NCBI GenBank assembly: GCA_020736575.1
Contig: JAGPYM010000004.1
Coordinates: 124,001-188,000 of the forward strand
Length of the DNA: 64,000 bases
DNA from: Thelonectria olida
Taxonomy: Eukaryota; Ascomycota; Sordariomycetes; Hypocreales; Nectriaceae
Direction: 5' to 3'
Shown: in pieces, positions 1 to 64,000 of the stretch
How positions within the stretch are numbered: position 1 is the first letter of the stretch
Layout: every line of letters begins with the position of its first letter
Program-made: the position numbers and the translations under genes
Notes under the pieces: model-generated
What the model saw: the letters and a program-made list of their open reading frames with translations, nothing else
What the model was told of the DNA's origin: nothing
Database searches by the model: none

Positions 1-1640
1 GCTCATCAGTCGCCTTCATTCAACCAACATCAGTTCTCGTCCCCGCCCGGCGGCCACTCACGACACACTTCGCTGGGCCCTGAGGCAGCACTGCTGCCCC
101 CCCAGATGGGCGATTGGAACCAGCCACAGTTCCAAGGCCACCGTCGAAGTCCCTCAGAATACTCAGACGTGTCTTCGTGCGCTCCCTCTCCCAATCTGGT
201 CAGCTCTGACACATTCGACAACGATGTCGGTGGCCATTCCCCGCACCAGCGTCCCTCAGATGCTGGCCTTTACGAGCCGGTACTGGGAATTGGTAGCTTC
301 AGCATTTCAGACAACAGTGGCAGAAGTCCCTCCCACAGCCCGGCCATCAGCCCTCGCATTAATCCGCAGCAGATGCCCGATCAACAACCTGGATTTGGTC
401 ATCTCGCACCCCTCGGTAGTGCATACGGAGTGCCTACAACTTACCCCGAGATTCCAGGGTCTGTCGAGGCCTTCCCTAGCCTCCAGGCTCCCGATATGGG
501 TCAAATGGCCCCTCCCGCCATCAACATCGATTATGCTCCTAATCCTAACAGAATCAACCCTTTTGATGGCCACGTTATGAAACCGAGCATGGATCAGGAT
601 TCCTTGACTCCCCCAGACCGAGGTATGTATTTAACATTTTTTCCTGTGTCAGGATCTTCTGACATTGTCCAGGTCGCCCCCGATCCCGGCCCAGAGCGGT
701 TACGGACCCCTTCCACCCCGGCGGTGGCTTATTGAACCGCCCCGTCAATGTCGGTGGCCTGTCCCCGTCCCTGGGTGTTGATCTGCGGTCCGACACTTCT
801 AGATCTCTGTCCCCTCTGGACAGGCAAGCCACGGCCTCTCCTTCTAGGAGAAGACAGTCCACGTCGGCAGTACCCAACAATGTTATTGCCTTGCGTCTGG
901 CCGACCCCGAGTATCAGAACAGTCAGGATAGCGGTGCGGCTAAGCGCGTCCAGAAGCACCCTGCTACATTCCAGTGTACCCTCTGCCCTAAGCGATTTAC
1001 TCGTGCTTATAACTTGCGGTCCCATCTAAGGACCCATACGGATGAGCGACCATTTGTCTGTACAGTCTGTGGCAAGGCCTTTGCTCGACAGCATGACCGT
1101 AAGCGACACGAAAGCCTGCACTCAGGCGAGAAGAAATTCGTCTGCAAGGGCGATCTCAAAGTCGGTGGCCAGTGGGGATGTGGCAGAAGGTTCGCTCGTG
1201 CTGATGCGCTTGGCCGTCATTTCCGATCTGAGGCGGGCCGTATTTGTATCAAGCCCTTGCTAGACGAAGAGATGATCGAACGACAGAGGGTCTGGCAAGA
1301 GCAGAGAATGCAGCAGAACATGGCCCAAAGCCTGGCAGCCCCGCCTGGAGCAATGGGGATGGAAGCTGCCGCCTATCCCATGGATCAAAGCGGTAATTAC
1401 ATGTTCCCTGCTGCGCTGTTGGCACAGTATCCTGCCCTGGCTCAGATGAACTGGTCAGCGCAGGAGGTCAACCAGGGCATGGACGATGATGTGAGCGGCC
1501 GGTCTTCGTTTGATGCTAGTGACTACGACGAAAATGAAGACGGTGGCTACGTGAGCGGACCTGGAACCGGATATGGTGAAGGGGGCATGCAGCAAGGCTT
1601 CGGTGAAATGGGATATGCGAGTGACTTTGGGGGTCGGTAA
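1..1640 (+). CDS. crz1: Crz1/CrzA-type C2H2 zinc-finger transcription factor (5' end outside window)
   Basis: This is the C-terminal part of a calcineurin-responsive transcription factor. The reading frame is already open at base 1, so the start lies upstream. Exons are 1-622 and 673-1640; the 50-bp intron has GTATGT, a CTGAC branch site and CAG. About 529 residues are visible. The first part is a Ser/Pro/Gln-rich disordered region with a PAINID hexamer at 514-531 that resembles a PxIxIT calcineurin docking site. Two classical C2H2 fingers follow (about 969-1037 and 1053-1121). A third, atypical finger lies at about 1137-1250, with widely spaced cysteines and a C2HC-like end; this finger set is typical of fungal Crz1. 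An acidic, Gly/Tyr-rich tail closes the protein. In the known family, calcineurin dephosphorylates Crz1 on calcium stress and it moves to the nucleus to activate ion-homeostasis and cell-wall genes. Family assignment is firm; regulation here is inferred. Confidence 0.92.
514..531 (+). other. PxIxIT-like calcineurin docking motif in Crz1
   Basis: The codons read PAINID, fitting P-x-I-x-I-[T/D/N]. The motif sits in the disordered region ahead of the zinc fingers, where Crz1 proteins bind calcineurin. The role is inferred from the family. Confidence 0.6.
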
Positions 1641-2601
1641 CTGCCGGCTCCCAACTGCCGTTTGGCAGTAGCCGTCTCAGGCCTCACTTGATCTGTTTTC
1701 TTCTTTTTGTCCTGTGACAATTCGTGCCTTTCACGGCAAGGGATGACCAGAGAGGCCTCCCGTTTTTATTATGTCATCAGCGATTTTGATTTCTTCTTCA
1801 TTTTCGTTCTCTTATGTCTTCTTTTGGATCAAGGGAACTTTGGATTGGCTGTACAACGAAGGGACTAGGCGCCATCAACGGCGATTTAGGAAAACACCTC
1901 TGTGGCTGGACAGAACGGTGTCAGCGTTTTGGCATTTTTACTTCTTGGGAGGGTTTTGGGGATAGACGGAACTGCGTATAGATACCAAACTGAGTCTGTT
2001 TCTCTTCGTAATCTGTGAAGCCGTTCTTCCTCTCTCTTCGCTGCCGTCTCCTTTGTCCTGCTCGTGCCTCTTATCATGACTTGTTGATTGTCAAGACATC
2101 TTGAATGATTGTGACGTGCCATATGTGGCTCAACGCGGATCACTAGGGTCTTGTTGAATCATTGGAGATACCTTTGATTGCAAACATGGAGTCGAATGAT
2201 TCAACTGGCAAGCAGATGGCTATATTATGATGATTTCAAGAACCCTTCCAGCCTATCCAGCAACAAATCCACCAACAAAGACGCAACAAAATACGACCCA
2301 TTGTAAAAGTGACTCCTTTCGAACCTTCACAGAGACTTTGCTTCGCCGACCCGTCCCTCATGCTCCATCCTTTTTTTGGTGCCAGGATATCTCAAAACGA
2401 ACAAAACACTCTTCGTAGTAAAACACATATATCCCAAACAAAGCCCAAACATGACTTGACCCGAACCTGACCTAATCCCACAGAATACAAAAACACAATT
2501 CCCTGTTTGCTAAACCCCCCACGTTTGCCTTGGGTGAAGGGGGCTTCCCCTAATAAACTAGGCTAGACCTCGTCGCCTCCGTCCCTCTCGCATAGCCCTC
2601 G
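1641..2601. other. Convergent 3' region between crz1 and the DUF7053-like gene
   Basis: This stretch separates the ends of two convergent genes. Reading frames are short on both strands and none looks coding. It is AT-richer than the flanking genes and probably holds both 3' untranslated regions. I see no RNA gene or mobile element. Confidence 0.6.
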
Positions 2602-3219
2602 TCATGGGTTGGTGATGCGCCGCCAGGTTCCGTTTCCGTCGTTCTCCCAAGGCACCGCAATCGGTACGCCAAAGTAGTTCTTGGTGATCTGGTCAATGAT
2701 GGCGTTGACGATGTGTTGGTGCGCGTCAAGGGCTTTCCCCGTGACAAACTGCATCAACAACGAGTTGGCTTCGATGCTCATGTCCTCGTTCAACTCGTAC
2801 TCGTCGCCCACGACCGTGACCGAGCTCCCCGTGCTGTCAGACCCGGCCGGCGACGTGGGCCCCGGGCGGGGCCGCACCGAGTAGTCGGACCGGATGGTGA
2901 CGCCGGCCGCGGCAGCGGCGCGGGTGCGGACGCCGTCGGGGGTGGGTTTGAACAGGACTTGGTACTCAATCGTCTTGGAGAGGCGCGGGGCTAGGCTGAT
3001 GACCTCCTGGCACTGGAAGCAGCGGAAGGAGTCGTCCCAGGGGCCGAAGAAGGGGTCGTCGGCGGCTACGGAGGGGTCGGGGGCCTGTTCTGTGAAGGAG
3101 ATGATGGTTTTGGACGTGGTCATGAAGGGGATGCAGGATTGCATGACGGAGAGGACGACGGTTGGGGGGATGTTGGCGGGGAGGGGGACGCTGTAGTTGT
3201 ACTGCTTTGTCGTTTTCAT
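2602..3219 (-). CDS. Conserved fungal protein resembling the DUF7053 family
   Basis: A single-exon gene of 205 residues with a normal ATG. The protein starts with a hydrophilic MKTTKQYNYSVPLP segment. A region compatible with a small alpha/beta fold follows: a cysteine pair (FRCFQCQ), the segment YQVLFKPTPDGVRTR, and a C-terminal helix ending near TGKALDAHQHIVNAI. This order (short TxxxPLP start, a 'predicted strand, PxGVxxR' core, and a final helix about 25 residues before the end) matches my recollection of uncharacterised ascomycete proteins grouped as DUF7053, which look START-like. There is no signal peptide or membrane segment. The DNA is GC-rich and the centre is a low-complexity Ala/Arg/Pro stretch. 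The molecular function is unknown. The gene converges with crz1 and has a very long upstream region. Confidence 0.7.
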   Translation of the reverse strand: MKTTKQYNYSVPLPANIPPTVVLSVMQSCIPFMTTSKTIISFTEQAPDPSVAADDPFFGPWDDSFRCFQCQEVISLAPRLSKTIEYQVLFKPTPDGVRTRAAAAAGVTIRSDYSVRPRPGPTSPAGSDSTGSSVTVVGDEYELNEDMSIEANSLLMQFVTGKALDAHQHIVNAIIDQITKNYFGVPIAVPWENDGNGTWRRITNP

Positions 3220-4074
3220 GGCGGATGGATTGTGTATGGAGATCTTGGGTATCTGGGTGGTGGATGATGGGGTGACGATAATGGGACGATACCAGAGACA
3301 GATATGGCTGAGAGACAGTGGATGCCGTCTTTATGAACGCGTGGCAGCCGCAGTCGGTGGTGCTGGTGGTGCTGGTGGTGATGGTGAGCGAGGAGAGGTC
3401 AAGTGAAGGCTGCGAGGCTGACGGCAATGATCTGGCGTAGTGAAGCCCTCCTGCCTCACAAACATGATGGTGATGATGATGTTGATCTTGATGATAATCA
3501 ATGTTGATAATGGATCGACAGTGCACAATTAACAGGACTGATGAGGAGTGCGATCAAGCAGCAGCGCGCTTCCTGTTTCCCTTTTCCGTCACATCCAAGT
3601 TTTCCGTCGCAGTAAATGGCAGATAGAACAGAGAGAGGTCAAGGAAGAAGCGAGCGATTGATGGATATGATATCAGGGCTCTCTCGGAAGTGAGCAAGGC
3701 CGGGGAAACCCCCTGGTTCCAGGCAAAGCGTCCGAAGGGTGTCGAAGATTCCAAAGATAAAAAAAAAACAATTCCGTCAACGGACCCTTGTCCTTCGGCC
3801 GGAAACACACAAGCACTTCACACGGAGCTTGAGAGATCCGGGGGCGCGGGACGGATCAGGCGGAGCAAGATGCCAAAGATGGATGGACGTCGTTGGTTCG
3901 TGCGATGGAAGGGAGCAAGCAAAGCCTCAGTCAGCGCGAGAAGGAGAATGAGACGCGGCAGTGGGCAGTGGCCGAGGGCAGCAGAAGCGGGCGGGTGAGG
4001 ACGGACAAAGTGCTGGCCGGAGAGGGAGAGAGAGGATGGAGGGGTGAAGAAGGTGGCTGATGACTTTGTTTGGC

Positions 4075-4099
4075 TATAAAAATAAAATAAAATAAAATA
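4075..4099. repeat. (AAAAT)n microsatellite
   Basis: Four to five tandem copies of a 5-bp AAAAT unit in intergenic DNA. Simple-sequence repeat with no clear role. Confidence 0.8.
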
Positions 4100-5770
4100 C
4101 CAGCAGAGCCGCAGCATGCAGCATGTAGCACGCCAACCAACCCTGATGGATGGATTGAAGTTGTTTTCAATCGATCATGGACGCTTTCTTTCGGTTTGCG
4201 AGGGAGCCATCGAAGGGTCTATATGCATCTCATTAATTCGCCGCAATTTGGTGGTGGTGGGAAAGGGGGGCGCACAAGGGAATAGGTTGGTGGCTATCCC
4301 ATCCATCACGAACATGGAACAAATGCGAATGGCCAAGAAAGTATTTGTATTCGTATAGCTGCTTCCTTTTTCCTTATCCTCCTCCCCTATCGAGTGAGTG
4401 CTCGAGCAATCACTTTTCCTCCTGTTTCTGTTTCCCTTCTCTCCCGGCATCAGGCCTCCAGATGCCGAGCGAGCCAAATAATTAAAGGGAACAAGGGGGT
4501 CCCATCGCATCACATGAAATTCCCATCCCATCACCCTTTAAGGTAAGGGAAAATTCGGTTAGTCTTGCCGTTTTCTGTCATATTTCGCAGAGTTGCTGCC
4601 GCTGCGGTACTTCTATCTATCTCTCAACAAGGCCCCCCCCGGCCGTTGAGGAGATTCTTATACGAAGGGATAGGGATGATCAGAGTCAAGCCGAATTTCG
4701 ACTGGGACAGAATATCATGGCCTTCTCACTCCGCCAGCATGGAACCTGACCCAGGTCTCGGCCGGTTGCTGCTGGCTGGCACGTGGATTCTCTTCTCCCG
4801 TGTCCTCTTCTCCTCGCCAGATGAAACAATTGGTTTCTCGTCCCAGCGTTTCGTAGCGGGCTGACGATGGTCTATACGCAGTTGACAATACGGGATGCCA
4901 TGGCATGGGGTGACACTGCCCAACTCAAGGATTCGCGCCAAGCAAAGGACTAATCCCGTTTGTGCCGTTCGCTGGGTTCACTTGTGTACCGAGTAATCTC
5001 CTTGACGAGCACGAGCACAAGCGCAACCACGGCTGCCGTGAATGTGAGATGGAGTCTAGGTAGATCAGCTGTCAGCGTACGAATAGGGCTGCCGACTCCC
5101 TCCGAGAAAGCCGCCACTGCTCCGTGTTCCGACCCGACCTCCGTCCTTTCCGGGCCAGCTCTGCCGGCAGTGAGTGAGTGTATAGACGGCGACATTCATT
5201 TTTTCTTGATGGACGCATGCCATTGGACTTTGTATCATTCTGCGGGAATTCCTGCAAAAACAGCAACAGCAGCAGCAGAGGCTGCATCTGTGGTTCGCTG
5301 TCACTGAGACAAGTCGTCTCGGCTTGGCCATATGTCGGGTCGCGTGAAGGCTGCATAAAGGTTGACATTTGGCGTCTCTCCTTGCCTACGGCTTTGCTGA
5401 GCACCTCCACTGACTGTCTCGACCCGTGCCGTGACGCCGCCTCTATCGCGAGGTATGTGTCACTGACATGCCCGTAGTACCCTCCGTAGCCTGTTCCGCA
5501 TGTACGTGTTGCTGGAATAAGTAAGCATCCTCCATACATGTCTCGACCTTGCTGGGTCCCGAAAGACATTGATTGACAAGCATGGGAGCTAATAATAACT
5601 CCTCGCATGGACGAGACCACGTTGAAAGGCTCCGGCTTGGTGGTATCCGTACGAAGTGGAGGAAGGATAAGTGACTTGGAGGAAACAAACATCTGACGCC
5701 GGATGCTCGCTCACTCTGACTGACTCATACTTGGATGCGACTCTGCACCTTGACACGATTGATGCGGTGC

Positions 5771-5795
5771 AAGGCAAGGCAAGGCAATGCAATGC
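5771..5795. repeat. Short AAGGC/AATGC tandem repeat
   Basis: Three AAGGC units followed by two AATGC units in the gene-poor region. Simple-sequence repeat. Confidence 0.7.
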
Positions 5796-8700
5796 GGGCA
5801 GTGAGTTGCGTTGCACTGAGTAATTCATGGCAGATGGCAGAGCAGAACAGCATAGATGCCCAATTCCTTGATGCCAAATCTCGCAGCCAATGCCGTGCTC
5901 TCCCAAAACCCAGATACCCGTCATCATCTTGATGGCCCCGGAACAGCATGAACTTTACACAACACAGCCTCGATGCTGTTGCCACGTAAAGGGATCTTGG
6001 GTAGATGGATGTTTGACGCCATGGTGGACGGGCTTAAAACAACAATAACAACAATAAACACCAACGACAACACCTCTCTGGCAGGGGGGTTGGTTGAAAC
6101 ATGGGGAATAGATGCAAAACACTTCTCTTCTCTTGGGCTCTGCCGATGACGAAAGCAGACGTCTTCGGGTCTGACCGCCAAAACGACGTCTCGCGAGGGG
6201 ATTGGACGCCTCTTGGGAATCCAATGCCTTTGCACCAGGTGTGGGCAGAAATTTTTTTGCGGCTTTTTGAGGAATCGCTCCGTCGAAGCGGTGAGAGGTT
6301 TACGATGCCTCTTTGGGCCAGCGAGTGGGAAAGTTGTGTGGGAGCAACGAGGCTAAAGGTGGACTTGGTTCCCAGCTGTCTGCAGCTCGCAGCGGTCTGG
6401 ATACTGTACCTCTGCGTTGGCCGTCTTGATGCCCGGCGATGCATGTAGTTGATACTTTGCGTGCAGGGGGGGATCCTCGTCTGAATGAAGCTTGTCTCGT
6501 CCTCCTGTCGCTGTTGTCTCTGATCCTTTTGCTTTTTCAGTCGATCCCAGGTCAGATCAAATCGGCTGGGCGAGGGGAATTAGGCTGCCTCCCCTGCTAC
6601 CCGCTGCCGCTGCCACTAATTGGGAGTCAGGCCGTTCAGGTGGTGTTCCATAGAGAGCAAGACGGCGTGGGTTGTCGTCGTCGAGGGAACGGGTCAAGCC
6701 AGCAACTCGACCGTCCCACACCATGATCCGAGGCCGACAGGCTTCGTCGTGAGTTGCAAGCATATGGGTTCTTCAAGGGCTGATTTTGCGGGTGCGGGCG
6801 CGGGGAAGAGAAAGATTCGGCAGTGTGCAAGAGTTTCCCCCGGAATGAGTCCATGATCGAGACCGACCAAGGGGAGAGATTGCGTCACTCAGATACCTCG
6901 AGATAGGTAATTAGCTGCACTCTTTGGTTATCACTGAGGAGTCAGTCACCTGGACCGTGAAAGGAATGTGAATGCCCTCCTCCCTCTCTGCCCCTCCCTT
7001 GACCGAACAGAACAGAAGAATGCTACACCACGCACACTTGTCTCAGGCGGCTGTTTCCACGTTTGATATTTCGGCCCGCGTGTGGCGGCGACAAGCTGCT
7101 TTGGGCCGCCCCGCGTGATGTCACGGAGATCGAACGACGGGGCCCAGGGTCTTTTGGAGGGGAGAGGACAGGGGACATTCATTTAGTAGGAGACGGACCA
7201 ACAAACTCCGTGAGAGACGACAACTGAAAGAGAGGAGGAAGTCTGTCATCGAACACGTTGGAACTGATGTCAAGTTAGACATGCAAGTCGAGCCGGGTAG
7301 ATCTGAAGCGGTGGACTGCTTGGAGGAGCGAGGCAACGTGCGTGTACGAGCCGCCTCGCAGGCGTTGTTGGGCTTGGATGAAAGTGCATCAAATCGTCTG
7401 CCCACGATAGAAGGGAGATCCCAGCAACGACTGGCCAGGGCCCTGCCAAATTGTTTGATTCTGAGTCTGATTCTACTTCGCAGTAGCCACCAAGTCATGA
7501 GAGTTTAGGTTCGAACAGACCGTTATTCATCTAACTAGGACCCTTATTATTTTGATTTGGCCTCAATAACGGGCCACAATGGAGGATTTTGATATTTGAG
7601 GTGGCTGGGAATGGAGTCACCCACGAAGAGATGTCATTTGTCTGGTTTGCTGGATGCCATGCGCACCGGCGAGATCTGGTCTAGCCAGAGCAAGGCGACA
7701 GTCCGACTGGCCCTGTGGCCGAGTGGTCCTGCAGACAAGAGTCGAGGTCTATCCTATCGTGTCGCCGCGTTGCTGGGTTGGGTTGCTTCAGTGGTTGTGG
7801 TGTGTGTGGTCGACGCACGCGCGAGGGTGGGCAGAGATGGGCTGGTGATGGAGCCAATGCCATCAGTGTTATGCGTGACTCTTTTCCACTCCCTTGACAC
7901 CCACGACACCCTCATCCTCGCCCTCGCCTTCACCCTTTTTTTTTTTGTTCCCCACGCCCCTCTTTCGTTCATTGCACCAGCCATTCAGGAGTCTGAATGC
8001 AGATGCACCTCGTGCCTTGCGCAGCTTCGACGACACCTCTGGCTCCGAATGGGCAAAAGTGTACCTGCGCCTACATATATGCCCCTTCCTCTGGATATGT
8101 ACCTTGAAGCCTCCCGCCCCTTTTTTGTCCCTTTTTTCGACTTTTGTTGAAACGACCCCTCATCACGATTGACATCAAATTTCTCCCTGAATTGCCACAT
8201 GTCCATGCTGGCTTTCAGTGGGCAGCAACACGGGGGTGGTTGATTATTGTGAACAGAAAACAACCTGTAAGTCATTCTTAGGGAAGGGAAGGTACGTGTA
8301 GAAACAGAGGAAAGAAGAAAGGAAACTACGCCCCTGTTTATCAGCGTGACTCGGGAAAGAGCTAGCCTCGTCTTCTACGCCGTACTTTTCGTGGCACCGT
8401 CTCTTTTTTGCTTGATATCCTCCCAGCTTCAAACCCTCACTTCCTTGTTTGCTTTAATCCCCAACCTCACCCGGACTTGTTTGACGTGGTCAAGTAGTAG
8501 GTCGGTGCCTTACCCGTCATTGCCTAACCTCTCTCCACTTCGGCCTTGAATTCACCGTCATGCTTAATGGGCGGCTTTCATGACTTGCTTGTTATTACTC
8601 ACGCACCCTATTGCTTCGTACATTACACCAAATCCTCAGCTTCGAATTGACCCAATCCTTCAACTAACGACAACTCCTACAGACAAGCCGACTACGTAAT

Positions 8701-9787
8701 TTGACAGTCACTCCCGTCCCTTGCCCCCTCTCCCCTGCCAGCACGCTGCACTGCAAGCCTGGGCTGCCAGTCAACCGGGCTCGTTCGCTTGCCACAGTTA
8801 ATGCGCCGGTGCCCCGTCGAATTGTCCCCGCCAGTCGCTTCGTTGTAATACGCCCGGTGCGACGACTGACCTTCGTCTGGCCGACGATCCAAGCAAGCAC
8901 GCCGTCGTCATTGGCCCGCGGCACTACCCGCCTGTCGTGGTCCTGGATCCTGGGTCTTGTGCTTCTCCAGCCTGTTGAGGCCATCCCCTCTCCTCTTAAC
9001 CCTCCACTCTCTCTTCTGCTCGATTTTCTGGAACAAATCACACCTTTCTCGTCTGCCTCTGGCCCGGCGCAGCTCGAATCGACCTTGTTTCGCATGAGGT
9101 GAAGCGCTAGAGAGAGTACAACGCCGTCTCATACGAACCGTCCTCCGAGCCCGACGACCCAAACATCACGGACGCACGATCCACGACTGGGGTGGTTGGG
9201 CGAAAAGCGACGGCGCCCCCGACCAGAGAGTGACGCCTAGGATATTGATTAGGACCCTGGGAGCCTCTATCAACGACGGTTCCCCCAACCCGGCCTTCTT
9301 TTTTTGTGTTGGTCGTTGGCTCTGTCGAAATCCGCCCAGCAACGAAACCTAGACGGCGACATCTACCTTTTCACTTGCACGACGTCGCATCACGAATATT
9401 TACGATCCCCGAGAGTTGCACCATATTCTGCCCGAGCTTGTTTCTCGTAATTCCGCCATTACGACCACTTACACGAACTTTGATTTTGCGAACCTTCGAC
9501 GATAATTCTCGAACGCTCGAATCCTCCTCCGAAACACGCGCCTTCGATTTCCTTCCGGCCACCGCCATCTACAGCTTCCATGATTGTGACGTCGCCTCGT
9601 CTTCGCACTAGCTCCAATCTACACAATGGCCGCGGCCGACGTTTTGACGTTCACAGAAAGCAGGACAGGATGCGGATATGGATGGCAGACTCCCCGCCAT
9701 TTACTGGCTGGGTGGGATGAGCGAACTCTGCGCTTGCGGCTGGACTTGATTGCCCAAGCCTGGGTCGCGCAGAGTTCCCTTGGAAAG

Positions 9788-10003
9788 GTACGTGGGGGAT
9801 GATCTACCTTTGCCAGTTCTTCCGGGCCGCACCCGTTGGAACCTGCAGTTCCTTCAGTTCTCGAAGCTTATTTGCTTCATGAATCGTGCGTGGCGCTCAA
9901 CGGTCAACCCCTCGTTTGAGGGGAACCGGCGACGCCACCCCCCATTTACCCATACGATAGAACACGACCTCCTGAGAGTTTATCTAATGTGCCCTTTCTT
10001 TAG
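9788..10003 (+). other. Probable intron upstream of the giant ORF
   Basis: A GTACGT donor follows AAG, a CTAAT branch-like site lies near 9984, and a pyrimidine-rich CCCTTTCTTTAG acceptor ends at 10003. The 216-bp length is long for this locus. It is either a 5'-UTR intron or, because the exon from the ATG at 9626 is open and joins the giant frame in phase, the first coding intron. Confidence 0.6.
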
Positions 10004-10132
10004 GATTTGCCGACTTCCTTCTCTTCACAGCCATCTCTGACCTCGAGCCGCCTCATAGTACCCGACTCGTCACCGAGATGGTCGCGCCGCATCCCTACCA
10101 CGTGCGACCCAGCCGTTTCCTCCAATCGCATC

Positions 10133-13100
10133 ATGGACCCCAACAATACCGATGAATATGCCAGACGGAACCTACCCTCATGGATAGACGCCTTCCCGCT
10201 ACCTCCTGCTTCCAATTCGCCCCAGAAGCGCCGAACCAACAAGGATATTCTTGGTGACCCCACGTTCGACGTTTCAATAGACTTCAATTCCCAGGACGGG
10301 TTCTACGAGGCTGCTAAGAAAAAGAAGGGCGCTGCAAAGCAGTCACTCCCTCCTCCACCTCCCCCAGTTCCTCCACCACCTCCCGCTGAAGAACCCAACC
10401 CAAATGATGGCGCTGGAGGCGATTCTAACGGTGGGGATGGTGCAGGCGGCGCTGGAGATGGAAGTGGTAACAATGGCGGTGATGGTTGGTCCGACAATAC
10501 GGGAGCTAAATCAAAAAAGAAGAAAGGCAAAGGCGAGCTCGAAGAAGGCCTTCCAAGCATACCGACCAATGACTTTGGAGCAGACTCGTTTCAGGAGATC
10601 AAATTGGGAGATGACACAGGCGGGAAGCTTGATTTAGGTCTTGGTCAGTTGGAAACAAGGAATCTATCCAGTTCATGGGCTGACAAACATACAGGAGGCG
10701 CTGGGTGGGACTGGTCTGGCGGCGGAAACGATTCAAAGAAGAACGACAAGTCAAGGCTCTCCTTTGGTGAATTCGGAGCACCGGACGACCACCGCGCACT
10801 CAAACAGGAGAAGGAGGACCCCTGGGGTTTCGGCTCCAAGAAAGATGCCAAGAAGGACCCAGTGGGAGAAGCAGATCCATGGGGATGGGGCGCTTCCAAA
10901 AAGAAGGCTGTCCCAGAAGCTGCGCCTGGGAAGAAAGAGCAGGATGACATCTGGGATACTTGGGGAATCTCAAAGAAGGACCGCTCGAAAAAGAAGGGCA
11001 TCCTTGGCGACGAGGGCTCTGTGCTTGAGCCTGCACCCGATCCACCACCAGCAGAAGACTTGTGGGGTAGTGGTGGTGGTGGTGGTGGTGGTGGTGGTAA
11101 TGGTTGGTCTGGTGGCAAGAAGGAGAACAGGAACAGTTCATTCTGGGGTGAACCCGAAGTTCCCGTACCAGCACCGGAGCCACCACACCACGATACCAAG
11201 AACGACAGCGATGACTTCTGGACCACTTTCGGAGCGAAGAAGAAAACCCCAGTACAGGAGGTGGAAGAAGAGAAACCCGCCGAGGGAGGGGGGGGTTGGG
11301 CATCCTGGGGTTTATCATCGAAAAAGGCGGCGAAAATAAAGAACACCCTTTTCCCGGAATTTAGCGACGACAAAACCGAAGCTTCCAAAGGAGACGATGG
11401 TTGGGATCTTTGGGGAAAGAAGAAGCGAAACGACCTCATCAACCTGGCAGAGGACGTGCCGCCCCCAGCCCCAGATCCCGTGGAATCCGCGGGCGACGAT
11501 TTTCTTAGCTCTTGGGGTTTCGGGAAGAAGAAGAAAAAGACACCTGAGCCAGAACCTTCCCCCTGGAGACCAGATCATATCGAGGAACCCAGTGACGAGT
11601 TCTGGAACTCTGTTGGTAAGAAGAAGGCCGACCCACTTGATTTCTTGGAGAGCAATAACGGTAAGACTGTCCGACGTGACGAGGTGGAGGAGTTTTTGGG
11701 CAGCAAGGTTAACGAAGATGACGATGACAACTGGGGTTGGACTTCAAATTCCAAAACGAAGAAGTCTAATAATCAACCGAACGCCTTGACTGACCTACCT
11801 CCTCCAGCGCCGACACCCCCTGATATGGACTTTACTGAACTAAATGAACTAGTAGAAGGCCCGTTAGTCGACGAACAGGCCGTCAAGGAAGCCGAAGAAC
11901 GAGCCCTCAAGGAAGCCGAGGAGCAGGCGGCACGCGAGGCGGAAGAAGCCGAGGCGGCGGCCGAGGAAGTCGAGATTGCGACTTTACTCACGAAGAAGGA
12001 CAAGCGAGGTGGTAAGCTCCTTAAGAAGGATACGGAACGCCTCAATCTTCTTCAAGCCAATGCGGAGAGACGAGCTCAAGAACGAGCGGCCCGTGAAGCG
12101 GCGGAGCTGGCTGCAACGGCTGCTGCGGAAGCTGCTGCTGCGGAGGCGGCAGCAGCAGAGGAAGCAGCAGCAGCGACAGCGGAAGCAGCAGCGGAGGCAG
12201 AAGCGGTAGCCGCTCGCGAAGCCAAGGAACGAAAAGCAGCAGCCGAAGAAGAAGAGATGGCCGGCTTGCTTGCGAAGCAAGCAAAACGTGGAGCGAAGAT
12301 GCTGAAGAAGGACCAGGAACGACTGAGTGTCCTTCAGTCTCGTGCCAAAAAACGAGCTGAAGCACAATCCATTCGCGAAGCCGAGGAGCAAGCTGCTAGG
12401 GAAGCGGAGGAGGCCGCCGCCGCCGCCGCCGCAGAAGCCGCAGAGATTGCTAAAGAAGAGGAGGAACTCGCCACCCTTGAAGAGAAGAAAGCGAAACGAG
12501 GTGGCAAGTTGTTGAGGAAGGATGCTGAACGGTATGCATACCTCTTCGAAAGGGTCACCTCGAGAGCAGAAGAAAAGGCTGCTAAGGAAGCTGAGCAAGC
12601 TGCGCTGGAGGCCGAGGCACAAGCTGCGAAGGAAGCTGAAGAAGCTGCCGCCGCCGAGGCCGCCGTTGTTGCAGAGGCAGAAGCTGCTGCCGCCGCGGAA
12701 GCCGCTGAAGCGGAGGCTGCAGCTCAGGCCGCAGCGGATGCAGAAGCTGCCGAAATCGCCAAGGAAGAACAGGAGTTGAACACTCTCAAGGAAAAGAAGG
12801 CGAAGAAGGGCAAGTTCACGAAGAAGGATACCGAACGATTCACCTTCTTGATTGGTCAGTCTGTGAAACGAGCCCAAGATAAAGCTGCGAAGGAAGCCGA
12901 GGCTGCTGCTGCGAAGGAAGCGGAGGAACAAGCCGCCAAAGAGGCCGAGGAAGCTGCTGCCAAGGAAGCAGAGGAACAAGCTGCCCGAGAAGCCGAAGAA
13001 GCTGCTGCCAAAGAGGCGGCAGAGGCTGAAGCGGCAGAGATCGCCAAAGAAGAGGAAGAGCTAGCAACTTTGACAGCCAGGAAAGCTAAGAGGGGGAAGC

Positions 13101-16100
13101 TCCCCAAGGGCCCAGCTGATCGACTCGCCTTCCTCACAGACAGGGCCACTCAGCGAGCGGAGGCCCAAGCTGCCAAAGAGGCTGAAGATGCAGCGGCAGC
13201 CGCGGAAGCCCTATCACTAGATGAGGCTGTCGATCCCCCTCCTGAAGAGCTAGCCGAAGAGCCAGCCGAAGCGCCCATCGAAGCGCCCGCCGAGGAGCCA
13301 CCAGCCGAAGACCCTGCGATAGAAGAGCCACCTGCAGACGCTGAAGATGCTGAAGCTGCAGCAGCCCGAGAAGCTGAGGCCGCTGCGATTGCCGCGGAAG
13401 AAACAGAGCTTGCAGATCTCGAGGCCAAGAAAGCAAAGAAGGGCAAACTTGGCAGGAAGGATACAGATCGATATAATATCCTGACACAAAATGCCACTCA
13501 ACGAGCTGAGATAGCTGCCAAGGAGGCCGAGGAAGCAGCAGCAGCGGAGGCCGCAGCTGCAGAAGAGGCCGCAGCAGCTGAAGCAGCCGCCGCTGAAGAA
13601 GCAGCTGCAGCTGCCGCTGAAGCCGAAGCAGCCGCCGCTAGAGACGCTGAAGCCGCTGCCATTGCAGAAGAGGAGGCAGAGCTAGCTGAGCTGGCTGCCA
13701 AGAAGGCGAGAAGAGGCAAACTGTTGAAAAAGGAGCTGACCCGATTCGAGCTCCTAACAGCAAATGCCACCCAGCGAGCGGAAAAGGCAGCCCAGGAAGC
13801 CGAAGCTCTAGCAGCAAAGGAGGCAGAAGAGGCTGCCGCTGCTGCTGAAGCTGCCGCTGCTGAGGAAGCTGCCGCCGCCGCCGCCGAAGCCGAAGCCGCG
13901 CTTATTGCGGAAGAAGAGGCAGAGCTGGCCGAATTGGCTGCGAAGAAGGCCAGGAGGGGCAAGCTGGTGAAGAAGGATCTAACTCGGTTCGAGCTCCTGA
14001 CCGAAAATGCTTTCCAACGAGCCGAGAAAGCTGCAGCAGAAGCCGAAGCCAAAGCTCTGGCCAGGGAGGCGGAAGAGGAAGCAGCAGCAGCCGCAGCAGC
14101 CGCAACAGCCGCAGCTGACACCGCTTCCGATCCTGCTGTTGATGCTGTTGTCGACGACACTGTGAACGGTGAAGCCGATGCCCCCCCTGACGAGGTAGAA
14201 ACGCCGCCAATGGACGAAGCAGTAGATACCGCCGCGGAGGAAGCCGCTAAAGCTGGAGAGGCCGCCGCGAAGGAGGCCGAGGCTGCTCTCATTGCGGAAG
14301 AAGAAGCAGAACTGGCCGCCCTTGAAGCAAAGAAGGCAAAAAAGGGCAAGCTTTCCAAAGCGCACACTGAGCGATACAACGTTCTTCTTGAGAACTCTGT
14401 CCAGCGAGCTGTGAAAGCTGCAACCGAAGCTGAAGTCCAAGCAGCCAAGGAAGCGGAAGAAGCGGCCGCAGCAGAAGCTGAGGCCGCCGCCGCCGCCGCC
14501 GCCGCCGCTGCCGAAGAGGTGGACCCAGCTGCAGAAGAGGCTGCTGCAAAAGAAGCTGCAGAGGCTGAGGAAGCTGCTGCTAAGGAAGCAGAAGCTGAAG
14601 CGATTGCCGAGGAAGAGAAGGAGCTGGCTGCCCTCGAGACGAAGAAGGCAAGAAAAGGCAAACTTGGCAAGAAGGATACCGACCGATATTTCACCCTTAC
14701 GGATAATGCTGCCAAGCGAGCAAATGCTGCTGCGGAGGCCGAAGCACAAGCTGCTAGAGAGGCGGAAGAGTTAGCAGCCGCAGAGGCAGAGGCAGAGGCA
14801 GAGGCAGAGGCAGCCGCGGCAGCTGAGGCGGCGGCAGCGGCAGCAGCGGAAGAAGAAGCAGCAAAAGAGGCAGAGCTTGCTGCCATTGCTGAAGAGGAGG
14901 CAGAGCTGACTGCCCTCGAGACGAAGAAGACAAGAAAAGGCAAGCTTGGCAAGAAGGATACAGAGCGATATAATATCCTGATTGGTAATGCTACTGAACG
15001 TGCCGAGAAGGCAGCTGAGCGAGAGGCTGAAGCTGCCGCTGCCGCTGCCGCTGCCGAAGCTGAGGAACAAGCTGGCGCCGAACCCGACGTCGAAGCTGAT
15101 GTCGAAGTCGAAGTCGAGGCCGAAGTCGAAGCCGAACCTGAGGTCGAACCAGATCTTGAAGCTGATGTCGATGCTATTGCTGAAGCTGAAGAGCAAGCCG
15201 CGGCTGAAGCTGCAGCTGCGGAGGCAAAGGCTGCTATGATCGCTGAGGAGGAACATGAGCTTGCAACTCTTGAGGCCAAGAAGGCCAAGAAAGGCAAGCT
15301 TGGGAGGAAGGACACAGAACGCTATAACATCCTTTCTCAAAACATTGCTCAAAGGGCTCAAGAGGCAGCGGAAGCCGAAGCTGCCGCCGCGGCCGCGGCA
15401 GCTGAAGCTGAGCAACCACCTGCCGATCCTGATGATGACGATGACGACGTTTTCGAAGATGCAGATGATGTCTTTGAAGATGCATCCGACACAATCCCCA
15501 GAGAGCTTGATGCTGAAGACGATACTCCTGTTGGAGCCGATCCCGCCGAGACTATCGCAGCAGAGGACGCTGCTGCCGCAGAGGAAGCTGCCGCGAGAGA
15601 GGCAGAGGAAGCTGCAGAAGCCGCTGCAATTGCCGAGCAAGAAGCAGCGGAGCTAGCTGGCCTAGAGACTAAAAAGGCGAAGAAGGGTAAGCTTGGGAGG
15701 AAGGACACAGAGCGTTACCTGACCCTGACAGAGAGCGCTACGCAAAGAGCCGAGAAAGCAGCAGCAGAGCAAGCTGCGAAGGAGGCTGAGGAGGCTGCTG
15801 CAGAGGCTGCTGCTCTTGAAGCTGCAGAGGCAGAAGAGGCAGCTGCAAAGGAAGCGGCCGAGGCCGAAGCTGCAGCTGCCATTGCAGAAGAAGAGGCAGA
15901 GCTAGCTGCCCTTGAGGCCAAAAAGGCCAAAAAGGGGAAGCTAGGGAGGAAAGACACCGAACGCTTCAACCTCTTGGCTGAAAATGCTGCAATCAGGGCC
16001 CAGGAGGAAGCAGACAAGCAAGCAGCGGCAGAGGCAGAGGAAGCTGCAGCGGCAGAGGCGGCAGCGGCAGAGGAAGCGGCCGAAGCCGAATCAGCTGAAG

Positions 16101-19100
16101 CCGCCGCCGCCGCTGAAGAGGCTGCTGCGAAGGAAGCTGCCGAGGCTGAAGCGGCTGCTGCTATCGCCGCCGAGGAGGACGAACTGGCTCACCTGAGTGC
16201 CAAGAGAGCAAAGAAGGGCAAGCTCGGAAGAAAAGATACCGAACGCTTCAACATCCTTACGGACAACGCTGCTCAAAGAGCTGAGGCAGCGGCTGCTGAA
16301 CAAGCAGCCAAAGATGCCGAAGAAGCCGCCGCCGCTGAAGCTGATGAGGCGGCAGCAGCAGACGCCGAGGAGACAGCCGCCGCTGAAGCCGCTGAAGCCG
16401 CCGAAGCCGCCGCAGCCGCCGAAGCCGAGGAAGCGGCGGCCAAGGAGGCAGCAGAAGCTGAAGAAGCTGCCATTATCGCTGCAGAGGAACATGAGATTGC
16501 TAGTCTGCTTGCTAGAAAGGCAAAGAAAGGCAAACTGGGTCGCAAGGATACAGAGAGGCTCAACTTGTTGAATGAGAATGCTAACCAGCGTGCCGAGGCC
16601 AAGGCCGCTCGCGAAGCCGAGGAGGCTGCAGTTGCTGAAGAAGAGCTTCCAGAGGAATCCCCTGAGGCTGAGGAAGAGGCTCCGCCAGACGACGAGGAAG
16701 AGCCACCTGCCGAAGAGGATACGCCTGCAGAGGATCCTGAAGAACCTGCTCCTGAAGATGAAGAAGACAACGCTGCCGACATAGAGGCTGCCGAAAAGGA
16801 GGCCGCTGAAGCCGCAGAGGCTGCTCTTATTGCGGAGGAAGAAGCAGAGCTCGAACACTTGTCAGCAAAGAAGGCTAAGAAGGGCAAACTGGGCCGCAAG
16901 GATACTGAACGATTCCACATTCTGACTGAAAGCATGGCGACACGTGCCGCAGAGAAGGCCGCGCGAGAGGCTGAAGAGGCAGCGGCAGCGGAGGCTGCTG
17001 AACAAGCCGCCATTGAAGCTGAAGAAGCCGCCGCTGCCGAAGAAGCTGAGGCCCTCGCTGCTGCTGAGGCAGAAGAAGCTGCTGCCGCTGAGGCCGCCGA
17101 GGCCGAAGCTGCCGCCCAAGCTGCTGCCGAGATTGAAGCTGAAGAGGAGGAAATCGCACATTTGCAGGCAAAGAAGGCGAAAAAGGGAAAGCTCGGGAGA
17201 AAGGATCTCGAGAGGTACACTGTCCTCATCCAGCGCGCTGATGCCCGTGCTGCTGAACAAGCTGCCAAAGAGGCCGAAGAAGCAGCCGCAGCAGAAGCCG
17301 CTGCTGCCGAGGAGGCTGCACTTGCGGAAGCCGCTGCTGAAGCAGCCGCGGAAGAGGAAGCAGCAGCAGCTGAAGCCGCTGCTGAGGAGGAAGCAGCCGC
17401 AGCCGCTGCAGCAGCAGCAGAAGAGGCAGCCGCCGCAGAAGCAGCCGCCGCGGAAGCCGCGGCTCTTATCGAACAAGAAGAGGCTGAACTGGCAGCTTTA
17501 GAGAAGAAGAAGGCCAAGAAAGGCAAGCTTGGCAGGAAGGACCTGGAACGATATCATATCCTGACCGACAACATGACCATGCGTGCTGAAGAACAAGCCT
17601 CGAAAGACGCTGAGGAGGCTGCTGCGAAGGAAGCCGAAGAGCAAGCTGTCCGAGAGGCTGAGGAGGCTGAAGAGCAAGCTGCCCAAGAGGCTGAGGAGGC
17701 TGAAGAACAAGCTGCCCAAGAGGCTGAAGAGGCTGAAGAGCAAGCTGCCCAAGAGGCTGAAGAGGCCGAGGAGGCTGCCGCTGCTGAGGCCGCTGCCGCC
17801 GCCCTTGCTGAAGAGACCGCTGCCAAAGAAGCTGCCATGGCAGAAGCAGCCGCCATTGCTGAGGCTGAGGATGCCGAGCTGGAAGCCTTGAAGAAAAAGA
17901 AGGCGAAAAAGGGCAGGCTCGGCAGGAAAGACACAGACCGTTTCAATCTCTTGGCCGACAACGCCAGCAAGAGGGCCGAGGAGGCGGCCGCTGCCACTGC
18001 TGCTGCCGCTGCCGCCGAAGCCGAGCTTGAAGAAGCCCCTGAGGAAGTTGAAGAGGAAGATGCATACGAAACTCCTGATGAGGGAGATGACGATGAAGAG
18101 GAAGAGGAAGAGAAGGACGAAGAAGCAGAGGCTAGTGGTGCGGAGGTCGAAGTCGAAGCTGAAGACGAAGACGAAGCCGAGGAAGCCGCAGAAGTGGCAG
18201 CGGAAAAAGCAGCGGACGATGAGGCAGATGAAGAGGATGACGAGGACGTAGATGATGATGTCGATGACGATGCGGAAGAAAACGCTGCTGAATTGGAAGT
18301 CGAAGAGGCACCTGCTGAAGACGCCGCCAAAGAGGATCCTGAAGAAGCTGCTGATTCTGAGACTGATTCTGACGCGGAAGCTGCCGAGGAAGAAGCAGCG
18401 GAAGACGCCGCGGAGGCAGATGCCCCCGCTGACGAAATGGCTGATAGGGAAGTCCCTGACGAGGTCGACGAAGCACCTCCTGTCGAAGCTCCCGAACCTG
18501 CTGAGGAACAAGCTGAAGCTGATATGGCAGTCGTCGAGGCACCTAGGAAGTCCAAGAAGAGCCGGAAGAGCAAGTCCCGACGGACTCCTGATGTCCCACC
18601 GCCTGTGCCAGACCCTCCTATCACTCCTCCACCGGAGCCGAGATCCTCCAAGAAGGAACGGGCCAAACTCAACCGCGAGGGGAGTTCATGGAGCAAGATG
18701 TCAGCAACGCCACGAGAAGAAAGGAGACGCCCATCGACTGCCAAGTCCAAGTCGAAGTCCAAGTCAAGCAGGCGAGCAGAGAGGGACGAAAAGGTGTCCT
18801 CGAAGGAATCTTCCGAAGACAAGACACCATCACGATCTCGAGTTCCTCCTCTCTTTAGCACACCGCCCATCACTCGTACAATGTCTTCTCGCGAACCGAG
18901 GAGCACCATGAGCGGTAGACGTCGCCACTCTGAGTTGGCCCGTGGCCTTACCTCACCACCCCCAGAAGAAATCCCAGAGGAAGTGCCGGACAAGGCAAGC
19001 AAGTTTTTCGGCATGGACAGGGAGAGGCCGTCCCATAGAAGAAGGTCCACACGGCACGGACGATCACGGGAGGACGAAGATATGGAAATGTCTGGGGCTC

Positions 19101-20308
19101 TGGATGTTGAAGAGAGCCCCGAGAAACCCGATCGTCGACGATCGAGACGCCCCCCGCCCGAAGAAGATATTGTCATGGTCGAGTCTGGCGGCCCCTCCGA
19201 CACCCCTCTCAAGCGTGGCTCATCAAAGCGGACGTCTGGCATTTCTGGCCTGTTTGCCGGCCTGATGACGCCTAAGTCGGAGCGTCCTGAGCCGTTACGA
19301 CGTCGCAACACTTACGCCACGACTGACGATGAAGCTGTTCGCGCTGCACGTATGGATGGCGACGCAGAGGTTATCGATCCTGAACGGGAGGCGCGACGCG
19401 CTGCTCGTAGAGCTAGGCGAGCTGAGCGTGAAGGTGGCGAGCGCGAAGATGATGGAGAAAAACGCGCGAGGGACGAGGCACGACGTGAGCGGCGCCGTCG
19501 TCGGGAGGCGGAAGCCGACCCTGAAGCCCAGATCCCACAAGATGAAGACCGAGAGGCTCGAAGGAGAGAGGAGAGAGAAGCCCGGCGTGCAGAGCGACGA
19601 GCTGCTCGTGAGCGTGAGGAGGACGAACGCCGGGCTCAAGAGGAACGGGAAGCTCGACGAGAAGAGCGGCGCCAAGCTCGCAGGGAGAAGGAAGAGGCAG
19701 CAGCAGCGGCAGCGACAGCTGAACAAGAAGAAGAGGCTCGCAGAGCGGCGCGACGTGAACGTCGACGATCTCGACAAGTCGACCTCGACCCAGCGGAAGA
19801 GGATCCTGAACGTCGTCGCCGTCGCGAGGCTAGACGAGCAGCTCGAGCGGTAGAGGAAGAGGAGGGAGGAGGCGAAGACAGCTACCACCGCAAGAGTCGT
19901 CGACCCGAGGGCGAATCGGGTGATGAATATGCGCGCCGCAGAGCGCGCCGTCGCGAGGAGCGAGAGAGAAACGGGCCGGCATGGCCTCACTCTGGGACTT
20001 CCTCCTGGGTCAAGGAGGTCTCAGATGCACCACCGCCGCCTGAAGATATTGCTCCCGTCGAAGGGACGATGGAAGACGACGGGGCCGCTCGCGAAGTCCA
20101 CCGATCCAGAAGGCGAACCAAGAACTTCGACGGAACACCCGAGGACACGGATGACCAGCGACGGCGACGAGCCAGACGTGAGGAACGTGAGCGTGAGCGT
20201 GATCGCGAGCGGCGATCCGAGGGAAGCGACGAGCGCTACTACGGTCGCCGCAACTCGGCGTATGTGGACAACCCTCGCACCAGCTGGTGGAGGAAGCTCA
20301 CAGGATAG
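10133..20308 (+). CDS. Giant Ala/Glu/Lys-rich repeat protein, about 3,391 residues
   Basis: One exon with an uninterrupted frame of 10.2 kb. The first in-frame ATG is at 10133 (MDPNNTDEY); an alternative upstream start is at 9626. Segments: a proline-rich stretch (about residues 75-90); a region (about 115-550) with some ten Trp/Gly-Lys motifs of the form W-x-x-[WF]-G-x-K-K-K; a Gly run near 310-325; then about 610-2617 with 20 modules of roughly 105 residues. Each module has a conserved core (EEEAELAALEAKK, then AKKGKLGRKDTERY, then ILTxNAxxRAE) followed by variable Ala/Glu spacer. After that come a strongly acidic block (about 2630-2800), a basic Ser/Pro block with many SP sites, an Arg/Glu helix-like region (about 3080-3280) and a tail ending SWWRKLTG. 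There is no signal peptide or membrane segment. Composition predicts long alpha-helix or disorder. Function is unknown. Its size and charged repeats recall fungal septal-pore and Woronin-body tether proteins (leashin, SPA), but that is analogy only. Confidence 0.85.
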   Translation: MDPNNTDEYARRNLPSWIDAFPLPPASNSPQKRRTNKDILGDPTFDVSIDFNSQDGFYEAAKKKKGAAKQSLPPPPPPVPPPPPAEEPNPNDGAGGDSNGGDGAGGAGDGSGNNGGDGWSDNTGAKSKKKKGKGELEEGLPSIPTNDFGADSFQEIKLGDDTGGKLDLGLGQLETRNLSSSWADKHTGGAGWDWSGGGNDSKKNDKSRLSFGEFGAPDDHRALKQEKEDPWGFGSKKDAKKDPVGEADPWGWGASKKKAVPEAAPGKKEQDDIWDTWGISKKDRSKKKGILGDEGSVLEPAPDPPPAEDLWGSGGGGGGGGGNGWSGGKKENRNSSFWGEPEVPVPAPEPPHHDTKNDSDDFWTTFGAKKKTPVQEVEEEKPAEGGGGWASWGLSSKKAAKIKNTLFPEFSDDKTEASKGDDGWDLWGKKKRNDLINLAEDVPPPAPDPVESAGDDFLSSWGFGKKKKKTPEPEPSPWRPDHIEEPSDEFWNSVGKKKADPLDFLESNNGKTVRRDEVEEFLGSKVNEDDDDNWGWTSNSKTKKSNNQPNALTDLPPPAPTPPDMDFTELNELVEGPLVDEQAVKEAEERALKEAEEQAAREAEEAEAAAEEVEIATLLTKKDKRGGKLLKKDTERLNLLQANAERRAQERAAREAAELAATAAAEAAAAEAAAAEEAAAATAEAAAEAEAVAAREAKERKAAAEEEEMAGLLAKQAKRGAKMLKKDQERLSVLQSRAKKRAEAQSIREAEEQAAREAEEAAAAAAAEAAEIAKEEEELATLEEKKAKRGGKLLRKDAERYAYLFERVTSRAEEKAAKEAEQAALEAEAQAAKEAEEAAAAEAAVVAEAEAAAAAEAAEAEAAAQAAADAEAAEIAKEEQELNTLKEKKAKKGKFTKKDTERFTFLIGQSVKRAQDKAAKEAEAAAAKEAEEQAAKEAEEAAAKEAEEQAAREAEEAAAKEAAEAEAAEIAKEEEELATLTARKAKRGKLPKGPADRLAFLTDRATQRAEAQAAKEAEDAAAAAEALSLDEAVDPPPEELAEEPAEAPIEAPAEEPPAEDPAIEEPPADAEDAEAAAAREAEAAAIAAEETELADLEAKKAKKGKLGRKDTDRYNILTQNATQRAEIAAKEAEEAAAAEAAAAEEAAAAEAAAAEEAAAAAAEAEAAAARDAEAAAIAEEEAELAELAAKKARRGKLLKKELTRFELLTANATQRAEKAAQEAEALAAKEAEEAAAAAEAAAAEEAAAAAAEAEAALIAEEEAELAELAAKKARRGKLVKKDLTRFELLTENAFQRAEKAAAEAEAKALAREAEEEAAAAAAAATAAADTASDPAVDAVVDDTVNGEADAPPDEVETPPMDEAVDTAAEEAAKAGEAAAKEAEAALIAEEEAELAALEAKKAKKGKLSKAHTERYNVLLENSVQRAVKAATEAEVQAAKEAEEAAAAEAEAAAAAAAAAAEEVDPAAEEAAAKEAAEAEEAAAKEAEAEAIAEEEKELAALETKKARKGKLGKKDTDRYFTLTDNAAKRANAAAEAEAQAAREAEELAAAEAEAEAEAEAAAAAEAAAAAAAEEEAAKEAELAAIAEEEAELTALETKKTRKGKLGKKDTERYNILIGNATERAEKAAEREAEAAAAAAAAEAEEQAGAEPDVEADVEVEVEAEVEAEPEVEPDLEADVDAIAEAEEQAAAEAAAAEAKAAMIAEEEHELATLEAKKAKKGKLGRKDTERYNILSQNIAQRAQEAAEAEAAAAAAAAEAEQPPADPDDDDDDVFEDADDVFEDASDTIPRELDAEDDTPVGADPAETIAAEDAAAAEEAAAREAEEAAEAAAIAEQEAAELAGLETKKAKKGKLGRKDTERYLTLTESATQRAEKAAAEQAAKEAEEAAAEAAALEAAEAEEAAAKEAAEAEAAAAIAEEEAELAALEAKKAKKGKLGRKDTERFNLLAENAAIRAQEEADKQAAAEAEEAAAAEAAAAEEAAEAESAEAAAAAEEAAAKEAAEAEAAAAIAAEEDELAHLSAKRAKKGKLGRKDTERFNILTDNAAQRAEAAAAEQAAKDAEEAAAAEADEAAAADAEETAAAEAAEAAEAAAAAEAEEAAAKEAAEAEEAAIIAAEEHEIASLLARKAKKGKLGRKDTERLNLLNENANQRAEAKAAREAEEAAVAEEELPEESPEAEEEAPPDDEEEPPAEEDTPAEDPEEPAPEDEEDNAADIEAAEKEAAEAAEAALIAEEEAELEHLSAKKAKKGKLGRKDTERFHILTESMATRAAEKAAREAEEAAAAEAAEQAAIEAEEAAAAEEAEALAAAEAEEAAAAEAAEAEAAAQAAAEIEAEEEEIAHLQAKKAKKGKLGRKDLERYTVLIQRADARAAEQAAKEAEEAAAAEAAAAEEAALAEAAAEAAAEEEAAAAEAAAEEEAAAAAAAAAEEAAAAEAAAAEAAALIEQEEAELAALEKKKAKKGKLGRKDLERYHILTDNMTMRAEEQASKDAEEAAAKEAEEQAVREAEEAEEQAAQEAEEAEEQAAQEAEEAEEQAAQEAEEAEEAAAAEAAAAALAEETAAKEAAMAEAAAIAEAEDAELEALKKKKAKKGRLGRKDTDRFNLLADNASKRAEEAAAATAAAAAAEAELEEAPEEVEEEDAYETPDEGDDDEEEEEEKDEEAEASGAEVEVEAEDEDEAEEAAEVAAEKAADDEADEEDDEDVDDDVDDDAEENAAELEVEEAPAEDAAKEDPEEAADSETDSDAEAAEEEAAEDAAEADAPADEMADREVPDEVDEAPPVEAPEPAEEQAEADMAVVEAPRKSKKSRKSKSRRTPDVPPPVPDPPITPPPEPRSSKKERAKLNREGSSWSKMSATPREERRRPSTAKSKSKSKSSRRAERDEKVSSKESSEDKTPSRSRVPPLFSTPPITRTMSSREPRSTMSGRRRHSELARGLTSPPPEEIPEEVPDKASKFFGMDRERPSHRRRSTRHGRSREDEDMEMSGALDVEESPEKPDRRRSRRPPPEEDIVMVESGGPSDTPLKRGSSKRTSGISGLFAGLMTPKSERPEPLRRRNTYATTDDEAVRAARMDGDAEVIDPEREARRAARRARRAEREGGEREDDGEKRARDEARRERRRRREAEADPEAQIPQDEDREARRREEREARRAERRAAREREEDERRAQEEREARREERRQARREKEEAAAAAATAEQEEEARRAARRERRRSRQVDLDPAEEDPERRRRREARRAARAVEEEEGGGEDSYHRKSRRPEGESGDEYARRRARRREERERNGPAWPHSGTSSWVKEVSDAPPPPEDIAPVEGTMEDDGAAREVHRSRRRTKNFDGTPEDTDDQRRRRARREERERERDRERRSEGSDERYYGRRNSAYVDNPRTSWWRKLTG
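10480..11790 (+). repeat. Coding array of Trp/Gly-Lys motifs
   Basis: Within the N-terminal third, short motifs recur roughly every 35-50 residues: acidic residue(s), W or F, two residues, W/F/V, G, then K-K-K. Examples are DPWGWGASKKKA, DIWDTWGISKKD, DFWTTFGAKKKT, WASWGLSSKKAA, WDLWGKKKR, FLSSWGFGKKKKK and EFWNSVGKKK. The DNA is divergent between copies, so the motif is kept at protein level. Confidence 0.8.
11965..17985 (+). repeat. 20 tandem modules of about 105 residues (KKGKLGRKDTERY repeats)
   Basis: Core motifs centre near 12010, 12290, 12500, 12805, 13095, 13440, 13715, 13950, 14345, 14655, 14940, 15290, 15685, 15935, 16215, 16525, 16885, 17190, 17520 and 17910. The early copies (1-5) are the most divergent (GGKLLKKDTER, GAKMLKKDQER, GKLPKGPADR). 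Copies 12-19 are nearly identical in the core. Spacers are Ala/Glu runs of varying length; copies 5, 8, 11, 12 and 16 carry acidic or proline-rich inserts. Confidence 0.9.
17640..17775 (+). repeat. Nested 33-bp tandem repeat in module 19
   Basis: A 33-bp unit encoding an 11-residue EEQAAQEAEEA-type block repeats at least three times with only one or two silent changes per copy. This marks it as much younger than the surrounding modules. Confidence 0.85.
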
Positions 20309-20383
20309 AATGGGATAGCATGGGCTACGGTTGCATGGGATGGATGTATCACTGAGCGAGCGAGTTTCTGGACGTCATTTTTT

Positions 20384-20402
20384 ATTTGATTTGATTTGAT
20401 TT
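20384..20402. repeat. (TTGAT)n repeat in the giant gene's 3' flank
   Basis: Three to four copies of a 5-bp TTGAT unit about 80 bp after the stop codon. Confidence 0.75.
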
Positions 20403-21235
20403 ATTGCTTTCATCAGCCCCTGAAGACGAACATGTACGACGAAAATCATTTACACGACACATCAGACTACGGCGAACCATTTTTACGGATGACAGACATT
20501 GTCACTTGTCACTGCGGGAAACTGGGCAGGCAATAGAAAGGGAAACCTCTGTTTGATATGAGCGAATTGGGGTCTGGGCTTTGTGCTGGACACGCAGCAG
20601 GTTCTTTTGGATTTCGCATGGGATGGATAGTGCCGCAGCTCTCCATCCCCTATACCCTTGGGGAGGCAGATGCGGGCTTGGATGGCGAAGGGTTGTTGGA
20701 AAGAGCTGCAAGGGATGAGTAGCCAGGGAGGGAGACTCATCGGGTCGAGTGTCCTTCCCTGCCTCGTCTTTGGGTTGACTTACAACTCCTTACGCCGAGG
20801 AAGGGCTTGTGTTGTACGAGTATGGTGTACCCATACGGGCGGCTTCGTACGATATTGAGGATTTTTGTTTCTTTCCATGTTTTTCTGCATAGCTGAGAAG
20901 GAGAATACATTGTGCATTGTTTGTTTGAGACATATCCATACTTGGCGTGCTGTGCCGTGTCGTATTGGACCTTTGGGGGTAATAATGGTGTATTCGTATA
21001 GAATCGGTGGTGGGCAGATGTCAGGAGGATGTACTGTACTTCAGACGGGGGGTTGGTGTAATCAAACGAGAAATCGTGACCCTTCTTGCACATGCCATTT
21101 TGATAATAAAGCAGTTGGTTGAAGCATAGATTCTCAAATTCATTAATTGCAGCAGTACGTAGCCTGTGTCTTTTAAATGCCACTTCATGGAAGTATCTCT
21201 CCTCGCGTGTGGGGATTTACTGTGACGTGCATACC

Positions 21236-21301
21236 CAGGTACTTAGGTACCTCCCTAGATGGCTGCCAACCGTTCCTAGGTACTAAGGTACCTTAGGTAG
21301 C
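21236..21301. repeat. GGTACCT/CCTAGG-rich cluster with a 14-bp perfect palindrome
   Basis: Repeated AGGTAC, TAGGTA and CCTAGG words. CTAAGGTACCTTAG at 21283-21296 is a perfect palindrome. Similar clusters occur near 40381-40433 and 61044-61075. Confidence 0.75.
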
Positions 21302-21759
21302 TTGGCACGCTTTGTTGGTGGGCGGTGCTCGTTTTAGTCCAAGGTACCACCTTCAATTTATTTCCACGTCAACCTCTCAGGCTGTCACTCTCTCACACTC
21401 CCTCAATCCCAAATCCCAAATCCCAACCAACCCTGGCCAACCGCGCGCAAGGCTGACGACACCCCATGCAGTCCCCGGCCTTCAGCTCCAGGCACAGGCA
21501 CAGGCACGGGCACAGGCAGAAGCCCAAACTTCACACACTCCTTCTTCTAGTTACCACGCTCACTTCTAGCTCATGACCTGAACGACTAAACCATCCACTG
21601 ATTCATCCCCTCGAACCTCCACGACCGACCTTCGATTGCCGCAACGAATAATACTCCCTCGACTGCCACAATCCATCACAGCCGGGCTTAGCTACTCGAC
21701 ACAGCACTCGACCCCTCTCTTCCCTCCCATCCCCCCAGCTTGCCACATCTCCCATCGCC

Positions 21760-24757
21760 ATGGCTGCCCCGGGCAAGCCCGCCGGCGGCTCGCGCTGGGG
21801 TTCATTCCTCTCCCAGGCCGTCGCCGGCGTCGAGTCTCGCCTTGACAACATGCTTACCGAGGGTGAGCAAGCCGAACGTCAGCAGCAATTAGCCGCCGCG
21901 AAGGCTGCTGCGGCCAAAAAGGAACCCCAACCTGCCGCGAAGCCAGCACCTGGTGCGTAACCCCCTTCTCTACCTCGACAGCCCCCCTACACCAATTGTC
22001 CCCGATTATACCGCTTAGGTCCGAGCTGATCTTTGGGTTTCATAGCACCGAGAGGCCGACCCAACGATCGACTGCAAGCTAGGTTAGCCAAAGCTGTTGC
22101 CGCTAGGAACGCTCAGCATGGAGGCTCTCCACGTAGCTCTGTCGACCAGCCCAGATCTTCATCCTCCGTCCGCACTTCAATAGACAAGGAGGCTCGTCCG
22201 AGTCTCGACTCGCTACGCCCAGACTCCAAGCCCGCGACACCAGATCCCGCTGCCGATTCCGCCTTCCCGAAGCCATCGCCTGCTACAACACCTGCCCCGG
22301 ATCCCCCGAGCTCAAAGGATGAGGTCGTCATCGTTAAAGAGGCGCCTTCTATGGAGGCAATGCCTGATTTCTCCAAATCTACACCTCCGACCCCTTCTGC
22401 GAGTGACACAACCAACGGGGTGACAGCGCAGGCCGATGCGAAACCCGACACTGCGCCCGAGGTGAAGAATGAGAGCAAGGTTGAAGTTAAGACTGAGGAT
22501 AACTCCAATATCAAGCCTGAAGTCAAGCCCGAGACGGAACGGGAGAGCAAACTTGAGCCCCCGACGCAAACAAAGGAGCCCGAGACGAAGGAACCTCTAA
22601 AGCCAGCCCCCACGAAGCAAGAGCCGAATAACGAAGAGCCCGTGAAGGAGGAGTTTAAAAAGGATGAACCGAAGAAGGGAAAGGCAAAGAGGGAAGAGCC
22701 GAAGGCGCAAGAACCTAACAAGGAGACGCCAAAGAAGGAAGAAATCAAGACACAAGCGCCCGAGAAGCCGACACAAACACCGACGGCCGTTGATGCTGAA
22801 CAGACTGCCGAGAGCTCACACACCAATGAGGAACTCGAAACCATCAAGGCTCGTCAACAGGAAGAGATCCAAGAATACGTCGAGAGGATCGATGCCCTCC
22901 AATCCAAGCTGCAGTACCTCTCCAAGAACGCAGTGGAAGCCGCAAAGAAGAGCAAGTCAGCTGCTGCCAAGGGAAGTGTAGAGCAAAAGCTTGCAGAGAA
23001 GGACGAGAAGATTGCTCTGCTCATGGGTGAAGGCCAAAAGTTATCAACTACCGAAGGGAAATTCAGAACCACTATCAGGAAACTTCGCGCCCAGATCGCA
23101 GACCACGAGAAGCAGATCGACGAGTTGAAGAAGGGCAAGGAAAAGTCGGCTGCCGAGATTGAGGCAATGCGCAATAGTGTGAATAGTAATGAGGAGCAGG
23201 AGAAACGGAATGAGGAGGTGCGGAAAGCGAGCAACGCCTTAGAAAAGCAAATTGATGCCTTGAAGAAGGACATCGCAGCAAGAGACGAGGCCTACAAGCG
23301 CCTGGAACACGATGCAAAAGTTAAGGCAGAACAGGCAGAGTTTGCGAACGCTGAAGCGCTCGGCAAGGCTTTGGGTGCAGAACGGGAGAAACAAAAGGCA
23401 CTCGAAAGCATCATTACGAGCCTTCGGGCAGAGAAGGAAGCAGTGTCAGAAAAGGCACGTTTAGACACCGCCGAGTGGAAAGAGAAGGTAGATCGTGCGA
23501 CGGAACGGAGTCGTCACTTGGAAGAAGAGCTCAAACTCGAGTTGCGGGCGTCGGAGAGCAAATTAGAAGCCATGAGGGTGGCAGCTGAGGACGCCTCGTC
23601 TGGCATTGGGGGAGAATCACAGATCAAGCTTATCCGGCAGATTGAGACGTTGCAGTCACAGTATGCGTCGGCAAGCGATAACTGGCAGGGCATCGAAGCT
23701 TCTTTGCTGGCCAAGGTGTCGAACTTGGAGAAGGAGTGGGATGAAGCACAGCGTCGAGAGTCAGAGATGCGAAAGAAGGCTCGTGATTCGGTAAGCCATT
23801 TTACTCGTCTTCGCCACCACAGTTCGATCAATGTTGACTCCTTTTTAGGCCAGCCGCTGCAGACAGCTTGAAGACGAGTTGCAGGACGTCACCCCCGCGC
23901 TTGCAACTGCTCGTCAGGAGCTCGAAACTTGCCGTGAAGAGCTCGCTAGTCTCCGCACTCAGTTCAAGACAAAGGAGACAGCGCTCGAGCAAGCAAAGGC
24001 CGAGTTGGAGAAGCAACAACGCTCGACAAGCTTTGCTGCAGAAGTCGAGCGTCGACAGTGGGCAGAGAGCCAGAGCCGTCCCGAATCGCCAAGGCTGTCC
24101 GTTCCCCGAACCTTTAGTTCTGACTTGAGTGGCCTGCCTTTGCCCGGCCGACCACCTCGACGATCTCCGACTCCCAACAGTAACGACGGTGGCCCCGAGG
24201 GCATGTTCTTTGGCCGACGATTGTCCAACCAACCTCCTATACGGACCAGCACTCTGTCAACGCCGGGGTCGGGAATGGTACCGCCACCTCCGTTGTCGCC
24301 GTTTGAACCACCAAGCGAGTCACCTCGGGCGACGTCGCCGCCTCTAGACCGAGACGACGACCTCGAGTCATCTGCTCCACGGAACGTGGCACAGGACATG
24401 ATTTCCGTGTCGACGGTAGGGGCGGGACCATCGGTTCAGCTGGTGGAGAGGATGAGCGCGGCCATTCGCAGGCTCGAAGCCGAGAAAGTGGCTGCCAAGG
24501 AGGAGATGGTACGAATATGCAGTCAACGAGATGAAGCGAGGTCCGACATGGTTGGCCTGATGAAGGACGTCGAAGCCAACAAGGCAGCTACGGTAAGAGT
24601 ACAAGAGCTCGAAACGGAGATGGAGAATATCAACCAGAGGTATCAGACCACGTTGGAGCTTCTCGGTGAAAAGAGCGAGCTTGTTGAGGAATTAAAGGCA
24701 GATGTGCAAGATGTCAAGGCCATGTATCGGGACTTGGTTGAGCGAACCATCAAATAG
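21760..24757 (+). CDS. Sgm1/TMF-like Golgi coiled-coil protein (golgin)
   Basis: Exons are 21760-21952, 22046-23790 and 23849-24757, giving 948 residues. Intron 1 uses a GTGCGT donor; intron 2 is GTAAGC to TTTTTAG. The N-terminus carries a short amphipathic start (RWGSFLSQAVAGVESRL) like that of TMF proteins. Then come a Pro/Glu/Lys-rich disordered region, a long coiled coil from about residue 330 (ETIKARQQEEIQEYVERIDA), a Ser/Pro linker, and a final coiled coil from about 830 to the end (VQLVERMSAAIRRLEAEKVA to AMYRDLVERTIK). This last segment matches the C-terminal TMF domain that binds Rab6/Ypt6. In yeast Sgm1 and animal TMF1 the protein tethers vesicles at the Golgi. The gene converges with nas6, leaving 120 bp. 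Family call is good; the partner is inferred. Confidence 0.85.
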
Positions 24758-24877
24758 AGCCATCTTTTTGTTGTTTTATAGATGGGATGACAAGCACATT
24801 GTTTTCTCTTTTAACCTTCTGCCTTCTTCATTCTTTTTTGTTATTTTGCGTTACCATACCATACTTGTATTCTTAGC

Positions 24878-26059
24878 TTATCCCGATAGCTCGATACCCT
24901 CCCGCTCGGCGCCGTGTATCACGTATTTGCGTACCTGTTGGGATCGACGAGTTAGACGGGGTTCTTTCATTCTCATGGCTGGGCGGAAAAGAGGAGGAGT
25001 GGATTAGAGGGCCATATTGGGGAGTCGTATATCTTGGAATTGTACATACTTCTTTGTCGGGAGCCAAATCAAGAGCCAATTCATCTTCGGTTGTCTTGAG
25101 CGTGAAATCGGCGCCTTCTTTGAGGAGGGCGACAGCTGTATCTCCTTTTCATGCTTCGTTAGTAGATGGGCTACGGCGGAGTCGAGAAACAATACGAACC
25201 GAAGCCTTCGGCGACAGCATGGTGCAGAGGCGTGTAGCCCTCGTTGTCGGTCGGGTTGAGGGGACTGCGGTTCTTGAGCAGCAGGAGCACCATGGGCACA
25301 GAACCGACGGCGGCAGCGCGGTGGATGGGGTACTGGCCGCGGCGGTCTCGGAAGCGGGTAGACGCCTTGTTTTCGATGAGGAGGCGGGCAATGTCGAGGT
25401 TCTTTTTGGAGGCGACGAAGTGCAAGGCAGTCTGTTAGTTGAGATTAGACGTCAGGACGAAGCGGTCCTTGTAGTAAGAGATAGAAGGGCTTGCGCACTT
25501 GACCGAGGTTATCTGGAGTTGAGGTTAGCAATCCATACATTCGAGATATATAGTTGGCTAAGTTCCCTACTCTTCTGGTTCACGTCGGCATCCTTTTGGA
25601 GGAGAAGCTTCACGACGGCCTCGCTCTCTGGGACACTGGCCGAGATCATGAGAGGCGACCATCCACTGTCGTCCTATTAGTCTGTTAGTTCTTTATACGT
25701 CTTCCCGAGCTTTTTCGCCGTATTTTACCTGCACATCTGGATCGAAACTCTTTTGGTTGGCGAGTAAGAGCACAATGTCCAAGTTGTTGGAGGAGGCGGC
25801 CCAATGGATGGGATATCGTCCGTCGTCATCCTTTTTCTGCGAGAGCTTGGGATCGGTCTTTTATTACATGTTAGATGGTGAGTTGTAGGAAATGATGCGA
25901 CTCTGAACCTTTAATAGACCCTCAGCAACCAGGACTAGATCAGAACATGGTGGTTAGCTAGTCAATCCAGTAGCTGAGCATGAGGCGGATTCATAGCCAC
26001 TCACCCCGCCCATCACGGGCCGCAGTATGGAGGGGATATTTGTCGTTGTCCGTGTCCAT
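24878..26059 (-). CDS. nas6: Nas6/gankyrin ankyrin-repeat proteasome assembly chaperone
   Basis: Eight exons on the minus strand: 26059-26005, 25934-25909, 25857-25729, 25673-25571, 25512-25499, 25431-25200, 25135-25050 and 24934-24878. Together they give 233 residues, close to yeast Nas6 (228). All junctions keep frame. The protein is six to seven ankyrin repeats, with signatures YPLHTAARDG, DGRYPIHWAASSNNLDIV, SGWSPLMISASV, GQTALHFVASKKNLDIARLL, GQYPIHRAAAVGSVPMVLLL and GYTPLHHAVAEGFAVALLKE. Exon 5 is only 14 nt. A likely 5'-UTR intron (26062-26118) ends two bases before the ATG. Nas6 binds the Rpt3 ATPase and guides assembly of the proteasome base. It shares a 296-bp divergent promoter with prp46. 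Confidence 0.9.
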
Positions 26060-26355
26060 CTCTGAGATTAAGAAAATCGAAAAGATTCGTGAATTAGAGG
26101 AAAAGAAAAGGCAGTTACCAGGTTCGAAAAGTCACCCACCACCTTCGACTAACAAGAATGGTCAGCAGGCAAGCTTCACTTACGTAGTGGAGGTGGGTGT
26201 GGCGCACCACGGACCAAACGCCACACGCGGCTGCACAGCCTTCAGCCCTTTCCGTTTCCCTGTCGCAACTTTTGAGATCAACTTCAACGTTCTGTCAATC
26301 CTCGACGACCACAAACCACAACGGAAAAAGCGAGAAAAACGCCCCATCTCGCACC
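26060..26355. promoter_or_regulatory. Divergent promoter between nas6 and prp46
   Basis: Only 296 bp separate the two ATG codons, so both promoters lie here. The stretch before prp46 is CT-rich, then A-rich. No specific factor site is claimed. Confidence 0.6.
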
Positions 26356-27851
26356 ATGGAGACTCCAGAGGTCCCCCAGGACGCCCTCCAGCTCAGCGCC
26401 CTCGCCGCCCAAAACGCCTCCGTCTCAAGAAGCCTTTTTAGCCACGCCCCCGACCGCAGCCACGCGAAGCGTCCGAAGCTCGACGACACGTCTGAAGATC
26501 CCCTTCTGAAGCGCCGCTTCCGCACAGAATATGCAGATGTCGAGACTCTCCCGCCATCAATTGCTGCCAAATTGCCGACCAATAAGCCCGGGAAGAAGCT
26601 CGTCAGGGCTGGCGGTGCTGCTGCCAGACCTGCGCAGAAGCTCCTCGAGGCTGGGCCTGGTGCAAAGGCTGGCGGCGCGTCAACGGCAAAGGCGGGTGAT
26701 GAACAGCCAACCATGACGCTGACGACGCGCGGGGCTCCGGCGTTCCACCAGCCCAAGCCCGAGTGGCACGCGCCGTGGAAGCTGATGAGGGTCATTTCTG
26801 GCCATCTCGGCTGGGTGCGCAGCTTGGCCGTCGAGCCTGGCAACAAGTGGTTTGCGAGCGGCGCCGGCGACCGCACCATCAAGATCTGGGACCTGGCGAC
26901 GGGCTCGTTGAGGCTAACGCTCACCGGACACATCAGCACCGTGCGCGGCTTGGCCGTGTCCCCTCGACACCCGTATCTCTTCTCCTGCGGCGAGGACAAG
27001 ATGGTCAAGTGCTGGGATCTGGAGACGAACAAGGTCATTCGCCACTATCACGGCCATCTGAGCGGTGTTTATACCCTTGCGCTGCACCCGACGCTGGATG
27101 TTCTAGTCACGGGTGGTCGAGACGGTGTTGCCAGAGTTTGGGACATGCGCACGCGAAGCAATATCCATGTCCTCTCGGGACACACGCAGACCGTCTCGGA
27201 TCTCGTCTGTCAGGAGGCGGATCCTCAGGTCATCACCGGCTCTCTCGACTCCACTGTTAGGCTGTGGGACCTCGCAGCTGGCAAGACCATGGGTGTGCTC
27301 ACACACCACAAGAAGGGTGTTCGTGCTCTGGCGGTGCATCCGTCCGAGTTCACGTTTGCCACGGGCAGTACCGGGAGCATTAAGCAGTGGAAGTGTCCTG
27401 AGGGAGCTTTCATGCAGAATTTTGAGGGCCACAATGCCATTATCAACACCATGAGCGTGAACGAACAGAATGTCTTCTTCACCGGAGGTATGTTTTCTTT
27501 ATTTTGTAGCTCGACTCATGACAAAGGGTACTGACCGAGGTTTGTAGGTGATAATGGATCTATCAGCTTCTGGGACTGGAAGACTGGCCACCGTTTCCAA
27601 TCCCTAGATACCCAGGCGCAGCCAGGTTCTCTAGATGCAGAGGCTGGAATCATGAGCTCGACGTTTGATCGCTCTGGACTGCGTCTGATTGTTGGAGAGG
27701 CCGACAAGACAAGTAAGTGAGCCCTTTCAATTATTCAATGAAACCTGATTCTAACAATTTCACAGTTAAAATCTGGAAGCAGGACGAAACTGCCACTGAA
27801 GAGACACACCCCCTGGATTGGAAGCCCACGCTAGGAATGCGAAAGTATTAG
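26356..27851 (+). CDS. prp46: Pre-mRNA-splicing factor Prp46/PRL1/PLRG1 (WD40)
   Basis: Exons are 26356-27487, 27548-27712 and 27766-27851, coding for 460 residues. The frame is open upstream, but [10 protein letters not shown] has the best start context (CACCATGGA). After a disordered basic N-terminus (about 1-145) come seven WD40 blades. Recognisable ones are [72 protein letters not shown] and [17 protein letters not shown]; the last blade is split by the two introns. This spacing and the [18 protein letters not shown] segment are characteristic of PRL1-type proteins of the NineTeen complex, which activates the spliceosome. It converges with orc1 (108 bp between stops). Confidence 0.93.
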
Positions 27852-27959
27852 ACCTCCAACGAGGCACACATCTAATTAATTACAATGTCCGGATCATCTA
27901 TACCAAACTAACCCGAGACGCTCCTCTATGAGGTTCCTATCATTACATACATACACACA

Positions 27960-30263
27960 TCATACACCAATACCCATGGCTCTTAGGTCTCCGTCGTCAC
28001 GAAGAGCCATCTTTACTTCATCGTCTGCGATAGCCAGGCGCAACTTGCTCGATCGCTCTGCGCGGTGGGCCTCGAGATTGATGAGGCCCGCCGCTACCAG
28101 GTCAAGCGCTGCCGTGTGGATTTGGCCGGGTCTCGACATCTGACGCTGCCCGCCGGCCTGCGTCCCTTTGAGGCCGTTGGAAAGAAGCTGCGCCATGCCG
28201 GGAAGGGCGGGCGGAGCGCGGAGACAGGCGCGATGGATTTCGTCGAGCGTCTCGCCAAATGTCGTCTCAGCCAAGCCCGCCCTTCGGGTCCGCAGCAGGA
28301 GCGCTGCCACAAGGAGTTTGGACATGAGAGGGAGGCTCTTGAGGTGTTGCTGGATGGGATTGGTAGTGGCCTCGTTGATGGCCTTTTTGATCGTGGCTAT
28401 AGTGACGCGTCCGAGGCCTCGTGGCTGGCCTTGGGCCTCTGCCAGACGCTCCCTCTTGCTGGGGGTGGTGGGATCGCCAGGGACGTCGGATTCTGCAAGT
28501 TCCACAGCTCGACGGCATATATCAAGAGCTCGGCGAGCATCTCCGCTGACGGCTGCCACCTTTCGACTAGCGAATTGAATTGCGTCCGGGTCTACTATCT
28601 TGCCAGGGACTCCTTCTAGACGTGACTGTATAATTTTCATCAGCTGCTCATGGTTATATCCGGGAAATGTGATTCGAGTGAGACCTATTGTGAGTGATTA
28701 GCTGCATATTGCGAGTGACTTGTCATCGAGCCATGGCTATACCTAGACGACTGCTGATCTTGTTGCTGAGTGTTCGTTCAGGAAGATCCATGGTGTTGGC
28801 GACGGCAAGGACAATCAGGCGACTATGCCGCAGAGTCGGCCAGTTGAAAAAGTTGTACATGACCGCCTGGTTCTTGGTAACCAGTTGGTCAAGCTCGTCC
28901 ATCAGAACGACGCATGGGATTCGTCGTGGACTGGGGTTGCTAAACTCTCGCTCTAGAAGATCGAGTGCTTGTGCGGGACTGGCGCGTTGGCCTTTGAGAG
29001 CTTCCCAAAGGAGCGAGTAAGATTGGTGAGGGTCTGTAATCTTCATGCCGTTGATCTCGACGAAGATGAAGTCGTCGAGTTCGTCATGGTTGACGGCTTC
29101 TTCGAGTCGTGAGACGACTTCACGAACTGTGGCCGTCTTGCCGGTTCCAGGCGTTCCGGAGATGTAGATGCAGTTTCCAGTGCCGTCTGAGATGGCGGCT
29201 TCAAGATGTGAGTAGACGAGAGAGAATTCGCCCTCTCTGCACGGAAGACTGGTTGGGACGGAGGAAACGTGGAGGCGTGATCGGGCGATTTGGAACGGCG
29301 ACGATTCGACGTAGCTCGGGGAAAGCTTTCGGGTTGCCAAGGGGGTAAACTCGAGTTTTTTGCTAGTACTCCTTCTTGACCGAGATCCTGGCTCGATCTG
29401 GCTTCTCCGAGATGTCGGTGTCGAAGCAACACTGCGACCAGTCTTTGAAGGCGTTTGAGGAGGGGGAGGCTGGTAAGCTGCATTCTCCGGAGATGGACTC
29501 CGGGCCTTCCTCCTTCGACGAGTTGCCTTTGTTCCTTTGTCCACAAGCTCAATCAGGTTGAAGATATCGTCCTGGCTGCGGTAATGCTCTTCCCAGATGA
29601 ACTCGTCGGTGTATGTGGCGGTACGGGTGTTGCACCCTCGACGGCAGACAAAGGTCCGACCGTAGTCTGGAGACGTACGAGGGATGCGACCCTGTGGGTA
29701 TTTTGATTGGAAAACGTCGAGTGAGTGAATCTTGGCTTTGCCGTTGATCGAGGCGAGGGGATTGACATCCCATGATGGGGAGATATACAGCTCATTCTAA
29801 GGAACTTTGTTAGCTGGACACAAACTTTTGAAAGAGAATTGTCGAGGTTCCGTACAGAAAGAAAGTCGGAGCGCTTCTTCTCTCTGTTGCGAATTTCCTT
29901 CTCTGTTGAAAACCACATGAAATTGGCTGCCATTTCTCCATCGTCGTCCTCCTCGATAAACTCGCCGATCAGAGCTACCCATGCCTCGTTGGATCCGTCC
30001 GCCTTAAGGAGCACAGTATCTCCAATCTTGCACTCGAACTGGCCGATCCGCGCGCCCACAATTTTGTCGCCCGTGACTTTTCTCCTTTTGCGATCGCTCT
30101 GGGGCTCGTCAGTCGCTGCGGCGACGGCCGCAGTGGTGTCGTAAATCCATTCCCAAGCTGCCTCCTCTTGTCGGAGCTCGTCTTCGGATTCCTCGTCTGC
30201 CGCGGTTCGCTTTCCTCGTCGCGAAGCCTCCGAGGCTTTTGGCGTGGCAGAATTGGGCGCCAT
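27960..30263 (-). CDS. orc1: Origin recognition complex subunit 1 (BAH + AAA+)
   Basis: Exons on the minus strand are 30263-29856, 29796-28743 and 28684-27960, giving 728 residues. After an acidic-basic N-terminus, a BAH domain spans about residues 70-215 (IGDTVLLKADGSNEAWVALI through CRRGCNTRTATYTDEFIWEE). A Ser/Arg/Lys-rich linker with several SP/TP sites follows. The AAA+ ATPase has Walker A GTPGTGKT at about 350-357 and Walker B VVLMDELD at about 432-439. The lid/sensor region includes SGDARRALDICRRAVELAE, and a winged-helix tail closes the protein. Orc1 with Orc2-6 marks replication origins and loads MCM with Cdc6 and Cdt1; the BAH domain binds nucleosomes. The BAH domain and linker separate it from Cdc6. 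Confidence 0.93.
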
Positions 30264-31004
30264 GAGGTGTCGTTGATGTGCTCAGCGACAGGCTGGGCTA
30301 TTTACGCGACTTGGAGAACGCGACAGAGGTGCTTGGTTGCGGGTTGCTAGGTCGTATGCATTTAGTGAGGGGTTGCATTTATCGGGATGGTGATGGTCTG
30401 GGTAGGAGCTGATGATGGCCAATTCCAGATGAAATGATAGATATTATTCTAAAGATTCGAAGATATGATCAAGATTCCTTCATCACCTGGTTTTAAGTTC
30501 CTCCTCTCAAGTACACTACGTGTGTTCTTCTTCTTCTTACCGACTGCATCTACGCCGGCAGAGTTTGCGGTTACACAACTGGTCGGTGCCATGACAGCAC
30601 AGAGGCGTGTAAGTGGCCAAGTTGCCGGGGCATCGCAAATGAATTAATTGCCCACCATTAAAGTCAGAGAGAAATCCAACGAATTTGATATTAAGACGTT
30701 TCGCGCATCTAGTCCCTCGTTTAGTGTGTTCATTGCAGTGATTCACTCTCCTTCCTGGCAGGTAGTCCCTGCCTAGATACGTCACCAATGACCTGAGCGA
30801 CGGGAGGAAGGCGCAAACAAGTCGGTATGCTTCCATTTGTTTTCTTCATTTCCGCAACCTTTTCTTTCCCTTCTCAATTCTCTGGCTTGTCGTACTCATC
30901 TCCCTTCTTCCACCTTCGTTGCCGTCCTCTACACAAACTTCAAACTACTCTGTCTTGTCGGTTTCCTCTGTCCGCCCAAATACCTTCTGCCCTCTCAGCT
31001 CGTC
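30264..31004. promoter_or_regulatory. Divergent intergenic region between orc1 and the RGG protein gene
   Basis: This 741-bp region must carry both promoters. A CT-rich block at about 30840-30960 precedes the plus-strand ATG. The frame is open upstream of that ATG, but it encodes leader-like sequence. No RNA gene was seen. Confidence 0.55.
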
Positions 31005-32758
31005 ATGCCCCGCGGGAAGAAACGAGGCGGCTTTGAGTCGCAAAGGGGGCGAGGCGGCTCCCAGTCTCAGAGGGGAAGAGGAGGTTCTTCAGTGGGGCCA
31101 CCTTTTCCAAGAGATGCTGCCCACCCTACTTCCAGAGCAGTAGCTTTCGGAAGGAGCGAGACTATGGCCACTGCCAAGTCGATGCTGGATGCGAATCGCA
31201 AGAGGCAGCGCCAAACTGAAGATGAAGAGTATCTAGGACCGCCACCCCCGAATCGGGATCTGATCCAGGTGAGTTACAAGCTTCGTCCGTCATCTAGCTT
31301 CATCCCTTGTATCTGACCTACGTGAAGACTCGCCTAGTAATTCCCGGCAAAGACATGTTGCCGGATGGCTTGCATGCTCCCGGGGCACTGGACGACATTC
31401 GCAAGACTCACAAAGCCTACATAACGTTTCCTGAACCGAACATTCTCGATATCCAATGCAAGTACATCTCCCAAATGAAGCAGGCAGTGCATGCGGTCAA
31501 CTGGGCCATCCACGACATGCGTCTTTGTAACGACAATCCTGCCACAAAGTTCTTTGTTCAAGAGCCCACCAAGTCTGATACTAGCGGTATGGTTAAAGTT
31601 GTGATCGGGTCACGACCACATTTCACCTCCCACCTCCCTATGCCAAAGGGTAACTCTACCGCACTAAACGAACACTTCCTACGGCTCACTGCGGAAATGA
31701 CAACATCCGCAGAGGCTTTAATGGGCCTGAACAAGCAAATGAAAATGCGTGTATACTTTGGGCACCTTAACGTCCGCTCGAGAAAGGCCGGGCGCGGCGA
31801 TGACATTCCCTACGATGAGTTTGTGAAACTCATGGGCATGTACTCGGCTCGAGGCGGAGCTCGTCTCCAATCCAAGTTTGTGCACCAATACGTTTCTCAG
31901 ACTCTACTAACATTAGATAGACTCCCCGAAGCATCTCAGGCGGAAGAGGTTGTTCGGTATCTTATAGACCCAAAGGAGGGAGTTTGCAATGGCATTGGGG
32001 ACCTGATGCGTGGTTGCGAGGCCACCTTAACCGTCCAAGGTCAAGAGATCAAAGCAGACAGTATGGAGTCCCTGCATCAGAAAACGCAGCTTTCAATGGT
32101 CCGGGCAACCAAGCCGGATGTAGGCGATCGTCTGAACTGGACCGTCGTTGCTCCCGACATGTAAGTCTCTGATCTAGGTGGCGTTTCGATAGCTAACCTG
32201 TTCGTGTTTTCTTTCAGGCAATACGATTGGAATTTGAGGGTGGACACCTGGGAGAACGTGGACACTCCAGCACGCTTCAAGGACCTTTCCAAGAATCTCG
32301 TGTTGATCGATGACGAACAATGGAAGGGGATCCTCAAGGTTCCAAGCCTTAACACCTCAAAACTTCGAGAACTACAGGCCGAGGTTGGACGAACGAGTTT
32401 GAAATCTTCGGTCATCATCCCGTACAAGACGACGCCGTACGTCATCGAGGTCAGTGTTACGAAGACGTGGGAGAGAGCTTGTACGCTTGACAAGCCAGAG
32501 ACTACCTGGGGTGTCGAACTCTACGCAAGTCACTGGGACGAGAGCATCAACCATGTTTGTGGAGGAGAGCGTCGCAAGGATTGGGGCCAAGGGCTCAAAA
32601 ACATTTGGCCCGGTGACGAGCCAAGCCTTGAGCCTCGATTTGAGGGATTTCTACGAACCATTTTGGAGGTCCAGGCCCTCTTGGAAGGTGCTCAATCAAG
32701 CAACGCTAGCGGGAGCTGGCTGCTGGATGCGACGTCCTCTTGCCAGACACTCATCTGA
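31005..32758 (+). CDS. Conserved fungal protein with RGG-like N-terminus, function unknown
   Basis: Exons are 31005-31268, 31328-32160 and 32218-32758, giving 545 residues. The first 30 residues are an RGG/SQRGRGG repeat like those of RNA-binding proteins. A long conserved body follows, starting TRLVIPGKDMLPDGLHAPGA, with a central part that looks like one or two KH-type alpha/beta units (for example YISQMKQAVHAVNWAIHDMR), and a C-terminal beta-rich domain with a HVCGGERRKDWGQGLKNIWP segment. I recall the C-terminal segment from uncharacterised ascomycete proteins (possibly DUF7905) but cannot confirm it. An RNA-related role is inferred from the RGG repeat. The end lies 62 bp from the convergent prefoldin gene. 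Other in-frame starts upstream exist but fall in CT-rich leader. Confidence 0.75.
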
Positions 32759-32820
32759 CTCCTTGGCCCAGCTCTTGCCAAGCTTCACGAGAGCTTCGGA
32801 ATTGCTTTGCTTTTTGCTTT

Positions 32821-33548
32821 TCAGGCGGCCTGCTGTGCCCCTTGCTGCTCCTGCGCAGCCATGATCTTCTGCCTTAGAACTAATGAGAAAGGCGGTTAGT
32901 TGAGTTTGTCTTCAAGATAGGTCAGACATGTAATGATACCTTCCTCAACCATGCGGCCATTCTGTTGTTTCCTTTGCACAATGACTTCGAGGTCTTTCAA
33001 GTTGGCTCCAAGCTCCTCAACCTTGCCCTCGTAGAATTGTTCCGCAGCCTTGAGTTTCTGTGCGCCAGTCAGTAGAGTAGCTGCAAAGAGTCCGACTACC
33101 ATCCGACCTTCTCTACCAAAAAGCCGGTACCAATATCAACCAGCACTGTCTCGGCATCTGTAAGTTCTCCACGGACGTATAACGAGCTGGTCAGAGGAAC
33201 CAGGACGGAGTTGGACCCTGTCGCGTGTTAGGCATCTTCCAATTCTTTCGCCTCGGCTCGTCTCGTGTCGAATTCGTCGCTGGGGGTGTGGCTATGTACC
33301 TTCTTTGGCGGCGGATCGGCTCTGTACGCACTGCAGGCAGTCCTTGAACTTGTTCTGGGCGCCGTGGAGCTGTGCAAAGGACGACGTGAGGTGTTCGAGT
33401 TCTTCTTCAAGCTGCTTCTTGACTTGCGCGAGTTGCTGGGGCTCGAGGGTGTCGAGGTTGACTGCAGGCACCAAAATTGTTAGCAGGGAGGGGATTAAAT
33501 GGTTGGACTTGGTGAGTATGCCCTACTCTGCTCCTGCTTTCCGGCCAT
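32821..33548 (-). CDS. gim5: Prefoldin subunit 5 (Gim5/PFDN5)
   Basis: Five exons on the minus strand: 33548-33527, 33461-33300, 33217-33108, 33057-32940 and 32879-32821, coding for 156 residues. The order is that of an alpha-class prefoldin. A first coiled-coil helix ([20 protein letters not shown] through [10 protein letters not shown]) is followed by the beta hairpin region ([15 protein letters not shown] and [13 protein letters not shown]). A second helix ([20 protein letters not shown], then [10 protein letters not shown]) completes it. A Gln/Ala tail ends the protein. Prefoldin is a hexameric cytosolic co-chaperone that hands actin and tubulin to CCT. The donor of intron 3 (GTCGGA) is weak, but frame and homology support it. 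Confidence 0.88.
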
Positions 33549-33849
33549 TTTGAGGGTTCGTCGGGTTGCCCGCGCCTGTGTTTGTCGGTCGTGGTGGTGA
33601 TGGCCTCCAAAGTTTCGCTTTACGAATATTATGACGTGGGGTTTGTGGAATTCGTCTAACGGGGATGTTTTCGGTTCAACCACCACACAACCAAATAGCT
33701 CTTTGGCCACGCCAAATCTACTTTAGACAAGAACTATGACAATTATATGATGAATTCATCATTTATTGATTTCTTGAGATATTTGATACATGCGGGTAGG
33801 TTACAAAGGGCCATCATTTGACCGAATAGTATACAATATGGGAGCTTTT
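33549..33849. other. Short intergenic region between gim5 and the ProRS gene
   Basis: 301 bp holding the gim5 promoter and the 3' end of the prolyl-tRNA synthetase gene. AT-rich next to the latter. No gene seen. Confidence 0.6.
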
Positions 33850-35908
33850 TTACAGCTTATCCAGCAGGTCTGATACAAACTTGGGCAGTGCGTCGACAGC
33901 AACGTTCTCCTTGACAGAGAGTCTCCTGCACTGAACCTCCAAAGTCCCGGTTTCCTTCCACGACTTGCCCATGATGACAAGGACGGGGTATCCAACCAAA
34001 TCGGCGTCCTTCATCTTCCAGCCGAAAGACTGCTTGCGATCATCCAAGACGACATCGAAGCTTGGCTCGGAACCGTTGCGCCCGGCGAGACTGTCGTAGA
34101 GGTTCAAGGACTCTTGCTCTGTTCCAGTGGTGGAGATGATGGCAACCTCGAAGGGGGCAATGGCGCGCGGCCAATTGAGGCCTCGCTCGTCGGCTAGGAT
34201 CTCGGCGACGGCGCCAAAGATGCGCGAGACGCCTACGCCGTGGCATCCCATCTGCACCGGGTTGCGGCTTCCTGGCACGAGGCCCTCGCTGGCAGCCTCT
34301 GGGAGTTCTGGGGGCAGGGTCACAGATGCGTCGAGGGGAACAGAATACCGTGTTCCCAGATGGAACGTGTGGCCGACTTCCAGGGCCCGATGGAACTTGA
34401 GGGTTCCATCACCGCACTTTGGACATCCATCGCCATCCGCTATACGCACGAGGTTGAGGCCCTCGCCTGTCTCGGTGGAATCTGTAAACGAGTGTTCAAC
34501 GCCTTTGCGCTCGATTTTCCACGGTAGTAAAGGCAGGCGCTTCTGGAGTTTCTTAAAGGAGGGCGCAATTCGAGTGTCAATCACATTGATCACCTTGGTC
34601 GTTCCGCTCTGGAGAGTCTCTTCCCAGAAGGGCAGTGGTGTGTCAATGCTTGTATCGAGTTCTGAGACGACATCTTTGAGCGCATGCAAATTGATGTCAC
34701 TATCGTCAGATCGAGGGTACCAGGCATTGATGAGAGTCTTCTTGTCCCTGGAGATGCCGCGCCAGACGCGAACCTCGCTTGGTTTGGTGAAGTCGCTCAC
34801 GTTTGAAGGGGTTCGAGCAGTGGCAACTTCGTCGTTGGCGGAATATCCACAGCTGTTGCATTGGAAGACGGAGTCCTCGCCAACAGTGCTTGGAAGGTGG
34901 TATTCATGGCTGAGATCGCCGCCCATATCTCCAGAGCTGGCCTCGGCGACAATGAATGGGATCTTCAGCTCGGAGAAGAAGGCGCGGTATGCTGAAGATA
35001 CTTCCTTGTACGTGTCGATAGCGGCACTGACGGTCAAGTCAAAGGTATAGAGATCCTTCATGAGAAATTCTCGAGAGCGCAGCAAACCATGCCTAGGCCG
35101 ACGTTCATCTCTGTACTTCCGTGCTGGTGCGTCAAGTTAGTGCCGGATGGTTCTAGAGCCGGGGTCGAACAGCAAGCGCACTGATCTGATAGAGCCTAAT
35201 TGGCAGGTCTTTATATGACTTGAGAGTTCCGGCTACGAGAGTGGTGATTTCTTCCTCGTGGGTAGGAGATAGAATCATGGGCACTTCTTTGCGGTCTGCA
35301 AGTCGGAAGAGCTGACAGGTCAGTTTCATCCAATCCAGCAGCGTCATCAGATCTTACCTCGGAGGAAACAAGCTCAAGACGACCACTCTTCTTCCATAGC
35401 TCTTCGGACGAAATGGTAGAAAGGGATAGTTTAGACGCCCCTTGAGATCCACATGTAAGTTTACGTCTGGATGAGCCAGTTAGGGGTACAAACCGATGTA
35501 GTGCATGTGTTTGTCGACGAGTTTTTCAATCTTGTCTTGCACTCTGAGGCCCAAGGGAAGTAGCTGAAAGATTCCAGAGTGCGCCTGCGTTTGGAAATGA
35601 GTATCATTCTATTACTTGAGCCTTGTCTCATCTCGTCTCATACCTGGCGAAGAAAGCCGGCTCGGATGAGCTTCCCATGGCCGACTAAAACATCAATGAG
35701 CCCATGACACTTCCGAATAAGAGTAACTGCTCTCACACTCATCTTCGGTCGCTGTCATTCCGCCCGTAGGAACCCATGTTGTTGACAATGTCGAACGAGG
35801 GAGACTCGACCTTGCAACACTAGACGCAGAGAGAGCTCGGAGCTGGATGCCGAGCTGGCTCCTTCGCGGCACAACGCCTCCGAAGCGAGCCAGGCTTGTC
35901 GAAAGCAT
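33850..35908 (-). CDS. aim10: Mitochondrial (bacterial-type) prolyl-tRNA synthetase
   Basis: Six exons on the minus strand: 35908-35737, 35684-35644, 35584-35494, 35440-35358, 35311-35182 and 35123-33850. They join to 596 residues. The N-terminus is Ser/Arg/Leu-rich without acidic residues, as expected for a mitochondrial presequence. Then come the class II motif 1 region (AHSGIFQLLPLGLRVQDKI), the PTHEEEIT segment, motif 2 (YRDERRPRHGLLRSREFLMK) and motif 3 (GCHGVGVSRIFGAVAE). A C-terminal anticodon-binding domain follows (FEVAIISTTGTEQESLNLYD to VSDLLDKL). An editing-like insertion lies between motifs 2 and 3. It charges mitochondrial tRNA-Pro, as does yeast Aim10. Intron 1 requires GTGAGA to TTTTAG to keep frame. 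It shares a 315-bp divergent promoter with mak21. Confidence 0.9.
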
Positions 35909-36223
35909 TTGATCTCGTTAATGGGTATCTCAATGGCCAATGAACGATCCAGGATTGTCCACAATAGTTGTTGTGCCAGCGTTTTTCAGCTGTCAGCGTA
36001 GGCATCCTGACCGAGGAAGGAGGGCAGCTTGCAGAGAAAGGTGGATCGAGCATAGTCGCCAGCGCCAGCTTAACCAGATAAACGCGCTAAACGCGATAAG
36101 CGTGATAAGTAAGATTGTGGAGCTTATCGAACAGATAATCATCCAAAAAAAAAAAGTTCGAGGAACATCTCTCAATGAGACTTCCCAATCGACATTTCCA
36201 GTCCTCCACAGAAATTCACCAAG
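35909..36223. promoter_or_regulatory. Divergent promoter between ProRS and mak21
   Basis: 315 bp between two ATG codons. It includes an A-rich run near 36146-36155. Both promoters must lie here. Confidence 0.6.
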
Positions 36224-39200
36224 ATGCCCAAGCCTGCAAGGAAGGGCAAAGGCCCCCGGCGCTCCAATGATGGCCGAAGGTTTGACGATAGCGCCTTGAA
36301 TCATCTCACAGCCAAAATTGACCACAATTTGGGTTCCAACGATCACAAGCGCAAGCAGCCACCCACCAAAGCTGCGGGTGACCAGCACCAGAAGCGCCAG
36401 CGCAATTCCCAGGGAAGCTCTGAGAAGAAGGACGGCCAACTCGATAACGATGCTCTTTTGGACGAGATCAAGGCATTGGGCGGTGATGAGAGCGATCTGG
36501 CACTCATCAAGGACATCGACTCTGAAGATGAAATGTCCGCCAAGGACTCTAAGGCGGCTGTCGACAAGAATTTGAAGAATGAGCTTGCAGCTCTGTCAAA
36601 GGAACTCGGATTTGCCGAAATTGAGATGAGCGAAGCCAGCGACCAAGACGAGGAAGCTGGAGAGGAAAGCGAAGAGGACGACGACGACGACGACGATGAG
36701 AATGGAAGTGAGGAGGAGGTGAAGGAGGAGGTGAAGGAGGCTCCCAAGAGCCAAGACCCGACTCTCCCCAAGGTCAAGGGCTTGGTAAGTCACCCCCAAC
36801 TGCTCAAAGCCTCTCTGACAGCTAACGCAGTGATGTAGCACTTCGACCCCAGGGCTGATTGGTATGCCGCTGAGCTGCCAAAGTTGCCTGCACCGTCTGC
36901 CGACGGACCCAGCTCGTTCAAGTGGTCGGTGGAGGCCTTGAAGGATCATGCAAAGGAGCTCATGGAGCAGGATGCCGCCAAATACAGAGCCAGCGTCTTT
37001 GCCTCATCCTCTCACAAGTTCTTGTCGACCATCATGACGTCTGGTACTCTTACAGACAAGGTTTCCGCTCTGACTTTGGCCGTCCAAGAATCTCCCGTTC
37101 ACAACATTCGAGCCTTTGATGCCCTCATGAGCCTTGCCTCAAAACGCAGTCGAGGACAGGCCCTTGGCGCCATTGGTGCCCTGGTCGATCTGCTAGGTCC
37201 CGGAACGTTGCTGCCCTCTGATCGCCGACTTCGACCATTTCACGCACAGCCTGGCCTGGTTGGAACTCTGCAGATGAGCCCTAACTCTTCGTGGGCTCCT
37301 GGAAACCCATTGCCTGGCAAGGTCACTGAAGCCCACCTGGTTGCCTGGGTCTTCGAGGATTGGCTGAAGGACACGTATTTCCGAATCATCCAGCTGCTGG
37401 AGAGTTGGTGCTCTGATGAGATTGAGTATTCGCGAACACGGGCTCTCGATTTCGTCTATGGCCTACTGAAGGAGAAGCCCGAACAGGAGTCGAACTTGCT
37501 TCGTCTCTTGGTTCACAAGCTCGGAGATCGAGATCGCAAGATTTCTTCTCGTGCCTCATACCTCTTGCTTCAGCTACAGAACTCTCATCCCGGCATGAAA
37601 CCAATCATCGTCCGCACCATCGAACAAGAGATCCTCCTCCACCCTTCTCAAGACCATCGCTCAAAGTACTACGCCATCAACACCCTCAACCAGACTATCC
37701 TCAGTTCCAAGGAGCCCGAACTTGCAGAATCCTTGATGCGAATCTACTTTGACCTATTTAGCGTCATCTTAAAGACGGGGAAGCTGGGCATCACTGCCCC
37801 AGAGGATTCAACGGAACCCAAGGAGAACAAGGATACCAACAAGAGAGCACGACGGCCTCGTGGAGGCAAGTCGTCCAAGCCTGCTGTTACGGAACCGGAA
37901 ACGGAAGCGGCCGATAAACTCGTATCGGCCATCTTGACTGGTGTCAATCGAGCGGCACCTTTCATGGTCGGCAATGAAGCAGCGTAAGTTTTCTACCACA
38001 GCCTCGATCACTTCGGAACAAGCTAACTTCTCCAAGCATGGAATCTCACCTCGATACTCTATTCAAGATCGCCCATTCCGCCAACTTCAACACCGGGATC
38101 CAGGCTCTCCTCTTGATCCAGCAAGTGTCTTCCTCTAAGAGCCTTGCAACTGATCGTTTCTATCGAACCCTTTACGAGTCTCTCCTGGACCCTCGACTAG
38201 TCACGTCATCAAAACAGGCATTATACCTGAACCTGCTCCTTCGCGCACTCAAGAACGATGTGGACTCCAGACGCGTAAAGGCATTTGCCAAGCGCATGCT
38301 TCAGATTTCTGGTCTTCACCAGCCTCCATTCGTGTGTGGACTGCTTTACGTCGTCTCACATCTACGTGAGACGTTCCCTGATCTCTCAACATTGATCGAG
38401 GAGCCTGAGGAGTCGGTGTTTGATGACGACGAGCCAGGAAGTGAGCGTCCAGTTTACGACGGGCGAAAGAGAAATCCCGAGCACAGCAACGCCAACCAAA
38501 GTTGTCTGTGGGAGGTGGTACGTATCACGACACCGGTCCGAAGATGCAAATATCTAACGCTGTACAGATCCCCCTGCAGGAACATTACCACCCTTCGGTA
38601 AACGTCTTCGCTTCTAGCTTGCTGGTGCCCAACGAGAAGGCGCAGAAGCCCGACATGGACAGCCATTCGCTCATCCGCTTCTTGGACAAGTTTGTCTACC
38701 GAAATCCCAAGGCAGCCGACGCGTCCAAGGGTGTGTCCATCATGCAGCCCCTTCGTGCCAACAAGGACCTCGGAGACATCTGGCTTGGAAGCCGAGGACC
38801 TGGCGCATCGGCTCCTTCAGTCAACACATCGACCTTCTGGAACAAGAAGGTAGAGAATGTGGCTGCCGAAGATGTCTTCTTTCACGAGTACTTCTCACAC
38901 GTGGAGAAAGAAGGCAAGCCGACCCAGAAGAAGGCAGCAACTGGCGACGACGAAGACGAGGATGGACAGGAGGATGAAATTTGGAAGGCGCTCGTGTCGA
39001 CTCAAGCCAACATTGATCCTGATGACGGTTCCGATATGGGCTTTGACGATCTCAACGATTCGGACATGGCCTCTGAGGGATCGGAGCCTGGCTTGGATCT
39101 GGAGAGCGATTTGGACGACGACGACCTCGATGACGATATGGAGGTTGACATCGAAGGCTCAGATGACGAGGAGGGTGGCGCAGTGCTAGACGAAGACGAG

Positions 39201-39332
39201 GATGGCTTCGAAGTCAAGGACGTAAACCCCAGCAAGAAGCCCAAGTCAAGACGCAAGCAACTCAAGGAATTGCCCATGTTTGCCTCGGTCGACGACTACG
39301 CCGAGCTTCTGGCAGGAGAAGAGGACATGTAA
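36224..39332 (+). CDS. mak21: Ribosome biogenesis protein Mak21/Noc1 (CBF domain)
   Basis: Exons are 36224-36784, 36839-37983, 38037-38517 and 38568-39332, coding for 983 residues (yeast Mak21 1,025). The N-terminus is Lys/Arg-rich (nuclear and nucleolar targeting), followed by an acidic run near residues 145-165. The central part is a helical-repeat (HEAT-like) region starting HFDPRADWYAAELPKLPAP. The CBF/Mak21 domain follows, with DRFYRTLYESLLDPRL and YDGRKRNPEHSNANQSCLWE. The C-terminal third is acidic and ends GEEDM. Noc1/Mak21 pairs with Noc2 and escorts early pre-60S particles in the nucleolus. All three introns keep frame, and exon 4 begins IPLQEHYHPSV, a hallmark of the family. Confidence 0.93.
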
Positions 39333-39551
39333 AAAAAACACCGAGCGAGCTAAGATGCATACAACAAAATTTTCTTTTTCATTTTTTTCATTTCTTCTCG
39401 TTTCAGTTCAAACCATACTCAACACAAGAAGTGAGCAGGTTATAGACAAAGTCATTGTCCAGATATCAGACATGTGAAAAGACGAGCACAAAGACAAGAA
39501 GCTTCAACAACAACAGACTACCCTTACAACATGTTTCGATTCTTTTATTCT
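39333..39551. other. Convergent 3' region between mak21 and the cystatin-like gene
   Basis: 219 bp, rich in A and T, with no open frame of note. Probably both 3' untranslated regions. Confidence 0.6.
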
Positions 39552-40150
39552 TCAAGTGTCAAACCACTCGAGCTCGTCATCCTTGGTGAAGATGGCGCGG
39601 TACGTCTTGTCGCCGTCCGAGTGCTCCTTCTCCTCAGTGTGGATGCTGTGCAGCTTCGGGGGGTCGCCGCCGCCGCCGATGAAGACGCGGAAGTGGACGT
39701 AGGCCGGGCCGTCGTCGGCGAGGGCGGGGATGCGGAGCTTGGCGAACAAGTGGATGCCGTAGGCCGACGTCGCGACGCGCACCGACTCGACGTCGCCGGT
39801 CGAGAAGTCTGTTAGCTCGTCGTTGGAGATGTTTTTCTGCACACGTCAATCAACTGATAGCCAGGAAGCCATCTCGAGGGGAGGCTTACCGCGGCGGCAA
39901 AGTACTCGGGCTCATGCTCTATATGGGTGTTGGTTCCGGTCCAGGACAAGGCAGGGATGGCAATTGCTTACTGTTGTAGTCGTGGCGGAGATGGACGAGC
40001 TGCTTCTTGAGATCGGTGAGGATCTCGGAGAAGACAGTGATGGAGTCCTCCTTGGGAGGGTGGGCAGGGCCCAGCTCGACAGTCTCGGCGGTGGCCTTGT
40101 TCTGCTCGTTAGCCGTTGCATCGAATTTTGGGAGGTGTTCTATCTACCAT
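39552..40150 (-). CDS. Small conserved fungal protein, possibly stefin/cystatin-like
   Basis: Four coding exons on the minus strand: 40150-40148 (only the ATG), 40101-39972, 39918-39890 and 39836-39552, giving 148 residues. Junctions keep frame throughout. The protein has a helical first half (DSITVFSEILTDLKKQLVHL, HDYNKHEPEYFAAAK) and a beta-rich second half (VESVRVATSAYGIHLFAKLR, then AYVHFRVFIGGGGDPPKLHS, then DKTYRAIFTKDDELEWFDT). The YVHFRVF and KDDELEWF segments resemble the last strands of type 1 cystatins (stefins: YIHLRVF and KDDELxxF), but the QxVxG inhibitor loop is not obvious. Fold relation is inference; function is unknown. Alternatively it is an unrelated ascomycete-specific protein. 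No signal peptide. Confidence 0.7.
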
Positions 40151-41146
40151 TGCGATTGTTTTGGATTGATTGTTGCGCGTGTGAAGGATGTGGCGGTTGG
40201 GCTGAGGGAATGATGCAGACTTTACGATAATTACAAGAAACGTCGTTGCAGGCGTATTTGTAATGAGAGCGAGTACGTGTGATTCAAGGTTGAGAGCTCG
40301 AGGTATGATGTCAGGGACCGGTCAAGTAGATTCGTACCTTGATGAGGGGGAGCTGGTTTCATAAGGATGGACGGGAGCTCACCTGGAGGTACCTGGAGGT
40401 ACCTGGAGGTCAGTCAGTTAGGTAGGTACCCTACTTGGTGAGGCTGCTGACATGGGTACCTGCGCATGAGCACCAATACTCCGCAGGAATGTTACTGAAA
40501 CACCAACATGAGACAACGACCAAGACGCAAACAAATTATCAACGGCAGTTGCATGATTGGACATAGTTCCCATCTTGACATAATGTTAGAAGTGCATTAC
40601 GACGCAAAGTTGCATCTCGTGATGGCTTGGTGATGCCCTCAATGACAGCTGAGAGTGGGAGGGGAGCGTTCGTCTGACGTGCATCAACCGTCACAACTCA
40701 CAAGCTGCCAGATTCCAATGATACGTTTCCATGCGAGAAATGTCATGACATTTTGGTGCAAGACGAGTACATCGATGAACGAGCCATGAGTCTGTCACCG
40801 AGCCATGAGGAAAGGCGCGGAAGACTCGTTGACGTTTAACAAGTCTTGACCGCTTGCTTGATCCTTTGACGATTCTCTTCTTGTTTCTGAGCAAGGTTGG
40901 TCTCTTGTGCAGCCACTGTGGCGGTGTTGTTGACACGGGTGGCTTCAATCCCCGACCCGAGGTCCAGCAAGTCCCGGTTAAGTGAATATAGGCCGACGTC
41001 ATTCAACAAGGCGAGCACGCTTTGCCGCGGCAGCTCCGAATCCCGACCGACAATAAATGCCAAAATAAGGGTCCGACCCGGCTCAAAGTGGCTGCCAATT
41101 TTGTAACCATCACCTGCAACACGTCCAACACACAACATTCCAGACA
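40151..41146. promoter_or_regulatory. Divergent intergenic region, with GGTACCT repeats
   Basis: About 1 kb between two divergent genes. It holds three tandem copies of a 10-bp ACCTGGAGGT unit (40381-40410) and a further GGTAGGTACC block. A minus-strand frame of 122 codons (40836-41204) runs antisense into the thioesterase start and is not accepted as a gene. Confidence 0.55.
40381..40410. repeat. Three perfect copies of ACCTGGAGGT
   Basis: A 10-bp unit in tandem, each unit containing an imperfect inverted repeat. It is followed by GGTAGGTACC. The position is in the promoter of the small cystatin-like gene. Confidence 0.85.
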
Positions 41147-42126
41147 ATGTTGGCCCAGCAGATCGGTCGCAACGGCCGCCAGGTGGCTCGGCGACTAGCC
41201 ACACCTGGCCACATTCGCCGTTACGTTGCGACGCAAGCTCAAGGTAAGTAACTCAGAACGGCCACCATGTCAGCACTTACACGGGGAGCACAAGCGCAAT
41301 AGTTACTGAACAAACTCGGTGTCGTGGCTAGGGAATACAGCTTCGTCAGGTGGCGTCTTTCGATCGGCCCTTACCATGGGACTCGTGGGCCTCACCTTCG
41401 GCGCGGCGGGCGCCGGCACCATGTGGTACACGATGCGACAGAGCGGTATGGGCTTCTTCTCGGACGAGGAGAGCCTGAAGCGCTTCGTACCCGGCGATGA
41501 CGAGGCGCGACTCGTTGACGATACCATCAGCAAGCTCCCCATAGTGGCGCAGCTGCGCGCCGATCCGAAGTACAAGGAGTCGCGACCGCACATGAAGATG
41601 CCAGCGGCGTACCGCAGTCGCAGCCTGACAGGCAGCGCTCTGCTGGGCCCAGGCAAGATGGTTCTCCCGCCGTACGCGTGGCTCGAGGACGGCGGCAAGT
41701 CAATCGTGTGCATCTCGTACGTTGGCGACGACCTCTGCGGGCACCCGGGTATCGTGCACGGGGGCTTACTGGCAACCATGCTGGACGAGGGGCTGGCGCG
41801 ATGTTGCTTTGGCGCGCTGCCACACAATATTGGCGTGACAGCCAACTTGAATATCGACTATCGCAAGCCAACACCGGCGGGAAGCTTCTTGGTGTTGCGG
41901 GCTGTCACGACCAAGGTTGAGGGTCGCAAGGCGTGGGTGAAGGGTCATATCGAGCTGTTGGCTAAGCCAGGTGAGGAGCCGACGATCCTGGCCGAGGCTA
42001 CGGGCTTGTTCGTCTCACCCAAGTATGCGGCGGTAAGTTGAATGTTTCCCCATATTAGCATATCTGAGGGTTGTGCGCTGATGAGTAACTTGACGGTTGC
42101 AATAGATGATGCCCAAAATCAGCTAG
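41147..42126 (+). CDS. Mitochondrial hotdog-fold thioesterase (4HBT/PaaI-like, membrane anchored)
   Basis: Exons are 41147-41243, 41332-42032 and 42106-42126, coding for 272 residues. The first exon encodes an Arg-rich presequence (MLAQQIGRNGRQVARRLATP) typical of mitochondria. It is followed by one predicted membrane segment (MGLVGLTFGAAGAGTMWYTM). The hotdog domain covers about 90-268, with the signature HPGIVHGGLLATMLDEGLAR (HGG plus the acidic residue of the helix) and the strands NLNIDYRKPTPAGSFLVLRA. Proteins of this kind hydrolyse acyl-CoA thioesters; yeast Fmp10 is a mitochondrial relative as I recall. The acceptor at 41331 is chosen because earlier AGs give a stop; an in-phase alternative at 41340 would shorten the protein by three residues. 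The last exon is only seven codons. The substrate is unknown. Confidence 0.85.
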
Positions 42127-43127
42127 AACAAGGCGACACGAGACAATACGACCTAACGGAACCCAGGACGAATATAGAAAGGCGCATGGAAGGCATGGCT
42201 TAGATAGAGATATGAGGGTGTATTACTAACGCCCATGTATGCATGATGCCATCTGCGGAAGATATTAGACAAGAGGCGATAGAGCGCTAGAGGAGTTCTT
42301 TTTTTCCAAGCAAGCGGACGAATGAGCGTGGATAAAGGGCGAATGGTCAGCAAATAAGTTAGAGGATAGGATGGTCAAGGGGAGTTGGAGGGACTCTTTG
42401 GAATTAGTTGGTCGGGTCGTTGTTCTTTGCGGGGAGATTCGAGATCTCATCCGCAACCGTCTGCAAATCAGAGCCAGAGAGAGACCGACTTCCGGCCGCG
42501 TGGAGCCACCGAGATGGAACGTCGGGGTGGGCACCGATGGTGTCATCGCGGCCGTCTGCAAATAGAAAGCCATCATGGTTGATTTTTTCACCTTTTGAGG
42601 CGGCAACTCTTCGAAGTAATGGCGCATCCCGCTGGGGCTTGTACAAATCAAGTCTGGGTTGACCCAATGTTTAATGTGCTGCGAATGTGCGCCATGGATG
42701 GCGTCTTTTCTGGTTTTGATGCGACGAGCCGAGAGAGAGCACCAGTGAGAGAGATCGGACGGGTGGAAGATGGTGATGCAGGAGAGAAGAGATGAAAAGG
42801 ATAAAAAGAACAAAAATGAAAATAAAAGAAGAAAGAAAGGAAAAAGTGACAAAAGTGAGACGTGCATGGATCTATTCGAACAGGGAAAGAACAAAATACC
42901 CCTTCACCCATCACCCCTTCCATCCCTAATATCTTGGAGACGAGGCACCACGTAACTTGCACACGCAACTCCCCATTCCCCTTCACCACCCACGTAACAC
43001 CTCGAAACAAAAGCCGGCATCGGACGCCTCTCTTCTTCTTTTTTCCCTTCTCTCCTCTGTATTCTTCGTCTTCTTCCTGCATACTTTGTCAAATCTTTCC
43101 GTGATACCCTCCACATTTTCTTTCACA
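42127..43127. promoter_or_regulatory. Intergenic region upstream of the APS kinase gene
   Basis: It begins with the 3' end of the thioesterase gene. A purine-rich, A-dominated tract of about 75 bp (42780-42855) and a CT-rich leader (about 43020-43125) precede the APS kinase ATG. Both are typical of an actively transcribed fungal promoter. No gene is seen; the 209-codon minus-strand frame is the complement of the A-rich tract. Confidence 0.6.
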
Positions 43128-43960
43128 ATGGCTACGTGAGTCTCTCGCTCGTCCCCCCCCGCCAGTTCTTCCATTTTCTCCCCCTCCTCCAAAAATTTAC
43201 CCCGCCATTGTTTTCCTCCCCGTCCTCCTTTTCATCCACCTTCACAAGGTCTTAAGACGGGAAAACGACGAACAAGACTTGATTTCAATTGATTCAAGAG
43301 CATAAACTCGAAACACTCAGACAGCTAACACTCAACTCTAGCAATATCACCTGGCACCCTTCCCTCTCCCGCTCCGAGCGCAACCAGCTCCGCGGCCAGC
43401 GCGGCCTCACCCTCTGGTTCACCGGCCTCTCCGCCTCGGGCAAGTCCACCGTCGCCACCGCCCTCGAGCAGCACCTCCTGCACCTCGGCGTCACTGCCTA
43501 CCGCCTCGACGGCGACAACGTGCGCTTCGGCCTCAACAAGGACCTGGGCTTCTCCGAGAAGGACCGCAACGAGAACATCCGCCGCATCTCCGAGGTCGCC
43601 AAGCTGTTCGCCGACTCCTCCACCGTCGCAATCACCTCCTTCATCTCCCCCTACCGTGCCGACCGCGACGTTGCTCGTGAGCTGCACGCCCAGAGCGCCC
43701 ACGGCAACGACGAGGCCATCCCCTTTGTCGAGGTCTACGTCGACGTGCCCCTCGAGGTTGCTGAGCAGCGTGATCCCAAGGGTCTTTACAAGAAGGCCCG
43801 CGCTGGTGAGATCAAGGAGTTCACCGGTATCTCTGCTCCCTATGAGGCTCCTGAAAACCCCGAGATTGTCATCAAGACCCACGAGAACTCTGTCGAGGAG
43901 TGTGTCGCCCAGATTGTCGAGTGGCTCAAGGAGAAGAAGTACATCACCACGTCAGCTTAA
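43128..43960 (+). CDS. met14: Adenylyl-sulfate (APS) kinase
   Basis: Exons are 43128-43135 (ATG GCT AC) and 43342-43960, giving 208 residues, the usual length. The 206-bp intron interrupts codon 3, and its acceptor (CAACTCTAG) joins in phase to MATNITWHPS. The P-loop GLSASGKST lies at about residues 31-39. [20 protein letters not shown] and [13 protein letters not shown] form the APS-binding region, [14 protein letters not shown] the mobile lid, and [20 protein letters not shown] is diagnostic. The enzyme phosphorylates adenosine 5'-phosphosulfate to PAPS, the second step of sulfate assimilation, in the cytosol. The coding DNA is strongly C-biased at third positions, suggesting high expression. 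Confidence 0.96.
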
Positions 43961-44223
43961 GTAGCTACACTATAGAGAAAGCCCTTGTTCATAGAAGGCG
44001 CAAATTCGTTTATATACAGGCATCCACTGTAAAGAAGGATCGGTAGAAACTGGTGTTAAAAGAGGATTGGATATTACTGCCATAGCGCGCCCAGTCGTCA
44101 TCCCTGGGCATGATAGAGTTGAATACAGGCGTCCACGCATGCAAATCTACCGTTCTGTTCTGTTCTTTGCTCATCTTCTCCTTCCCAGTCCCGTCTTCTT
44201 CATTATCATCGTCGTCCTGATCA
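43961..44223. other. Convergent 3' region between met14 and vma5
   Basis: 263 bp separating two convergent stop codons; no coding frame. Confidence 0.6.
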
Positions 44224-45629
44224 TCAAGGGAACTCGACTTCGTAGTATACATAAGCCGTATATTCGTGTCCCTCCCCAGTGGGAAGTCCAGCCGCTGCCA
44301 TTTCTGAGCTCAATGCGGCATCATCCTTGGTGATCTTGCCACGTTTGTCTCTTCCAAATGCATTGCCTCCGAGATACGAGTAGTTCGAATCCAGTGCTGT
44401 CTTCACCTTAGGGGCCAGCTTGGATGTCGTCTAATGATGTCGTCAGTAACCTGGGTCCGTCTGCGCGTAAGGGGGGCAGCTTACCTTGACCAGGGCAGTC
44501 ACGTAATCCAGGGGCAGACCGTAGCGGAGAACCGCCTCAACAAACACCCTCAAGGTCAGGATGTGGATCCAAATCATGACACTCTCGCTCCATCCTGTTC
44601 GTGCCATGCGCAGAGCCTCTCCGCACACCTTGCGTTCCTCGTTGGTTACTCGGTCCAGCTCGCGTTGCTCCTCCTCTCGGCCACCCTCAACATGCTTGTA
44701 TTGGCGCGGCGTCCATTTTTGTTCTCTGGCCTTTTGCAGGAACTCGGCGCTGTGCTTCTTAAATGTGGAAACGGCAAAAAGGGCAAACTCGTCATCCTGA
44801 GCCACCTGGGTGGCAGATCGGGGGACAACCATGGGAGCTAGCGTCTCGTAGCTCTTCAGGAAATCCTTCTTGGCATTTAGGGGAACGACGATGAGGTGCG
44901 TCTCAATATACTCAGAGTCTTGGATGAGGAGCGATGGGTCGACAATAGGCGCCAAGGACTTGGTTGATAGGTTGCCACTAGAACGCGAGTCGGTCAGTAC
45001 CTGAGTTTGAACATCGTCATGGCCAATAGTACTTACGTCTGGCGACGCTGAAGAGTAGCGAGGTTCGTCTTGATCGAGTTGTACTGACTGAACTTGGATT
45101 TGACGTCACCGTCCACGGTAACAAGCTCCTGGACAACAGCAGTTAGTGATGGAGCTCCGGGCCGCAGGACAACAGCAATATCGTGCCTTTTGCAAAGTGC
45201 TAATGAGCTCACCCAGAGACTTGTCAGCTCGGTATCGAATCTTATTCCAGCTAAAGCTGTTAAGGTACTGGTCGGTGGGCTCTGGGATAGCTATCAGCGA
45301 TAGGGCACAGCGGAGGGGAATCGGCGCTACGCACTGTCGTTGACCATCTTGTACTGTGCGATTCGATCCTCGTCGCCGTTGAGGACTGTCCGCAGGGAAT
45401 CGGCAACCTTGGAAACCACAGCTTGGCAAGAGGCCTCAAGCTTCGTCAGGTCATCGGCCTGCTGGACCAGGGCATCGAGGGTTCCAATCTTGAAATCGGG
45501 GACGTTGAAGGGGACGACGGTGCCGTTGTCGGGGGAAATGGTTTCGCTCAAGGAGTTGAGAGCGCTTCGCTTGTCGTTGGAGTCGAAGCCGCCGAGGGGC
45601 AGCGAGAGAAGGGCGTATTTCGTCGTCAT
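44224..45629 (-). CDS. vma5: V-type ATPase subunit C (Vma5)
   Basis: Five exons on the minus strand: 45629-45335, 45281-45187, 45128-45037, 44977-44485 and 44430-44224. The 393 residues almost equal yeast Vma5 (392). Family landmarks are the start MTTKYALLSLPLGGFDSN, the segment PTDQYLNSFSWNKIRYRADK, ELVTVDGDVKSKFSQYN, LQRRQTGNLSTKSLAPIVDP and the C-terminal half with ARTGWSESVMIWIHILTLRV and SYLGGNAFGRDKRGKITKD. Subunit C clamps the V1 stator to Vo and is released on glucose loss, disassembling the pump. Intron 2 (45186-45129) has a GC donor rather than GT. The last exon (SNYSYLGGNAFG) is conserved, which confirms the splice. It lies divergent to the AT-hook gene. Confidence 0.94.
45129..45186 (-). 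other. GC-AG intron in vma5
   Basis: On the minus strand the exon ends CAAAAG and the intron starts GCACGA. It has a strong CTAAC branch site and ends GTCCAG. Only this junction keeps the conserved LQK-ELVTVD reading. No GT donor nearby preserves frame. Confidence 0.8.
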
Positions 45630-46332
45630 TTTGCCGAATGCAAGTAGAGCTTGATGGATAGATGGAAAGGTCTAGGAGGTAGATGGAGGCGGCCCCAGCA
45701 CAGAGGGATGACGAGGAGAAGGTGTTGCTCGGAACACAAGAGCTGTAGCGTTTGGTGCAGCTGGAATCAAGTGCTCATCGATTGGAAGCCTGACGATGGC
45801 CTTGTTTTTTGAGGGATAGAGGTCTACGGCGTTGTGATAGAGGACGAGCCAGCAACGAAGCACCATCAGCAGCAGCAACGGGAGCTCCATTGCTGTCGGG
45901 GCACGTCAGCTTGGCATGGATGGTGGGGCGAGGCGGCCCCTCGTTTAGATGCATTGAGAATACCCAGGTACGCACGTATGTTAATAGCCGAGTCTGATTC
46001 ATAGGTAGTTGCTTTATCCGGCAAAGCGCGCCTTCAGACAAGGGACCACATTTGGACTAGCCCAAGCCACTAGCCCGTAATATCGTCACGGGGTGGACCT
46101 TGTCCACTAATTCTTTAACACGATCACCATCGTCAACAACACCACGAAGATAAACCTCCGTATGCGATTGCGCTCCAACGTCTTATGAGCCATTATTTTG
46201 GCCTTGGCTAATATCGCATCGTTCTCTTCTGTGTACTCCTAGTCCATCCGATCTCGCACCTCCGATTGCAGCTTTGGGGAATGTCTGTCGGTCCGCGCTT
46301 CGGGATCCGGATGCTTCCTGACAACGCATACC
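45630..46332. promoter_or_regulatory. Divergent region between vma5 and the AT-hook gene
   Basis: 703 bp carrying both promoters. No gene is supported; short frames lack coding character. A GGTACG word lies near 45966. Confidence 0.55.
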
Positions 46333-49057
46333 ATGGCCGACTCAACTGCGCGTATGTAAATATATTAAAACCTCCGATCGCGATTTGCGACAGCCGCGAT
46401 TCTGACCGCGCCATATAGAATCCATCGCCGAAACCACCTCGTCTAGTCCTCCAACACTGTCCGCTCCAGCCACTGGAGAGGACCGCCCCGCGGCATCCAC
46501 GACCCCATCGACCTCGACTACGAAAACTCCACCTGCAGTTGAGACCCAAGCCGAAGAAAATCAAGCTGAAGAGACTCAGCCCGAGGAGACTCCAGCTACA
46601 GATAGCCCGAGGAGAGATGATCTTAGGCCGGCAGCTGCTGTTAACTACAATGAACGGACCTCAAGCGAGCCCAATGGAAACAGAAATGCGCCGGCGGCCG
46701 CGCCCGTTGTGAATCCTCAACTCCAATGCGTCGACGCCATTGATCCTAGCATAAGGAACCCAGTACCGAGTAAACTAATGGGCAAAGTCGATGGGCGAAA
46801 TGGCAAATTCGCTGTGATATCCATGGGTCTTCCTCGGCCAGATACGGAGCAACGTGGCCAAGCAGCAAAGCGATCGAGTGAATCAACTGCGGCTCTTTCT
46901 CAAGCTGCCAACAAAGACGGATATCGACCTTTAAAGCGGACGCGTTTTATCCCCCCCAACTTCCGTCACCAGTGGCTTCCTGCCTCAACTGGTGGTGCTC
47001 CCGCTGCTCCTCCGACAGCTCAGGCGGGAGTGCTAATACCTGCTCCTCCTCAATTTTCAACATTGGCACCTGGGTTTGCACCCGTAGCTCCTCGGGGGGT
47101 TGCTCCTCCTCCACCTCCACCTCCACCTCCACCGCCACCACGAATGCGCCCCGGTCTCCCACCGGCTGAGGTCAAGGATGAACAGGCTCGACTTCTCACG
47201 CTCCTCAGGAGTCTGCACCCTGTGCTCGTGGTAGATCAGATTTGCAAAGCCGTGGCGTACTTTGGTGGTGTCCCAGGAGCTCCTCCACCTCCAGACGGAG
47301 TCTTCCCCGACAGTGCCTCATCCAACGGCCATGGAGCCCTCTTAATCAGCTGGCTTGCCGAAATATTCCCACCAGTAGATGCCAGGCGGTCCAGCAGCCA
47401 AACACCTGCCGCGATATCTGCTATCGGAACACCCCTAGCCGCTATCACCCATAGAAAGGGCCGGGGACGTCCCAAAGGGAGCAAAGGCGGCAAGCGAAAA
47501 AGACCCAAGGATATGCCGTCTACAGTGCCCGAAGCCAATACAACCAATAACACCACCGCTGAGAGAGCATCTCAACCTAATGCCAGTGCCGTTGGAACGA
47601 CGCCATCTCAGAACCAGGAATCGCCGGCCCAAGCAGCCCAGAGTCAGGCCAGCGCCATTGCCCAAGCTGCCTTGACTGGACAAGAAAATACCAATGAACC
47701 CATCACAACTCCTATTCGTCGGGGGCGTGGTCGCCCTAAAGGATCAAAGAATAAGCCAAAACCTCAACACGTGACAGCATTTGATGGTTCAACTGTCAGG
47801 TTAAATGTTGGCGCAGGAGCCGCATCTCAATTCTCTGCGGTCAACTCCCCTCTGGCTCACAAATCTACGAATCCGCCTGGGCAAGCGAATGCGGATCAAG
47901 CCCATGTTGGTCAAGCAAATCATGTGAACGGAGCTAGGACTGCACCAAGTTTGCCAACTACAGCTCCTGATGCCACGCAACAGGGCGCACCACCAGTAGA
48001 CCCATCCCAAGCAATCAGTATTGCGACGTCGGGAGCTCAAGAAGGTCGAGGAGCTCAGCTTTCCGAGGTAACTGGAAATGGCCATGGTGCTCAGTATATT
48101 CAGGCCCCTCAGTCGGCCGTGCCTCCTGAAAGAACTCAGGGTAGCTATGGTGTTCAGAATATTCAGGCCCCTGGCCCAGCCGCGCAAAACGCCATAACGA
48201 CTTCTCCCGTCTCGCGCAAGCGGAAGAATACCCAACCTTCTTCAGGAGCAAGTCAGCAACTACAGCAAGCAATCAACGCTTTGCAAACACCCACCACTAA
48301 TACCACCCGAGCGCCTCTTCCACACTCTCAGCCAGCCAAACGACGTCGAACCAGTTCAAACACGGGGACGAACAACGCTGCTTCACAACCGCCTCCCTCA
48401 TCTACGTCAGCGTCACCAAACCTCCCAAGCAGCGCAGAAGCTCCATCTCCAGTACATGCGTTAAGGAGAGCGATGATGCAGGAGGAACAGCAGCAGCAGC
48501 AGCAGCAACAGCAATCGTCACCCAACGCGAACCAAAACCACCAACCACCCAATCAAGTCCAGGTCTCTCCTCAAGCAACTGCCCAAGCAACCCCTGCACA
48601 GCCGGCTGCCCTGGCGACTAATTGGCAACGAAATCAACCTCCCCGGCTTCAGCCGCGTCCGCAGAATACCAGAACGGCGCAGTCTTACTTCCAGTCGCAA
48701 CAGCAGAGGCAGATGCCAAATCAGTACGGACAGGCTGGGAACGCGGGCGAACGCTACGGGCGGAGCACACCCACCGGCCAGTTCCAACAGGCCATGATGA
48801 ATCCATCACCCTCGGGCTTGGCCAGCCGACAACCACCATCACGACAGCAGCCGCCGCCGCCACAGTCGCAGCAAAATCAACAACCCACGTCGTCACAGTC
48901 ATCACAGTCCATCAGTCCGTATCAAGGCTACACGGGCTCAAATTACATGGATATGGACTATTCGTCCACCAATTTTGGCGGGCAGACCCAGCTCGAGGCT
49001 GCTTTGGCGGAGCCTAACGTGCGTGAGAGTCTCTACAATGCCATGGGCCGTCGTTGA
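46333..49057 (+). CDS. AT-hook protein with poly-Pro and poly-Gln tracts
   Basis: Exons are 46333-46351 and 46419-49057, coding for 885 residues. The N-terminus is Thr/Pro/Glu-rich. A conserved-looking block YRPLKRTRFIPPNFRHQWLP precedes a run of twelve prolines (about 47105-47141). A short structured segment (EQARLLTLLRSLHPVLVVDQ, continuing ICKAVAYFGG) comes next. Two AT-hooks of the GRGRPKGSK type lie near residues 353 and 442, followed by basic residues. The second half is Gln/Asn/Ser/Pro-rich, with nine glutamines near 48488-48514. The protein ends with a conserved-looking tail (YMDMDYSSTNFGGQTQLEAA through NVRESLYNAMGRR). AT-hooks bind the minor groove of AT-rich DNA, so a nuclear chromatin role is likely; the exact function is unknown. 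Two copies of GxQxIQAP near 48090-48170 suggest a small internal duplication. Confidence 0.82.
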
Positions 49058-49819
49058 CGCAGCGTCTTCAAAAGTAACGATAAGATGTTTTATATTTTCA
49101 TGTTAGTATGGCGTAAGGTGTCAGATGGCAAAGGTAGGGGACATGGGAACTTGGGAGCATGTGCGGATATGTATCTTAGCAAGGAGTCTTTATGTGTCTT
49201 TCGATGTCCTTTGATGAAGGGAGGGATGAACTACAAATGGGCTTTGTTAAGCCATGCCTGGCAGAGTTATAGATGATACGAAGACAGTCACGACACCAAG
49301 GTACTACGAGGAGACAGCCAAGATGATATACCCCTTGAACAGCATCGAATTATTCCATCTGAATTCTGCGGTATCCTTTTCATTCCATTCGGAAATCCAG
49401 ACAATCAACGTGCTATGGCGGTGATGCGACATGAACTTGTTTGTAAACAAAGAAAAGTGCAGATGCTCGTGGTCCCTGGTACTCTATCCATACTTCCAGC
49501 CAGCTTACAACCTCCCCCGAATAATGGCCCTGACATGAGACGACCGCTAAATGGTCAAGTATCAATAGTAAAGAGAAAAAAAACAATCGGTATAATCTGC
49601 CCGGTGCTCCATTCCAATGTCGCACATTGCAACACGGTATCCATTTCCCTGAAAACCACCAAACGCCTTATAATGCTCATGACCCTCCTTGAGATACAGC
49701 CCCAAACCGGCAGTGGTATAATGAGAAAAGAAAAGTAGACAAGAAAATTGGCGAAGACCAGACATGCCAAGTAGATTGGAAGGCAAAAAGGAATCGGTCT
49801 AAGTAAACCAAAACGCCGT
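49058..49819. other. Convergent 3' region between the AT-hook and F-box genes
   Basis: 762 bp between two convergent stop codons. It is AT-richer than its flanks and only short frames are present. Probably two long 3' untranslated regions. Confidence 0.6.
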
Positions 49820-51529
49820 TCAGTCTGCATCGTCATCGGTTACGCCGCCGGCTGGAGGCCGCACGGAATCGGGGATGTTGCGGCCGTACCACCACTCGTC
49901 CTCGTCGATGCAATCTTCGCTGATGAGGTCGAGCATGACTTGCTGGTTCCGCTTGATATCTGAAGGCTGTTTCACTACTTTGCGTCGGTGGAGGAGGGCC
50001 TCGGCAGAAGTAGTCCATATTTGTTGAAGAACTGGCAGGTCGCCCAGGATGGCATGCGCTTCTTGTCGGCTCAAGGGAGGCATAGGGGGGCCAGAAGCCA
50101 TACTGGTGGCGAAGACTTGTCCACCATAGAAGCCCATGTTCTCGTCAATCGACCCCGTTGGACTTCTGACCCTGCTCAAGCCTTCGTTGGAAGATCTTGG
50201 TAGATCCCCATTCGTGGTGGATTTCTTGCGACCGAAGCTCATGAGACCTCGGCGTGATTTCGTTGCAGCGTCAACCGGAGCTTGCTCTTTGGTAAGGCCA
50301 TTGTACCACGTGTCCACCGCACCGCGCCGTGAGCCGTATCCCTTGATTTCCCATAACCTCTCAATTTGTCGAAGACCACCGATGCACAGGATCGCCACAT
50401 GCACATCGTCGGATGGTTTCTCCCTCGAATAACCGCGCACTGTTCTTTCCACCCGACCCGCGTATGTTGGGGGTCGCAATCGTCGGCAGAATGATGAGAT
50501 GACCAAGGGGAAAACCTCGTGAACACGTAGGAGCGTCTTGTCATCGTACTTGGCCATAATTTCGGCCTCGATTGGATTCAGGGTGTAAGGCTCTCGTTGC
50601 AGACCACGTCCTCCGTTCTCGGCCAAATGTTTTAGGTGAAGGTTTCGGTACGTTTCAAAGAAGTGGAATATCGTGAAGAGAAGCGGAATTAGGCGTCGAC
50701 GCATACGCTCGTGTTGGGGCGCAAATTGCAACTTTTGTTCCGGGGTATGACGCAAGAAAATATCCTTTGTAATCCATTCGCACATAAGAAAGGCTAACTT
50801 GGCAGCGACATGCAGACGATGCCATAGTCCGCAGAGATAGTGAAAATTTGGTTCCTCCTCGCCGGCGACATTCCGTGGTGGAGGGTATAGACGAACGGCG
50901 TAAGCGGGGAAATGATGCCAGAGGAACCATCGGGCGATGCTGTATTCGTTCTGAGTGATGAAAGAATGCCATGAGCGGGAGGTAAGTCGGAGGTTGAGGA
51001 CATCGGCGAAGGGGAGGGAGCAGATGATTTCCATCCGCAATTCGTTGGGTAAACAGAAGAAGAGTCCGCCAGGAGGGAGTCTCCATCTTGAAGAGTCAGC
51101 AAACAAGGCCAATGAAGACAAGACACAACGGGGGGCTTACTTTTCGCGGGTTGACTCGACGGAAGGTCGCACTCGGGGTTTTAAGGTAGATGATGATGAG
51201 GGTTGAGGAAAGAAAGGCACAGAGGGCGGGACGGTGGGTTTGGAGTGAAGACGGGAGACCTTGTGGCGCAGGCCAAAGAAACGACTCTTTTCCTTCTTCT
51301 GTTCCGAGGGCCTGGCCTCGGCAACATTTGACTGTCGGACGGGGAGAATGAATTGAGAGGTCATAGAAGATGATGATGGAAGATTATAGTCTTGTGATGA
51401 CCACTGGCGCTGTTGCTGCGCGTTGTGTTGATTGAGTTTCTCAAAGTATGCCTCGGACGCGAACTCTGTTTGATGGGAAGAGTCCATGGCTGGCGGCGTC
51501 GGCCGCGGCCGTTCAGCAGACTCAGACAT
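49820..51529 (-). CDS. F-box domain protein
   Basis: Two exons on the minus strand, 51529-51141 and 51086-49820, giving 551 residues. The first exon encodes a disordered Ser/Gln/Pro region with a basic patch (FFGLRHKVSRLHSK). An F-box follows at about residues 138-185: FFCLPNELRMEIICSLPFAD, then VLNLRLTSRSWHSFI, with the typical LPxE start and a Trp near the end. The rest is a helical conserved region (for example WHRLHVAAKLAFLMCEWITK, AEIMAKYDDKTLLRVHEVFP). The C-terminal part is charged, ends VTDDDAD and contains a Trp-rich segment (DEDEWWYGRNIPDS). F-box proteins recruit substrates to SCF ubiquitin ligases through Skp1. The substrate is unknown. There are no WD or LRR repeats. Confidence 0.88.
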
Positions 51530-52045
51530 CTTGACGGTCGAAGATAAGACGGGCGGCAGACAAGACTGTCGTCGGGGCTACGAAGATGAGGGGAATGGAG
51601 GCCTAGTTGACGAGCCCGGGTGACAGCAGGCGTCCGTCTCTATTGCAGTGGCCGGGCAGGAAATCGGCTAGACATGGCGGTCGCGAGGGCAGCAACGAGG
51701 GCGCGAGAGACGCAGTAATCGGGAGGTCGCGGGATCGCCGTCGGGGAGAGGATTGTCGAGTTTCGGGGGCGGCGATAGCAGTCGGAGAGGCGAGAGAAAA
51801 ACGAGAGAAGCGACGACAGCAAGATCTGTGACCTGGGCAGGTTATGCGGCAGGACACACGCAAACAGAAGTATCGCGAGTCTGAACGGTCGTGGTCTTTG
51901 TTTGCTGCTGGTGGTTTGCAGTGGTTTCGTATGGGTGAGTGGTGTTCGACAGTGATGGAACGGAAGGATTTTAGGGAAGGAATGGAAATCCAATGGTACA
52001 AGCCCAACCTCAAGGTAAGTTGCAAGCAATGGAAAGGCAGGTGCA

Positions 52046-52077
52046 AGTGTGAGTGTGAGTGTGAGTGTAAGTGTGAG
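52046..52077. repeat. (AGTGTG)n repeat
   Basis: Five imperfect copies of a hexamer AGTGTG/AGTGTA, upstream of the F-box gene. Confidence 0.75.
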
Positions 52078-55000
52078 ACAGTGAGGCAATGAAAGGGCAA
52101 GTCAAGTCAAAGCAAGAGCGACAACAGGCCGGGCCTGCCCTCTGCACGGGGGCCACCTAGTATCCAAATAGGTCTGGAGAATGGATGGAGAAGGTTATGG
52201 GGGATGGGGAACATGTTAGACGCACTCCGTGCCGGGACGCCCCCTCCCTTCCGGTTGGCTGTTGGACTTTTATTCGTAGGCGTTGGAGTGCGCCGGGGCC
52301 CATGAACAATGGGGATGGGGATGGGGAGTGTCAAACGACGTCCGCTCCGGACTTTGCAGTGCCTGCGACTCTACGGGCAGTCCCAGGCGGTCCCAAGACT
52401 CCCAACTGGCCGCGAGCGCGCCCAGGGTCGGGTTGATTAGTGGAACGTGGGGGGGAGAAGAAGATGCAGGTCGCAGGGGTATCCCAGCACTTCAGTCTCC
52501 AGGTCTGTTCGCTAATAACAAGTCAGTGAAGTGACGCCGAGAGGTAAAAGACGACTGGCGAATATACTTGAGACTCTGCGGGCTGACAGGCGATGATGCA
52601 GGTATCCCCGCAAAGGGTCCTTCCTCGGACGCTTTCACGGGCACAGAGCTGGAGGCGTTTCGCTACCTTCCCACCTATTCAGCCGAGAGTCAATGTTGTA
52701 TAGGTGAAGGCAACGTCGACCGGAGGCAAAGTTGTGGATTATCAAGGCATCGGAGAAGACGCATCCTGTTTCGAGGAAGGAAAAGCTTTGTTGGAGATGA
52801 TACGTGCCATCTGTGATGAATCGAGTGAGGTACGCTTCATGCCTACCTCGGCTAGAGAGCACACGAATATGTTATATGCAACCTAGGGCGATAACGAAGA
52901 GTCAGTTAGCTGGTAAACCTAATATAATTGTCGTCATCTGGAAGCAACTGGGCGCCATTGCAGAAAACTTCGCGAAACTCTGCTCGTGGCTTCCTCTCTG
53001 ATAAGACTCGGCACCGTACGAAGCGTGTAAGAGAAGTTGACGATGGTGCGTGGTCCAATGGATGGATCTGGTGTGGAGGTGTTGAGGGTCTTTCCTCGTC
53101 CAGCGCCAGCTAGAGACGCCCGGGGACGGTCCGACCGAGTCGACAGGGAACATCATCCGCAGCCACTGGCCACCTGGACACAACAGCAGATACGGTATGT
53201 ACAGTGCGAGGCCTTCGGGTGCGTCGTGGACCTGGAATTGGCAATACACGCAGCAATGAATGCCATCTGGAAAAGCCACTCGACACCACCTCCAAGACGG
53301 CGTGATGATTGACAGTCAAGCTTGGTCGACATCAACCGTCAATCATCGCTGGTTCGTCCCAGGCGGCGGTTTGGCCGGCGTAACTGTGGGGGAATGTGGG
53401 TCTTCAATCCAGGCCCCAAGGAAGGAAGGGCCCAAGTTGGCGCCCACCCCAGAAGAAGCCGCCGGGAAGGACACGCCCAGAATCACGCACACCCCCTCTT
53501 CAAACAGATTCGCTCTTTCTCTTTCGTTTCTGTTGCCCTTCGTCCCCTTCCATCCGAGCGTTGTCCTCTCGTCAGGCTCCAGTTTAAGCGGAAGAAGGCC
53601 TCTGAAATCTAAACCTTTTTTTCGCTTAACCGTACCTCTTCTGGAACCGCGGTAAGTCACTCTGACTGTCATGTTGAATAACTCCTAGTCTACATAAGGT
53701 ATGTATGCTCAATACTGCATTGATTGGGTGATTCACATGCATATTTACAAAACAGAACATCCTGTCAGCATCAAACTGCAATCAGAAACAAACAACCAAC
53801 ACCACAGCAACCTTTATTGCAATTGTCCGAACTGCCCCAGCGAAGCTCTCCTTTGCCTGCGAGATCGCACATCTCACCCGTTTACGATCTAGCCGTGGCT
53901 TTTTCGAAAAGAAGAATCAAGAACTGGGCAGGACTGAAGCTCAGCCACACAATCCCTCGCCCCCGGATTCGGCCCAATTGGCCGGCCTTACAACGGGTCG
54001 CCCCTCACAGGCACTTCCTTCGACTTTGCTCACTCAAGTCACATTTCTCTGCAACAACGCGCCATGCTTCTCAGGCTTCTCTTGTTTTGTTCCCGTTGTT
54101 TTCCCGTCGTCCAAGCGTCGCCCCTGCTGACACAGATTGTCAGGGGGAGGCACGCTATACACAGTGGTGCATTGATTCTTCAACACGGTGCCGCAAGGCC
54201 AGCACACTGCCGATCCAAATAGATTATACAGTGTCCACATCGCATCTTCCACACAGTAGACCTCCAGACACCACCAACCAAAGAAAAACCCTGGGCCTTT
54301 GGCCTTGCCCCGAGGCCTGGAGCGTCTTGGCTCTCGGGGGCGACGACGCCCTCGGCCGTACGTATCGTATCTCGGTCTCTCCTCGAAGGCTTACCTGCCC
54401 GAGTTTGTATTTAGCCGAGAAGAAAGCTGATGGTTGAAAGGAATTAGAGCTGAATCCACTCGAGTCTGTTCCGTCCTGCCAAGAAGGAACGAAAAAAGGG
54501 CCTTTTTCCTCCCAGATTGACTCCCTGAAGATCTACACGCCTTCTCGATCCTCTGGAGCGGATTAGGGAAGATGAACCGCCTGGTTTGTTGGTCCCCAAC
54601 TCATTGCAGCAACCCGTTTTATGGAGTGGGAAGCGATAGACACCGGTTGTTGACCGAGTTGAGCCCGATGACGACGAAAAGGAGCTGGAACTGGCAAGGC
54701 CATGACCCAGAGGCCGGGGGATCCTCCTCAGCCAACGTGGAGAATTGGGACATGGCAACGAATCGTCGTGCCTCAAGCGCCCGTGATGCGAGAGGAACGA
54801 CGGGCTTATCGAAAAGTCTACCGGAGCTCCGGCGCCCTGGTCCTGTGCCTGAACCCGTGTTGACGCTGTACGACGCAAAGGTGAAGGGGAGGTGAAGAAG
54901 GCAGGGACCGCATCATCACACCCAGCCCTCACCTCTTTTCTTGATGGGGGCCAGTCCCAACTGCATGGGGTAGCTCCGATTACCTCTCGGTTCCCCAGGA

Positions 55001-57319
55001 GTCAAATGTCATAATGATCTTGCAAGTTGGCGATGGGGGTGGGGAGAGATCAATAGTCGTCTGTCGACGCCATCGTCACGAGAGGCCACAACTATCTCAT
55101 GTTGCGGGAGTCTCGGGAGAGGGACGGAGAGGAACGGCACTTGGACCCTCGGCCGGCTTTCTATCCGGTGTGTGCAAACAACCTGGACACATCTCGTGAA
55201 GAGGCTTCTCCAGGATGGTTTGAGAAAGAGCCAGCACAGGCAAAAGACGGGGAGAATATGGGGTTGTACACCGCAGGAGAGTGGTATTTGGTGGATAGGA
55301 CGGGTGTGGCAAAGGGCTCATCCGTACGAACCGCGTGCTCTCCCGGGCGTTGTGAAGCCCACGACGACGGGGTCAGGTCAAGCTGAGTGAAAAAAAAGCT
55401 CTCCGTCACACACAGCCAGCCCTCATGGCGCCATGAGGAGCCAGGCCATACCATGCCATGCCAATATGCCCCATCGTCGGCGGGGATTTTGACCCTATTC
55501 CGATACCATCGTGAAGGACTGGCCAACTATGCCCTCCTCGGGTGGCACCGCCGTGGGCGGAGGTACCAGATTCGTATCCTCATTTTGTCTTCATCTCACT
55601 GTGTGTGGTAATTGCGAAGTGTGGCGGGCTTCGCGGTGTTTCCCCGATAAGACATTGGGACCAGCCGCAATCCACCACCATTTCAGGGCAAGGAAACGGG
55701 CCGTGATGGCTTCACACGTGGCTGGAAGGAATTTCCATGGTGGGGGGAGGGTTTTGGGATGCGAACGGTTTGACCCTCGAAAATAATACGCACTGAGTCA
55801 ACGCGGACTGAGGCGGGGAATCTCTTGAGTCGCGGCTTTCACCGAGAGAGAGTGAGTGAGCGAGACGATGAAGTTGTGTTGTCGATGAAAGTGAATGAGT
55901 TGGGATGAAAGAGATAAAGCGCACACCCCCCTCCGCCGTAAAGGGGGGCCGTGAACGTACAAACGGCCCTACTCCGGCCGATTTTGGCAACAGCCTCCCC
56001 TGGTCCCGTTCCGCGACATGGCTCTGCGCTGAGGGAGTCTCAGGCTGTCTCTCAGTTCAGCCGCCGATCAGAAATCCTACTCATCTGGTTGGTTCGCACT
56101 GGGTGATAGTCGACAATCCGACTGGGGCCCGAGAGACTATCTAAGAGCAACGGGCCGACCACGCCTCTGATACAGTCTGTTCTGGCTCTTTTTCGCTGTC
56201 GCCGTGCACGATAACGAGCGAGAAGGTGCAATTGTGTAGTTACTCCGTATCATGTTTGCCCGTTTATACAGTCTTGAGACAGTGTGTCGCACGGTATTTC
56301 TCCAAGCCATCATCGTCAACGAGACAGACGTCAACCAAGACAACAGCATGAACGAAACGCATGTGCACACGGTGATATTTATCCTGTTGTCTCTTATTTT
56401 TACTTTGACCCCCCTCACTCCCTCCCTCCCATTCCTCCCTCGTCTGATCTGACCACTCGGCGCCTCGCATTGGCTCGATCGACAGACGACTTGACTTGAC
56501 TTGACTCTTCGTGACGACGACACCACAACGTTTTTGAAATTCTCCGGCGCGGCATGATTGCGCAGCCGCATCGTCGGTCGTTGGCAGTTGAATGCCCGAT
56601 CAGACGGGCCCATGACATCGACCGGGACATTGGAACCGCACACATGAGCCTGTTATGCGCTGTATCAACGTCGATGTATGTAACCCTGGAGACGTACCTA
56701 CACGGCCTTTGCTCAGATAGTTACTCCCTACGTATGTCCGTCCGTCCCGTGGTTAGATACCTACTGTAGCTACTACGTAGACGTAACATGGCAGCCAGTG
56801 GTCGGTCAATGACTCAATTTGCTGGTCAACTGATGAATAGGAATTTTTGCATCGATCGATTTGCCTGCATGCAACAACGCCCTTTATTAACTAGGGAAGA
56901 ACTGGACCGATTGATCGGCGACACCCCTTCCGCCGACAAAATGGCTAAAAACCATGGAGACCGCAGGCCAGAACAAAACAAAAAAATCCTCCGATGGTGC
57001 CGAACATTGGCCGCGCTGGCTCCGGCTCCGGATAGAGACGCCCCATCTGCCATGGCACTCTAGAACTATTCGCAGCCATTTCTCGATGAGAGGTTGACAG
57101 CAATTGTTCCTTGTTGGCTCGTATCCGGCACTTTGTCAACGGCAGACGTGAAGCCTGACTGAACTTGACTGCCGGCAGAGTCGGTGGGAATTCCGAGTCG
57201 ATGTCTGTCTTCATGTGAAAAACAACTGCCGCTCTCCCCCAACTCCTCGTCGCTACGTACCTTCACGTCAGTAAATATCTCCGGAGTCCGAGCTGCCTTG
57301 CCCTGCTTCAGAGTTCCAA

Positions 57320-57333
57320 CCCCCCCCCCCCCC
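57320..57333. repeat. Homopolymer of 14 C
   Basis: A run of 14 cytosines in intergenic DNA, prone to length variation or assembly error. Confidence 0.85.
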
Positions 57334-58479
57334 GTAACTTACACGTGGACAACCGCCAACTTTCCGAACCAACTGCCCGAGCCGCAAAAGGAACCTCGTC
57401 ATCCATTCGTTGCGTCTATTCGCAGCCTTTCTGCTTTATTGCGTTACGAGCTGGCTCCCGAATATCTAGCAACAACGAGTTGGTTTCTCTATCAAGGTAT
57501 CAAGGTAGACGCTCGGCTAAACCTTCTGCTCTCTTGTTCCTCAAACACGTAGTGGTTATCATTATTGTATGGAAGTCCATGCTCGGGTAACCCTTGCTCC
57601 TCATCAGTAACGTTATCCTCTCTTATTAATTGCATGGAACCACAGCAGGTAACACGGCGCAAGAGGCACCTCAGCTCAGCCAAGACTCTCTCCTCAGCAG
57701 TATGTACATAATCAACTCGTAATTAGCAGCGACTGCATCTTCCTTCCAAGCAGAACACGCGTAACACGGGCTCCGATCCCCGGGTGCGAAATGATCAAAA
57801 ACGACCCCCGCGAATAACTGCTCCTGCTCGAGTCAATATTCCCCTCACTCACCCCTTATTTTCTCTTCTCCCCTGGCTATCCAGCGTGCGGCCCTGCTCT
57901 GCCTTTGCCTCGTGACTGCTCTCACCTTGTCACCTTGAACCCCTCTTCCCGCTTCCCCCCTTGCGCCTCCATCTATTCGTATTCACCTTCTCCAAGTTCG
58001 TCGGTGACGTGACCCCAAAAAAGTAGCCTGATCTCACCCTCTCTCCCCCCTTCGCCTTCTCTTCCGCTTTCGCCTCTCGTTGCATCGTTCCACCCCCCAG
58101 TCGCGCCCTAAAAAACGGACCGAGCGAGAGGAAAGTTGACCAAGGTGAAAGAAGAAGGTTAGATCGAGGAACGGAAGAGAAGCTGTCAAAAGAGAGAAGG
58201 AGAGGAAAGACAGTCAAAGAGAGGGTGGAAACGAAAGTGCCCCGAACGGACCGAAGCACTCCCCAAACTCGGCCCTTGCAGACGACAGCAAATCAGTCAT
58301 TGTGATACCACTTTCTACTTGTTTCAATTTCATCACTCCTTGGATTTTTCCCTCTTCTTTCCTGATTCGACCAAGACCCTATTCGTTCTCTTCCGGTCTC
58401 CCCGCTCACACGCCCGCAACCGCGGTATCAGAAGTCGTTCGTCTTCTACTCAATCTCGCCTTGATTAATCTCCAAGCCA

Positions 58480-59643
58480 ATGGACCCGACTTCGGGGCCT
58501 CCTCGGTCTGCGGTCCAGCAGCCATCGACTGCCGAGGATCCCTCTATCGCGCCTATCGCAGCTGATGCTCCCATAGCGAGGTTCGAGTTCAGCGACGCCG
58601 GCACAAAGGTGCTCATGGTCGAGTGGTCTCCAGCCGCGCCGGAGACGTCCGAAGCTTCCGAGTCCTCCGACGCCGCGGCCCCCAACGTCGACTCCGCTCC
58701 GGCGCCGCACCCGGTGGCTAGTACCCACACGGACGCAACCAACACCGCCGCTGACGCTGCCGCTGATGCTGGCGCGAGCCGTTCCTCGGTCCTACCCGCG
58801 GCTGCATCTAACTGGGAAGTCTCCTGGCCTGGCAAGAAGACTGTCCTGCATGCCTCCGAATCTGATGCTGACGCGACGGATAAGCACACGTTGCGTCGCC
58901 GCGTCTTCTTCCTGCTTCCACAAGGAGCCTCCGTCCCTGCAACCATAACCCTCAGTCCGCCCGCTGGAGACTCACGTCCCGGCATTGCTCTCAAGCCCCT
59001 GCCCGCCATCTTCCCTCCCGGTTTTGATGCCGAGGCCGGAGCCCGTGGCGTCCTGCACACCATATGGGCTCGTCGCCGCCTGGCTGCCCTGGACCGAGAA
59101 ATGGCGGAGGAGATGCGGACCAACGCCGAGAGCGTAGGGCTGGAGATGGCGCTGGCAGAAAAGCAGTGGATTCAGCAGCAATTCCTCAAGACTCCTCAGG
59201 CTCAATTTCCCGCATCTACCAGATCTAATATCACAGGTAGACTCGGAGACAAGCTCAAGGGTCTCAAGTTGGCGACCTCTCCAGCGGATCTCGTCCCAGG
59301 TGCATCCGGTAAGATTCACAAACACTCGCTTTCAGCTGCACCCATGTTTACGAGTGCATATCTTGCTAACACAGCACTCGCAGCGAACACTTTCACAACT
59401 GGCAGCCAGTCCAACACTTTGTCTCCTCAAGGCAATGACATTGCATTCTCGTCTTTCTCTGCCATGAACACTACCGCCCCAGCAGGTCCCATCTCCCTCA
59501 ACGCTGCTCTGCATGGCAACTTCGCAGCCGCCACCTCGGCACCCGTGCGAATGGGGTCCCAGGACACAGATGACGAGCTCTTCGCGCTTCCTCTCAGCCC
59601 GCGCAGCCCGGATATGAAGAAGAGTCCATTCAGCGCATTGTAA
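58480..59643 (+). CDS. Conserved fungal protein of unknown function
   Basis: The preferred model is two exons, 58480-59308 and 59384-59643 (362 residues). Without splicing the frame stays open and gives 387 residues. The N-terminal half starts MDPTSGPP and contains an Ala/Ser-rich linker between two parts of what may be one beta domain (ARFEFSDAGTKVLMVEWSPA and ASNWEVSWPGKKTVLHASES, then LRRRVFFLLPQGASVPATIT). A helical segment with an LPAIFPPGF turn and ARGVLHTIWARRRLAALDRE, then EMRTNAESVGLEMALAEKQW, follows. The tail is Ser/Thr-rich, with LSPRSPDMKKSPFSAL offering proline-directed phosphorylation sites. I do not recognise the family name. It has an unusually long upstream region, common for regulated fungal genes. 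No membrane segment or signal peptide. Confidence 0.75.
   Translation: MDPTSGPPRSAVQQPSTAEDPSIAPIAADAPIARFEFSDAGTKVLMVEWSPAAPETSEASESSDAAAPNVDSAPAPHPVASTHTDATNTAADAAADAGASRSSVLPAAASNWEVSWPGKKTVLHASESDADATDKHTLRRRVFFLLPQGASVPATITLSPPAGDSRPGIALKPLPAIFPPGFDAEAGARGVLHTIWARRRLAALDREMAEEMRTNAESVGLEMALAEKQWIQQQFLKTPQAQFPASTRSNITGRLGDKLKGLKLATSPADLVPGASGKIHKHSLSAAPMFTSAYLANTALAANTFTTGSQSNTLSPQGNDIAFSSFSAMNTTAPAGPISLNAALHGNFAAATSAPVRMGSQDTDDELFALPLSPRSPDMKKSPFSAL
59309..59383 (+). other. Probable 75-bp intron that preserves frame
   Basis: It has a GTAAGA donor, a GCTAAC branch site 17 bp before a GCAG acceptor, and length divisible by three with no in-frame stop. Splicing or retention gives 362 or 387 residues. 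Confidence 0.7.
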
Positions 59644-60068
59644 GATTGGGGAAAGATCTGAGTTCATACCCTAGGCTGCCTCCTGGAGGGTAATTAGCAC
59701 ACCCAGTTATGAGATACCCATCCTTGTCCTGTTCATGCCCTCTTTCTTTTTGTTTGACCTGCCGCGGTGCTGCGTATTTATAAGTTGACGTTGTTTCGCT
59801 GGGAGATGTTGAAGCCCGGAGTAGAAAACAGAGGAGCGATTGAAGCTTGTTATAGAAGTTGGTGCAAGAACGAGTCCCAAAAAGAGCTGCACAGGGAGCC
59901 AAAATAGAAAGATTCCGCAACGTGATATTCAGCTTGAGTATTCCTTGTACTTTGCAGGCGCGCTTTCCGGGTACGTAGATCGTCGTCATTGTAAAGCCAG
60001 GAATGAGGAAAGACCAGCAGGCTCTTGGCACATGTCAGCTCCCCTGGGGCTTTATCCAGTCCTCGTCT
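59644..60068. other. Convergent 3' region before vps37
   Basis: 425 bp between convergent stop codons. Only short antisense frames. Probably 3' untranslated sequence. Confidence 0.6.
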
Positions 60069-60855
60069 TCACCTCCAGCCTCCCACCCGTCCCTCGTCCC
60101 ATCTGTCCTTGCGCTCCTGTCGCAAATAGGACTGCACCTTGGCCTCGCGGTATCGCCGTACCCAGTCCGTCACTTCGCGCTCTGTCGCCAGCTCTCCCTC
60201 GCCCCCTCCTTCGAGGAAGCTCTCCTCCATAGCCTGGCAAACGAGCGCCTGTTCTTGCACACTCTGTGACAGTTGTTGGTACAACGCCACTGGAGAGAAG
60301 GGTGCTAAAGCGTGGTCCATGTCGGATTGTTTCTGGCGCCATTGGCGCTCGAGGGCGTGTGTTGATAGAAGTTGCGCTTGGGTTGTGGCTCGTTGATGCG
60401 CGAGACGAGCTTCGAGATCGGTGAGTTGTTGCGCGAGATCGATGTTCTCGTTGAGGGCAGTGGCCAGAGCTTGGTGGGAAGCTTTGAGAGAGGGGTGGAT
60501 GGAGTCGGGAGCGTGGGTTGTTGCGTTGAGTAGTTTCGGGCTGGCGAGGATCTCGGCGAGGTCTTGTTTTCTGTTTGGAAGCCTTGGTCAACATAGCTGC
60601 GGCAGGTCATTTTCTGGGGGGTTGAACAAACGATTTATCCTCGAGGATCTGCGGTAGCCATTGATCTCCTGGGTCCGGTATCGAAATGGGCGCTGCAGCT
60701 ACAACGCCGGACATGCGACTTGGGCCAGGGGCATCGGGTGGCGGAGGAAGGCCAGCCGAGTTTGGGGTTGCAATGCGACTGGTCTCGTGGCTGCCAGGTT
60801 TGGGAGGTAGGACGGGGGGTGTTGGGCCCTGTAGCTCGGGGGTGTAGCTGGCCAT
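60069..60855 (-). CDS. vps37: ESCRT-I subunit Vps37 (Mod(r) domain)
   Basis: Two exons on the minus strand, 60855-60632 and 60570-60069, coding for 241 residues. The first ATG in frame gives MASYTPELQG. The N-terminus is Pro-rich (PTPPVLPPKPGSHE), as in other fungal Vps37 proteins. The Mod(r) coiled-coil domain starts after the intron (KQDLAEILASPKLLNATTHA). It runs through DLAQQLTDLEARLAHQRATT and ALYQQLSQSVQEQALVCQAM to the end, VTDWVRRYREAKVQSYLRQE. Vps37 joins Vps23, Vps28 and Mvb12 in ESCRT-I, which sorts ubiquitinated cargo into multivesicular bodies; in filamentous fungi ESCRT also takes part in ambient-pH signalling. The intron is 61 bp, with GTTTGT and ACAG. Confidence 0.88.
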
Positions 60856-61561
60856 GGCTGAGGTCAAGTTGCGAGCTCAAAGTTTTGATGATGGAAGAGT
60901 TGAGAGTGTGCAGGCAGTATGGAAGAAACGGTACGTCAGTGAGATGGGGGACGGGAAGGTGGGGGAATCGACTGTGGGGAAGGAAGCAGGTACAGCGCCA
61001 CTTGCTGGAGAAGGAGGCGCCCGATGGAAGCAACAAACATCGAATACCTAAGTACCTACCTAGGTGTCTACCTCTACGTGGAACAGAGCCGCCAAAGCGA
61101 GGCTTACCGTCTACCGTGGTCTATCATGGGGATTTCGTGACAACAAGGAGGTGAGGTGAGGCTCACACTTGGTTTGGGGAATTTGTGTCTGGAGGGCTTT
61201 CAGTTGAAGTTGTTATGCGGCTCTCGATATACGTGTAGGGTAAGTGTCTAGGCGACTAGTTCATTGTCACAAACCTAGGTAGATATTCAACACCAACCGA
61301 ACAATGACAGAACGTATTCCTGTTAGATTTTGCTAGTCCACGAACACGAGTATCATACATTTCAAATGAATAAAATGTATTTTTCTTCGAGAGTCCTGTT
61401 CTCTCTTCCTCCAAACTGAGACACTCTCTTCCAATCCCTATGTTGACTTTACATCCATGTCCACCTCCTCCGATTATGAAGCATCTATGAACGCCAAAGG
61501 CAGCAAACACATAATTTGACACGAAACAACCCATATCCACCTCCGGTCTTGGACTGAGAAA
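60856..61561. promoter_or_regulatory. Intergenic region upstream of vps37 and downstream of nup84
   Basis: 706 bp, with a GTACCTACCTAGGTG-type cluster at 61044-61075. Carries the vps37 promoter and the nup84 3' untranslated region. No gene. Confidence 0.55.
61044..61075. repeat. TACCTA/CCTAGG-rich cluster
   Basis: Repeated TACCTA and CCTAGG words similar to those near 21236 and 40381. Located about 200 bp upstream of the vps37 ATG. Confidence 0.65.
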
Positions 61562-64000
61562 TCAAGGCTTCACCGACCACAAATCGCGCGACCAGCCCAT
61601 CTCCCGCAGTTTTTTGCTGCCGGATCCCACCGTGCGCTTCTCTCCGGTGCTGATTGCGAGAGCCTTACTGCAGGCTGCAAAGGCCTCGACAAGTTCTTTC
61701 ATCCGCCCAGCTTCCACAAAGACGGTCGACAGGTCCGAGTTTCTCTCGGCGATGACGGCCGCCAACTCCATGCACTCCAAAAGGTGGTCTCGAGAGAGGC
61801 CGGTGCCTGCGAAGTGGAGCGTGCTCACATAGGCCATGATGGTCTCAGGGAGATATGCCTGGCGCAGCTCTTGCAGTTCCTCATCGCCCTCTGTTCAAAA
61901 TTAGTGGTTGTGACGGCATGATGTCCGAGACTAGACGTACCTTCGATGCCCGTAATTAGCCAGTTGCTTAGTAGTGGCTGCATAGTCTCTTTGGTGCTCT
62001 TCACCTGCACACCGACCTCGGTCCAGAATTTGCGCTCGGGGGCCCTGCCATGTGTTAGAATTTAGTCCAACATCAAGTCCTGGTTGACCTACTCAGTTGC
62101 CAAATGCGCCATGGATGCAACTGTCTCCATACTGTCGAGTGCCTGAACGAGGGATTCCAATTCACGGTAGTTTCTCGCATCCGAGGCTACCCTCTCCGGC
62201 TTGACGTCTGGAATCTGGTGATTCTCAAGCTGCTGGGCCCAGAAGGTTATGTCGCCAAACCAGTAATTGTCAATCTCATCCTGCCCGGTGAGAGCAGCGA
62301 CAATCTCACCAAAAGGTACCCTCTTCATTAGCTGTCGTGCTGCGTCGAGGTGCAGGTGTTCTTTTATCGCATTAGCTTCCATCATAGCATGACATGATAC
62401 ACGTTAACTGACTGAGGAAGAATTTGTAGACTCTGGTTCCTATCGCAAAGACCTTTGGCCAAGTCTCATTCACCAGCATCAACCACTCCAGCGAACGGAT
62501 CAGATATTCATGCTTAATGTCGATGACGTCCTCATCGCTGGCAAAGAAATCTGCCCTGACTGGTCGTCCAACTCTTGACGTGGGTGGGCCAGGTGCGATG
62601 ATAGAGAAGGATTCCTTAGCCGGGAAAACGCCCCTGGTATTCTTCTGAAGAGCAACGTCTTCATACATGAGCCAGGCTTGGGTCTTGACGAATTCCATCA
62701 CATCAATACCGGCGTTCTTGATGAGCTTAAGTTGGGTCAGTCGCCGCTTGGGATTGCTCTCAGTGATGAGGTTGTAGCTCAGCACCTCATATCCTCGGGT
62801 TGTCGAGATAATAGAACAGTAAAGCGGTATTAGTTCTGGTAGCTGAGCAAGCCGCAAGTAGTTGGTGTAGCCCGCCAAAATGTTTTCTTGGCCTCGCCTC
62901 CATTCCGACGGGGGTGCCGAAGGAAGCCCAAAACTCCCCCCTGCGCCCCCGTATTTCTCCAGCAATGCGATGAGAAGGTGAACGTGGGCAACGATACGGA
63001 GTCCATGATGCTGATCTGACTGGAAGTATTTTTCGTTGTTTACCTGGAGGTCACTGTTGACCGGGGTTCGGTAAATGCTTTTTGAGACAACATCTGTACC
63101 ACTGCCTGCCGCTAGAACCAAGCCCTGCTCGAAAAGGTGACGGTCAATCTCTTTCGAAATAAGAGAGGCTTGGAGCGCTTTGGTTGGCTCCACAGCTTCG
63201 GCGCGGATCTGGGGGTTTGATTCAAGAGTATGCATGAGGCGTTTCTCGACCGTTTGCGACTCGCCGTGGAACTGGATAGCATCGAAAGAAGGAAAAGACT
63301 GGGCTAGGTTGGTAGCGATTCCGGGGGGACATTTGCCCAGAATGAACGTATCAAGCTGTGTCCGTAGTAGGGCATTGTAGTTGGCGAAGAGGAAGTCGTC
63401 CCAGGTCAGGGCGACCTTTTCCACGCTGGAAATGTCACCGGAGAGCACACCATACACGGCTCGTTCGTAGTCGTCGTATCCCCCTTGCCGTGCTAGACCG
63501 AAACACATGCGTCGCCAAAGTGCTAGCGATGCTGGTGCTTCCACAGAGGTAGCTTTGCCATCGCCTGGTGAGAGAAGCATGGCAGACGAGGAGACATAAC
63601 GCCACATCTCTGTTCTTTCCTGGCACCATTCGCGAATCACTTCTGGACTAGACCCCCGGCGAAGATGCTCAAAGCACCCAAGCCAGACAGCACGTTCGAA
63701 GAATGCGTCCGGAGCTTCGAGTTTGCGGGCTTGACGGCTCGGGGCATCAGGGTCCATTTGGGTGATGAGTAGGTGACCGTCTTTATCACAGAATCGGTTC
63801 TCGATGTTTGGGGATAGGCGGTCCAGGAGGTGCGGCCATGCATTAACACTCTTCTTCATCTTGATGGCGGTGCGGGTGTGAATCCATCCGTGAGCGACGA
63901 TATCTCCTCGTTCTGCCTTCTGCTGGAGCTCCCGAGCCAGTTCATCGATATCTGGGCCGGAAGAAGCATTGGTTTGTAGCCATTGGACAACAGCCCGACG
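61562..64000 (-). CDS. nup84: Nucleoporin Nup84/Nup107 (5' end outside window)
   Basis: Minus-strand exons visible are 64000-62413 (open at the edge), 62360-62093, 62044-61941 and 61890-61562, giving 762 residues of the C-terminal part. Introns are 48-52 bp; the first uses GTCAGT. The protein is almost wholly alpha-helical, as for the Nup84/Nup107 solenoid. Landmarks are GWIHTRTAIK near the edge, EMWRYVSSSAMLL, YERAVYGVLSGD, YTNYLRLAQLPELIPLYCSI, SLEWLMLVNETWPKVFAIGT, LHLDAARQLMKRVPFGEIVA and the tail LHFAGTGLSRDHLLECMELA followed by VIAERNSDL. Nup84 is part of the Y-shaped complex that builds the nuclear pore scaffold and coats the curved membrane. The start and N-terminal half lie to the right of the window. 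Confidence 0.92.

What the first reader, a model, noticed from the sequence alone, without database searches (positions are those of the whole stretch)
10133..20308. Giant single-exon repeat protein with 20 conserved KKGKLGRKDTERY modules
A 10.2-kb intronless frame in an intron-rich genome encodes about 3,391 residues. I count 20 copies of a module whose 40-residue core is conserved while the Ala/Glu spacer varies. A conserved core with a Gly-Lys-Leu turn, a basic patch (RKD) and an aromatic residue, between helix-forming spacers, looks like a regular filament or scaffold made of charged helices with evenly spaced basic binding nodes. I cannot name a family. By size and charge it recalls giant fungal septal or Woronin-body tethers, so a role at septa, cortex or cytoskeleton is a hypothesis only.
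Basis: partly seen in the sequence, partly recalled or inferred. Interest (0 to 1): 0.9.

Follow-up and report, generated by a model that had tools for sequence, protein, structure and literature searches.

The report
Giant fungal helical-hairpin repeat protein
A filamentous fungus encodes a very large, uncharacterised protein in which twenty conserved helix-turn-helix clips sit on long helices like a folding ruler; it belongs to a family of unknown function in mould-type fungi and probably acts as a spacer or scaffold, although what it does in the cell is untested.

Summary
The frame and the 20 modules are real. "Single exon" is probably wrong: a 54-codon 5' exon (9626-9787) and a 216-nt intron precede it, giving about 3,488 residues. 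N-terminal, module and C-terminal parts match only this locus in the genome. The core has no convincing Pfam or PDB sequence match. Copies use silent codons almost as freely as codon usage allows, so they are old and kept by selection. AlphaFold2 models of two and three modules show helices of 90-100 residues joined by GKLG turns, with cores superposing on small helical proteins; angles between arms are uncertain, and 5 of 19 spacers are Pro/Asp-rich breaks. Relatives (24 found) form one Pezizomycotina family. Hairpins occur in 18 of them (1 to 24 copies), all grouping with Sordariomycetes, and in none of 6 others; more widely shared are a Trp/poly-Lys N-terminus and an Arg-rich C-terminus with conserved blocks. 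Leashin is not supported (shorter, no transmembrane stretch, other repeats), though sequences were not compared directly. Best reading: a helical spacer or scaffold of evolvable length between adhesive ends. Repeat and family are well supported, structure is predicted, cellular role is inferred. Novel as an architecture, not as a principle.

The parts
9626..9787 (+). predicted 5' coding exon (54 codons, MAAADVL...RLDLIAQAWV)
   Evidence: GT-AG intron in frame; peptide aligns with N-termini of relatives
9788..10003 (+). predicted intron, 216 nt (GTACGT, CTAAT, TTTCTTTAG)
   Evidence: sequence; reading through it from 9626 meets a stop
10004..20308 (+). main coding exon, stop codon included
   Evidence: open frame
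10487..11791 (+). Trp/poly-Lys short-motif region (W...KK)
   Evidence: 12 in the first 690 residues against shuffled mean 1.8, max 5 of 500
11945..12085 (+). core module 1
12227..12367 (+). core module 2
12437..12577 (+). core module 3
12743..12883 (+). core module 4
13028..13168 (+). core module 5
13376..13516 (+). core module 6
13649..13789 (+). core module 7
13892..14032 (+). core module 8
14279..14419 (+). core module 9
14591..14731 (+). core module 10
14873..15013 (+). core module 11
15227..15367 (+). core module 12
15620..15760 (+). core module 13
15869..16009 (+). core module 14
   Evidence: modelled
16151..16291 (+). core module 15
   Evidence: modelled
16463..16603 (+). core module 16
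   Evidence: modelled
16817..16957 (+). core module 17
17120..17260 (+). core module 18
17456..17596 (+). core module 19
17846..17986 (+). core module 20
18053..18622 (+). strongly acidic stretch (190 residues, net -75)
18623..20305 (+). Arg-rich C-terminal region (561 residues) with blocks shared by relatives
19982..20014 (+). conserved WPHSGTSSWVK block
   Evidence: WPHSG also in 14 of 24 relatives; alignment
20282..20308 (+). conserved C-terminal end SWWRKLTG and stop

Best explanation
The gene encodes a single-copy structural scaffold of about 3,488 residues. Roughly 59% of it is a chain of 20 two-helix hairpins; the arms run from one GKLG turn to the next over 66-127 residues, mostly Ala/Glu-rich helix, so the chain zigzags like a folding ruler with five flexible Pro/Asp-rich breaks. 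Each hairpin is probably held by a small apolar core (Ile, Leu, Leu against Leu/Tyr, Leu, Ala) and by Glu-Arg contacts between the near-invariant Glu of helix 1 and Arg of helix 2, and carries a basic turn. The number of hairpins would set the reach; the ends would do the binding: a Trp/poly-Lys N-terminal region and an Arg-rich C-terminus ending in an aromatic-basic motif. It most likely holds two partners (membrane, cytoskeleton or a large assembly) at a distance. Shown: the repeat, its antiquity, its family, the conservation of the ends. Predicted: hairpins and long helices. Inferred: the contacts within the hairpin, tether or scaffold function, and the partners.
Confidence: 0.5

Rival explanations
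1. A septal-pore or Woronin-body protein: leashin itself or one of the disordered septal-pore-associated (SPA/SPP) proteins, acting by aggregation or tethering at the septum.
For: Giant size, charged repeats, Arg-rich low-complexity C-terminus, and all 15 relatives that carry a species name are Pezizomycotina (six lineages checked, the rest recalled). PMC10023807 (passages) says disordered parts of SPA and SPP proteins are biased to Arg and His.
Against: No transmembrane stretch (highest 19-residue hydropathy 0.96), whereas Lah and LAH-2 have one (PMC5345055 passages). Published leashins have 5,936-10,821 residues and other repeats (PMC2690989 passages). The same bias is described as avoiding Lys and Gly, while the N-terminal region here is rich in both. 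Against this rival's refutation: LAH-1 is said to be unrelated to other Lah proteins and their middle parts are not conserved, so repeats are weak evidence; no leashin or SPA sequence could be compared.
Confidence: 0.2
2. A nuclear or nucleolar charged scaffold: poly-Lys motifs and the Arg-rich tail bind nucleic acid or import receptors, the acidic array binds basic proteins such as histones or ribosomal proteins.
For: KKKKGK-type stretches; net -298 in the array and -75 in the acidic stretch.
Against: No nucleic-acid domain in Pfam; the conserved Trp residues and SWWRKLTG end are unusual for this (recalled); a purely compositional argument.
Confidence: 0.15
3. The modules are largely neutral filler: short-repeat slippage has lengthened a region, and only the two ends matter.
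For: Short tandem repeats inside spacers; module number 0 to 24 among relatives; the closest relative in the C-terminal tree, P0018, has one module.
Against: Core sequence kept despite near-randomised silent sites and recognisable in proteins of three orders; the short tandem repeats sit mostly in spacers.
Confidence: 0.15

Closest known systems
Leashin LAH-1/LAH-2 and Aspergillus Lah
   Same: giant, acidic, repeat-rich middle between more conserved ends, in Pezizomycotina
   Different: leashin repeats are LPVDEDLDLLPALPES and PEEVELPASP, sizes 5,936-10,821 residues, many introns (PMC2690989 passages); Lah and LAH-2 have a transmembrane anchor (PMC5345055 passages), none seen here. Sequences were not compared.
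Small helical proteins YnzC (UPF0291) and PrgI (fold comparison only)
   Same: core superposes at 2.2-2.6 A over 51-63 residues; that both are two-helix hairpins is recalled
Spectrin-type helical repeat rods (recalled)
   Same: about 100-residue spacing and helices that run from one repeat into the next
   Different: no Pfam match; one turn per about 100 residues, so predicted arms are about three times as long as spectrin's and no three-helix bundle is predicted
Uncharacterised family of hypothetical proteins in Sordariomycetes, Leotiomycetes and Lecanoromycetes
   Same: C-terminal blocks, Trp/poly-Lys region and, in part, the N-terminal exon peptide
   Different: module count 0 to 24; spacers less Ala/Glu-rich in the six relatives examined

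Membership tests
Unnamed Pezizomycotina family (relatives P0002-P0025) | C-terminal region with TSSWV and S.W.KK-type end blocks | tested here: met
   search with the P0004 C-terminus found 24 proteins incl. the query, and the window protein finds P0004; alignment of the window and 15 relatives; full WPHSG in the window and 14 of 24 relatives
Unnamed Pezizomycotina family (relatives P0002-P0025) | N-terminal MAAA...RL.LI..AW peptide | tested here: met
   exon 1 peptide by BLASTP: E < 0.01 for 6 of 24 relatives (tiny database, composition correction off); by phmmer 3 of 24; 9 of 11 relatives chosen for alignment begin MA[AT][AS], the other 13 were not aligned
Unnamed Pezizomycotina family (relatives P0002-P0025) | next to the TMF gene | tested here: met
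   TMF domains in the window at 22033-24757; the P0013 gene model carries both TMF domains after the giant protein; one relative only
Leashin / Lah | transmembrane stretch near the C-terminus (Lah, LAH-2) | tested here: not met
   maximum 19-residue hydropathy 0.96, inside the Ala-rich array
Leashin / Lah | size 5,936 residues or more | tested here: not met
   about 3,488 residues here, relatives 1,639-3,141; published sizes from PMC2690989 passages
Leashin / Lah | published repeat units R1-R3 | tested here: not met
   units read in PMC2690989 passages against the module here; weak test, since the paper says the middle parts are not conserved between species
Leashin / Lah | sequence homology of the N- or C-terminus | not tested
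   no leashin sequence was at hand
Leashin / Lah | N-terminus binds WSC at Woronin bodies | not testable with these tools
   needs localisation
SPA/SPP septal-pore-associated proteins | homology to a listed member | not testable with these tools
   sequences not held; the passages read give names only
Spectrin repeat | Pfam profile match | tested here: not met
   0 Pfam families for the 3,391-residue protein at E up to 10; two weak matches to other families among 20 cores
UPF0291/YnzC | homology, not only shape | tested here: inconclusive
   superposition only, 10-11% identity; no Pfam match

The most novel reading that the evidence does not exclude
A new class of protein ruler: single-turn helical hairpins joined by 90-100-residue helices form a zigzag, extensible rod whose reach evolves by gaining and losing hairpins, on a conserved Pezizomycotina scaffold with adhesive ends.
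Probability: 0.3. Interest if true: 0.75.

Novelty: new variant of a known kind. Interest (0 to 1): 0.52.

Why it matters
It defines a repeat without a Pfam match in a conserved, uncharacterised giant protein of moulds. Because the module number runs from 0 to 24 among the relatives found, it is a natural experiment on how a molecular spacer changes length, and it offers a designable helical ruler. If it sits at septa, tip or cortex it would add a component to hyphal architecture.

Tried and rejected
Tried without result: Pfam on the whole protein (none) and on 20 cores (two families in one core each, best E 0.011). PDB by sequence with the protein (none at E <= 0.001) and with the core profile (ten matches up to E 10, best 1.2; seven are GKLGRKD-like stretches of the kinases Fyn and Yes, judged chance). 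Foldseek against PDB: nothing at E <= 0.001 for either model. A third protein search with residues 1375-1625 of P0018 found only itself among 3,199 candidates, so this segment diverges fast or the word filter fails. No counterpart in Neurospora, Fusarium or Aspergillus was seen in the hit lists; the first two searches scored only the 7,989 and 7,970 candidates sharing most words, and 9 of 24 relatives carry no species name, so absence of a taxon is not evidence. Paper searches; the last, with six locus tags of relatives, found 0 papers, and only open-licence papers are held.

Considered and rejected: recent tandem duplication of cores (silent sites too different; a few pairs such as modules 10 and 11 share more codons, 0.67 against 0.38). 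Heptad coiled coil along the window's spacers: lag 7 is below chance while lags 8 and 11 are above it, partly from short DNA repeats. In five relatives with enough spacers the 8/11 pattern is absent or weak (lag 8 z 2.1 in P0009), and two, P0020 and P0004, instead show lags 4 and 7 (z 4.4 and 2.9; 2.7 and 2.2), so coiled-coil packing of arms is not excluded in them. I do not use these periods as evidence. The Trp/poly-Lys motif exceeded all 500 shuffles in the window protein and in 10 of 20 relatives tested, not in the other 10; four relatives were not tested. The triple-module alignment with 18 rows (A3) aligned the outer modules badly; for the model I kept 8 rows without long spacers and dropped 10 (A4); one kept row is shifted by one module and lacks the third.

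Full report
What is there. The frame reported is open from after a TAG at 10001 to the stop at 20308 and holds 3,391 residues from the ATG at 10133. Its composition is 26% Ala and 20% Glu. Twenty copies of the core are present, with spacings of 70-131 residues, mean 103.5.

Gene model. A 54-codon exon at 9626-9787 with ACACAATGGCC around its ATG is followed by a 216-nt GT-AG intron with a CTAAT branch-like site, and joins in frame at 10004; reading through the intron meets a stop. The exon peptide MAAADVL...RLRLDLIAQAWV aligns with annotated N-termini of relatives: BLASTP E 2e-6 for P0004 and P0013 and 0.002-0.006 for P0006, P0007, P0011 and P0019, weaker for P0020, P0008 and P0018, in a database of only 24 relatives with composition correction off; phmmer puts only P0013, P0004 and P0019 below 0.01 (alignment of 11 relatives). 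The protein is then about 3,488 residues. No transcript data were available.

Copy age. For identical residues in two copies the same codon is used in 42% of 4,429 comparisons; the gene's codon usage alone predicts 37% (for pairs whose first copy is module 1, 2 or 3, columns before the turn were left out). Adjacent copies give 45% against 38%. So the copies are old and the core is held by selection, while spacers carry short DNA repeats and drift.

The chain is not uniform. Fourteen of 19 spacers have at most one Pro; spacers 5, 8, 11, 12 and 16 have 3-11 Pro and 5-17 Asp. Mean net charge is -5 in the first core helix, +6 around the turn, about 0 in the second helix and -16 in a spacer. The sum of the 19 arm lengths at 0.15 nm per residue is 284 nm, an upper bound for the contour only.

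Family. The whole-protein search gave 15 relatives at E <= 0.001 among 7,989 scored candidates; the C-terminal search with P0004 gave 24 including the query among 7,970; together 24 relatives, 15 with a species name. Named hits are Xylariales, Diaporthales and Hypocreales, plus Podosphaera (Leotiomycetes) and Teloschistaceae (Lecanoromycetes); I checked lineages of six species, the rest are recalled. The names shown call them hypothetical or uncharacterised, one also after TMF. The C-terminal hits P0021-P0025 are weak (E 9e-9 to 7e-4) and lie partly in Arg-rich sequence, but the four that were aligned (P0022-P0025) share GKAA..MG, TSSWV and SW-K-type end blocks, and P0021 the same end. A C-terminal tree of 22 proteins and 517 columns puts the window with P0018 of Ophiocordyceps australis (support 0.986; several deeper nodes are weak), so the source is probably near Hypocreales.

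Modules in the family. An iterated profile finds 187 modules in 19 of 25 proteins: 24 in P0002, 21 in P0009, 20 in the window, 14 in P0020, 12 in P0011, 9-10 in the seven others that group with Diaporthales, 2 to 8 in the five Xylariales-like ones, 4 in P0013, 1 in P0018, and none in P0019 and P0021-P0025; the best score in 250 block-shuffled sequences was 6.8 bits. The group labels of unnamed proteins rest and likeness. Thus the two ends are more widespread, and the hairpin array is an elaboration seen here only in proteins that group with Sordariomycetes. Over all modules one Leu is 100%, one Arg 99%, one Leu 96%, one Glu 94%. Spacing medians of 75-90.5 in six relatives hint at a length constraint, though single gaps reach 382.

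Neighbourhood. The next gene, 22033-24757, has both TMF domains; the P0013 model contains the same two domains after the giant protein, so it is probably a fused annotation of two adjacent genes and shows conserved order in one Hypocreales relative. In the window's 52.5-Mb genome a 364-residue piece of the array, the N-terminal part and the C-terminal part match only this locus.

Function. No domain is recognised by Pfam. The most economical reading is a spacer or scaffold with adhesive ends. The Trp/poly-Lys motifs (12 in the window's first 690 residues, shuffled maximum 5; above all shuffles in the first 1,000 residues of 10 of 20 relatives tested) and the terminal SWWRKLTG look like aromatic-basic membrane contacts, which is inference. 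Leashin membership fails on size, transmembrane stretch and repeats, the last a weak test, and sequences were not compared; septal location is neither shown nor excluded.

Papers seen: PMC2690989, PMC5345055, PMC7275032 and PMC10023807, passages only; others only in search listings.

Noticed in passing
window 22033-24757 +, and P0013: TMF gene directly downstream; the public model P0013 holds the giant protein and TMF in one protein, probably an annotation fusion.
   Followed up: partly
window 663-1640 +: C2H2 zinc-finger protein upstream, by eye like the calcineurin-responsive factor CRZ1; the name is recalled.
   Followed up: no
window spacers 4 and 19 (about 12884-13011 and 17628-17773): Spacers hold 24-nt and 33-nt tandem repeats (8 and 11 residues), a likely route of length change; the Ala/polar period of 8 and 11 persists without these two spacers but is absent or weak in five relatives.
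   Followed up: partly
window spacer between modules 12 and 13 (about 15440-15490): Repeated DVFEDA acidic motif inside a Pro/Asp-rich break; it may be a binding motif.
   Followed up: no
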